Source: an uncultured bacterium (GTDB taxonomy: Bacteria > Bacillota_I > Bacilli_A > RF39 > UBA660). Taken from it: a DNA stretch of 40,735 nucleotides. Every line of letters begins with the position of its first letter. The stretch's first letter is position 1. The stretch covers positions 1-40,735 of the forward strand of contig CASDWO010000055.1 of NCBI GenBank assembly GCA_949284575.1, read 5' to 3'. The notes below the pieces were generated by a model. The model searched no databases and was not told where the DNA came from. It was given only the letters and a program-made list of their open reading frames with translations. Below, one piece after another: positions 1 through 40,735 of the stretch. Both the position numbers and the translations under genes were made by a program.

Positions 1-99
1 ATAATAATTGATGAGTTCATAGATAAAATATATATTGGAGAAATTGATAAAGAAACTAATTCAAGAGATATTGAAATAGAATGGAATTTTGAATTTTAG
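1..99 (+). CDS. C-terminal tail of a large serine recombinase (partial)
   Basis: Frame 1 is open from the window edge to TAG at 97-99 and gives 32 residues. The segment FIDKIYIGEIDKET followed by RDIEIEWNF resembles the C-terminal end of large serine recombinases, the integrases or excisionases of phages and integrative elements. The catalytic serine domain lies outside the window. Such genes usually sit at one end of their element beside the attachment site, and here the next sequence is a headless amidase gene. The family call rests on a short tail and is inferred. Confidence 0.6.
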   Translation: MIIDEFIDKIYIGEIDKETNSRDIEIEWNFEF

Positions 100-130
100 A
101 AAGAAATAATAAATTTGGATTTTCTATGTT
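100..130. other. Putative element/chromosome junction (att-like site)
   Basis: Only about 20 bases separate the recombinase stop (97-99) from amidase-homologous sequence that begins abruptly near 119-128 and has no start codon. This is what the right end of an element integrated into the amidase gene would look like, with the recombinase next to the att site. The exact crossover cannot be fixed without the other end or an empty site. Confidence 0.4.
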
Positions 131-1723
131 CCTGCACATGGTGGTGCTGATCCTGGTGCTGTTAGTGGTGGTTTGCAAGAAAAAGATTTTACATTAGATG
201 CATCTTTATATATGTATGAAAGGTTAAAACAGTTAGGTATACCTGCTGTTCTAACGAGAGATTATGATGAAAATTTGAGTAGAACTGAAAGACTTAGACG
301 TGCTAATGAAGCTTTTGGTGGTAGTAGTAATGCTATTCTTATTTCTAACCACATAAATGCAGGAGGTGGGGAAGGAGCAGAAGTTATTTATGCTTTACGT
401 AATAACTCTACTTTAGCTAGATCTATTTTAGAAGAGATAGGTAGTGAGGGACAAATTATGCGTAAATATTATCAAAGAAGACTTCCTGAAGATCCCTCTA
501 AAGACTATTATTATATTATTAGAGAAACTTCTCCTATGCAATCTTTACTTGTAGAATATGGTTTTATTGATAATGCTAATGATAGAGTTAAATTACAAAA
601 TGATTTATTAAATTATGTAGAAGCAGTAGTTAGAGCGATTGCTCAGTATGCTGGAGTTTCTTATACTCCTCCAGAAGGAAGTGGTACTAACTTTTATACT
701 GTAGTTAAAGGGGATAGCCTATGGAGTATAGCTCGTAAATTTGGGGTTACGGTACAACAGTTAAGAGATGCTAATGACTTAACAAGTGATACTCTTACTG
801 TTGGTCAACTTCTTAGAATTCCTACTAGTGGTGGTACTGATAATGGAACTGGAGGTAATGTTACTTACACTGTGCAAAGAGGAGATAGTTTATGGAGTAT
901 TGCAAGTCGTTATGGAATAAGTGTTAATGATTTAAGACGGGCCAATAATCTTACTAGTGATACTCTTAGTATAGGACAAGTTTTAATTATTCCTGGTGTT
1001 AGTAATGGTAATGAAGATAATGATAATATAACAGGACCTTCTACTACTTATACCGTACAGTCTGGAGATAGTTTATGGAGTATTGCTAATAGGTTTGGAG
1101 TTACTGTACAGCAATTAAGAGATGCAAATAACTTAACAAGTGATACTTTAAGTATAGGGCAGGTTTTAACTATACCAAGTGTTAGTGGTGATGAAGATAT
1201 AGGTGATAATAATGGAGCAGTATTCTATTACACAGTAGAACGAGGTGATAGTTTATGGAGTATAGCTCGTAAATTTGGTATTACTGTCCAAGAGATAAGA
1301 GATGCTAATGATTTAGTTAGTGATACTTTAAGTGTAGGACAATCTTTGATTATACCAGGTCTTAGTGCAGATGAAGACTTAGAAAATGGTAATAATAATA
1401 ATGATAATACAACTACAACAACATATACAGTAGTAAGTGGAGATAGCTTATGGAGTATTGCTAATAGGTTTGGAGTTACTGTTCAAGAGATAAGGGATGC
1501 TAATGATCTAGTTAGTGATACTTTAAGTATTGGTCAAGTACTTATTATTCCTAATGGTGATAACGCATCTAATACTCCTACAACATATACAGTAGCAAGT
1601 GGCGATAGCTTATGGAGTATAGCTCGTAAGTTTGGTGTTACAGTAGGTGATTTAAAAAATGCTAATAATTTAACAAATAATCTTTTATCTATTGGTCAAG
1701 TACTTGTTATTCCTAATAATTAA
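113..1723 (+). pseudogene. N-acetylmuramoyl-L-alanine amidase with six LysM repeats, 5'-truncated
   Basis: An Amidase_3 catalytic domain is followed by six LysM peptidoglycan-binding repeats. The reading frame reaches back to TAA at 110-112 and contains IWIFYVPAHGGADPGA, the family's first strand and zinc-ligand loop (usually PGHGG, here PAHGG). There is no ATG or GTG and no ribosome site upstream. The first initiator-like codon is TTG at 173, after the first zinc-ligand histidine (137-139). Other active-site elements remain: the Glu of LQEKDF, the His of SNHINA, and the Glu of LLVEYGF. The LysM units carry the GDSLWSIA motif. An intact gene would encode a secreted wall hydrolase; here the signal peptide and start are missing, probably removed by insertion of the element to the left. 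Confidence 0.75.
691..1717 (+). repeat. Six tandem LysM-coding repeats
   Basis: Six units at roughly 691-828, 864-993, 1047-1179, 1224-1359, 1419-1551 and 1581-1717 each encode a LysM domain containing GDSLWSIA and a terminal IP. They are joined by Asn/Asp/Gly/Thr-rich linkers. Units 3 to 5 are especially similar, as expected from recent duplication or conversion. Confidence 0.9.
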
Positions 1724-1747
1724 TATTGTAAAAAAGTATAAAATACA

Positions 1748-1776
1748 TTGATTTTAAAGACCTTTCATGCTATTCT
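1748..1776 (+). promoter_or_regulatory. Promoter of the HU gene
   Basis: TTGATT (1748-1753), a 17-base spacer and TATTCT (1771-1776) with an extended TGC just before the -10. It lies about 45 bases upstream of the HU start. Confidence 0.55.
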
Positions 1777-1819
1777 TATTATGTAAGCAAGATATGCTTA
1801 AATTATAGGAGGTTTTAAA

Positions 1820-2092
1820 ATGAAAAAAGTAGAATTAGTTGAAGCTGTTGCTGAAAAAGTTGGATTAACTAAAGCTGATGCAACACGTGCTATCGATGCA
1901 ACATTTGAAGCTATTACTGAAGCACTAGCTAATGGAGATAAAGTTCCACTAGTAGGATTTGGTACATTTAGTGTATCTAAAAGAGCTGCTCGTGAAGGAC
2001 GCAATCCTAGAACTGGTGAAACAGTTAAAATTGAAGCTAGAAATGCTGTTTCATTTAAAGCAGGATCTGCACTTAAAGATTCAGTTAATTAA
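1820..2092 (+). CDS. hup: HU-family DNA-binding protein
   Basis: A 90-residue nucleoid protein. HU dimers bend and wrap DNA and assist replication, recombination and compaction. The whole family pattern is present: KKVELVEAVAEKVGLTKADA at the N-terminus, GFGTFSVSKRAAREGRNPRTGE in the DNA-binding arm (residues about 46-67), and an AVSFKAGSALKD end. The length equals that of typical Bacilli HU. AGGAGG lies 7 bases before the ATG. It is a single gene with its own promoter and terminator, as expected for an abundant protein. It could equally be named hbs. Confidence 0.97.
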   Translation: MKKVELVEAVAEKVGLTKADATRAIDATFEAITEALANGDKVPLVGFGTFSVSKRAAREGRNPRTGETVKIEARNAVSFKAGSALKDSVN

Positions 2093-2095
2093 GAA

Positions 2096-2117
2096 GAAGC
2101 CAAGAAAGGCTTTTTTC
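2096..2117 (+). terminator. Terminator after HU
   Basis: AAGCC (2097-2101) pairs with GGCTT (2108-2112), followed by a T run to 2116. It begins a few bases after the HU stop. The ATG of the next gene is only a few bases beyond the T run. Confidence 0.75.
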
Positions 2118-2120
2118 TTT

Positions 2121-2378
2121 ATGATAATATATTTAATTTGTATTAATATTCTTACTTTTATTTTCTATTCTGTAGACAAATTTCTAGCAATTAATAAATA
2201 TTATAGAATTAGTGAAAAGTTATTATTAACTTTTAGTGCTTTGGGTGGTGCTTTAGGAGCTTTTTTTGCGATGATTTTATTTAAACATAAAACTTTAAAA
2301 ATTAAATTTTACTTTTTTAATATTATTTTTATATTAATTTGGCTTTTCCTTATAATTTATAATTATTGTTTAACTTAA
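2121..2378 (+). CDS. DUF1294 family small membrane protein
   Basis: An 85-residue membrane protein with an N-terminal hydrophobic segment, the family motif around SVDKFLAINKYYRISEKLLLTFSALGGALGAFFAMILFKHKT (written here in part: VDK, RISE, GGALGA, HKT), and a last membrane segment. DUF1294 proteins are widespread with unknown function. The frame is open upstream inside HU, but ATG 2121 gives the normal family N-terminus (short helix, then the D-K motif). The only Shine-Dalgarno-like sequence, AAAGG at 2105-2109, lies in the HU terminator hairpin, so translation may be weak or depend on that hairpin. Confidence 0.8.
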   Translation: MIIYLICINILTFIFYSVDKFLAINKYYRISEKLLLTFSALGGALGAFFAMILFKHKTLKIKFYFFNIIFILIWLFLIIYNYCLT

Positions 2379-2403
2379 AAAAATAGTATAAATGTGATAC
2401 AAT
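2375..2403 (+). promoter_or_regulatory. Putative promoter of cca
   Basis: TTAAAA (2375-2380), a 17-base spacer and TACAAT (2398-2403) with an extended TGA. It gives a very short 5' leader before cca at 2422 and overlaps the end of the DUF1294 gene. Confidence 0.45.
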
Positions 2404-2421
2404 GTTAGTGGTGATAAAATA

Positions 2422-3552
2422 ATGTTAGATATAGCCTTAAAGGTTTTAAATATAATTGAGGAAAATGGATATGAAGCCTATATTGTGGGAGGTTTTGTTA
2501 GAGATTATTTAATGAAAAGAAAATCTAATGATATCGATATTGCAACTAATGCTACTCCTAAACAGTTAATGGAGTTATTTCCTAATGCTTCTACTACTAA
2601 TACTTTTTATGGAGCGGTTAGTATCTATTATAATGCTATTAAGTTTGAGATTACAACTTATAGAGTTGAACAAGATTATCAAGATATGAGACATCCTAAT
2701 ACAGTTATTTATGCTACTAATTTAGCTGATGATATTAAAAGACGGGATTTTACTATTAATGCTATTTGTATAGATAAAAATGGTAAAATACACGATTTAG
2801 TTAATGGTTATGAAGATATTAAAAAACGAAAAATTAGAACTATAGGCGATGCTACTGTTTCTTTTTCTAAAGATGTTCTTAGGATATTAAGGGCTGTAAG
2901 ATTTGCTACAACTCTAGATTTTTCTTTGACTTTTGAAGTTGAAGAAGCTATTAGACAGACTAAATATTTATTGACTAATTTATCTTTAGAAAGAAAAAAA
3001 GAAGAGCTTAATAAAATATTTAGTAGTAATAATTTACAAAAGGGACTTGATCTTTTAAGAGATTTAGGTTTAGATAAAGAATTAGGTTTACAAAGACTTT
3101 CTTTTGTTAAAAATATTAAGCAAGTTATTGGTATTTGGACAGTATTAGAAGTTGATGATCTTTATCCATTTACAAGAAATGAATTACAATTAATGAAAGA
3201 AATAAGATTAGCTATAAAAGATAATCCTTTATGCTCTAAGACAGTTTATAAATATGATTTATATGTTTGTAGTGTTGCTTTAGAAATAATGGGATTAGGT
3301 AATAAATACTTGATGGATATATATGAAAATATGCCTATTCATAAGAGAAGTGATATTGTTATAGATAGTTATGATATTATTAATAGTTTAAAAATTGAAG
3401 AAGGTCCTGATTTAAGTACTATTTGGGAAAGGATTGAAGAGGCTATTTTAAATAAAGAAGTTGAAAATAATAAAAAAGAGTTGCTTTTATTTATAAAAAA
3501 TGTATATAGTAAATTAAAGGAGCGAGAAAATGAAACAACAACAATTGATTAA
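2422..3552 (+). CDS. cca: CCA tRNA nucleotidyltransferase
   Basis: Adds or repairs the 3' CCA of tRNAs. The class II nucleotidyltransferase head is clear: YIVGGFVRDYLMKRKSNDIDIATNA (GG, RD and the DxD metal-binding aspartates, residues about 20-44), then RRDFTINAICID and the RAVRFATTLDF helix of the poly(A) polymerase family. The length of 376 residues is close to the roughly 400 of Bacillus Cca. The start follows GGTGATAAAATA. Its end overlaps dnaD by 23 bases, and nth follows with another overlap, so cca-dnaD-nth reads as one operon. Confidence 0.95.
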   Translation: MLDIALKVLNIIEENGYEAYIVGGFVRDYLMKRKSNDIDIATNATPKQLMELFPNASTTNTFYGAVSIYYNAIKFEITTYRVEQDYQDMRHPNTVIYATNLADDIKRRDFTINAICIDKNGKIHDLVNGYEDIKKRKIRTIGDATVSFSKDVLRILRAVRFATTLDFSLTFEVEEAIRQTKYLLTNLSLERKKEELNKIFSSNNLQKGLDLLRDLGLDKELGLQRLSFVKNIKQVIGIWTVLEVDDLYPFTRNELQLMKEIRLAIKDNPLCSKTVYKYDLYVCSVALEIMGLGNKYLMDIYENMPIHKRSDIVIDSYDIINSLKIEEGPDLSTIWERIEEAILNKEVENNKKELLLFIKNVYSKLKERENETTTID

Positions 3553-4198
3553 TTTATTTGAAGATACTAATATTGTTATTCCTCTAGTTTTCTTTAAGAA
3601 ATATAAAGACTTGAGTTTATCTTTAGAAGAGTTAGTTTTTTTGATGTATTTGCGAGGAAAAGGGAAAGTGTTTACTTTTGATCCTAATAATATGGCTTTA
3701 GAGCTTAATTATACTTTAGTTGATATTTTAAAGATGATTTCAACTCTTTGTGATAAGAAATTATTGGTAATTGAAACTTATAAAAATGATAAAGGAATTG
3801 TTGAAGAGAAGATAAATTTAGAACTTTTTTATGAAAAATTTACATCAGTTTTATTAAATGAAACTATGGAAAAAGAAGATAAAAAAGATGATGTTGATAT
3901 ATATGCTACGGTTGAGAAAGAGTTTGGGAGAACACTTAGTTCTAGTGAGACTTTATATATTAAAGCTTGGTCTGAAAATTTTAACTCTGATATAATAGTA
4001 GAAGCAGTTAAAGAAGCTACTTTAAATGGGGTTGCTAGTATTAGATATATTGATCGTATTTTATATGAATGGGATAAAAAGGGAATTAAAACGAAAGAAG
4101 ATGTCTCTCATTTCTTAAATAAGAAAAATAAGGAATTAAAGGAACCTGTTGAGGTGTTTGATTATGACTGGTTTGAAGATGATGATGCAAATGAATAA
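3530..4198 (+). CDS. dnaD: DnaD replication-initiation protein
   Basis: Primosome component that helps remodel the origin and load helicase with DnaB and DnaI in Firmicutes. The N-terminal winged-helix region (about residues 15-110) has the LSLEELVFLMYLR pattern. The C-terminal DnaD/DnaB_2 domain (about 125-200) contains EFGRTLSSSETLYIKAW and IRYIDRILYEWDKKGI. The acidic tail is short. The ATG is preceded by AAAGGAG inside the end of cca. The dnaD-nth-PBP-recU order matches Bacillus subtilis. Confidence 0.92.
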   Translation: MKQQQLINLFEDTNIVIPLVFFKKYKDLSLSLEELVFLMYLRGKGKVFTFDPNNMALELNYTLVDILKMISTLCDKKLLVIETYKNDKGIVEEKINLELFYEKFTSVLLNETMEKEDKKDDVDIYATVEKEFGRTLSSSETLYIKAWSENFNSDIIVEAVKEATLNGVASIRYIDRILYEWDKKGIKTKEDVSHFLNKKNKELKEPVEVFDYDWFEDDDANE

Positions 4199-4811
4199 AG
4201 TAGAGAGAATAGAAGAATACTTGGATAAACTTTATCCTGAACCTAAATGTGAACTTAATTATACTAATGATTATCAATTGTTAATTGCTATTGTTTTAAG
4301 TGCGCAATCAACAGATAGAAGAGTTAATAGTGTAACACCAATACTTTTTGATAAGTATAAAGATTTAGGGGCTTTATGTAATGCTGATCTAAGTGATTTA
4401 GAGTTAATTTTAAGACCTATAGGTTCTCATCATAAGAAAGCTCTTTATGTTAAAGAAATAGCTCTTAATCTTGTTAATAAACATGGTGGAGTTGTTCCTG
4501 TTAAAAGAGAAGATTTAGAAGCTTTACCTGGGGTTGGAAGAAAGACAGCAAATGTTTTTTTAAGTGAATTTTATAATATTCCTGCTATTGCTGTAGATAC
4601 TCATGTTGAAAGGGTTTCTAAAAGACTTAGATTAGTAAAAGATGAAGATAATGTAAGAAGGATTGAAGAAAAATTAAAAAAAACATTTAAACGTGAAGTA
4701 TGGGGAAAAAGACATTTACAATTAGTGCTTTTTGGAAGATATCAGTGTAAGGCAGTTAAACCTTTATGTGATAACTGTGCTTTGAAAGATATTTGTAAAT
4801 ATAAAAAATAA
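4191..4811 (+). CDS. nth: Endonuclease III (DNA glycosylase/AP lyase)
   Basis: Removes oxidised pyrimidines and cleaves the abasic strand. The helix-hairpin-helix LPGVGRKTANVF carries the catalytic Lys, and the following AVDTHVERV carries the catalytic Asp. The C-terminal cysteines (C-X6-C-X2-C-X5-C in CKAVKPLCDNCALKDIC) form the 4Fe-4S cluster site. ATG 4191 was chosen because the protein then begins NKVERIEEYLDKLYP like the family, gives 206 residues, and overlaps the dnaD stop by 8 bases. An upstream frame from 4149 would add an atypical Met-rich stretch. Confidence 0.95.
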   Translation: MNKVERIEEYLDKLYPEPKCELNYTNDYQLLIAIVLSAQSTDRRVNSVTPILFDKYKDLGALCNADLSDLELILRPIGSHHKKALYVKEIALNLVNKHGGVVPVKREDLEALPGVGRKTANVFLSEFYNIPAIAVDTHVERVSKRLRLVKDEDNVRRIEEKLKKTFKREVWGKRHLQLVLFGRYQCKAVKPLCDNCALKDICKYKK

Positions 4812-4836
4812 GGGCTAAATTATAGTCCTTATTTTT
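4806..4836. terminator. Bidirectional terminator between nth and the PBP gene
   Basis: AAATAAGGGCT (4806-4816) pairs with AGTCCTTATTT (4824-4834) with one G-T pair. The hairpin is flanked by T-rich sequence on both strands and overlaps the stop codons of both convergent genes, so it can serve each. Confidence 0.8.
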
Positions 4837-7672
4837 ATGGTGTAGTAGTGGAACCATCTGGTGGTGTAGTGCTAGTTGTAATAGTAACTCTTATACTACC
4901 AGTTTCTTTAGTTTCACCATTATAAGTAAATCGATATTTTAAATAATATATTCCTGGTGTATTTAAAACAGTAATATTTGTATCTGTAGTATCTCCACTA
5001 ATACTTGTTAAGCGCCAATTACTTGTTTCACTTGTAACATCAGTACCATTATTTTTTACGGTTATATAATTTGTAATATCGCTTATATTGAAACTGCTAA
5101 CATTAATGTCACTTGCAGAAATTGTTAAGTTTGTTTCTTCTTCTTCCAATACATAAGTAGCAGCTTCACTATTTAGACCATCATATTTTTTGAAAGTAGC
5201 GACGACTTTATATGTTCCATATGGATTATCAGGATTATTTATAGTGTAACTTGTATTAGTAGTGAATCCTAATAGGGTATTATTGAAGTAAACATTATAT
5301 CCAAAGTCTCCATATGAAGAATCAGTAATACCTGGATTTACACCATTCCATGATAATTTAACAGATCCATTAGTATAAGTTGCTGTTAAACCTGTAGGGG
5401 TACTTAAATTAGATATTTCTTGTTTATTAGATGGTTGATGATCTTTTTTGAAATATTCATAAATAATTGAACCTGTATAACCTGTGCCTGCTATTTTTGC
5501 AGTTGAACTGTTAGCGACTATTGGAAGTCTAACGACACTATCAGGCATTTGGAATTCTTCTTTATCTTTTTCAAATATTTCATTAGCTAGGGCAGTAAAT
5601 AAACGATCACGTTGAACAGTTCCTGCTGTATTATGACAATAATAACCTTGAGCGACAGTTTCTTCATTAGTTTTTTCGTAACCATACCACATACTAATAA
5701 CAGTTTTAGTTGTATAACCAACAACCCAGGAATCACGAATAGCATCATCAGCCATACCTAATTGTTTACGGTAGTTTTCATCAAAGTTAGTTGTTCCTGT
5801 TTTCATAGAAACACGATCCATTGCTCCACCACCGGTTATAGATGTATCATCTAAGATACTACTGATCATGAATGCAGTAGATTCTTCCATAACTTTTTCT
5901 TTTTTACCTTCATGAGTTATTTCTTCACCAGTTTTGGAAAGAACAATTTTACTAACAGAGTATGGTTCATTATAATAACCACCGTTAGAGAAGGCAGCAT
6001 ATGCAGCAGCCATTTGTAGGGAGTTGACTCCTGTGAATGCTCCTAGGGAATGAGCTTCATGAATTTTACCATTTTCTATTTCAGGTTCAATACCAAGTTT
6101 TTGAACAAATTCAATAATTTTAGCATTGTCTACTTGTTGGAAAGCTTTAAGAGCAGGGATATTTCTTGAAAGTGATAGGGCTCTTCTTGTAGTCATATTG
6201 CCCATGAATTTACCATCCCAGTTGTTTATTTCTTTACCATTTGTATAAGAATAAGGTTCATCAACAAACATATGATAATTATCTTCGCCGTCATTATATC
6301 CAAAAGTAGAAGCATTATTATATTCGATTAAAGGTCCATAATCAAATAATGGTTTTGCAGTAGATCCAGGTTGTCTTTTAAACTCATCTGAAGTTGCTAG
6401 GTTGTAGTTATTAACACCAGTTCTATTTCTTCCTGCTCCAACAGCAAGAATTTTTCCTGTTTCACTATCTAAAACAGTTACACCACTTTGAATAACATCA
6501 TTAACCCAAGTATAACTTTCACCATTCATTACTCTATTTAAACCATCTTGTTTACTACGATCTAAGTTTGTATATATTTCCATTGGTTCAGTATAAGGAT
6601 TAAGACCATTTGTTTTTTCTTTTACTTCTGCAACAACAGTATCAATATAACCTTGATATTCACTGTTACCACTAGTATCAGCATCAGCATTATAATTTAC
6701 TAAGTCTTCAATTTTAATAGAACTAGCGATTTCTCTTTCTTCTTCTGTGATATAGCCATGACGTTCCATTAGATAAAGAACAGTATTTCTTCTTTCTGTA
6801 ACAGCTTCAATATTATCTTCATTAGTAGGACGATAAGCATTTGGAGCTTGGAACATTCCTGCAATAATACTTGCTTCTGCTAAATTTAGATCACCTACAT
6901 CTTTATTAAAATAAACTTTAGCAGCTTGACTAACACCATATATATTACCACCTAAGCCATGGTTGTTAACATAAAATTCAATGATTTGTTCTTTACTATA
7001 ATTTTTTTCTAGTTTAAAGATTGCTAAGTAAATATCTTGGAATTTTCTAACAATACCTTTAATACCAGTTGCAACATCTGAAGTTAGCTTATTTTTTATA
7101 ACTTGCATTGAAAGAGTAGAAGCACCACCAGCATCGGAGTTACCTAATAATTGTCCTAGTGAGGCTTTGAAAAATCTTGGAGCATCAAAACCATTATGTT
7201 GAAAGAATCTTGAATCTTCTGTAGCAACAATTGCATCAATTAAGACTTCTGGTAATTCATCATAGGTTACTTTTTCTCTCATTTCACTACCTAATCTGGC
7301 ATATTCTTCACCATTTACATCGTATAATATTGTTGGTTCATAACTATCTAAAGCTTCAGCATCAAATTTAGGATTAGCAGTAATAGCAATATAGATCATG
7401 AAAACAATACCTGCAAGCATTCCTAATATACCGATTGATAAAATAATTATTAAGATAGTATTAACAATTTTTTTCTGTTTTGGTTTATTTTTAACACTAT
7501 CAACTAGTTTAGCAAGACCAATAATAACTAGGATACCAACTCCCATAAATAGGGTAATTAAAAATCCTAAAATAAAATAACTGACAATCATTAAAATAAT
7601 AAATAAACCAGCAAAAAATAAGAACATTTTATTAAGTTTTTTTGATTTATTTGTTTTTTTCTTTTTTGACAT
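4835..7672 (-). CDS. ponA: Class A penicillin-binding protein (transglycosylase/transpeptidase)
   Basis: A bifunctional peptidoglycan synthase of 945 residues. A Lys-rich cytoplasmic start is followed by hydrophobic segments at about 14-55 and 70-95, more than the single anchor usual for PBP1. The GT51 domain follows with ATEDSRFFQHNGFD and its catalytic Glu. The transpeptidase domain has RQPGSTAKP (catalytic Ser of SxxK), LSRNIPA (SxN) and MKTGTTNF (KTG). After it come a fibronectin type III-like domain (about 750-830), a further Ig-like segment and a Thr/Pro tail. GGAGGTAG precedes the ATG, which lies inside recU. The recU-ponA pairing is the Bacillus arrangement and couples wall growth to chromosome processing genes. 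Confidence 0.95.
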   Translation of the reverse strand: MSKKKKTNKSKKLNKMFLFFAGLFIILMIVSYFILGFLITLFMGVGILVIIGLAKLVDSVKNKPKQKKIVNTILIIILSIGILGMLAGIVFMIYIAITANPKFDAEALDSYEPTILYDVNGEEYARLGSEMREKVTYDELPEVLIDAIVATEDSRFFQHNGFDAPRFFKASLGQLLGNSDAGGASTLSMQVIKNKLTSDVATGIKGIVRKFQDIYLAIFKLEKNYSKEQIIEFYVNNHGLGGNIYGVSQAAKVYFNKDVGDLNLAEASIIAGMFQAPNAYRPTNEDNIEAVTERRNTVLYLMERHGYITEEEREIASSIKIEDLVNYNADADTSGNSEYQGYIDTVVAEVKEKTNGLNPYTEPMEIYTNLDRSKQDGLNRVMNGESYTWVNDVIQSGVTVLDSETGKILAVGAGRNRTGVNNYNLATSDEFKRQPGSTAKPLFDYGPLIEYNNASTFGYNDGEDNYHMFVDEPYSYTNGKEINNWDGKFMGNMTTRRALSLSRNIPALKAFQQVDNAKIIEFVQKLGIEPEIENGKIHEAHSLGAFTGVNSLQMAAAYAAFSNGGYYNEPYSVSKIVLSKTGEEITHEGKKEKVMEESTAFMISSILDDTSITGGGAMDRVSMKTGTTNFDENYRKQLGMADDAIRDSWVVGYTTKTVISMWYGYEKTNEETVAQGYYCHNTAGTVQRDRLFTALANEIFEKDKEEFQMPDSVVRLPIVANSSTAKIAGTGYTGSIIYEYFKKDHQPSNKQEISNLSTPTGLTATYTNGSVKLSWNGVNPGITDSSYGDFGYNVYFNNTLLGFTTNTSYTINNPDNPYGTYKVVATFKKYDGLNSEAATYVLEEEETNLTISASDINVSSFNISDITNYITVKNNGTDVTSETSNWRLTSISGDTTDTNITVLNTPGIYYLKYRFTYNGETKETGSIRVTITTSTTPPDGSTTTP

Positions 7673-8237
7673 TTTTATCTACCTCCAAAAAAATATCTAT
7701 TATTTTTAGATAATTAAGTCTTGGCCTATAATTCTCTTTTATTTGATAACCTTTTTCTTTAAAGAAAGTTAAAGGTATAGATTTTCTTTTATTCTTTTCA
7801 GTAAAAGAAAAAAGATCTTCTGTTCTTAGTAAATAAGTTTCATTAAGAAGCGTAAAACGGACAATTATAAAGCCTATACCCCCATGTCTTATAATGTTTT
7901 TTAGGTGTGTTAATTGGTGTTTATGAATATTTGCTAGTGGGAATGATGTTTTGTTTTTTGTTTCTTTAGCTTCAAAATCTATGTAATAGCTTTTATATAT
8001 ACCATTATAATCAGTAGTAGATGGTTTTTCATAAAAAGCTTCTTTGATAGTAGCATTTCTATTATTAAAACTTACTTTTGTAACCTTAATTGGGGTTGGT
8101 TTTTTGTATATATAAGCAATATCGTTATCACGATAATAACTATTAGTTTGATTTATATCATCTTCTAAAGTCATACCTCTATTACTATAATTAATAATTT
8201 GGGTAGGCTTTTTTTTTATCCCAGTAGGATAATTCAT
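7647..8237 (-). CDS. recU: Holliday junction resolvase RecU
   Basis: A homodimeric structure-specific nuclease that resolves recombination intermediates and modulates RecA. The family start YPTGIKKK and NRGMTLEDDINQTNSYY are present. The active-site region reads KSTTDYNGIYKSYYIDFEAKET in spirit (visible pieces: TDYNG, YIDFEAKET), followed by HKHQLTHL and the GGIGFIIVRF core. Its 196 residues are about the usual length. The start follows AGGTGAT. The gene overlaps the PBP start by 26 bases, so the two are translated from one mRNA. Confidence 0.93.
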   Translation of the reverse strand: MNYPTGIKKKPTQIINYSNRGMTLEDDINQTNSYYRDNDIAYIYKKPTPIKVTKVSFNNRNATIKEAFYEKPSTTDYNGIYKSYYIDFEAKETKNKTSFPLANIHKHQLTHLKNIIRHGGIGFIIVRFTLLNETYLLRTEDLFSFTEKNKRKSIPLTFFKEKGYQIKENYRPRLNYLKIIDIFLEVDKNVKKEKNK

Positions 8238-8384
8238 TTATATCACCTAGTGTAATTATACTATATTTATAGTTATTTTGCTACATATTTTTATTATGGA
8301 TGAAATTTTTGTCAAAGAAATTGTTTAATTGTCGAGTTTGTTGTAATTAATTTAAAAGTAAGTTATTATTTTGATGGTGATATT

Positions 8385-8492
8385 ATGAATAATAGGGATG
8401 TAATTTATCTTTTATCTAATATTAGAAATAATGTAAAGTTAGCGAATAGACTAGTAACATTAGAAGTTATTAGGAAACGATTGACAAAATAG
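8385..8492 (+). CDS. Small ORF of 35 codons, unknown
   Basis: An ATG with GGTGA 4 bases upstream opens a frame ending in TAG. It encodes a basic, probably helical peptide starting MNNRDVIYLLSN and ending RLTK. I recognise no family. It lies between divergent recU and gpsB, and its last codons contain the -35 box of the gpsB promoter. The good ribosome site argues for translation; the short length argues for caution. Confidence 0.45.
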   Translation: MNNRDVIYLLSNIRNNVKLANRLVTLEVIRKRLTK

Positions 8493-8509
8493 AATAATTT
8501 TTCTAAAAT
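8481..8509 (+). promoter_or_regulatory. Promoter of gpsB (and perhaps rnpB)
   Basis: TTGACA (8481-8486), exactly 17 bases, then TAAAAT (8504-8509). The -35 lies within the last codons of the upstream small ORF. Confidence 0.8.
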
Positions 8510-8537
8510 GATTATGTAAAGGGATTGGTGATTTATT

Positions 8538-8870
8538 ATGTATCAAAATAAAATAACACTTACTCCTCAAGAAATATTAGAAAAAGATTTTAAGATTGAT
8601 ACAAGAGGGTATAGACTTAAAGAAGTTGATCAATTTCTTGATGTAATTATTAGTGATTATGAACAGTTTTTTACAATTATCGATAGTTTAGAAAAAGAAA
8701 AAGCTGATCTTTTAAGGGAGATTATGTCTTTAAAACAAGATCTTAGAAATGCGAAGATGAATGTAGAAATTGTTAGAAATAATAGTGATACAGCAGAGAT
8801 TAGTAATGTAGATATTTTAAGAAGACTTAGTCAACTTGAAAAAGACTTTTATGGAAAAGACGATAATTAG
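8538..8870 (+). CDS. gpsB: Cell-division protein GpsB (DivIVA-like)
   Basis: A coiled-coil septal adaptor that coordinates PBP1 traffic between lateral wall and septum. The DivIVA/GpsB N-terminal membrane-binding domain is clear: LTPQEILEKDFKIDTRGYRLKEVDQFLDVI (F, RGY and EVD residues, about 7-36), then a coiled coil to about 75 and a short C-terminal trimerising helix ending RRLSQLEKDFYG. At 110 residues it matches GpsB rather than full DivIVA. It is close to the PBP gene that it typically controls. Its last codons overlap the 5' strand of RNase P RNA helix P1. Confidence 0.93.
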   Translation: MYQNKITLTPQEILEKDFKIDTRGYRLKEVDQFLDVIISDYEQFFTIIDSLEKEKADLLREIMSLKQDLRNAKMNVEIVRNNSDTAEISNVDILRRLSQLEKDFYGKDDN

Positions 8871-9222
8871 TATTTTAGACAAGTGCTGGGATTTTATAAT
8901 TCTAGAGGAAAGTCCATGCTCACACAGTCTGCGATGATTGTAGTGTTCGTGCTTAAGGAAAAAATAACTTAAGGTAGTGGTTAACACTAACGGCGAAGAG
9001 TTTTACCTAAAGATTTATCCATGGTAGACTTATGCAGTGCCACAGTGACGATTTTTTAGGAAACTAAAAAGTGAAACGCGGTAAACCCCACGAGTGAGAA
9101 ACCCAAATTATGGTAGGGGAGCTTTAAAAGGAGAAGTGAATTCTTTTAAGGACTAGAAATAGTAGATAGATACTTGTCACCTAGTAATAGGTACAGAACA
9201 TGGCTTATTAAATATTAATTAT
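8863..9222 (+). ncRNA. rnpB: RNase P RNA, type B
   Basis: Ribozyme that matures tRNA 5' ends. Universally conserved blocks are visible: GAGGAAAGTCCATGCTC (P4 5' strand) near 8908-8924, GTAGTGTTCGTGCTTA, GTGCCACAGTGACGA, GAAACGCGGTAAACCCC, GAGAAACCCAAAT, and ACAGAACATGGCTTA (P4 3' strand) near the end. The layout matches the Bacillus B type. I set the limits from helix P1, where 8863-8875 pairs with 9210-9222 (13 pairs, one G-T). By this boundary the gene overlaps the last codons of gpsB. Mature ends may be a few bases inside. Confidence 0.95.
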
Positions 9223-9233
9223 TGAGGTGATTT

Positions 9234-9731
9234 ATGAAAGAATTAGGTGAGTATCTTCAAGATGTAAGAAGAAATAATGGTGTTAGTTTAGAAGAAGCAG
9301 CGACTGATTTAAATGTTGATTCTTTACTTCTTGAAAATATTGAGAGTGCTAATATAAGAGCTTTTAAAGATATGTATGAATTAAGAGAACTTGTTAGAAA
9401 TTATGCAAAGTATTTAGGTTTAGATCCTTTAAAAATACAAGAAGAATTTAATGATTTTTTATTTGAACATACTTCTAAGATTTCTCTTGATGATATTTTA
9501 GAAGCGAAAAGAAAAAAAGAAAAAGAAGATAGTCTTGAAAATACTAAGAAGATAATATCTCCTTATACTAAAGAATATAAAAAGAAAATTAGAAAATTAC
9601 CAATAATTATTGGGGTAAGTGCTTTTGTTATAGCAATTATATTAGCTATAATAATTATTAAGGTTATTAATAGGGAACCAGCTATTAGTAGTGAATTGAA
9701 AGGAATTGAAAGTTATGAATACGCCTACTAA
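9234..9731 (+). CDS. rodZ: RodZ-like helix-turn-helix membrane protein
   Basis: An N-terminal HTH_25 domain (LGEYLQDVRRNNGVSLEEAATDLNVDSLLLENIE, given here as residues about 4-37) is followed by a charged linker and one membrane helix at about 125-145 with IIIGVSAFVIAIILAIIIIK in the middle. RodZ links the MreB elongation machinery to the membrane. This copy stops soon after the membrane helix (165 residues), so the large extracytoplasmic domain found in Bacillus YmfM is essentially missing. The start follows GAGGTGATTT. The rodZ-pgsA-recA-rny order is the conserved Firmicutes block. Confidence 0.85.
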   Translation: MKELGEYLQDVRRNNGVSLEEAATDLNVDSLLLENIESANIRAFKDMYELRELVRNYAKYLGLDPLKIQEEFNDFLFEHTSKISLDDILEAKRKKEKEDSLENTKKIISPYTKEYKKKIRKLPIIIGVSAFVIAIILAIIIIKVINREPAISSELKGIESYEYAY

Positions 9732-10314
9732 ATTAACATTGTTAAGAATAATATTAACGATTGTGATGATAATTGTTTTAATATTTCCATTTTATTTAAT
9801 AGGAATTAGTTTCCCTGAAATATTAGTGGCAGGTGTTTATATTAAAACAGAATATATAGTTGGGGGAGTTATTTTTTTAATAGCTAGTTTTACAGATTTC
9901 TTAGATGGCTATTTAGCTAGAAAAAATAATCAGGTTACAGATCTTGGAAAAATGTTAGATGCTATTGCTGATAAAGTATTAGTAAATAGTGCTTTGATAA
10001 TTTTATCATATAAAGGATTTATTCCTGTTTTTGTTCCTGTAATTATAATATTTAGAGATACTGTGGTTGATGCTATTAAGATGCAAGCTTCAAGTAAAGG
10101 TAAAGTAGTTGCTGCTATTAAATCGGGAAAGATAAAAACGGCTACAATGATGACGGGTTTAGTTTTAACTTTCTTTTATAACTTGCCATTTGAAATATGG
10201 AATATTCAAGTAGCTGAGTTCTTATTATATTTTGCAACTATTATGTCTGTTATTTCGATGATTGAATATTTTAATTTAAATAAGCATTTGATTTTAAAAC
10301 CAAAAGAAAATTAA
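9715..10314 (+). CDS. pgsA: CDP-diacylglycerol-glycerol-3-phosphate 3-phosphatidyltransferase
   Basis: Makes phosphatidylglycerophosphate, the committed step to phosphatidylglycerol. The CDP-alcohol phosphotransferase motif is intact: DGYLAR, eight residues, then GKMLDAIADK (DGx2ARx8Gx3Dx3D). There are several membrane helices. ATG 9715 is preferred over TTG 9706 because MNTPTKLTLLRI is the normal family start and AAAGGA is at a workable distance. It overlaps rodZ by 17 bases. cinA, which lies between pgsA and recA in Bacillus, is absent. Confidence 0.95.
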   Translation: MNTPTKLTLLRIILTIVMIIVLIFPFYLIGISFPEILVAGVYIKTEYIVGGVIFLIASFTDFLDGYLARKNNQVTDLGKMLDAIADKVLVNSALIILSYKGFIPVFVPVIIIFRDTVVDAIKMQASSKGKVVAAIKSGKIKTATMMTGLVLTFFYNLPFEIWNIQVAEFLLYFATIMSVISMIEYFNLNKHLILKPKEN

Positions 10315-10328
10315 TTTTTGGTTTTTTC
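10296..10328 (+). terminator. Terminator after pgsA
   Basis: AAAACCAAAA (10296-10305) pairs perfectly with TTTTGGTTTT (10316-10325), followed by more T. The left arm encodes the last pgsA residues. Confidence 0.85.
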
Positions 10329-10392
10329 TTTTGAATTTTGTAAATTTAGCTAAAGAAAATCAAAAATTGCTTTAGAAAATAATAGCAAAAAA

Positions 10393-10420
10393 ATATTTTC
10401 AAACAAAAGTTCGAAAATAT
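10393..10420 (+). promoter_or_regulatory. LexA (SOS) operator candidate upstream of recA
   Basis: The core CAAACAAAAGTTCG (10400-10413) differs at one base from the Gram-positive LexA box CGAAC-N4-GTTCG. The symmetry extends outwards for seven more perfect pairs (ATATTTT against AAAATAT), so 11 of 12 positions of the half-sites match. It ends 8 bases before the recA -35, where repressor binding could block polymerase. Confidence 0.7.
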
Positions 10421-10421
10421 C

Positions 10422-10450
10422 TTGACAATTTAAATTAATCTTTATAAAAT
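10422..10450 (+). promoter_or_regulatory. Promoter of recA
   Basis: TTGACA (10422-10427), 17 bases, TAAAAT (10445-10450), about 30 bases before the start codon. Confidence 0.85.
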
Positions 10451-10480
10451 GGTAATGTAATTAGTTTTTAGGAGGAATTT

Positions 10481-11509
10481 ATGAGTAAGACAACTAGTAA
10501 TAAAATAAGTAAAGATAAGAATTTAGAACAGGTTTTAGCTGATATAGAGAAACAATTTGGCAAAGGTGCTGTTATGAGACTTGGAGATAATCCGCATATG
10601 AAGATGGATGTTGTTTCTAGTGGGTGTTTAAGTCTTGATATAGCTTTAGGTATTGGAGGATATCCAAAAGGAAGAATTATTGAGATATATGGACCTGAAT
10701 CTAGTGGTAAAACTACTTTTGCTTTGCAAGCGATTGCTGAAGTACAAAAACAAGGAGGAAGAGCGGCTTTTATTGATGCAGAACATGCTCTTGATCCTGT
10801 TTATGCAAAAAGATTAGGTGTTAATACTAATGAACTTATTTTGTCACAGCCTGATACAGGAGAACAAGCTTTAGAAATATGTGAAGCTTTAGTTAGAAGT
10901 GAAGCGGTTAGTATTATTGTTATTGATTCAGTGGCTGCTTTGGTTCCCCAAGCAGAAATAGATGGAGAGATGGGAGACTCTCATGTTGGGTTACAGGCAA
11001 GACTTATGTCACAAGCTTTACGTAAGTTAAGTGGTACTATTAATAAGACTAATACAATTGCTATTTTTATTAATCAATTAAGAGAAAAAGTAGGAGTTAT
11101 GTTTGGAAATCCTGAGACTACACCTGGTGGTAGAGCTTTAAAGTTTTATTCTACTATAAGACTTGATATTAGACGTAATGAACAGTTAAAAATAGGAGAT
11201 AAAGTTATTGGTAATAAAACAACAGTTAAAGTTGTAAAAAATAAAGTGGCACCACCTTTTAAGAGTGCGGTTGTTGATATTATGTATGGAGAAGGAATTT
11301 CTAGAGAAGGAGAGATTATCGATTTAGGTGTTGAAGCTGGGGTAGTCGATAAAATGGGAGCTTGGTATTCTTATAATGGAGAAAAGCTTGGACAAGGTAA
11401 AGAAAATGTTAAATTGCTTCTTAAAGATAAAAAAGATTTAGCAGATGAAATAGAGATGAAAATTAGAGAATTCTTTGGAATTGATTTAAATAAAGAAAGC
11501 ACTGACTAG
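10481..11509 (+). CDS. recA: Recombinase A
   Basis: ATP-dependent strand-exchange protein and SOS co-protease. Walker [10 protein letters not shown] (about residues 70-78), the conserved EHALDP, Walker [12 protein letters not shown]1 loop [21 protein letters not shown] (seen around residues 165-185) and L2 [22 protein letters not shown] are all present, as is the C-terminal domain. The length of 342 is standard. AGGAGG precedes the ATG. It stands alone between two terminators and carries its own LexA-type operator, consistent with damage-inducible expression. Confidence 0.98.
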
Positions 11510-11527
11510 TTATAAGCAGTGCTTTTT
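11496..11527. terminator. Bidirectional terminator of recA and the XRE gene
   Basis: AAAGCACTG (11496-11504) pairs with CAGTGCTTT (11517-11525). The recA stop lies in the loop and the XRE stop at the right edge. T-rich sequence follows on both strands. Confidence 0.85.
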
Positions 11528-11750
11528 AAATAAAAAGTTCTTCTTGTTCTTTTTGAGTGATGGTTAGAAGATCATTTGGAGTACAATTTAGTAAAATACA
11601 AAATTCTTCAATGTATTTGAAAGACATGGAAGTTGTTTCACCTCTAATAATTCTATTTAGGTTTCTTGAAGTTATATTCATACGTTGGCATAACCAGTAT
11701 TTACTTTTCTTATTTTGTTTTAATAATTCTTCAATATTTACTTTAATCAT
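11526..11750 (-). CDS. Small XRE-type helix-turn-helix regulator
   Basis: A 74-residue single-domain DNA-binding protein with a Cro/CI-like fold: the pattern NKKSKYWLCQRMNITSRNLNRIIRGE spans helices 2 and 3, and SMSFKYIEEFCILLNCTPNDLL covers helices 4 and 5. Such proteins are usually autorepressors or partners of nearby genes; the target here is unknown. I chose ATG 11750 because GGTGAT lies just upstream; an in-frame ATG at 11762 would add four residues. It is convergent with recA. Confidence 0.85.
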   Translation of the reverse strand: MIKVNIEELLKQNKKSKYWLCQRMNITSRNLNRIIRGETTSMSFKYIEEFCILLNCTPNDLLTITQKEQEELFI

Positions 11751-11909
11751 TTTATCACCCATCTATTACCAAAATTGTATAAAAAAATGAAAATATAAAT
11801 AAGATACTTGCATTACCTATAGTAGTTAATGGGGTGTAATATATAAAAAAAACTAAGAGTTTTCTTAAGACTTTAGATCTTTTGTTTCACCTATATTAAT
11901 ACTTTCTCC

Positions 11910-11938
11910 TTGACAATATCATCTTTCAAATTTAAAAT
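11910..11938 (+). promoter_or_regulatory. Promoter of rny
   Basis: TTGACA (11910-11915), 17 bases, TAAAAT (11933-11938). It gives a leader of about 50 bases ending in GGAGGTATAGT. The rest of the gap from 11763 is AT-rich and shows no clear gene. Confidence 0.8.
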
Positions 11939-11996
11939 TAAATTAGATTATAGTTTAGATTTTTAATTTAAAGTATATATCTAATGGAGGTATAGT

Positions 11997-13550
11997 ATGG
12001 AACAATTATTAATCTCCATTTTACTTATAATTTTTGGACTTTTTTGCGGTTTTGGATTAACTTTTTTAGTTGGTTTTCTAAGAGAAAATACAACATCTAA
12101 AAAAATAGATAAAATGCTTATGGAAGCAGAGAAAAATGCTGATAAAATTAAACGTGATGCCGTTATGGAGGCTAAAGAGAAAAGTTATCAGTTAAAACTT
12201 GAAGCAGATAAAGATATTAAAGAGAAAAAAAGTGAACTTAAAGATAATGAAGATAGACTATTACAAAGAGAAAGTAGTCTAGATAAAAGAGATGAATTGT
12301 GTCAAAAAAGAGAGGCTGCGATTGAAGAAAGAGAAGAAAAGATAATTCAAAGACAAAAAGAAATTCAAGATGAACAAGCAAAAGTGGAGGAATTAAAGAA
12401 GAAACAAATGAGTTTATTAGAAGAGATTTCTTCTTATAGTAAAGAGAAAGCTCATGATTTGATTATGAGTAATGTTAAAGAGTCTATGAGTAGAGAAATA
12501 GCTATTTATATTAGTGAGCAGGAAGAAGAAGCTAAGTTGACTGCTACTTCTAAAGCTAAAGAGTTAATAGTAACAGCTATGCAAAAATACTCAGCAGATA
12601 TTGCTAGTGATCAAACAGTTACAGTAGTTAGTTTACCTAATGATGAAATGAAAGGACGTTTGATAGGTAGAGAAGGTAGAAATATTAGAACGATTGAAGC
12701 TATTACTGGGGTTGATTTAATTATTGATGATACTCCTGAAGCAGTAGTTTTATCTTGTTTTGATCCTTTAAGACGAGAAATAGCTAGATTAACTTTAGAA
12801 ACTTTAATAAAAGATGGAAGAATTCATCCAACAAGAATTGAAGAAGTTTATGATAAAATAACAAAAGAAGTTAAAGAAAAAATATTAGAATATGGTAATA
12901 ATGCATTATTTGAATTAGGGATTACAAAAATGTCTACCGAATTAATTGAATTAATTGGAAGACTTCATTTTCGAACTAGTTATGGGCAAAATGCTTTACA
13001 ACATTCTTTGGAAGTAGCACATTTAGCAGGGCTTATGGCTTCAGAAATTGGAGAAGATGTTACTTTGGCGAAAAGAGCAGGTCTTTTACATGATATTGGA
13101 AAAGCTGTTGATCATGAGATTGAAGGTAGTCATGTTGAAATAGGTGTTGAGTTAGCTAAAAAATATGGTGAGAATGAAGTGGTTATCAATGCTATTGCTT
13201 CTCATCATGGAGATGCTGATTCTACTTCAGTTATTTCTACTTTAGTAGCTGTAGCAGATGCTTTATCAGCATCACGTCCTGGTGCTCGTAATGATTCTTT
13301 AGAAAATTACGTTAAGCGTCTTAATCAACTTGAAGAAGTTGCTAATGATATTGAAGGAGTTTCTAAAGCTTATGCTATGCAAGCAGGTAGGGAACTTCGT
13401 GTTATAGTAGAACCAGATCAAATTGATGATTTAGAAGCTCATAAGGTAGCTCGAGATATTAAGGAAAAAATAGAGTCTACTTTAAATTATCCTGGTACTA
13501 TTAAAATAACAGTAGTAAGAGAGACTAGGGCTTTAGAGGAAGCTAAATAA
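11997..13550 (+). CDS. rny: Ribonuclease Y
   Basis: Membrane-anchored endoribonuclease that starts bulk mRNA decay. It has one N-terminal membrane helix (about 5-25), a long Glu/Lys-rich coiled coil (about 35-185), a KH domain around [23 protein letters not shown] (the GREGRNIR loop) and an HD domain with [14 protein letters not shown], which carries the metal-binding His-Asp. The length of 517 equals the family norm. Its partner enzyme RNase J1 is encoded convergently just downstream. Confidence 0.97.
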
Positions 13551-14095
13551 TAAAAAAACTCATTTCTTAAATCTAAGAGATGAGTTTTATTTATGATTTT
13601 TTTAGTTAGTTGATATATATTATATTTATTAGGTGTTTTTTCAATACAGTTAAATCCTGCTCGTAATGCTGTTTTTTCACTAGCAATATTTTTTTGATCT
13701 ATTACAAGTCTAATGTTTTCTATTTGATTAATTTTATCTGAAAATATTAAATTACTAGTTTTCTTTAAAGTATTACACATATATCCTTTACCACGTGCTT
13801 CTTTAATAAGAGCATAAGTTAAGAAAACAGAATAATCATTAATAATAGTTCCAATTTCTAAAAAGCCAATGGGACTTTTCTTATCTTGGTAAATAGCATA
13901 TGGTGTTCCATATAGATCTTTTTTAGTTAGATAATATTTACCTTGTAAAACTCTCTCAATAGAATAGAGAAAACCATTTTTTACTGCTATTACTTCATCT
14001 TGATCAAGAGTTTTAGCTAACCAAATATCTTTTAGATTACTAGGATCTAATTTTTTTAAACTTAAGTTGTTATCTATAACAATAAAATTTTCCAT
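13487..14095 (-). CDS. GNAT-family N-acetyltransferase
   Basis: An acetyl-CoA-dependent transferase of unknown substrate. Motif A of the GNAT fold is visible as [18 protein letters not shown] (R-G-K-G-Y), followed by the strand-helix [21 protein letters not shown] typical of motif B. The protein starts [16 protein letters not shown]. Its ATG shares a base with the rnjA stop (TAATG), so translation is coupled to rnjA. The last 35 or so residues are encoded by the reverse strand of the rny terminator and the rny 3' end. Domain sequence appears to end near [11 protein letters not shown], so the tail is probably an added extension. Confidence 0.8.
13555..13588 (+). terminator. Terminator of rny
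   Basis: A 15-base stem (13555-13569 with 13574-13588, one T-G pair) and AATC loop begin just after the rny stop. On the other strand the same hairpin lies inside the acetyltransferase reading frame. Confidence 0.85.
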
Positions 14096-15768
14096 TATTT
14101 TTTAATATCTAAAATAATAGGCAAGATAATGGGTCTTCTTCCTGTTAAATTTAAAATGAAAGGTATTAGATCTAGACTTAATTGATTTTTTATGTCTGTG
14201 AAAGAGGCTTTTTTATCTTTTAGTTTCTCATTAATAACAGTAGTTGCTTCTCTTTCAATTTTTTTAAGTAATTCTTCATTTTCATTTACAAGAATGAATC
14301 CTCTAGTTGTAATATTTGGTTTAGTTAATAAAGTTCTTTTAGAAGAGTCAATATTAGCGATAACAACTAAAATACCATCATTAGCCATTATTTTTCGATC
14401 TCTTATAACAGCACTACCAACTTCACCAATTCTAGAACCATCTACATATATATCGTTATTTGGATAACTTTCACCTTGGGTTATTTTATGATTCTTTAAA
14501 ATTAGACTATCACCATTCTTTAAAATAAAAGTATTTTCTTTTGGAATATTACAGTCAACTCCTAAATTAGCATGTTCTTTTAACATTCTATAATCTCCAT
14601 GGAATGGCATTAGGTATTTAGGTTTTAATAATCTAATCATTAGTTTTAATTCTTCCTGGTTAGCATGACCTGAGGTGTGTAAGTTATTCATTGTCATATT
14701 GGTAAAGACTTTAACACCTTTTAAATATAATTTATTAATAGTTTTATGAATACTTAAAGCATTACCAGGAATAGCACTTGATGAAAATATAACAATATCA
14801 TCTGGTCTTAATTTGATTTGTTTATGGGTTCCATCTGCAATTCTTGATAGTGCAGCAAGTGGTTCTCCTTGAGAGCCAGTACAAAGAATTGTTACTTCTC
14901 CAGGTTTTAAGGTATTAGCAACTTCAGGGGTTACTAATAGTTCTTTATGATCAATGTAGCCACCTTTAATAGAAATATCTATATTATTTTCCATACTACG
15001 ACCAAAGACACAAATTTTTCTGCCATGTTGATAGCATGATTCAAAGATGTGCTTTAATCTATAAATATTAGAGGCAAAAGTGGCAATTATAATACGATTA
15101 TATTTGTATTTATCGAAGATATCAATAATAGCATCATCAACACGAGATTCACTAATTGACATTCCTTCATTTAGAGCATTAGTACTATCACTTATTAATA
15201 AATCTACTCCTTCTTCACCCATTTTAGCCATTTTATAAAGATCAGCCATTGGTCCAATAGGAGTTAGATCAAATTTAAAATCACCTGTTGTAACAATTCT
15301 TCCATTTGGAGTATTTATAGCAATACCATGAGAATCAGGGATAGAGTGAGTTGTTCTAATAAACTCTACTTCCATATGTTTAAATTTTAACTTTGTATTT
15401 TCGTCATAAACAAATAAATTATCATATCTAATATTTCTATCTTCTAATTTTAATTTAATTAATTCTTTAGCTTGATTAGGGGCATAGATAGCAGGTATAT
15501 TAACACTTCTTAATAAAAAAGGAATTGCTCCTATATGATCTTCATGACCATGAGTTATAAGTAGTGCTTTGATTTTATCTTCATTTTCTTGTAAGAATGA
15601 GTAATCTGGAAGGACATAATCTATTCCTAAAAGTTCTCCTTCTGCAAAAGATACTCCCGCGTCTATAACAATAATTTCATCTTCATGCATTACACAATAC
15701 ATGTTTTTTCCTACTTCTCCTAAGCCTCCTAAAACAATTATTTTTGTTTCACTTGACTTTTTATTCAT
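14095..15768 (-). CDS. rnjA: Ribonuclease J
   Basis: MBL-fold/beta-CASP nuclease with 5'-3' exonuclease and endonuclease activity. The opening KIIVLGGLGEVGKNMYCV and the zinc motif LLITHGHEDHIGAIPFLL are diagnostic. FTNMTMNNLHTSGHANQEELK and LMPFHGDYRML are later conserved histidine blocks, and the last domain includes ITTRGFILV and the C-terminal dimerisation region. At 557 residues it is full length. AAAGGAGAAATA precedes the ATG. rnjA and rny face each other, placing two central RNA-decay enzymes together. Confidence 0.96.
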   Translation of the reverse strand: MNKKSSETKIIVLGGLGEVGKNMYCVMHEDEIIVIDAGVSFAEGELLGIDYVLPDYSFLQENEDKIKALLITHGHEDHIGAIPFLLRSVNIPAIYAPNQAKELIKLKLEDRNIRYDNLFVYDENTKLKFKHMEVEFIRTTHSIPDSHGIAINTPNGRIVTTGDFKFDLTPIGPMADLYKMAKMGEEGVDLLISDSTNALNEGMSISESRVDDAIIDIFDKYKYNRIIIATFASNIYRLKHIFESCYQHGRKICVFGRSMENNIDISIKGGYIDHKELLVTPEVANTLKPGEVTILCTGSQGEPLAALSRIADGTHKQIKLRPDDIVIFSSSAIPGNALSIHKTINKLYLKGVKVFTNMTMNNLHTSGHANQEELKLMIRLLKPKYLMPFHGDYRMLKEHANLGVDCNIPKENTFILKNGDSLILKNHKITQGESYPNNDIYVDGSRIGEVGSAVIRDRKIMANDGILVVIANIDSSKRTLLTKPNITTRGFILVNENEELLKKIEREATTVINEKLKDKKASFTDIKNQLSLDLIPFILNLTGRRPIILPIILDIKK

Positions 15769-15816
15769 TATTTCTCCTTTCTTAATAATTAAAACCTCGA
15801 AGAACTAACCGATAAG

Positions 15817-15845
15817 ATTATACTATATATTTTTTATTTTGTCTA
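15817..15845 (-). promoter_or_regulatory. Promoter of rnjA
   Basis: On the minus strand TAGACA (15845-15840), 17 bases, then consensus TATAAT (15822-15817). The -35 box touches the stop codon of the upstream membrane-protein gene. Confidence 0.8.
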
Positions 15846-17171
15846 TTATTTTACATAGACTTTGAATTTATGAAATTGTCCTATAGTACTATAATTTTTT
15901 GTTATAAAATCATATATTTTTTTACTTGATTGATTTTTTGCACCATCATCTGTTTTTTCGTAATAGGCATTATTAACAATGATAATACTACCATTTTTTA
16001 GATTGTCTATCTTTTTTATTAGTTCTTCTTCACCGTTATAACCTAGATTTCCTTTTAAAGGTAAATCAAATTCATTAATAGGCATATTTAAAGCTAGTTT
16101 GTATAAATAAGAATTCATTAAAATAAAATATACGTTATCAACATTAATATTATTATCAATAAAATATTTTTTTAAAGCTTCTATATCAGGCATATATTCA
16201 TTTTGTAAGTAACGATATTTAAATAAATTATTATCATATTTGGGGTAGCAAGCTATATAATTTATAATCAAAGCTAGTATTGGAATACATATAAAAATAA
16301 GAGCAGTTTTATTAATAAGATTAGTTAAGTTTTTATATTTTTTTAGAAGATAATATACTAAAGGAATAATTGCAAGAAGAAAATGACTTGTATTAAATAG
16401 AGGATAGGCCATTATCATAAATGCTAGGATATATAGAAGCTCAAAATTTTTGTTTTTTAAATATTCTCTTGTAATATATATTACTATGATAATAGTAATA
16501 ATAGTTATTATGTTATAGTTACCATTACCATTTTTAAAGTCTAAAAGACCTAGAAAAGCAAAATTGATATAGTCATATAGAGCATTATTAAAATAAAAAT
16601 ATCCTATTACTAGTAGATTAGTTATTAGGAAGGGAATTAGTCTTTTTAAAATCTTTTTAGGTTTTCTTATATAGTAAAGACTAGGTAAAGCTAGGAAAAT
16701 GCCTATACTTGATTTAGTTAAAAATGAAAGACTTATTACTAGTCCTATTAAATAATCGCTTTTGTTATTTTTTTCTAGATAGATTAGTAAAAAGATATAG
16801 AAAACTGATAAGGTATTGTATCCTGGAGCAGTATTAAAAAGAAAATATATAAAGAAGGGAAAAATTATTTTTTTGTCTAGTTTATATACGACTATTAAAG
16901 TTAATAGGGCATAAAAAGTATTTATAATATAAAAAATAATTATATTAGTACTAAATATTTTCATTAGTAAGCCAGTTATCATTGGATAGAGTGGGGTTAT
17001 TACCATGTTAAAGTCTTTATACATAATTAGGCCATCACTGACGTTTTTACTAAAGCCATAATTCCATATTAAATCCATATCTACTGGTCTAAAAAAGTTA
17101 AAGATAAATATTGCTATAAAAAAACTTATAAACATTAATATTACTTTCTTATTTTTTAGTATTTCTTTCAT
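15846..17171 (-). CDS. Polytopic membrane protein, glycosyltransferase 39-like
   Basis: A 441-residue protein with about ten hydrophobic segments. A large first extracytoplasmic loop contains RPVDMDLIWNYGFSKNVSDG followed by YKDFNMVITPLYP. That layout (acidic residue after the first helix, then a D-F-N near the second) resembles PMT/ArnT-like GT-C glycosyltransferases, which move sugars from lipid carriers at the outer membrane face. The C-terminal soluble part (about 310-441) has no domain I recognise. The start follows GGAGAAAGCCTT. The fold is well supported and the substrate unknown. Confidence 0.65.
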   Translation of the reverse strand: MKEILKNKKVILMFISFFIAIFIFNFFRPVDMDLIWNYGFSKNVSDGLIMYKDFNMVITPLYPMITGLLMKIFSTNIIIFYIINTFYALLTLIVVYKLDKKIIFPFFIYFLFNTAPGYNTLSVFYIFLLIYLEKNNKSDYLIGLVISLSFLTKSSIGIFLALPSLYYIRKPKKILKRLIPFLITNLLVIGYFYFNNALYDYINFAFLGLLDFKNGNGNYNIITIITIIIVIYITREYLKNKNFELLYILAFMIMAYPLFNTSHFLLAIIPLVYYLLKKYKNLTNLINKTALIFICIPILALIINYIACYPKYDNNLFKYRYLQNEYMPDIEALKKYFIDNNINVDNVYFILMNSYLYKLALNMPINEFDLPLKGNLGYNGEEELIKKIDNLKNGSIIIVNNAYYEKTDDGAKNQSSKKIYDFITKNYSTIGQFHKFKVYVK

Positions 17172-17229
17172 AAGGCTTTCTCCAATTCTTTTATAATATT
17201 ATAACCGATATAGTTTTATAAGAAAATGA

Positions 17230-17258
17230 TTGACTTTAGGGAAGAACACTGCTATAAT
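17230..17258 (+). promoter_or_regulatory. Promoter of rplM-rpsI
   Basis: TTGACT (17230-17235), 17 bases, consensus TATAAT (17253-17258). The predicted RNA start near 17265 leaves a leader of about 70 bases. Confidence 0.85.
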
Positions 17259-17264
17259 TTTAAT

Positions 17265-17330
17265 CGGTACATTTTATATCCCCACTAAAACTTAGGCTGT
17301 GGGAAGGCTTAGGTTATTTAGTAGAAGGAG
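17265..17330 (+). promoter_or_regulatory. Candidate L13 leader (ribosomal autoregulatory RNA)
   Basis: The rplM leader contains CCCAC (17281-17285) pairing with GTGGG (17299-17303), then a second copy of the loop word CTTAGG and the ribosome site AGAAGGAG. Firmicutes commonly have a structured L13 leader in this position by which the L13 or S9 protein is thought to limit its own synthesis. Position and hairpin support it; I could not align it to the family model. Confidence 0.5.
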
Positions 17331-17336
17331 AATATT

Positions 17337-17765
17337 ATGAAAAGTTATATGCAAAAGAAAGAAACAGTAGAGCGTAAATGGTACGTTATCGATGCTGAAG
17401 GAAAATCTTTAGGTCGTGTAGCTAGTAAGGCTGCTCATATCTTACGTGGTAAGCATAAAGCTACTTATACACCTCATATTGATTGTGGTGACTATGTAAT
17501 TATTGTTAATGCTTCTAAAGTTTTACTTACTGGTAATAAGTTAGAAGATAAGAAATATTATAGTCATTCTCAATATCCAGGTGGACTTAGAACTAGAACT
17601 GCAAAAGAAATGATCGAGAAGTATCCTGAAGAAATGGTAGAAAAAGCTGTTAAAGGAATGTTACCAAAGAATCGTTTAGGTAGAGCAATGTATAAGAAAC
17701 TATTTGTTTATGCAGGTAGTGATCATAAACATATGGCTCAAAAACCTAGTGAGATGGATGTATAG
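17337..17765 (+). CDS. rplM: 50S ribosomal protein L13
   Basis: A 142-residue 23S rRNA-binding protein needed early in 50S assembly. Family blocks are complete: [53 protein letters not shown] and [34 protein letters not shown] precedes the ATG. rpsI follows after 12 bases, the near-universal bacterial arrangement. Confidence 0.98.
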
Positions 17766-17777
17766 GGAGGTTAAATT

Positions 17778-18200
17778 ATGGCAGATAAGAAACAAGTATA
17801 TACTGGAACTGGTAGAAGAAAAACTAGTGTTGCAAGAGTAAGACTTACAGCAGGAACTGGTAAAATTACTATCAATGGTCGTGATGTTAATGAATATTTC
17901 CCATATCCAACTTTAGTTATGGATTTGACAGGGCCACTTGATGTTACTAATACTCGTGAAATGTTCGATGTTGATGCAGATGTAACTGGTGGTGGATTTT
18001 CTGGTCAAACTGGTGCAGTTAGATTAGGTATTACTAAAGCATTATTAAAGTATGATGCATCTACTCCAGCAGATTCAGAGAATAGTTATCGTAAGATCTT
18101 AAAAGCTGAAGGATTTATTACTCGTGATGCTCGTAAGAAAGAACGTAAGAAACCTGGTCTTAAGAAAGCTAGACGTGCTCCACAATTTAGTAAACGTTAA
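17778..18200 (+). CDS. rpsI: 30S ribosomal protein S9
   Basis: Head protein of the 30S subunit whose C-terminal tail contacts P-site t[23 protein letters not shown] and [19 protein letters not shown] are diagnostic. The tail [17 protein letters not shown] ends in the conserved SKR. At 140 residues it is slightly longer than Bacillus S9 because of an N-terminal extension (MADKKQVY). GGGAGG overlaps the rplM stop region. Confidence 0.98.
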
Positions 18201-18212
18201 TCTATTGTTTCT

Positions 18213-18243
18213 AAAGTATCGATTAAGTTCGGTACTTTTTCTT
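18213..18243 (+). terminator. Terminator of rplM-rpsI
   Basis: AAAGTATCGA (18213-18222) pairs with TCGGTACTTT (18229-18238), one G-T pair, followed by T-rich sequence. It marks the left edge of the accessory block. Confidence 0.85.
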
Positions 18244-18255
18244 TTTGTGAAGATT

Positions 18256-18283
18256 TTGATATTAACTTATGCTATTATATATA
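18256..18283 (+). promoter_or_regulatory. Putative promoter of the DUF3644 gene
   Basis: TTGATA (18256-18261), 16 bases, TATATA (18278-18283). The gene starts at 18339 after GATGGAGGTGAGGTT. Confidence 0.45.
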
Positions 18284-18338
18284 ACTAAGACCATAATTTG
18301 ATAAAAATTGGTTTTATATAATTGATGGAGGTGAGGTT

Positions 18339-19322
18339 ATGGATAAAAAGTTAATTGATGAGATGTTAAATAAAAGTCAAGAGGCATTTTTAATGGCAAT
18401 TGAAATATATAATAAACCAACAATAGGTTATAGATTAGAAGGTTTTGCATTCTTCATTTGTAATGCTTGGGAATTGTTGTTAAAAGCTAAAATGTTAAGT
18501 GATAGAGAAAGCATTTATTTTTCAAATAAACCAAATAGAACAATATCACTTTCTAATTGTATTACTCATGTATTTACCAATGATAAAGATCCTGTTAGGA
18601 AAAATTTAGAAATAATATTAGGTTTAAGGAATACATCTACTCATTTTATAATTAAAGAATTAGATAGTATTTATTTGCCATTTATGTAGGCGAATGTTTT
18701 AAATTATTTACAGAAACTATTTGATTTTTTTAATATTGATGTTACTGAAAAGATTAATAGTTCGTTTATGACTTTAGTTGTTAATAATGAAAATATATCT
18801 AATGAAGAAATATTAAGTAGATATGGTGAACAAATATTTAATAGATATGATAAATTAAGAAATGAAGCTAATGATATAATTGAAGATAATTCTAATGAAA
18901 AATTAGCTATAAAAGTTGATTTAAATGTTAAGATTGTAAAAGATAAAGATAAAGCACAACTTACATTTAGGATAGCTAAAGATGGTGAGGAACCTGTAAG
19001 AATAATAAAGGAATTAAAGGATACTAATCTTACACATTGTTATTCGCAAAAACGTGTTAGAGAAATGGTTACAGATAATTTAAAAAGAAAGGGAATAGAA
19101 TTTAAATTGAGTCAGTATGATTTACAGATAATTTGTAATAAATATGATTTGAAATCTAATGAGAAATATTTTTATAAACATCAACTTACGAACAGATGGG
19201 GATGTACTCAACAATTAGTTGATTTTCTTACTGATTTGATTTTAAAGAAAACTGATATTATTAATGAGTTAAAAAATGAGATACAAAATAAAAAACTTGC
19301 CCCAGGAGCAAAGGAATTCTAA
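18339..19322 (+). pseudogene. DUF3644 protein with HEPN-like motif, interrupted by in-frame TAG
   Basis: One reading frame runs from ATG 18339 to TAA 19320-19322 but contains TAG at 18687-18689. The two parts (116 residues, then 210 codons in the same frame) join into one DUF3644 protein: N-terminal SQEAFLMAIEIYNKPTIGYR and FAFFICNAWELLLKAKML, LRNTSTHFI, then after the stop ANVLNYLQKLF and an end LAPGAKEF. Homologues normally have a non-stop codon after the LPFM-type sequence; CAG to TAG would explain it. RNTSTH fits the RxxxxH active-site motif of HEPN RNases, so a toxin or defence role is possible. That role is inferred from the motif; DUF3644 itself has no assigned function that I know of. 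A strong ribosome site is retained and no other damage is seen, so the mutation may be recent or suppressed. Confidence 0.8.
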
Positions 19323-19421
19323 ATATACAAATGTATATCTACTCTCATTTGAGAACCCAGCTTTAATCCTTCACAGGCAAGTTGTATGACAATAATATAT
19401 CAAAAATGATTGTTATTGTCA
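19294..19421 (+). other. Structured RNA candidate downstream of DUF3644
   Basis: AACTTGCC (19294-19301, in the last DUF3644 codons) pairs with GGCAAGTT (19376-19383) and encloses two hairpins: ATATAC-AAAT-GTATAT (19323-19338) and TCTC-ATTT-GAGA (19343-19354). AAGGA (19311-19315) can also pair with TCCTT (19367-19371). A last hairpin, TGACAATAA (19387-19395) with TTATTGTCA (19413-19421), is terminator-like. Together this looks like a closed multi-branch RNA, not random AT-rich spacer. The remaining bases to 19560 show nothing clear. Confidence 0.45.
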
Positions 19422-19560
19422 ATTTTAGTATATGTATTGTTTTCCTAACTATAATTTATATCTATTGTTGATTCTTTAAATCTATTAGTATTTTCTTTTT
19501 TATCGTAATTATGATAAATATTTTAAATTAATTAATATTATATATTAAAATTGTTATTTA

Positions 19561-19569
19561 TGATATATT
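19561..19569 (+). promoter_or_regulatory. Extended -10 promoter candidate for traX-like gene
   Basis: TGATATATT (TGn plus TATATT, -10 at 19564-19569) lies 6 bases before the ATG, and no Shine-Dalgarno sequence is present. Transcription would start at or next to the start codon. Confidence 0.4.
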
Positions 19570-19575
19570 ATATTT

Positions 19576-20277
19576 ATGAAAAAGTGTTTGAGTAATTTTA
19601 ATTTAAAACTTATTGCAATTATTACAATGACAATAGATCATACTGGCGTTGTTTTTGAGACTTTTTTTTCTAATTTTTTTAGAGCAGTAGGAAGAATTTC
19701 TTTTCCTATTATTGCATTTTTGTTAACAGAAGGATATGTTCATACTAAAAGCTTTGGTAAATATTTAGTTAGACTTTTAGGACTAGCAATGGTATCAGAA
19801 GTTATTTATGATTATGTCTTCTTTGATAGTTTCTTTTATTTTAATTCTAATAATATTTTCTTTACTCTTACTTTAGGACTTTTAACTTTATATTTTCTTG
19901 ATAAAAGTAAAATCTTAATAAAAAAATATATTAAAGAAAAAATAGATTTTACTATTATTTATAGTGTTGTTACTTTTTTGATTCTTTTTATTATGGGAAC
20001 TTTTGCTATGCTTTTAAATTTTAGTTATGGAATGCTTGGTATTCTTGTTATTAGTTTTTTCTATTTGTTTAAAAATAATTTTTCTCTTACCATTTTATCA
20101 GTTAGTTTAGTAACATTAATACTTGGAGAAGTTATGCAATACTTTTCTTTGTTATCTTTAATACTTATTTATTTTTATAATAAAAAACTTGGGAAGAAGT
20201 GTAAAATATTTTTCTATTTATACTATCCTATACATATATTAATTTTAGGACTTATTAAGATGCTTTTAGGAATCTAG
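19576..20277 (+). CDS. TraX-family membrane protein
   Basis: A 233-residue integral membrane protein. The family start is clear: NFNLKLIAIITMTIDHTGVVF followed by FRAVGRISFPIIAFLLTEGYVHTKS. About seven membrane segments follow, ending YYPIHILILGLIKMLLG. F-plasmid TraX acetylates pilin; most chromosomal members have unknown substrates and may acylate cell-surface molecules. Homology supports ATG 19576, yet it has no ribosome site, so the mRNA may be leaderless. It lies in the accessory block with phage-type lysis genes. Confidence 0.85.
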   Translation: MKKCLSNFNLKLIAIITMTIDHTGVVFETFFSNFFRAVGRISFPIIAFLLTEGYVHTKSFGKYLVRLLGLAMVSEVIYDYVFFDSFFYFNSNNIFFTLTLGLLTLYFLDKSKILIKKYIKEKIDFTIIYSVVTFLILFIMGTFAMLLNFSYGMLGILVISFFYLFKNNFSLTILSVSLVTLILGEVMQYFSLLSLILIYFYNKKLGKKCKIFFYLYYPIHILILGLIKMLLGI

Positions 20278-20333
20278 GCTTTCAATGTTTCTTTTTACTG
20301 ACTTCATCATAAACTAATTTAGAGGTGAAGGAA

Positions 20334-20675
20334 ATGCTTAATCTTACATTATTGCAACAGATGTTAGTTGTAGCGATTGCTCTTAGTGTTATAACTTGTG
20401 CTTTTATACAGAAGACTAAAAAATTTTTTCCTTGTTCTAGCTGCTTGGTTATTTATAATTTAGTTGTTAATTTTATAGTAGGTACTCTTTTTTGTATTAC
20501 ATTTACAAGTGTTGGTTTTCCTAATAGTTTGTGGGTTTCTTTCTTTAGTTTTATAGGTGCTGATACTATTTATAAATCATTAGAAGGGAAACTTAAAGAT
20601 TATTCATCATTAGTAAATACTGATTATATTACTGTTAAGAAAAGTAATATTATAAATGTGGAGAGTGATAAGTAA
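20334..20675 (+). CDS. Holin-like small membrane protein
   Basis: A 113-residue protein with two or three hydrophobic segments (about 5-25, 42-62 and a shorter one near 70-85), then a polar tail containing GADTIYKSLEGKLKDYSSL. It sits immediately before an M23 lysin and shares a TAATG stop-start, the usual order of a lysis cassette; the holin makes membrane lesions that let the lysin out. ATG 20334 is preferred to GTG 20325 because GAGGTGAAGG then acts as ribosome site. The holin call rests on context and shape. Confidence 0.65.
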   Translation: MLNLTLLQQMLVVAIALSVITCAFIQKTKKFFPCSSCLVIYNLVVNFIVGTLFCITFTSVGFPNSLWVSFFSFIGADTIYKSLEGKLKDYSSLVNTDYITVKKSNIINVESDK

Positions 20676-21403
20676 TGGAAAAACCACTTTATCCTAGTCC
20701 TTATATGCGAATAACGCAAGGATATATGACTGGTACTCACTTGGATAGTTATGCAATTGATGATGCTGGCAGCGATACAGGAATAGATTTTATTGTCGCT
20801 CCTTTTACAGGTATTATTAGAAAAATATATACTGGGGATGCTAATGAAGTATGGCTTGAAAGTAGTGAACCTGTAATTTATCCTGATGGTACAGTTGATT
20901 ATATGACGATGATGTTTGCTCATGATAATGATGTTTCAAATCTTTTTGTGGGGAAAGTAATAAGTCGTGGAGAAAGGTTTTATGAAGAAGGTATGAAAGG
21001 TAATGCAACAGGGAATCATGTTCATATGGAGTGTGGAAAAGGTAAGTTTACCGGTAGTGGATGGCATCAAAATAGTGCTAATTATTGGTCTATTAATAAT
21101 GGAAAGAATCCTACAGAATGTTTATGGATAGATGATAGTATTACAGTTTTAGATAATAATGGTTATACTTTTAAGAGAATAGAGCCTGAAGTTAGTGTTC
21201 CTGATACTCCTGTTACTGAAGAACCTATAGTTGAAGATCCAGTAGAAGATAATAATTCTTCTAATGATACGACTGATACAACTGTTGATGATGATAATAA
21301 TAGTAGTACTGAAGTAGTTAAACCTAAACTGATATTTACTTGTAAAAGCGATGATATTTATGCGATAGAGTTAAAAGCAGGGCAGAAACTTTATATAGAG
21401 TAA
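20675..21403 (+). CDS. M23-type peptidoglycan endopeptidase (phage-like lysin)
   Basis: The N-terminal half (about 1-150) resembles M23 phage lysins: MRITQGYMTGTHLDSYAIDDAG gives the first zinc-ligand histidine and nearby aspartates, and GNHVHMECGKG gives the second metal/catalytic H-x-H. A Thr/Asp/Asn-rich linker (about 170-215) connects to a small C-terminal segment. There is no signal peptide, so it would need the adjacent holin for export. Start is coupled to the holin stop. There are no capsid or tail genes in view, so the pair may be a prophage remnant or a domesticated lysis cassette. Confidence 0.8.
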   Translation: MEKPLYPSPYMRITQGYMTGTHLDSYAIDDAGSDTGIDFIVAPFTGIIRKIYTGDANEVWLESSEPVIYPDGTVDYMTMMFAHDNDVSNLFVGKVISRGERFYEEGMKGNATGNHVHMECGKGKFTGSGWHQNSANYWSINNGKNPTECLWIDDSITVLDNNGYTFKRIEPEVSVPDTPVTEEPIVEDPVEDNNSSNDTTDTTVDDDNNSSTEVVKPKLIFTCKSDDIYAIELKAGQKLYIE

Positions 21404-21405
21404 AA

Positions 21406-21423
21406 AAGAGTCAAGTGACTCTT
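21406..21423. terminator. Bidirectional terminator, lysin and ZIP genes
   Basis: AAGAGTC (21406-21412) pairs with GACTCTT (21417-21423) with an AAGT loop. On the minus strand it is followed by a run of six T, making it a strong end for the ZIP gene. Confidence 0.75.
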
Positions 21424-22222
21424 AAGTTAGGGCAACATCTAATATCATCATTACCATAAATCCTAAAATTGTAAATAAGGCCATAAGGTCTTTTTTCTTG
21501 TTGGTTTGACTTTCTGGGATTAGTTCTTCTACAACAACATAGATCATGGCTCCTGCTGCGAAAGCTAATAAAAATGGTAGTATTAACTTTATTTTTAAGA
21601 CTAGTAAAGCTCCAATGACGGCAGCGATTGGTTCTACTACTCCTGATAGTTGGCCATAAAAGAAAGCTTTACCTCTTGTGTAACCTTCACGTCTTAAAGG
21701 AAGAGATATGGCACTACCTTCAGGAAAGTTTTGAAGTCCTATTCCAAAGGCAAGAGCTAGGGCACTGTTTAACGTTGAACCAGTTATTGAGTAAGCAAGT
21801 GAACCAAAAGCAACTCCTACGGCCAGACCTTCGGGGATATTATGAAGTGTAATTGATGATATTAACATGAAACATCTTTTTGTTTTAGAATTATTTTCAT
21901 TTTTTCTTAATTTACTTAAATAATTATAGAATTTATCTCCAATAAAAAGTAAGATTCCTCCTGATAGGAAACCTAGTGAGATAACTAGCCAACTAGTCAT
22001 CTTTAATTCTTTTGCCATTTCAAGAGCTGGGGAGATTAAACTAAAGAAACTAGCTGCTATCATTACTCCTGCTGCAAAACCTAATAGAGCATCCATTAGA
22101 GTCTTATTCACTTTCTTAAAAAAGAAAACTATACTTGCACCTAGTGCCGTTATACTCCAAGTAAAGAGACAGGCAATAAATGCTTGTAAAACTCTAGATA
22201 AATCATTAAATGAATCTAACAT
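21422..22222 (-). CDS. ZIP-family divalent metal transporter
   Basis: A 266-residue importer-type membrane protein. The two metal-binding helices are recognisable: SITLHNIPEGLAVGVAFG (HNIPEG, helix IV) and GIGLQNFPEGSAISLPLRREG (NFPEG, helix V), which in this family carry zinc or other divalent metals down the gradient. About eight membrane helices are predicted. AGAGGTGTTATA precedes the ATG. It closes on the lysin gene across a shared terminator. Confidence 0.92.
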   Translation of the reverse strand: MLDSFNDLSRVLQAFIACLFTWSITALGASIVFFFKKVNKTLMDALLGFAAGVMIAASFFSLISPALEMAKELKMTSWLVISLGFLSGGILLFIGDKFYNYLSKLRKNENNSKTKRCFMLISSITLHNIPEGLAVGVAFGSLAYSITGSTLNSALALAFGIGLQNFPEGSAISLPLRREGYTRGKAFFYGQLSGVVEPIAAVIGALLVLKIKLILPFLLAFAAGAMIYVVVEELIPESQTNKKKDLMALFTILGFMVMMILDVALT

Positions 22223-22345
22223 TATAACACCTCTAGTTGTAAGTTATGCAAAGTGAGTTAATAGTAGTGGGCTCAAAATGAAAAGTAAAATTTTATTTGC
22301 TGTATATAATATAATGAACACTAATTTAATATATAGGAGGTCGTT

Positions 22346-23155
22346 ATGAAAAAAGATATCATTGAAACAGAAATAGTTGTTCAAGAGAATAAGATAAGGG
22401 TTATGCGTGTGGGGAATACTGATTATATTTCTTTAACGGATCTAGCTAGATATGTTAATGAGGAAAATCCTGCTAATGTTATAATTCATTGGATGAGCAG
22501 TAAAAATACTTTTAATTATATTGGTTTGTGGGAACAGTTAAATAATGAGAATTTTAATTTCACGGAATTCAGTGAAATTAAAAGTAATGAGCTTGTAAAA
22601 TCGTCTTTTACGTTGAGTCCTAGAAAGTGGATAGCTAGGACTAATGCTATTGGGATGATTTCTAAGGGTGGTAAATATAGTATTGGTACTTTTGCTCATC
22701 CTGATATAGCATTTGAATTTGCAAGTTGGTTAAGTCCAGAATTTAAATTATATTTAATTAAAGAATTTGAAAGGCTTAAGAAGGATGAACTATATAAAGA
22801 GAAGATAGAATGGCAAGTTAATAGAATTCTTTCGAAAGTTAATTATTTAGTTCATACTAATGCTGTTAAGAATTATATTGTACCAAATTTAACTGATAAA
22901 CAAAAAAGATTTGTTTATGCAAATGAAGCGGATGTTTTAAATGTAGCATTGTTCGGAATGACTGCTAAAGAGTGGAGAGATGAGAATCCTTCACTTGCTC
23001 TTAAAGGAAATATTTGAGATTATACTGATTTGCTTCATTTAGTTATTTTAAGCAATTTAGAAAGTATTAATGCAGAATTTATTGCTAGAAAACAAATGAA
23101 CATTTTAGTTAATAATAAAGGAATTAAAGATTTAGAATTATTGGAAGAAAAATGA
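22346..23155 (+). pseudogene. KilA-N domain protein, interrupted by in-frame TGA
   Basis: ATG 22346, after AGGAGG, starts 223 codons ending at TGA 23015-23017; the same frame continues for 45 codons to TGA 23153-23155. The N-terminal KilA-N DNA-binding domain (about 15-140) contains DYISLTDLARYVN and GRG-like GGKYSIGTFAHPDIAFEFASWLSPEF. The C-terminal part reads FGMTAKEWRDENPSLALKGNI, stop, DYTDLLHLVILSNLESINAEF, which rejoins the conserved GNIRDY...LSNLES pattern. An Arg codon (CGA or AGA) changed to TGA explains it. The domain is common in phage and mobile DNA; this is a probable decaying gene of the accessory block. Confidence 0.85.
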
Positions 23156-23207
23156 TATAGCTAATATTTTATACTATTAAAAACATATACTTTAATAGGT
23201 GTTTATA

Positions 23208-23882
23208 ATGGTAAGAAAATATAAAGTTCTTTTTTTAATTATGTTTATAGTTTTACTTATGTCATTACAGTTTGTTGATGCTAGAGTTAAACCTAAGAAA
23301 ACTTTAATTGGTAAAGTTATAACAATTGATGCTGGTCATGGAGGTAGGGACTCTGGTACTACTTATGGTAATCTTTATGAAAAAGATCTTAATTTAGAAA
23401 TATCTAAAGTGTTAAAGAAAGTGTTGGAAGAAAAAGGGGCGACTGTTTATATGATAAGAAATGATGATAGTGATTTATCAAGTCGTTGGGATAGTGCTAA
23501 GAAACGAGGAGATTTATATAGAAGAATATTAAAGATACAAGAAAATAAAAGTGATTTATATTTATCTATTCATATAAATTATCATTATCATAGTAGTGTT
23601 AGTGGGGCTGAGGTTTTATATCATCCAATTAACCCTAATAATTTAGTACTTGCTGAATCTATTATGGAAGAGTTTAAAAATGACTTAAATACTGATAGAG
23701 AAGTTATTAAGACTAACTTATATCTTTATTCTAATACAAGAGTTGCTGGGGTTTTGATAGAATGCGGCTTTATATCTAATCCTAATGAAAGGTATTTGTT
23801 GCAAAGAGAAAGTTATCAAGAAAAACTTGCTAATTCTATTACTAAGGGAGTAGAAAATTATTTTAAAAAGATAGAACAATAA
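23208..23882 (+). CDS. cwlD: N-acetylmuramoyl-L-alanine amidase, CwlD-like
   Basis: Zinc amidase that cuts the glycan-peptide bond of peptidoglycan. An N-terminal signal/anchor helix (about 6-24) is followed by Amidase_3: VITIDAGHGGRDSG (first zinc His), the NLYEKDLNLEI Glu, LYLSIHINYHYH (second zinc His), and GVLIECGFISNPNE with the catalytic Glu. At 225 residues it has no wall-binding domain, as in CwlD. ATG 23208 with AGGTG upstream is preferred to GTG 23199. In Bacillus cwlD also lies shortly after rpsI, so this marks the right edge of the insertion. The sporulation role of CwlD is not implied. Confidence 0.88.
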   Translation: MVRKYKVLFLIMFIVLLMSLQFVDARVKPKKTLIGKVITIDAGHGGRDSGTTYGNLYEKDLNLEISKVLKKVLEEKGATVYMIRNDDSDLSSRWDSAKKRGDLYRRILKIQENKSDLYLSIHINYHYHSSVSGAEVLYHPINPNNLVLAESIMEEFKNDLNTDREVIKTNLYLYSNTRVAGVLIECGFISNPNERYLLQRESYQEKLANSITKGVENYFKKIEQ

Positions 23883-23932
23883 TTTTGTGTTTATTGAAGT
23901 TGTACTCCAAATTTTCATAATAATTTACATCT

Positions 23933-23958
23933 AAAGTATGTATGATGTGATATACTTT
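23933..23958 (+). promoter_or_regulatory. Dyad overlapping an extended -10 promoter
   Basis: AAAGTAT (23933-23939) and ATACTTT (23952-23958) are perfect inverted copies. The right arm overlaps TGATATACT, an extended -10 for the following lipoprotein gene, so a repressor could act here. Confidence 0.4.
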
Positions 23959-23973
23959 AAATAGAGGTAGATT

Positions 23974-25143
23974 ATGAAGAATTTTAAAGTTGTTTTTTTA
24001 ATTGTTTTATGTTTATTAGTGGTTGGATGTGCTAATCCTTTTGTAGAAAGTGATGATAAGACTAGTGTTTCTACTTTTAGTGGAGATACTTTAAGAGTTA
24101 ATTATATTGATGTAGGACAGGGAGATTCTATATTTATACAACTTCCTAATAAGGAAACTATGTTAATTGATGCAGGGGAAGCATATGAAGCTGATAACGT
24201 TATTAACTATCTTAATAGTTTAGATGTAAAAAAGATAGATTATGTTGTTGGGACTCACCCTCATACTGATCATATTGGGGGACTAGAAGAAATTGTTAAT
24301 ACTTTTGATATAGGCTCTATTTATATGCCTAAAGCTAGTTCTACTAGTAATACATATCTTGATTTACTTACTGCTATTAAAAATAAAGGCCTTAAAATTA
24401 AAACTGCTAAGAGTGGAGTAGTTGTTCTTGATGGTGATAATTTAAAATTAGAATTTATCGCTCCTAATAGTGATAATTATAGCGAATTAAATAATTATTC
24501 TGCTGTTTTAAAGCTTACCTATTTAAATAATACTTTTCTATTTATGGGAGATGCTGAAACTTTAAGTGAAGATGAAATAACTAGTGAAATTAAAGCCGAT
24601 GTTATTAAAGTAGGGCATCATGGAAGTGACTCGTCATCAGGAGTAGAATTTGTAAAAAGAGTAAGTCCTCAGTATGCAATTATTATGGTAGGAGAGGGTA
24701 ATTCTTATAATCATCCATATCAGTCTATTATTGATAGATATTTAAGTGTTGGAGCGAAGGTTCTTAGAACGGATTTAGATGGTAATATTATTTGTGATAG
24801 TGATGGAGTAGATGTTACTTGTAGTGGAGATAAAGATTCTAATAGTAATAGTGATTCTAGTAGTATTAGTAATATTAGTCTTCTTAGCATGACAACTCCA
24901 GTTAATAGAGGAAATGAGGTAACTGTTAGTATAAAAGGAAAACCTAATACTACTTATGATATAGATGTTATTTATTCTAGTGGTGAAAGTAGAGCAAAGG
25001 GGCTTGAAGATAAAACTAGTGATAGTGAAGGTAATCTTAGTTGGACTTTTAAAGTTAGTAATAATGTTAAAGTAGGTACTTATGAAGTTAAAATTACTGA
25101 TGGAAAAGATAGTGCTAGTTATAGTTTAGAGGTGACTTACTAA
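23974..25143 (+). CDS. ComEC-like metallo-beta-lactamase lipoprotein
   Basis: A secreted lipoprotein: the signal peptide ends VVGCANP with the lipidated Cys near residue 19. The MBL fold (about 45-285) has VGQGDSIFI and GTHPHTDHIGG (HxHxDH), HHGSDSS and the later NSYNHP. This matches the detached ComEC nuclease-like domain found outside competence operons. After a Ser/Asn linker comes an Ig-like domain (about 300-389). It probably hydrolyses phosphoesters, perhaps DNA, on the cell surface. DUF3006 follows with a coupled TAATG, a common partner. Confidence 0.88.
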   Translation: MKNFKVVFLIVLCLLVVGCANPFVESDDKTSVSTFSGDTLRVNYIDVGQGDSIFIQLPNKETMLIDAGEAYEADNVINYLNSLDVKKIDYVVGTHPHTDHIGGLEEIVNTFDIGSIYMPKASSTSNTYLDLLTAIKNKGLKIKTAKSGVVVLDGDNLKLEFIAPNSDNYSELNNYSAVLKLTYLNNTFLFMGDAETLSEDEITSEIKADVIKVGHHGSDSSSGVEFVKRVSPQYAIIMVGEGNSYNHPYQSIIDRYLSVGAKVLRTDLDGNIICDSDGVDVTCSGDKDSNSNSDSSSISNISLLSMTTPVNRGNEVTVSIKGKPNTTYDIDVIYSSGESRAKGLEDKTSDSEGNLSWTFKVSNNVKVGTYEVKITDGKDSASYSLEVTY

Positions 25144-25337
25144 TGAAAGTGATTGTTGATAGAATAGAAAAAGATTATGTAGTTGTGGAAATAGAAAAAG
25201 GTAAAATGTGTAATTTACCAGTTGATTTAGTTCCTAATGTTAAAGAAGGGGATGTTATAAATATTACTGTTGATAAAAAAGAAACAAAAAAAAGAAAAGA
25301 ACAAGTTATAGATTTAATGTCTTCTCTTTTTGAGTAA
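25143..25337 (+). CDS. DUF3006 family protein
   Basis: A 64-residue protein starting MKVIVDRIEKDYVVVEIEKGKM, a small beta-strand-rich domain, then a Lys-rich helix. DUF3006 proteins commonly accompany ComEC-like MBL lipoproteins and have unknown function. The ATG overlaps the upstream stop, so the two are co-translated. Its TAA is immediately followed, with no spacer, by the stop of the convergent FemX-like gene. Confidence 0.85.
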   Translation: MKVIVDRIEKDYVVVEIEKGKMCNLPVDLVPNVKEGDVINITVDKKETKKRKEQVIDLMSSLFE

Positions 25338-26606
25338 TTAATTAAATAAATTTTTAATTTTTTTGTAGCATGTGAAGGCAATATTATAAAGATAATAATA
25401 ATTTTTAGAAATTATTAAATCAAATTCTCCTACTAATTCATGAACACAAGCATTAAAGCCACGTTTGAAATCAAATAGGCCATAGTCTTTAGAATCTTTA
25501 TTGAAGTTACCATCTATACCATAGAAATTAAACGCATCATAACCATTTTCTTTAGCATATTTAATCATTTCATATTGTAATAAATACTGGGAATTATATT
25601 TCATAAAATCTTTATAACTTGCACCAAATAAATAAATAATTTCATGGCCATAAAGCATATACCAACCACCAGCGATTATTTTCTTTTCACCATTAGTATT
25701 AATAGTTTCTTCTAATACTTTTATTTTTTCTTCTAGTCTTTCTTGTTCTAATTTAATTTCTTTTATTTGACCTTCTTTTTTCTTATTATTGCTAGTACTT
25801 AATGTCTTTAATTTTTCTTTGTTCTTTTCTAAAGTTTCTAAAGAATTGTCTTTTAATTCTTTAAAGTTTATTTCTACTAAGAGAACTTTTACAAGATTAT
25901 GTTCGTTTAGTATTTTAAACATATTTTGATAATAAGATAAGGGTCTATCAATGAATTCTCTTCTTTCTGATGTGTGTTTCATTAGTTTTTTAAATTCTAT
26001 TAAATTATCTTCTGTTGCTTCTATTATTTTTAAACAGTTTTTACGACTATTATTTATACGCCATTTTGTGCTGCTACGCATATTTTTTAGTAAATCATCT
26101 AAAGACTTATCTTTAAGATCTAAAACAGATATCCAACGAGGTTCTAGATCTTTTTTATTATCTTGATTAATATAAAAACCCATATGTTTATAGCCTAATT
26201 TTTTCATTAGATTCATAAAATCTTTTTTAGCAGTATTTTCAATTATATTACCGTCAAAATCATGTTGTTGATAATCAAGATAAGGATTAATTTTTAAGAA
26301 AAGAGCATCGTTTTCTTTTAGATATTCTTTAATTTTTTTAGTAAATTCTGTTATTATTTTTTCATCTTCGTAATCAAGTAAGAAACCACGTGGGGCGTAA
26401 TACATTGTTTTAAAGAATTTTATTTTCTTACTTAATAATAAAGTAGCAGCGATTTTTTTTTCTTTATCTTTTAAACCTAAGTAATGAGCGTTCCAACCAT
26501 TTTTAGATTTTATTTCTCCCCAGTATGGAGTTTGAAAGAAACTTGTGTATTTGTTTGTTAAAGAGAAATTTAAAAATTCTTCTTTTGTTAGTGTAACTAG
26601 TTCCAT
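25338..26606 (-). CDS. FemX/FemAB-like peptidoglycan interpeptide bridge transferase
   Basis: tRNA-dependent transferase that adds an amino acid to the side chain of lipid II. TSFFQTPYWGEIKSKNGW and MYYAPRGFLLDY are typical of the first GNAT-like subdomain. A Lys/Glu-rich helical arm (about 240-300) matches the coiled-coil arm of FemA/FemX, and the second subdomain has GGWYMLYGHEIIYLFGAS and DAFNFYGIDGNF. The length of 422 equals the family norm. AAAGGATTAGATT precedes the ATG. Which residue it adds cannot be read from sequence; Ala, Ser or Gly are usual. Confidence 0.9.
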   Translation of the reverse strand: MELVTLTKEEFLNFSLTNKYTSFFQTPYWGEIKSKNGWNAHYLGLKDKEKKIAATLLLSKKIKFFKTMYYAPRGFLLDYEDEKIITEFTKKIKEYLKENDALFLKINPYLDYQQHDFDGNIIENTAKKDFMNLMKKLGYKHMGFYINQDNKKDLEPRWISVLDLKDKSLDDLLKNMRSSTKWRINNSRKNCLKIIEATEDNLIEFKKLMKHTSERREFIDRPLSYYQNMFKILNEHNLVKVLLVEINFKELKDNSLETLEKNKEKLKTLSTSNNKKKEGQIKEIKLEQERLEEKIKVLEETINTNGEKKIIAGGWYMLYGHEIIYLFGASYKDFMKYNSQYLLQYEMIKYAKENGYDAFNFYGIDGNFNKDSKDYGLFDFKRGFNACVHELVGEFDLIISKNYYYLYNIAFTCYKKIKNLFN

Positions 26607-26720
26607 AATCTAATCCTTTCTTTTATTTGTTATATTTATAGTATACTCTGTTTTCTTAAAAGAAAAAAGTTTTTTTCGTACTTATTGCTTATTAAATAAT
26701 AGAAAAACTTGACATAATTC

Positions 26721-26749
26721 TTGAAATGACTTCTTTTTTTTGATAAAAT
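26721..26749 (+). promoter_or_regulatory. Promoter of parE operon
   Basis: TTGAAA (26721-26726), 17 bases, TAAAAT (26744-26749). The leader to 26829 is about 70 bases. Confidence 0.7.
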
Positions 26750-26774
26750 ATACCTTGAAAAGAATAGAGAAGGG

Positions 26775-26805
26775 CAAAAGAAATAAGCTTTTGTATCTTT
26801 TTTTT
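26775..26805 (+). terminator. Terminator-like hairpin in the parE leader
   Basis: CAAAAG (26775-26780) pairs with CTTTTG (26788-26793) and is followed by an eight-T run (26798-26805). It lies between the promoter and the gene, so it could attenuate the operon. The stem is short and AU-rich, so it may be weak. Confidence 0.4.
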
Positions 26806-26828
26806 GAAATCTTGAAGGATGTGAAATA

Positions 26829-28730
26829 ATGGCAGTAAAATATGATGATAGTTCAATAAAAATATTAGAAGGATTAGAAGCAGTTAGAAAAAGACCTGGT
26901 ATGTATATTGGTTCTACTGATAAAAGAGGTTTACATCATTTAGTATGGGAAATTGTTGATAATGCTATTGATGAAGCGATAAATGGTTATGGTAAACATA
27001 TTACTATAACAATTCATTCTGATAAAAGTGTTAGTGTAAGTGATGAGGGTCGTGGTGTTCCTGTTGGTATGCATGCATCAGGTAAACCTACTCCAGAAGT
27101 TATCTATACAGTACTTCATGCTGGAGGTAAATTTGAAGAAGCAGGTTATAAAGTATCAGGTGGACTTCATGGTGTTGGTGGTAGTGTTGTTAATGCCTTA
27201 TCTAAATGGATGGAAGTAACTATTAAAAGAGATAAGGGAGAATACTTTATTCGTTTTAAAGATGGAGGAAAAGTAGATAAACCATTAAAGAAGATTGGTA
27301 CTACTAATAAAACAGGTACAACTGTTAGATTCCTACCTGATCCAGAAATATTTTCTACAACAAATTTTTCATATACAACTATATGTGAAAGAATGCAAGA
27401 GTCTGCTTTTCTTTTAAAAGGTTTAACTATTGAAGTACATGATGAAGAAGATGATAGACATGCTAAGTTTTGTTATGAGACAGGATTAGTTGCCTTTGTA
27501 GAATATCTTAATGAAGATAAAACTACTTTACATAATGTTTTAGACTTTGAGGGAGTTAAAAATAAAATAGATGTAGAAATCGCTATGCAATATACTGATA
27601 CATATCAGGAAAATATAGTATCATTTGTTAATAATGTTAAGACTAGTGATGGTGGTACTCATGAAGTAGGATTTAAAACTGCCCTAACTCGTGTTTTTAA
27701 TGACTATGCTAAAAATAATGGCTTTATTAAAGGTAAAGAGAAAGCCCTTGAAGGTAGCGATGTTAGAGAAGGTCTAACTGCAATTATCTCTTTAAAAATA
27801 CCAGAAGATTTGTTACAGTTTGAAGGACAGACTAAAGGAAAACTTGGAACACCACAAGCTAGGACAATAGTAGATTCTATTGTTACTGAGAAACTACAGT
27901 TTTATTTAGAAGAGAATAAAGCGATTGCAACTGAGATAATTACTAAATCATTAAAGAGTAAAGTTGCAAGAGAAGCAGCAAGAAAAGCAAGAGAAGAAGC
28001 AAGAAAGGGTAAGAGTAAAAATCCAAAAGAAAGAGCTTTATCTGGTAAACTAACACCAGCTCAGTCTAAAGATAAAACGAAAAAAGAATTATTCTTAGTA
28101 GAGGGTGACTCTGCAGGTGGTTCTGCAAAACAAGGAAGAGATAGAAAATATCAAGCCATACTTCCTTTACGTGGTAAAGTTTTAAATACAGAGAAAGCGA
28201 AAGTAGATGATATCTTAAAAAATGAAGAAATTAATACCATGATTTATACAATAGGAGCAGGATATGGGGCTAACTTTGATATAAATGATTGTGAATATAA
28301 TAAAGTAATCATCATGAGCGATGCTGATGAAGATGGAGGACATATTCAGTGTTTATTATTAACATTTTTCTATCGTTATATGAAACCATTAATAGAAGAT
28401 GGAAGACTTTATGTAGCATTACCACCACTATTTAAAATACAAAGTGGTAAAAATATAGAATATGCTTATACCGTAGAAGAGATGAAAGAAAAGTCTAAAG
28501 GTAAGAAGTGTGAAATTCAAAGATATAAAGGTCTTGGTGAAATGAATGCAGATCAGTTATGTGAAACTACTATGAAGCCAGGGACTAGAACTTTAATTAG
28601 AGTTAAAATAGAAGATGCTCAACTTGCAGAAAAACGTGTCTCTGTTCTAATGGGAGATGATGTCGCTCCTCGTAAAGAGTGGATAGATGAAAATGTTGAG
28701 TTTACTTTAGAAGATGATTATAAGATATAG
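26829..28730 (+). CDS. parE: DNA topoisomerase IV subunit B
   Basis: ATPase subunit that decatenates chromosomes with ParC. The GHKL ATPase shows GLEAVRKRPGMYIGSTD, EIVDNAIDEA (catalytic Glu, Mg Asn), DEGRGVP and GGLHGVGGSVVNALS. The TOPRIM domain has LVEGDSAGGSAKQGRDRKYQAILPLRGK (seen as EGDSAGG and PLRGK) and MSDADEDGGHI. ParE is preferred over GyrB because of the STDKRGLHHLVWEIVDN wording, the 633-residue length and the partner downstream. AAGGATGTGAAATA precedes the ATG. Confidence 0.93.
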   Translation: MAVKYDDSSIKILEGLEAVRKRPGMYIGSTDKRGLHHLVWEIVDNAIDEAINGYGKHITITIHSDKSVSVSDEGRGVPVGMHASGKPTPEVIYTVLHAGGKFEEAGYKVSGGLHGVGGSVVNALSKWMEVTIKRDKGEYFIRFKDGGKVDKPLKKIGTTNKTGTTVRFLPDPEIFSTTNFSYTTICERMQESAFLLKGLTIEVHDEEDDRHAKFCYETGLVAFVEYLNEDKTTLHNVLDFEGVKNKIDVEIAMQYTDTYQENIVSFVNNVKTSDGGTHEVGFKTALTRVFNDYAKNNGFIKGKEKALEGSDVREGLTAIISLKIPEDLLQFEGQTKGKLGTPQARTIVDSIVTEKLQFYLEENKAIATEIITKSLKSKVAREAARKAREEARKGKSKNPKERALSGKLTPAQSKDKTKKELFLVEGDSAGGSAKQGRDRKYQAILPLRGKVLNTEKAKVDDILKNEEINTMIYTIGAGYGANFDINDCEYNKVIIMSDADEDGGHIQCLLLTFFYRYMKPLIEDGRLYVALPPLFKIQSGKNIEYAYTVEEMKEKSKGKKCEIQRYKGLGEMNADQLCETTMKPGTRTLIRVKIEDAQLAEKRVSVLMGDDVAPRKEWIDENVEFTLEDDYKI

Positions 28731-28742
28731 GAGGTTTAGGTT

Positions 28743-29234
28743 GTGAAAGAAAATACTTTCGATGTACCAGCATATAAGTTTTTTGCTATGAAAATTAATG
28801 ATGGTAGACCACAGCATATGCTAGATGATTATAGGTTTTTAATTGATAATAATTATATAAATGATATTATGTTAATACCATTTGAAAATATAGATGGTTT
28901 AGAAGTACAATTGGTACAAAGATTGTTAAAAACAAAAGATTTATTTCTTTTTGGAACGATGTATTATAAACCTATTAACTTTATAAAAAATTATGATGAA
29001 ATAAATCAACCTGTTAATTTTTGTGATATGAGAGCAGTTCATTTTGATAAAAGATATCTTGATAAAAATTGTCAAAAGACTGTTGATAAATTATGGGAAG
29101 AATATATGGAAAAAAATTATATTAGTAGTGATGATTACACTAAAAGAATGTATAGATGCTTTTTTGAAAGATATCAAGATGGTAGTTATTTAAAGACTAA
29201 AGAGAGAATTAAACGATTAGAGATGAGAAAGTAG
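28743..29234 (+). CDS. Unknown protein encoded between parE and parC
   Basis: A 163-residue soluble, acidic-to-neutral protein with many aromatic residues; no signal peptide, membrane segment or family I recognise. GTG start 28743 follows AGGAGGTTTAG that overlaps the parE stop. parC begins 7 bases after its stop, so all three are one operon. Features include DDYRFLIDNNYINDIMLIPF near the start and two Cys (NFCDM and RCFFER). Being embedded in the topoisomerase IV operon suggests a role in chromosome segregation or modulation of the enzyme, but that is guilt by position only. Confidence 0.8.
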   Translation: MKENTFDVPAYKFFAMKINDGRPQHMLDDYRFLIDNNYINDIMLIPFENIDGLEVQLVQRLLKTKDLFLFGTMYYKPINFIKNYDEINQPVNFCDMRAVHFDKRYLDKNCQKTVDKLWEEYMEKNYISSDDYTKRMYRCFFERYQDGSYLKTKERIKRLEMRK

Positions 29235-29241
29235 TGATAAA

Positions 29242-31743
29242 ATGGCTAAGAAAACAGAAACTAAAGAAGTATTAGAACGTATTTGGGATTATACCCTTGA
29301 AGATATAATGGGAGAGAGATTTGGAAGTTATTCTAAATACATCATTCAAGAGCGCGCTATTCCTGATGCAAGAGATGGATTAAAACCTGTTCAACGTCGT
29401 ATTTTATATTCTATGTATAAAGAGAAAAATACTTATGATAAAGGATATCGTAAAAGTGCCAAAACTGTTGGAGACGTTATAGGTAATTATCATCCTCATG
29501 GTGATACATCCATTTATGATGCTATGGTTCGTATGAGTCAATCTTGGAAAACTAGACTTCCTTATATTGATATGCATGGTAATAATGGTTCTATTGATGG
29601 GGACTCTCCTGCTGCTTATCGTTATACAGAAGCACGTCTTTCTAAAATTTCTAATGAAATGTTACGTGATATTAATAAAGATACAGTAGAAATGGCTCCT
29701 AACTTTGATGATACAACACTTGAACCTACTGTACTACCTGCAAGATTTCCTGCACTTTTAGTATACGGTGCGATGGGTATTTCTGCAGGATATGCTACTA
29801 ATATTCCTCCTCATAACTTAGGAGAAGTAATAGATGCTACCATTCATAGAATTGATAATCCTAACTGTTCTTTAGATACTTTGATGAAATATGTAAAAGG
29901 ACCAGACTTTCCAACTGGTGGTATTGTTGAAGGTATTAAAGGAATAAGAGAAGCTTATGAGACTGGTAAAGGGAGAGTTATTATTAGAAGTAAGTATGCT
30001 TTTGAAGGTAATTCTTTAGTTATAACAGAGATTCCTTTTGAAGTTAATAAAGCTTTACTTGTTAAGAAAATAGATGATATTCGTCTTGATAAAAAAATAG
30101 ATGGTATTGTTGAAGTTAGAGATGAATCTGCTGAAGATGTTAGAATCGTTGTTGATTTAAAGAAGGGAGTTAATAAAGAATTAATAGTTAATTACTTATT
30201 AAAAAATACTGATTTACAAATTAGTTATAACTTTAATATGATTGCTATTGTTAAGAAACGTCCTCGTCTTTTAGGGTTAAAAGGGGCTCTTGATGCTTTT
30301 ATTGACCATCAAAAAGAAGTTATTACGCGTCGTAGTCAGTTTGATTTAGATCATGCTAAGAGTGAATTACATATCGTTGAAGGACTTATAAAATGCCTAT
30401 CAATTCTTGATGAAGTAATTCGTGTTATTAGAGCTAGTAAAAATAAAGCTGATGCTAAAGAGAATTTAGTTAAAGAGTTTGACTTTTCTATGGCGCAAGC
30501 GGAAGCAATTGTAACATTACAACTATATCGCTTGACTAATACTGATGTTGTGGAACTTGAAGAGAGACTTGCTACTTTAAGAAAAATAATAGATGGTTTA
30601 ACTGCAATACTAGGAAATGAAGAAGTGTTAAAAAAAGTTATGAAAGATGAGTTACGTAAAGTAAGAAATGAATATGCTTTGCCTCGTCTTACAGAAATAA
30701 AAGATGAGATAACAGAAATAAAAATAGATACTACTGTAATGATACCTAAAGAAGATGTTATTGTTACATTAAGTCGTGATGGTTATATTAAAAGAACTAG
30801 TCTTAAGAGTTATAGTGCAAGTAATGATGAAGAAACTACTCTAAAAGAAAATGATTATTTAATAGGACTATATGAAGCTTCTACTTTAGATACGTTACTT
30901 GTCTTTACAAATTTAGGTAACTTCTTGTTTATACCTGTTTATACTATTTATGATTTAAAATGGAAAGAGTTAGGTAAACATGTTAGTAATTTAGTTCCTT
31001 TAGGAGAAGGGGAAGAGGTTGTATCTTGTTTACTTGTAAAAGATTTTGATGATAAAGCTAATGTAATCATTGCAACTGGAGCTGGTATGATTAAGAGAAC
31101 ACCAGTACATGATTTTAAGATAACAAGAACGTCTAAACCTAGTAGTTGTATTAAATTAAAAGATTCGGATAGAGTTGTTGATGTTATGCTAGATAGTAAT
31201 GAAGAGATCTTTGTTGCAACATCTTTAGGTTATGGTTTATGGTTTTCTAAAGAAGAAATACCTATTGTTGGAATAAAAGCTAGTGGTGTGAAAGCAATTA
31301 ATTTAAAAGATGATACGGTTGTTAGTGTTATTAACTTTAATGTTGATGCTAATGAATATCTTGCTATTATTACAGATAAAGGTACTGGTAAAAGAGTTAA
31401 ATTAAAAGACTTTGAAAAGAGTAGTAGAGCAAGACGTGGACTAATGATAATAAGGGATGTTAAAACTAATCCATATTACGTTATTAAAGTATTAATGCCA
31501 ATTAATAAAGATCATATAGGTATTAAAAATGGGGATATTACTTTAATAAAACCAACTGAGTTACCTATTGCTGATAGATATTCTACAGGTAGTACTATTA
31601 ATAAAAAGGGATTAACTAATGCTTTTCTTTATAAGACATTAGAAAAACCTATGGAAAAGGAAGATAATATTCCTAAGAAAGATCAAGTGTCTTTGGAAGA
31701 TATAGATAAAAGATTAATGACAATAGATGACTTTTTGAAATAA
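29242..31743 (+). CDS. parC: DNA topoisomerase IV subunit A
   Basis: DNA cleavage subunit, 833 residues. ERAIPDARDGLKPVQRRILYSM and GDVIGNYHPHGDTSIYDAMVRMSQSWK form the winged-helix core; the catalytic Tyr is in AAYRYTEARLS. The C-terminal domain has repeated blades such as VIVTLSRDGYIKRTSL and VIIATGAGMIKRTP. Quinolone-determining positions equivalent to Staphylococcus S80 and E84 are Thr and Asp here, conservative changes that do not by themselves mean resistance. Its stop lies in the terminator stem loop. Confidence 0.95.
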   Translation: MAKKTETKEVLERIWDYTLEDIMGERFGSYSKYIIQERAIPDARDGLKPVQRRILYSMYKEKNTYDKGYRKSAKTVGDVIGNYHPHGDTSIYDAMVRMSQSWKTRLPYIDMHGNNGSIDGDSPAAYRYTEARLSKISNEMLRDINKDTVEMAPNFDDTTLEPTVLPARFPALLVYGAMGISAGYATNIPPHNLGEVIDATIHRIDNPNCSLDTLMKYVKGPDFPTGGIVEGIKGIREAYETGKGRVIIRSKYAFEGNSLVITEIPFEVNKALLVKKIDDIRLDKKIDGIVEVRDESAEDVRIVVDLKKGVNKELIVNYLLKNTDLQISYNFNMIAIVKKRPRLLGLKGALDAFIDHQKEVITRRSQFDLDHAKSELHIVEGLIKCLSILDEVIRVIRASKNKADAKENLVKEFDFSMAQAEAIVTLQLYRLTNTDVVELEERLATLRKIIDGLTAILGNEEVLKKVMKDELRKVRNEYALPRLTEIKDEITEIKIDTTVMIPKEDVIVTLSRDGYIKRTSLKSYSASNDEETTLKENDYLIGLYEASTLDTLLVFTNLGNFLFIPVYTIYDLKWKELGKHVSNLVPLGEGEEVVSCLLVKDFDDKANVIIATGAGMIKRTPVHDFKITRTSKPSSCIKLKDSDRVVDVMLDSNEEIFVATSLGYGLWFSKEEIPIVGIKASGVKAINLKDDTVVSVINFNVDANEYLAIITDKGTGKRVKLKDFEKSSRARRGLMIIRDVKTNPYYVIKVLMPINKDHIGIKNGDITLIKPTELPIADRYSTGSTINKKGLTNAFLYKTLEKPMEKEDNIPKKDQVSLEDIDKRLMTIDDFLK

Positions 31744-31756
31744 GTCATCTTTTTTT
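31726..31756 (+). terminator. Terminator of parE-parC operon
   Basis: GATGACTT (31726-31733) pairs with AAGTCATC (31742-31749), followed by seven T. The parC TAA is part of the right arm. Confidence 0.9.
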
Positions 31757-31781
31757 GCATATTATTTAATAGGTGATGTTA

Positions 31782-32132
31782 ATGTCTAAAGAGAGTTTTA
31801 AAGAGTTTATTAAAAAAAGACCAGAGTTAGCCCAGGCTGTCTTTAATAATAAGACTACTTTTCAAAAGTTATATGAAACTTATGATATGTATGGAGAAGA
31901 TAGTAATGTTTTTGATGAGTTATTAGCTTCTAAAAATGAGGTTAAAGATACTGGTTCTTCTTTTAAAGAGATTACTAATTTATTTAGAAATATAGATTTA
32001 GATACAGTTCAACGAAGTGTTAATGGACTTCAAAAAGCTATTGGATTGATTAGTGAAATTGTTCCTAAAAATAATAATGAATTTTCTCCTAATTATGATG
32101 AGAGACCTATTAATAAATATTATGAGGATTAA
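31782..32132 (+). CDS. ylbD: YlbD-like protein
   Basis: A 116-residue protein beginning MSKESFKEFIKKRPELAQAV, the YlbD/coat-protein-family start (short helix, RPEL), followed by a helical middle and a charged tail. In Bacillus YlbD is described as a putative spore-coat protein, but homologues occur in non-sporulating Bacilli, so function is open. AGGTGA supports ATG 31782 over GTG 31773. ylbE follows with a shared TAATG, as in Bacillus. Confidence 0.8.
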   Translation: MSKESFKEFIKKRPELAQAVFNNKTTFQKLYETYDMYGEDSNVFDELLASKNEVKDTGSSFKEITNLFRNIDLDTVQRSVNGLQKAIGLISEIVPKNNNEFSPNYDERPINKYYED

Positions 32133-32353
32133 TGCAAGTAGAAACTAGATTAAAAATAAGAAATAATCCTAATCTATATAGATATTTAAGAGAAAATTCC
32201 TATTGGTATAAATATTTAAATAGAAATCCTTTATTTGTAAAAAATATGGAAGAAGAAATGAAAGAAAAGTATCATTTAAGACCTACAGATAGAATGGAGA
32301 ATGTTGCTAATACAATGAAACTTATAGAATCGTTTTTAGAGATTATGAGATAA
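32132..32353 (+). CDS. ylbE: YlbE-like protein
   Basis: A 73-residue protein with the YlbE pattern: RNNPNLYRYLRENSYWYKYLNRNP in two near-equal helical units rich in Tyr/Trp, then MEEEMKEKYHLRPTDRMENV. Function is unknown. Its start is coupled to the ylbD stop, and the conserved pair ylbD-ylbE supports the assignment of both. Confidence 0.8.
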   Translation: MQVETRLKIRNNPNLYRYLRENSYWYKYLNRNPLFVKNMEEEMKEKYHLRPTDRMENVANTMKLIESFLEIMR

Positions 32354-32383
32354 AAACTACTGATTTTTTTGGTCAGTAGTTTT
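32353..32383. terminator. Bidirectional terminator after ylbE
   Basis: AAAACTACTGA (32353-32363) pairs perfectly with TCAGTAGTTTT (32373-32383) around a nine-base loop. It also overlaps the stop of the convergent gene at 32382. Confidence 0.85.
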
Positions 32384-32822
32384 ATAAATATACTTTTAAT
32401 TTTTCAATTATATTGTCACTGAAATCTTTAAAATCATTAGCAAGTTCTAAAACTTTATCATCTATTTCTTTGTCTTTGTACTTTCTTAATTTCTTTTCTA
32501 AATCAATACTTCCCATAGATATTCCTTTAATAAGCATATCTGAGATTGCCGAATCACTATTATCATCTTTAACTTCTTTATCAATACCCATATTGGCCAT
32601 TACTTTAGAGACAATACTATTCTTTTCTTTTTTACAGTTATTCTTATTTAATATCTTTTTAGATTCTTTAAAATATCTTTCATAACCTTTTAAGATATCT
32701 TCAATTGTATCTTTGATTTTGTTATCTTTTTTCTCTAAAGTATTGATGAGCTTAGTTAGAGTGGAAATAGCCATTTCACTATCCTTATAAATATGATTAA
32801 CAATTTCTAAACTTTCTTCCAT
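32382..32822 (-). CDS. Unknown helical protein
   Basis: A 146-residue, nearly all-alpha, charged protein of perhaps four helices, with SEMAISTLTKLINTLEKKDNKI and DILKGYERYFKESKKIL typical of ferritin-like or DUF2383-type bundles, though no metal-ligand set is evident. The middle contains an Asp/Ser-rich linker with SIVSKVMANMGIDK. The start follows AAAGGACTGATTTAA. It is a single gene between terminators with no clear partner. Confidence 0.75.
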   Translation of the reverse strand: MEESLEIVNHIYKDSEMAISTLTKLINTLEKKDNKIKDTIEDILKGYERYFKESKKILNKNNCKKEKNSIVSKVMANMGIDKEVKDDNSDSAISDMLIKGISMGSIDLEKKLRKYKDKEIDDKVLELANDFKDFSDNIIEKLKVYL

Positions 32823-32920
32823 TTAAATCAGTCCTTTCATATTTAATATGGATTTTTTTTAATCTTTTATTCCAAATATTTATAGAAATTGTTATAATTA
32901 AAAAGGTATGGAAAGGTAAA

Positions 32921-33556
32921 GTGATTAGTGTGGTTAAATATTTAGATAATATTTCTATAAATTGTCAAAGTAGTATTAAGATTAGTGATGGCTTAACTAT
33001 TTATTTTGATCCATATGATATTAAAGAAAAAGTAAGTAATGCCGATTATATTTTTATAACCCATTCGCATTGGGATCATTTTGATATGGAATCTATTAAT
33101 AATATTATAAATGATAAGACTATGATAATTGGGCCTTCTTGTGTTATAAAAATGCTTGATAATGGTTTTAATTCATTGGAAGCAGAGCCTAATAGGACTT
33201 ATAATCTAGATAATATAGTTTTTAAAACAGTTTCTTCTTATAATAAAGATAAAGAATATCACTCTAAAGATGCAGGATATGTTGGTTATATTGTAACTTT
33301 AAATGGGGTTATATATTATATACCTGGTGATACTGATTTATTGGAAGAGTTTAAAAATATTAATGCTGATGTTATCTTTTTACCTGTTGGAGGAACTTAT
33401 ACGATGAATAGAGAAGAAGCTGCAACCCTTGCTAATACTATTAAACCTAAATATGCTATTCCTATTCATTATGGACTTGCTGTAGGAAGTAAAGAGGATA
33501 CTAAGTATTTTGTTGATAATATAGATAAAGAAATTAAGAGTAAAATATTTTATTAA
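32921..33556 (+). CDS. MBL-fold metal-dependent hydrolase
   Basis: A 211-residue cytoplasmic protein of the UlaG/UPF0173-like branch. The metal motif ITHSHWDHFD (HxHxDH) at about residues 47-56, the GDTD at about 143, and AIPIHYG near 190 give the zinc ligands. The substrate is unknown. GTG 32921 has GAAAGG just upstream; a second GTG at 32930 is possible but lies further from it. It is followed after 12 bases by the ABC transporter genes, perhaps in one operon. Confidence 0.85.
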   Translation: MISVVKYLDNISINCQSSIKISDGLTIYFDPYDIKEKVSNADYIFITHSHWDHFDMESINNIINDKTMIIGPSCVIKMLDNGFNSLEAEPNRTYNLDNIVFKTVSSYNKDKEYHSKDAGYVGYIVTLNGVIYYIPGDTDLLEEFKNINADVIFLPVGGTYTMNREEAATLANTIKPKYAIPIHYGLAVGSKEDTKYFVDNIDKEIKSKIFY

Positions 33557-33568
33557 AAGGGGTAAATT

Positions 33569-34690
33569 ATGATAGAGTTTAAAAATGTCTTTAAAAAATA
33601 TAAAAGTAATACTATTCTTTCTAATATTTCTTTTAAAATAGAAACTGGTAATATTGTTTGTCTAATAGGAGAAAGTGGTTGTGGAAAAACGACAACTTTA
33701 AAGATGATTAATAGACTTATTAATCCTACTAAAGGACATATTTTAATAGATGGAGAAGATATTAATAATAAAAATGTTATTGAATTAAGAAGAAATATTG
33801 GTTATGTTATACAACAGACGGGTCTTTTTCCTCATCTTACTATAAAAGAAAATATAGAGTTGATTGCTAAATTAAAAAAGATGCCTCTTGATGAAATTAA
33901 TAAAAAGACTAAAGAAATGATGAATATGGTAGGACTAGATATGTCTTATTTAGATAGATATCCTACAGAATTATCAGGAGGACAACAACAACGAGTAGGA
34001 GTTGCAAGAGCCTTTTTAACAGATCCATCTATAATACTTATGGATGAACCTTTTTCAGCTTTGGATCCTATGACTAGAAACTCTTTACAAGATGAACTTT
34101 TAAGAATAGAGGAGAAATTTAAAAAGACTATTGTCTTTGTTACACACGATATGGATGAAGCGATTAAAATTGCTGATAAAATATGTATTATGGATGGAGG
34201 TCATATTATTCAGTATGATACACCTGAAAATATTTTGAAGCATCCTAAAAATAAATTTGTTAGTGACTTTGTAGGACCTAAAAGAATATGGACATCACCT
34301 GAGTTTATTAAGGTAAAAGATATTATGTTAAAAAGTCCTGTAACTTGTCGTGAAAATTTGTCTTTATTTAGATGCCTTACTAAAATGAGAAATTTAAAAG
34401 TAGATACTCTAATGGTTGTAGATAGTAAGAAAAAATATTTAGGTTCTATTATTATAGATGAATTATCAAAAGATTCTAATTTGAAGAAAAGTGCTAGTAA
34501 CTATATATCTAAAAACTCTATTAGTGTTAAAGAGACAGATTCTCTTGTAGATGTATTAAACGTTGTTAATAATGCTAAAACAACTACTATTCCTGTAGTT
34601 AATTCTAAAGGAATATTACAAGGATTAATTACAAGAGGTAGTCTTCTTACTTCCTTAAGTAGTCAATTTCTAGAAGGGAGTGATGAGTAA
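33569..34690 (+). CDS. opuCA: Glycine betaine/carnitine/choline ABC transporter ATPase with CBS domains
   Basis: ATPase of a type I osmolyte importer. Walker A GESGCGKTT (34-42), Q-loop in VIQQTGLFPHLTI, signature LSGGQQQRVGVARAF, Walker B IILMDEPFSALD and the His of FVTHDMDEA are intact. After about 245 two CBS domains follow, each with a PVT/PVV-type element; in OpuA-like systems they sense ionic strength or nucleotides. The 373-residue length fits OpuCA. Its stop shares a base with the permease start (TAATG). Confidence 0.92.
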   Translation: MIEFKNVFKKYKSNTILSNISFKIETGNIVCLIGESGCGKTTTLKMINRLINPTKGHILIDGEDINNKNVIELRRNIGYVIQQTGLFPHLTIKENIELIAKLKKMPLDEINKKTKEMMNMVGLDMSYLDRYPTELSGGQQQRVGVARAFLTDPSIILMDEPFSALDPMTRNSLQDELLRIEEKFKKTIVFVTHDMDEAIKIADKICIMDGGHIIQYDTPENILKHPKNKFVSDFVGPKRIWTSPEFIKVKDIMLKSPVTCRENLSLFRCLTKMRNLKVDTLMVVDSKKKYLGSIIIDELSKDSNLKKSASNYISKNSISVKETDSLVDVLNVVNNAKTTTIPVVNSKGILQGLITRGSLLTSLSSQFLEGSDE

Positions 34691-36255
34691 TGGATTTTTT
34701 AGAGTACATCGGTAATAATATTGAAGAGATTATATCTTTACTGATAGAACATATTGAATTAACTTTTCTATCAGTCTTACTTGCTATTGTAATAGGAGTT
34801 CCTATTGGTATTTTAATAAGTTATGTTAAAAAGATAAATAAACCTGTCTTAGGTGTTGCAAGTGTTATTCAGGCAATACCTAGTATGGCTCTTTTGGGTT
34901 TTGCTATTCCTTTTCTTGGAATAGGTACAACTCCTGCTGTTGTAATGGTCGTTTTATATTCCTTACTACCAATTATTAAGAACACTTATACAGGTATTAG
35001 TAATATAGATAGTAATATGATAGAGTCTGCAACTGGTATTGGATTAACTAAATGGCAAATACTTTACAAAATTCAAATACCTCTAGCTTTACCAGTTATT
35101 ATGGCAGGAATTAGAATAAGTGCTGTTACAGCGGTAGGATTAATGACAATGGCTGCTTTTATCGGAGGTGGGGGTCTAGGGTACCTTGTTTTCTCAGGTA
35201 TTAGAACTGTTAATAACTATCAAATACTAGCAGGAGCAATACCAGCATGTCTACTTGCTTTAGCAGTTGATTATATTATTGGTATAGTTGAAAAACTAGT
35301 AACCCCTATAAGTCTTCAAAAAGGTAGTGACTTGGATAAAAAATTATTAAAGAAAAAAAGATTCCATCAAAAGATTATCTTAGTAATAACTGCTATCATC
35401 TTAGTCATAATCTTTGGTTACACATTTTTTTCATCAAATAAAAATAACAATGCTATTGTTGTAGGTAGTAAAGACTTTACAGAACAAAATGTTCTTTGCT
35501 ATATGGTAAGTGATGCGATTAAAGAAAAGACAGATTATGATGTAGTAGAGAACTGTAATCTAGGTGGTACGCAGGTTTGTTTTGAAGCTTTAAAAAGAGG
35601 AGATATTGATTTATATATAGACTATACAGGTACTGTCTATGGAGATACTTTAAATTATGAGCCTATTACTGATATAGATAAAGTTTATAATACTGTTAAA
35701 AGTGATTTGAATAGTAAATATAATATTGAAGTGTTAGATCAAATGGGCTTTAATAATACCTATACACTTGCTGTTAAACAAGAAACTGCTAATCTTTATA
35801 ACCTAAAGACAATGAGTGATTTATCACGTGTTTCAAGTAATCTTGTCATCAGCCCAAGTCTTGAATTTATCAATAGAGAAGATGGACTAGATAGAGTAAG
35901 TAGTGTTTATGGCTATAACTTTAAAGATGTTATTGGGATAGATGGTAGTCCAAGATATACAGCTTTAATAAATAATGAAAGTGATGTCGTAGATGCTTTT
36001 GCAACTGATGGATTATTAAAGAAATTTAATCTTGTCGTCTTAGAAGATGATAAAAATGCTTTTCCACCATACTATGCAATACCACTTGTTAGAAGTGATA
36101 CTTTAGAAGAGTATCCAGAAATAGAAGAAGTATTAAGTAGTCTTGGAAGTAAGTTAAATAATGATATTATGAGTGAATTAAATTATAGAGTAGATGAACT
36201 AGGAGAAAATCCAAGAGATGTTGCAAGAGAATATCTTGATAGTATAGATTTTTAA
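34690..36255 (+). CDS. Fused permease and substrate-binding protein of the osmolyte transporter
   Basis: Residues about 1-215 are the permease, with VASVIQAIPSMALLGFAIPFLGIGTTPAVV and the EAA-like loop ESATGIGLTKWQILYKIQIPLALPVIMAG (visible as GIGLTKWQ and PLALPVI). An added membrane helix at about 235-255 leads to an extracellular OpuAC-like binding domain (about 265-521): VVGSKDFTEQNVLCYM, LGGTQVCFEALKRGDIDLYIDYTGT and DAFATDGLL. The fusion replaces separate OpuCB/OpuCC proteins, so each dimeric transporter carries two tethered receptors. Specificity among betaine, carnitine and choline cannot be settled here. Confidence 0.92.
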   Translation: MDFLEYIGNNIEEIISLLIEHIELTFLSVLLAIVIGVPIGILISYVKKINKPVLGVASVIQAIPSMALLGFAIPFLGIGTTPAVVMVVLYSLLPIIKNTYTGISNIDSNMIESATGIGLTKWQILYKIQIPLALPVIMAGIRISAVTAVGLMTMAAFIGGGGLGYLVFSGIRTVNNYQILAGAIPACLLALAVDYIIGIVEKLVTPISLQKGSDLDKKLLKKKRFHQKIILVITAIILVIIFGYTFFSSNKNNNAIVVGSKDFTEQNVLCYMVSDAIKEKTDYDVVENCNLGGTQVCFEALKRGDIDLYIDYTGTVYGDTLNYEPITDIDKVYNTVKSDLNSKYNIEVLDQMGFNNTYTLAVKQETANLYNLKTMSDLSRVSSNLVISPSLEFINREDGLDRVSSVYGYNFKDVIGIDGSPRYTALINNESDVVDAFATDGLLKKFNLVVLEDDKNAFPPYYAIPLVRSDTLEEYPEIEEVLSSLGSKLNNDIMSELNYRVDELGENPRDVAREYLDSIDF

Positions 36256-36258
36256 ACT

Positions 36259-36287
36259 TTGACAAATTATATACTTTTTGATATAAT
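36259..36287 (+). promoter_or_regulatory. Perfect consensus promoter
   Basis: TTGACA (36259-36264), 17 bases, TATAAT (36282-36287): a full match to the housekeeping consensus. It begins 4 bases after the transporter stop and drives the unknown gene at 36319. Confidence 0.92.
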
Positions 36288-36318
36288 ATAGCCAATTTCA
36301 TTGAAGGAGGATTTAAAA

Positions 36319-36885
36319 ATGAATAATAATAATTCAAAATTATTCTATGACTTTATTAGGTCGAATGGATTTAATCCTGAAAACTATTATCAAACTTTAG
36401 AGTTAGTTCAATCTGTACCTAATTCTATGTCACAATATTTAAGAGAATATAAGCAATTTCTATTATCTAGAAAAGTTACTTATAGTGAGTTAGAAGAATA
36501 TGATATAAAAGGTGCTTTAGGTTATCTTGAAGCTGATGCGACAATAACAGTTCCTAAAACATTAGAAGCAGATGATTATTTTAGATATCATAGACCAAAG
36601 CTACCATATACACCTCATGGTTATAGATATCCAGATATTTCTGAATTTGATACAGGTGTTGTATTTATGGATGAATTTAGTCGTAATGAAGTATCAGAAA
36701 TAATTAAACTATCATGTGCAAAGAACTTTCCTAATATGTTTATAGGCTTTGTATCTGATAAAAATGATAAAGCTTTGAGTTTTAAAGAAAATTCTCTTAA
36801 AAGATTAAGTGATATATTTTCTTATCATATGGTTCATGATACTGATAGTGAAAAAGGCAAAGAATTTTATCTAATGAAAAGATAA
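36319..36885 (+). CDS. Unknown protein under a consensus promoter
   Basis: A 188-residue soluble protein that I cannot place. AAGGAGG lies 7 bases before ATG 36319, so translation should be strong; an upstream TTG at 36301 is not needed. The sequence is rich in Tyr and Pro in the middle (RYHRPKLPYTPHGYRYPDISEF), has one Cys, and no membrane or signal segment. The N-terminal 60 residues look helical. Promoter and ribosome site both imply high expression. Confidence 0.85.
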   Translation: MNNNNSKLFYDFIRSNGFNPENYYQTLELVQSVPNSMSQYLREYKQFLLSRKVTYSELEEYDIKGALGYLEADATITVPKTLEADDYFRYHRPKLPYTPHGYRYPDISEFDTGVVFMDEFSRNEVSEIIKLSCAKNFPNMFIGFVSDKNDKALSFKENSLKRLSDIFSYHMVHDTDSEKGKEFYLMKR

Positions 36886-36905
36886 AATTAAGGTATAAAA
36901 GCCAG

Positions 36906-36934
36906 TTGAAAATAAGATATATTTATGATATGAT
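36906..36934 (+). promoter_or_regulatory. Promoter of the plus-strand RNA
   Basis: TTGAAA (36906-36911), 17 bases, TATGAT (36929-36934). A second possible -10, TATAAA at 36957-36962, would start the RNA just before the repeated AGGAATAC word. Confidence 0.65.
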
Positions 36935-36940
36935 GAATAC

Positions 36941-37050
36941 GTAAAGAAAATTTACATATAAATAAAAAAGAGGAATACCTAGTTTTGCATCATGGGTATT
37001 TATCTCAATAAAATGAGTTCACCCTTATACAGTGATGTAAAGGGTGTTTA
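36941..37050 (+). ncRNA. Candidate antitoxin-like RNA convergent to a small hydrophobic ORF
   Basis: Between the promoter and the hairpin at 37020-37046 lies a segment with a 5' stem (AATACC 36974-36979 with GGTATT 36995-37000), then CTCA-ATAAAA-TGAG, and the shared terminator. There is no good ribosome site for the ORF it contains (ATG 36992). The 3' part overlaps the end of the minus-strand mRNA and is complementary to it. Ends are estimated from promoter and hairpin. Confidence 0.5.
37020..37046. terminator. Shared hairpin between the convergent RNAs
   Basis: CACCCTT (37020-37026) plus TACA (37028-37031) pair with TGTA (37036-37039) plus AAGGGTG (37040-37046), giving 11 pairs with one bulged A and a GTGA loop. 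It sits one base after the small ORF stop on the minus strand, and T-rich sequence follows on the plus strand. Confidence 0.65.
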
Positions 37051-37116
37051 TTTATATAATATTAAAAGTACTATTATTAGTAATAATATCGTTATTAATA
37101 AATCTTTCTTGCTCAT
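37048..37116 (-). CDS. 22-residue hydrophobic peptide, type I toxin-like
   Basis: ATG (37116-37114) opens 22 codons ending TAA. The peptide begins MSKKDLLIT, continues as a nearly unbroken run of Leu, Ile and Val, and ends LYK: a single membrane helix with basic ends. AAGGAG (37130-37125) is 8 bases upstream, an ideal ribosome site. The peptide has no proline of the Fst/Ldr signature, so it is not clearly in that family. It is encoded antisense to a convergent small RNA and next to a shared terminator, the layout of type I toxin-antitoxin loci. Toxicity is inferred. Confidence 0.6.
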   Translation of the reverse strand: MSKKDLLITILLLIIVLLILYK

Positions 37117-37123
37117 AGGCAAG

Positions 37124-37160
37124 TCTCCTTTCTAACCATTAGAAATGGAAAATAAGGAGA
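37124..37160 (-). promoter_or_regulatory. Leader hairpin that can hide the small-ORF ribosome site
   Basis: On the minus strand UCUCCUU (37160-37154) is an exact complement of AAGGAGA (37130-37124), the ribosome site of the 22-residue ORF, with a small CCATT-TCT-AATGG hairpin between. Folding would block translation, as in many type I toxin mRNAs. The leader also has a ten-codon upstream ORF starting at 37172. Confidence 0.6.
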
Positions 37161-37190
37161 TAAACACTCATACTAAGTATTCCTAATTAA

Positions 37191-37199
37191 ATGATAGCA
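37191..37199 (-). promoter_or_regulatory. Extended -10 promoter candidate for the small-ORF mRNA
   Basis: On the minus strand TGCTATCAT gives TGn plus TATCAT (-10 at 37196-37191). The -35 is poor. The predicted RNA start, about 37184, coincides with the first base of the repeated AGGAATAC word. Confidence 0.45.
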
Positions 37200-37200
37200 T

Positions 37201-37239
37201 AAATGTATCTATAAAATAATCGAACAAGATACATTTTTT
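37201..37239. promoter_or_regulatory. Inverted repeat upstream of copZ
   Basis: AAATGTATC (37201-37209) and GATACATTT (37228-37236) are perfect inverted copies, followed by T. It could be a terminator on the plus strand or an operator between the small-ORF promoter and copZ. It is not a CopY-type TACAnnTGTA box. Confidence 0.4.
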
Positions 37240-37268
37240 AATAGATATTATACGAGGAGAGATTAATA

Positions 37269-37484
37269 ATGAAAATAAAATATAATGTTTCTAATATGCA
37301 TTGCACAGGCTGTGAAAATAGAATAATAAACTCTTTAAAAATGATAAAAGGTGTTAAGAATGTTAAAGCTGATCATACTAAAGGAGAAGTTGTTGTAGAG
37401 TTAAAAAATGATGAGATTAGAGAAGAAGTGAAGAAACTACTTAATAATTTAGAATTTGCTGTAATTAGTGATAGTGAGCTGTAA
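37269..37484 (+). CDS. copZ: Copper chaperone, CopZ-like
   Basis: A 71-residue heavy-metal-associated domain. VSNMHCTGCENRI carries the Cu(I)-binding CxxC, and the beta-alpha-beta-beta-alpha-beta layout is complete. It would pass copper to the ATPase encoded next. CGAGGAGAGATTAATA precedes the ATG. Its TAA shares a base with the copA ATG (TAATG). No CsoR or CopY gene is in view. Confidence 0.92.
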   Translation: MKIKYNVSNMHCTGCENRIINSLKMIKGVKNVKADHTKGEVVVELKNDEIREEVKKLLNNLEFAVISDSEL

Positions 37485-39646
37485 TGAAAAAAGTTATTTT
37501 GAATATAGAGGGAATGACTTGTACTGCTTGTTCTCTCGGATTAGAAAAATTTTTAAATAAACAAGAAGGTATAGTTGAAGCTAGTGTTAATTTAGTCCTT
37601 GCTACAGCAACTATTAAATATAAAGATAATTTATCTATCAATGAGATTGAAAAATATATTAGACAAGCAGGATTTAAAAGCCTTGGTAAAAGTGAGGAAG
37701 GTAAGTCTAAAAATGCGAAAAGTTTGTTAATATTATTTACAATTTTAGAGATAGTTCTTATGTATGTTTCAATGGGAAATATGTTTAACTTACCTATGTT
37801 ATCGTTTTTAGATATTCATAAAGAACCTGTTATTTATACTATTTTTGTATTTTTTTTGACAGTGTTATTTATCTTTTATGGGTTTGATATTATTAAAAAT
37901 GGAATTTTAAATCTAATAAAAGGACATCCTAATATGGATACTTTAGTGGGAGTAGGAGTTATTGTAAATTTTCTATATAGCTGTTATTTTGCTTTTTTGA
38001 TGATAACTTCAGGAGTTAGTTATTTTCATAATCTTTATTTTGAAAGTTCTGCTACTATTATTTTCTTTGTGAAGTTAGGACGTTTTATTGAAAGTAAAAA
38101 TAAAAGTAGAGCTGCTGATAGTATTAGAAATCTTGTGGAAATTACTCCTAAGAAAGGGATTGTTAAGAAAAACAATAAAGAAGTTGAGGTAACAATAGAT
38201 GAAATTAAAGAAGGAGATATTGTTGTTTCTAAAGCAGGGGATAAAATTAGTGTAGATGGTGTTATTGTTAAAGGAGAAACTTATGTTGATGAGTCATTTT
38301 TAACAGGTGAAAGTGGTCCTATAAAAAAGAAAATTAACTCTAAGGTATTAGCAGGTAGTTATAATTATGATGGATATATTGAATATAAGGCTTTATCTGT
38401 AGGAAAAAATTCTAGTATTTCTAAAATAGTTGATTTAGTTATTGATGCTACTAATTCTAAACCTAATATTGCTAAATTTGCTGATCATGTTAGTGCTTAT
38501 TTTGTTCCTTTTATTTTTATAGTAGCAGTTGTTAGTTTTATTATCCATTTACTATTAGGAAATTCTTTTGGTTTAGCGATTAATTCTTTGGTATCTGTTT
38601 TGGTAGTTGCTTGTCCTTGTGCTTTAGGACTTGCTACACCTCTTGCGATAGTTTTAGCTATTTCTTATTGTAGTAAAAAAGGAATCTTAGTAAAAAATGG
38701 TAATAGTTTTGAATTAATTAATAACATTAATACAGTTGTTTTTGATAAGACGGGGACGCTTACAGAAGCGAAAATAAAATTAATAGATGGTATTTATCAA
38801 AGAGATGATCTAATTATTTTACAAAATTTAGAATTAAATTCTAATCATCCACTTGCAAAAGGGATAGTTGAAACTTGTGAATTTCCTAGAGTTTTAGTTA
38901 CAAATTTTAAAGAAGAAGCAGGATTTGGAGTTAGTGCTATTATTAATAAAACAAAGTATTATGCTGGTGGATTAAATTTTCTTATAAAGAAAAAGTTAAA
39001 TAATCCTTTCTTAGATAATAAAAAATATTTAGATAATCTTAATAATAGTATTATTTTTCTTTTTACTGATGAGAAAGTCTTGGCTGTTTTCTTTTTAAGC
39101 GATGAGATAAAAAAAGATTCTTTTGGTGTTGTTAAAACATTGAAAGAAATGAATAAGAAAGTTGTAATGTTAACAGGGGATAATAAAAATATCGCTTTTT
39201 CTGTTGCAAATAAGCTTGGTATTGATAAAGTAATTAGTGATGTTTTACCTAAAGAAAAGTTAGATTTTATTGAAAAAAATAATACTAACAATAATATAAT
39301 GATGGTAGGAGATGGGATTAATGATAGTCCTGCCTTAAAAAAAGCAGCTGTTTCTATTAGTGTTTTTAAAGGAACTGATATTAGTGCTGATGCTAGTGAT
39401 ATTGTTTTATTAAGAGATAGTTTAATGTTAATTCCATCTTTATTTAATATTAGTAAGAGGACTTTTAGAATAATTAAAGAAAATTTATTTTTGGCACTTT
39501 TTTATAATGTTTCTATGATACCTCTTGCTACAGGTTTTTTACCTATTAAACTTAATCCAATGATTGCTAGTCTTGCGATGACATTAAGTAGTGTTACAGT
39601 AGTTTTAAATAGTCTTAGACTTTTGAAATCAAGGAAAGAGTTATAA
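37484..39646 (+). CDS. copA: Copper-exporting P-type ATPase
   Basis: A P1B-type ATPase of 720 residues that pumps Cu(I) out of the cell. One N-terminal HMA domain (GMTCTACSLGLEKF, CxxC) is followed by membrane helices, the actuator TGES-type FLTGESGPI, the transmembrane CPC in VVACPCALGLATP, the phosphorylation site FDKTGTLTEA, the NHPLAKGI His-Pro and GDGINDSPALKKA. All catalytic motifs are intact. The end overlaps the convergent glycosylase by 6 bases with no terminator between. Confidence 0.95.
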   Translation: MKKVILNIEGMTCTACSLGLEKFLNKQEGIVEASVNLVLATATIKYKDNLSINEIEKYIRQAGFKSLGKSEEGKSKNAKSLLILFTILEIVLMYVSMGNMFNLPMLSFLDIHKEPVIYTIFVFFLTVLFIFYGFDIIKNGILNLIKGHPNMDTLVGVGVIVNFLYSCYFAFLMITSGVSYFHNLYFESSATIIFFVKLGRFIESKNKSRAADSIRNLVEITPKKGIVKKNNKEVEVTIDEIKEGDIVVSKAGDKISVDGVIVKGETYVDESFLTGESGPIKKKINSKVLAGSYNYDGYIEYKALSVGKNSSISKIVDLVIDATNSKPNIAKFADHVSAYFVPFIFIVAVVSFIIHLLLGNSFGLAINSLVSVLVVACPCALGLATPLAIVLAISYCSKKGILVKNGNSFELINNINTVVFDKTGTLTEAKIKLIDGIYQRDDLIILQNLELNSNHPLAKGIVETCEFPRVLVTNFKEEAGFGVSAIINKTKYYAGGLNFLIKKKLNNPFLDNKKYLDNLNNSIIFLFTDEKVLAVFFLSDEIKKDSFGVVKTLKEMNKKVVMLTGDNKNIAFSVANKLGIDKVISDVLPKEKLDFIEKNNTNNNIMMVGDGINDSPALKKAAVSISVFKGTDISADASDIVLLRDSLMLIPSLFNISKRTFRIIKENLFLALFYNVSMIPLATGFLPIKLNPMIASLAMTLSSVTVVLNSLRLLKSRKEL

Positions 39647-40126
39647 ATATTTTTTGATTTGCGAATATTCTTTGAGTAGAATTTCTTCTATTCCTTTTTT
39701 ACAATTTGCTGGAGATGGAGATGGTAGTTTAATAGCTTCTATTTCTACATCTTTAAATAGATATTTGTTATATAAACTATAGGCTTTAGTGCCCGTTGTG
39801 AAAATAGTCTTGATATTACTTTCTTGGACTATTTTTTTGATATTATTAGGTATAACATCTTTAATACTACTATCGCTTGAACCTGTTATATTACAGCTTT
39901 TTACGACATCAAAAAGGGCAATTTTATGAGATAAGAGGAAATTTTCTTTATCTTTATTGGTTTTTATTTCTTCGTTAAATACCTTTTCTAAAGTAGGCCA
40001 AAATCTGTTTTTAGGATGAGCATAATAAAAACTATTTTCTCTTGATTTAATGGATGGGAAACTACCTAATATTAAAATTTTAGATTCATTATTATAAATT
40101 GGTTTTAGGGTATGAAATACTTTCAA
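39641..40126 (-). CDS. DNA-deoxyinosine glycosylase (UDG superfamily)
   Basis: A 161-residue base-excision repair enzyme, of the hypoxanthine-DNA glycosylase branch. ILILGSFPSIKSRENSFYYAHPKNRFWP is the diagnostic active-site and NRFW region; IALFDVVKSCNITGSSDSSIKDV and LPSPSPAN are the later motifs. The TTG start at 40126 is chosen because AGAGGTGAT stands just before it and MKVFHTLKPIY is a natural beginning; a GTG at 40135 would sit inside that ribosome site. Confidence 0.88.
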   Translation of the reverse strand: MKVFHTLKPIYNNESKILILGSFPSIKSRENSFYYAHPKNRFWPTLEKVFNEEIKTNKDKENFLLSHKIALFDVVKSCNITGSSDSSIKDVIPNNIKKIVQESNIKTIFTTGTKAYSLYNKYLFKDVEIEAIKLPSPSPANCKKGIEEILLKEYSQIKKYL

Positions 40127-40186
40127 AAATATCACCTCTTGTGTTAGTATAATTATAGAACTTGTTTTTGTAAAGAAGGTGTTTTA

Positions 40187-40546
40187 ATGCAAGATATCAA
40201 TTATTTATTATATAGATTATCTAAATCAAAGTTTAGAAGTAGTTTTCATCTTAAGGAAAAGGAGATAGAGTATATCGATAAAAAAGGATTAGATAAAATT
40301 AAAGAACATGCTTATGACTTTATAAATAAAAGATTAAAGCCAAGTATTATTCCAAACGATGGAAAACAAACACCAATGAGGGGACATCCTGTTTTTATTG
40401 CAGAACATGCTACTGCTACTTGTTGTCGTAGTTGTTTAAATAAATGGTATGGTATTCCTAAAGATAGAGAATTAACTGATATGGAAGTAGATTATATTGT
40501 AAAAGTAATTATGATGTGGATAACTAATGAATATAAGAAAAAATAG
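40187..40546 (+). CDS. DUF4186 family protein
   Basis: A 119-residue protein with the family landmarks LSKSKFRSSFHLKEKEIEYI, NDGKQTPMRGHPVFIAEHATATCC and CLNKWYGIPKDREL. The His and Cys cluster (GHP, EHA, CCRSC) suggests a metal site. Function is unknown. GAAGGTG precedes the ATG. A terminator and then an insertion sequence follow. Confidence 0.88.
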   Translation: MQDINYLLYRLSKSKFRSSFHLKEKEIEYIDKKGLDKIKEHAYDFINKRLKPSIIPNDGKQTPMRGHPVFIAEHATATCCRSCLNKWYGIPKDRELTDMEVDYIVKVIMMWITNEYKKK

Positions 40547-40573
40547 CTAAGATGATTTTTAGCTATTTTTATT
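40541..40573 (+). terminator. Terminator of the DUF4186 gene
   Basis: AAATAGCTA (40541-40549) pairs with TAGCTATTT (40560-40568), followed by T-rich bases. The mobile element begins immediately after. Confidence 0.85.
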
Positions 40574-40601
40574 ATGTTCCGGGATAGGAACAGAACAAAA
40601 C

Positions 40602-40618
40602 CACCCGCTATGCGGGTG
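40602..40618. repeat. Subterminal hairpin of the IS
   Basis: CACCCGC and GCGGGTG flank TAT: seven perfect G/C-rich pairs in otherwise AT-rich DNA. Single-strand transposases of this family recognise such hairpins at each end. Confidence 0.65.
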
Positions 40619-40648
40619 AGAGCTGAAGAAGCGGTGGCGTTAAGAGAA

Positions 40649-40720
40649 AAATAAATCCTCCTTTGATATAATAGAAAATGGTCTGCCAACCAAAATCTAA
40701 AATCAAGGGAGGATTTATTT
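40649..40720 (+). promoter_or_regulatory. Inverted repeat hiding the transposase ribosome site
   Basis: Bases 40649-40667 pair over 19 positions (one G-U) with 40702-40720, which contain GGGAGG before the ATG at 40722. The mRNA would fold over its own ribosome site, limiting transposase synthesis, as described for IS200. Confidence 0.7.
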
Positions 40721-40721
40721 T

Positions 40722-40735
40722 ATGAGAAGAAAAAA
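40722..40735 (+). CDS. tnpA: Start of a transposase gene (partial)
   Basis: ATG at 40722 after GGGAGGATTTATTTT, encoding MRRK before the window ends. Assignment to a TnpA-type transposase rests on the upstream structures only. Confidence 0.45.

Follow-up and report, generated by a model that had tools for sequence, protein, structure and literature searches.

Type I toxin-antitoxin loci easily escape detection, since both of their parts are tiny. The toxin IbsC of E. coli has only 19 amino acids (PMC8309996), and AapA1 has 30 (PMC6733600, PMC8309996). The par locus of E. faecalis (Fst, RNAI/RNAII) carries direct repeats, complementary 5' ends, and a shared bidirectional terminator (PMC8167048). 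In the Bacillus subtilis txpA/RatA system, RNase III is required (PMC8167048), and for aapA3 of Helicobacter it was shown experimentally that an anti-Shine-Dalgarno (anti-SD) hairpin locks the mRNA and is followed by 5'-3' closure (PMC6733600). The type I toxins of C. difficile are 34-53 aa long and often lie in prophages or beside CRISPR arrays (PMC6563280). For the uncultured gut bacteria considered here, a literature search, mostly limited to papers outside subscription, returned nothing linking RF39 to toxin-antitoxin systems, nor anything on this gut group under type I systems of Tenericutes from uncultured or metagenomic sources.

Here, we compare with these systems a small locus in the window, i.e., the whole 40,735-nucleotide stretch analysed (contig CASDWO010000055.1 of assembly GCA_949284575.1). 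We assign the window to Candidatus Onthousia, a genus name in use for uncultured chicken-gut Bacilli (PMC8035907), because one Onthousia record is identical over 1001 bases to the congener G008; the core of the antisense RNA described below is also present in Candidatus Onthousia species records of a named collection. An original prediction, made from the letters of the window, had proposed a compact type I toxin-antitoxin-like locus. Its elements are present as claimed: a minus-strand ORF of 22 codons from an ATG, the SD sequence before it, a leader heptamer exactly complementary to that SD, and a plus-strand promoter running toward the ORF. Further, the search of related genomes that it had proposed found the ORF and its SD conserved in relatives. 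The first reading had missed the toxin promoter, the mRNA's own terminator (36964-37006), and a 23-28-bp helix between the two ends of the mRNA. Sequence comparison delineates the ORF, both promoters, and the RNA structures (Table 1), as well as the copy number and distribution of such loci. Elsewhere in the window lies a class B RNase P RNA (8871-9212, plus strand; RF00011, 283 bits).

Table 1. Features of the putative toxin-antitoxin locus, in window coordinates.
Feature	Position	Strand	Basis
Putative toxin ORF, 22-aa membrane peptide MSKKDLLITILLLIIVLLILYK	37048..37116	-	paralogues and orthologues, dN/dS
Shine-Dalgarno AAGGAGA, 7-8 nt 5' of ATG	37124..37130	-	conserved
Anti-SD TCTCCTT in leader, exact complement of SD	37154..37160	-	pairing probabilities
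Toxin promoter TTATTT-17-(TGC)TATCAT	37191..37219	-	family consensus TTGTTT-17-TGnTATTAT
mRNA 5' closing arms GGAATACTTAGT (37183-37172) and GAGTGTTTATCTC (37169-37157); start is the presumed transcription start	37157..37183	-	
mRNA 3' closing arms GAGATAAATACCC (37006-36994) and ACTAGGTATTCC (36983-36972)	36972..37006	-	together also terminator hairpin
Toxin mRNA terminator T-run	36964..36969	-	five T invariant in alignment A2
Antisense RNA promoter TTGAAA-17-TATGAT, extended -10 TG	36906..36934	+	conservation in 111 copies
Antisense RNA, putative antitoxin	36940..37054	+	fold, model R1 matches
Antisense RNA 5' hairpin	36941-36955	+	
Antisense RNA stem-loop	36970-37006	+	
Antisense RNA terminator, 11-pair hairpin, then TTTATTT	37020-37046	+	stem conserved

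Sequences homologous to the entire intergenic region recur in its own 1.48-Mb genome. R1, a covariance model built on the promoter and 5' domain of the antisense RNA, detects 19 copies there. These are dispersed in intergenic gaps, several of them adjoining genes that read from their sequences as housekeeping-type, and in nearly all of them the opposite strand has, at a matching position, a short hydrophobic ORF with an SD; measured from the antisense -35 box, its stop codon lies about 140 nt away and its start about 230 nt. Beyond this genome, R1 matched 34 of 35 congeners with up to 27 copies each (10-27 copies in most, in genomes of 1-1.7 Mb) and 139 of the 193 genomes of the order, all belonging to one family and to 64 of 83 genera. 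A class-wide draw yielded 13 matches among the approximately 25 family members listed and 1 among the rest (about 170 class members), while in a phylum-wide draw R1 was found in 0 of about 285 members outside the family. A lone R1 match in another family (L136; G387:C32:11713-11816), with a class B peptide and near a contig end, represents either horizontal transfer or contamination. Phage or plasmid origin was considered and rejected: no viral contig contains the antisense core pattern, and the plasmid and phage hits, which span 9-17% of the query, resemble chance similarities between AT-rich sequences.

The window copy follows a gene for an OpuAC/BPD-type transporter, and the locus holds the same position, at 96-98% identity, in five syntenic species (G034, G012, G015, G030, and G008), of which G012 has a second, class C copy adjoining the syntenic one. 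In G029 the flanks are kept and only about 21 bases of the locus are recognisable, from the antisense -35 box on; by this comparison the locus is lost there. No target-site duplication was evident in the single occupied/empty pair compared, and no prophage was seen around the copies. The immediate neighbours vary: a 194-aa protein without Pfam or NCBIfam match (36301-36882, plus strand) lies between the transporter gene and the locus in the window and in G034 and is absent in G015, G030, G008, and G012. Also next to the locus are genes for a small HMA protein and for a heavy-metal P-type ATPase (37269-39646, plus strand). In G034, G015, G030, and G008 the flanks join across the ATPase, which the syntenic site there lacks. 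Altered or degraded copies occur as well, such as C85, which has ATA where ATG is expected. In two species, decayed copies lacking an SD lie immediately 3' of intact ones (L065, 1917-2003; L084, 1911-1996), and in one degenerate copy in the own genome (L018, 1692-1900; G000:C63) the toxin half merges into sequence resembling the start of a transposase-type gene, MKIYRAYKFRLYPTEEQ.

An SD followed by a hydrophobic ATG ORF of 18-35 aa appeared in 4 of 5000 first-order Markov regions of equal size. Across 17 thinned sequences of the 22-aa ORF, pN/pS was 0.22, which corresponds to a dN/dS of about 0.10 (synonymous sites were close to saturation), versus 1.15 and 2.2 in the other two frames of the same DNA. 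This comparison indicates that the 22-aa peptide is under purifying selection, and an ORF for a small hydrophobic peptide under selection is what a type I toxin-antitoxin locus should contain. At least three unrelated peptide classes occur on the one RNA scaffold ([S/T/N]KKD..., 22-30 aa; MKTKTF...IKK, about 30 aa; MRKIEKFLC..., 30 aa), none of which significantly matched Pfam, NCBIfam, or PHROGs. The earlier placement of the peptide outside Fst and Ldr was borne out in Pfam and NCBIfam, where neither was matched even at an E of 10. The own genome's most divergent copy (L175, 568-664; G000:C61:26567-26664) encodes a different peptide, MNKHEKSFFIIIIILLFIIISLIYR, which suggests further toxin classes. 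In two species an in-frame 18-nt deletion cuts the peptide to 16 aa with all RNA features retained (L056, L061).

Strong purifying selection on the 22-aa peptide would also fit a useful one, namely a small, regulated, non-toxic membrane peptide (a stress or envelope effector) held low by the antisense RNA, and the location of the copies among ordinary chromosomal genes instead of prophages agrees with this. We nonetheless judge this alternative unlikely, since 10-27 copies per genome, at least three unrelated peptide classes on one scaffold, triple repression of a 22-aa peptide, copies in decay, and a relative that has lost the locus are all features typical of toxin-antitoxin loci. Very little credence can be given to a dispersed MITE-like or REP-like repeat, whose inverted repeats and hairpins would serve DNA mobility and whose ORF would be incidental. 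The many similar intergenic copies, the imperfect inverted repeats, the tandem copies, and the presence of some copies at contig ends are as such a repeat would have them, but the in-frame purifying selection, the conserved SD, and the two conserved promoters are not; moreover, copies keep their position between species at 94-98% identity, and the one pair compared has no target-site duplication.

For the plus-strand RNA, the promoter taken alone is not significant (6 such promoters found versus about 10 expected by shuffling), and we hold it to be real because it is conserved in 111 copies, with the consensus TTGA[A/C]A-17-TGnTA[C/T]nAT. The predicted RNA folds with a z of -4.1, its hairpins contain pairs with changes on both sides, and it has no Rfam family at gathering score, only sub-threshold chance matches. 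An RNA opposite the toxin mRNA with a promoter and terminator of its own, as predicted here, is characteristic of type I systems. The linker between the hairpins and the hairpin loop reach 54% and 62% pairwise identity, respectively, versus 96% for the outer arms, and such a variable linker and loop would suit cognate specificity. That this RNA, acting in trans, is the functional product and the peptide secondary is scarcely credible: its 5' part and promoter are the best-conserved DNA, but this conservation is otherwise explained because the same DNA forms the mRNA terminator and closing arm, the peptide frame is itself selected, and it is the loops and linkers, where contact is likely, that vary.

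On the minus strand, the toxin promoter has a 17-nt spacer in 94 of 103 copies, with its -10 box 6-7 nt 5' of the leader GGAA in 90 of 103, and because the promoter sits where it does (37219-37191), the toxin mRNA is taken to start at the 5' closing arm. Very probably, transcription continues to another conserved hairpin with its T6 (37006-36964). The 11-pair hairpin downstream of the ORF (37020-37046) had been proposed as a terminator shared by both RNAs; the 11 pairs are there, but they form the terminator of the antisense RNA alone. Since the mRNA has its own terminator, the two RNAs would overlap across the whole 3' UTR, about 90 nt.

The full mRNA folds at -62.6 kcal/mol versus -35.5 for shuffled sequences (z = -7.05), and the minimum-energy fold pairs its 5' end with its 3' end through a closing helix of 23-28 bp, which joins the first nucleotides to the 3' end and is conserved in every class. 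RNAalifold placed the same helix in 20 non-redundant mRNAs of the 22-aa family (-65.9 versus -15.8 +/- 2.8 for column shuffles) and recovered it separately in classes A, B, and C without prior constraint. Cognate closing arms pair at -31 to -34 kcal/mol versus -16 to -20 with arms of other classes, the cognate pairing being better in 80 of 83 cases. Within the 22-aa subfamily, 98.1% of the cells of the closing helix pair versus about 45% when slid, and a column covariation test found no changes on both sides, strict covariation being absent because the helix is nearly invariant there. Coevolution of the closing helix is thus seen only across classes, and inverted duplication could partly explain it.

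In the leader alone, the pairing probability of the 6-nt SD core ranges from 0.84 to 0.92 by class versus 0.52-0.58 for shuffled leaders, and the SD is predicted to be sequestered in 96 of 101 copies. An earlier accessibility measure taken over a 14-nt stretch gave a weak difference (0.58 versus 0.52); the 6-nt core is the better defined. The SD is also predicted to stay paired in an mRNA lacking the 3' UTR, and activation by 3' trimming in the manner of hok or AapA, which we considered, is not evident because the truncated mRNA keeps its SD paired.

As originally predicted, the best reading of the architecture is of a type I toxin-antitoxin-like system. We consider it likely that the locus works as such, as one of a large family sharing an antisense scaffold; homologous copies, peptide selection, and convergent promoters back this reading, and conserved SD sequestration and the coevolving 5'-3' helix support it further. 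The loci look like toxin genes under RNA control that form a widespread family not described before. We put the detailed RNA mechanism at roughly even odds; in the account that follows, transcription, decay of the duplex, toxicity, and the trigger for activation are inferred. A moderate extended -10 promoter would transcribe the toxin gene into an mRNA that is off by default, its emerging leader hairpin masking the SD. Once the mRNA is complete, its first nucleotides would pair with its own 3' UTR over 23-28 bp. The stronger convergent promoter would yield an antisense RNA of ~110 nt complementary to the entire 3' UTR, which may displace the 5' arm and form a long duplex, leading presumably to decay of the mRNA by RNase III, an enzyme that the own genome encodes. 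If the antisense RNA fell, through loss of the locus or stress, the mRNA would persist and be partly translated, and the single-helix peptide would enter the membrane and halt growth, by analogy with other short type I toxins.

Tentatively, and with slightly less than even confidence, we further propose that the one scaffold serves several unrelated membrane toxins as an exchangeable antitoxin module throughout the family and has multiplied to 10-27 loci per genome of 1-1.7 Mb, with variable loops and the closing helix giving each copy a private specificity. Irrespective of this, the covariance model captures a conserved RNA signature outside Rfam and detects loci across an uncultured gut family, in no fewer than 64 of its genera. 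The resulting natural series, hundreds of loci with several toxins on one RNA scaffold, lets antisense specificity among many paralogues in one cell be examined and bears on why genomes so small should hold 10-27 of these loci.

Compared with the described systems, the locus resembles E. faecalis par, to which the original prediction had likened it, in its compact convergent layout, the related repeats at both RNA 5' ends, and its short hydrophobic peptide. The likeness ends there: the repeats are inverted here and not direct (36972-37006 and 37157-37183), so that the two RNAs start alike and the mRNA self-pairs, and their terminators are separate; together with the profile search, repeat orientation and terminator rule out membership of Fst/par. 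With the C. difficile loci, CD2517.1-RCd8 and others, it shares many convergent chromosomal loci and overlapping toxin and antitoxin RNAs (PMC6563280), but our copies are intergenic, and no prophage was seen. H. pylori aapA/IsoA is alike in its small single-helix peptide and several paralogous loci per genome, and also in a full-length mRNA that is inert and whose 5' and 3' ends interact over a long distance, with SD-sequestering hairpins forming early (PMC6733600, PMC8309996); in our family, prediction and coevolution point to the same closure of the full-length mRNA. Unlike in aapA/IsoA, however, the antisense RNA would cover the 3' UTR only and the truncated mRNA would keep its SD paired, and the peptide matched no model in Pfam, NCBIfam, or PHROGs, libraries that may or may not include AapA. 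The B. subtilis systems txpA/RatA and bsrG/SR4 have in common with it convergent genes in low-GC Gram-positive bacteria, long perfect 3'-end complementarity suiting RNase III, and an antisense promoter closer to consensus (PMC8167048). Profile searches gave no Pfam, NCBIfam, or PHROG match indicating TxpA/BsrG homology, and the peptides are shorter, 22-30 aa versus 59 for TxpA and 38 for BsrG (PMC8167048). The closing helix, found family-wide here, further sets the locus apart from both. The layout is best read as combining a TxpA/RatA-like 3' overlap with a hok/AapA-like 5'-3' closure.
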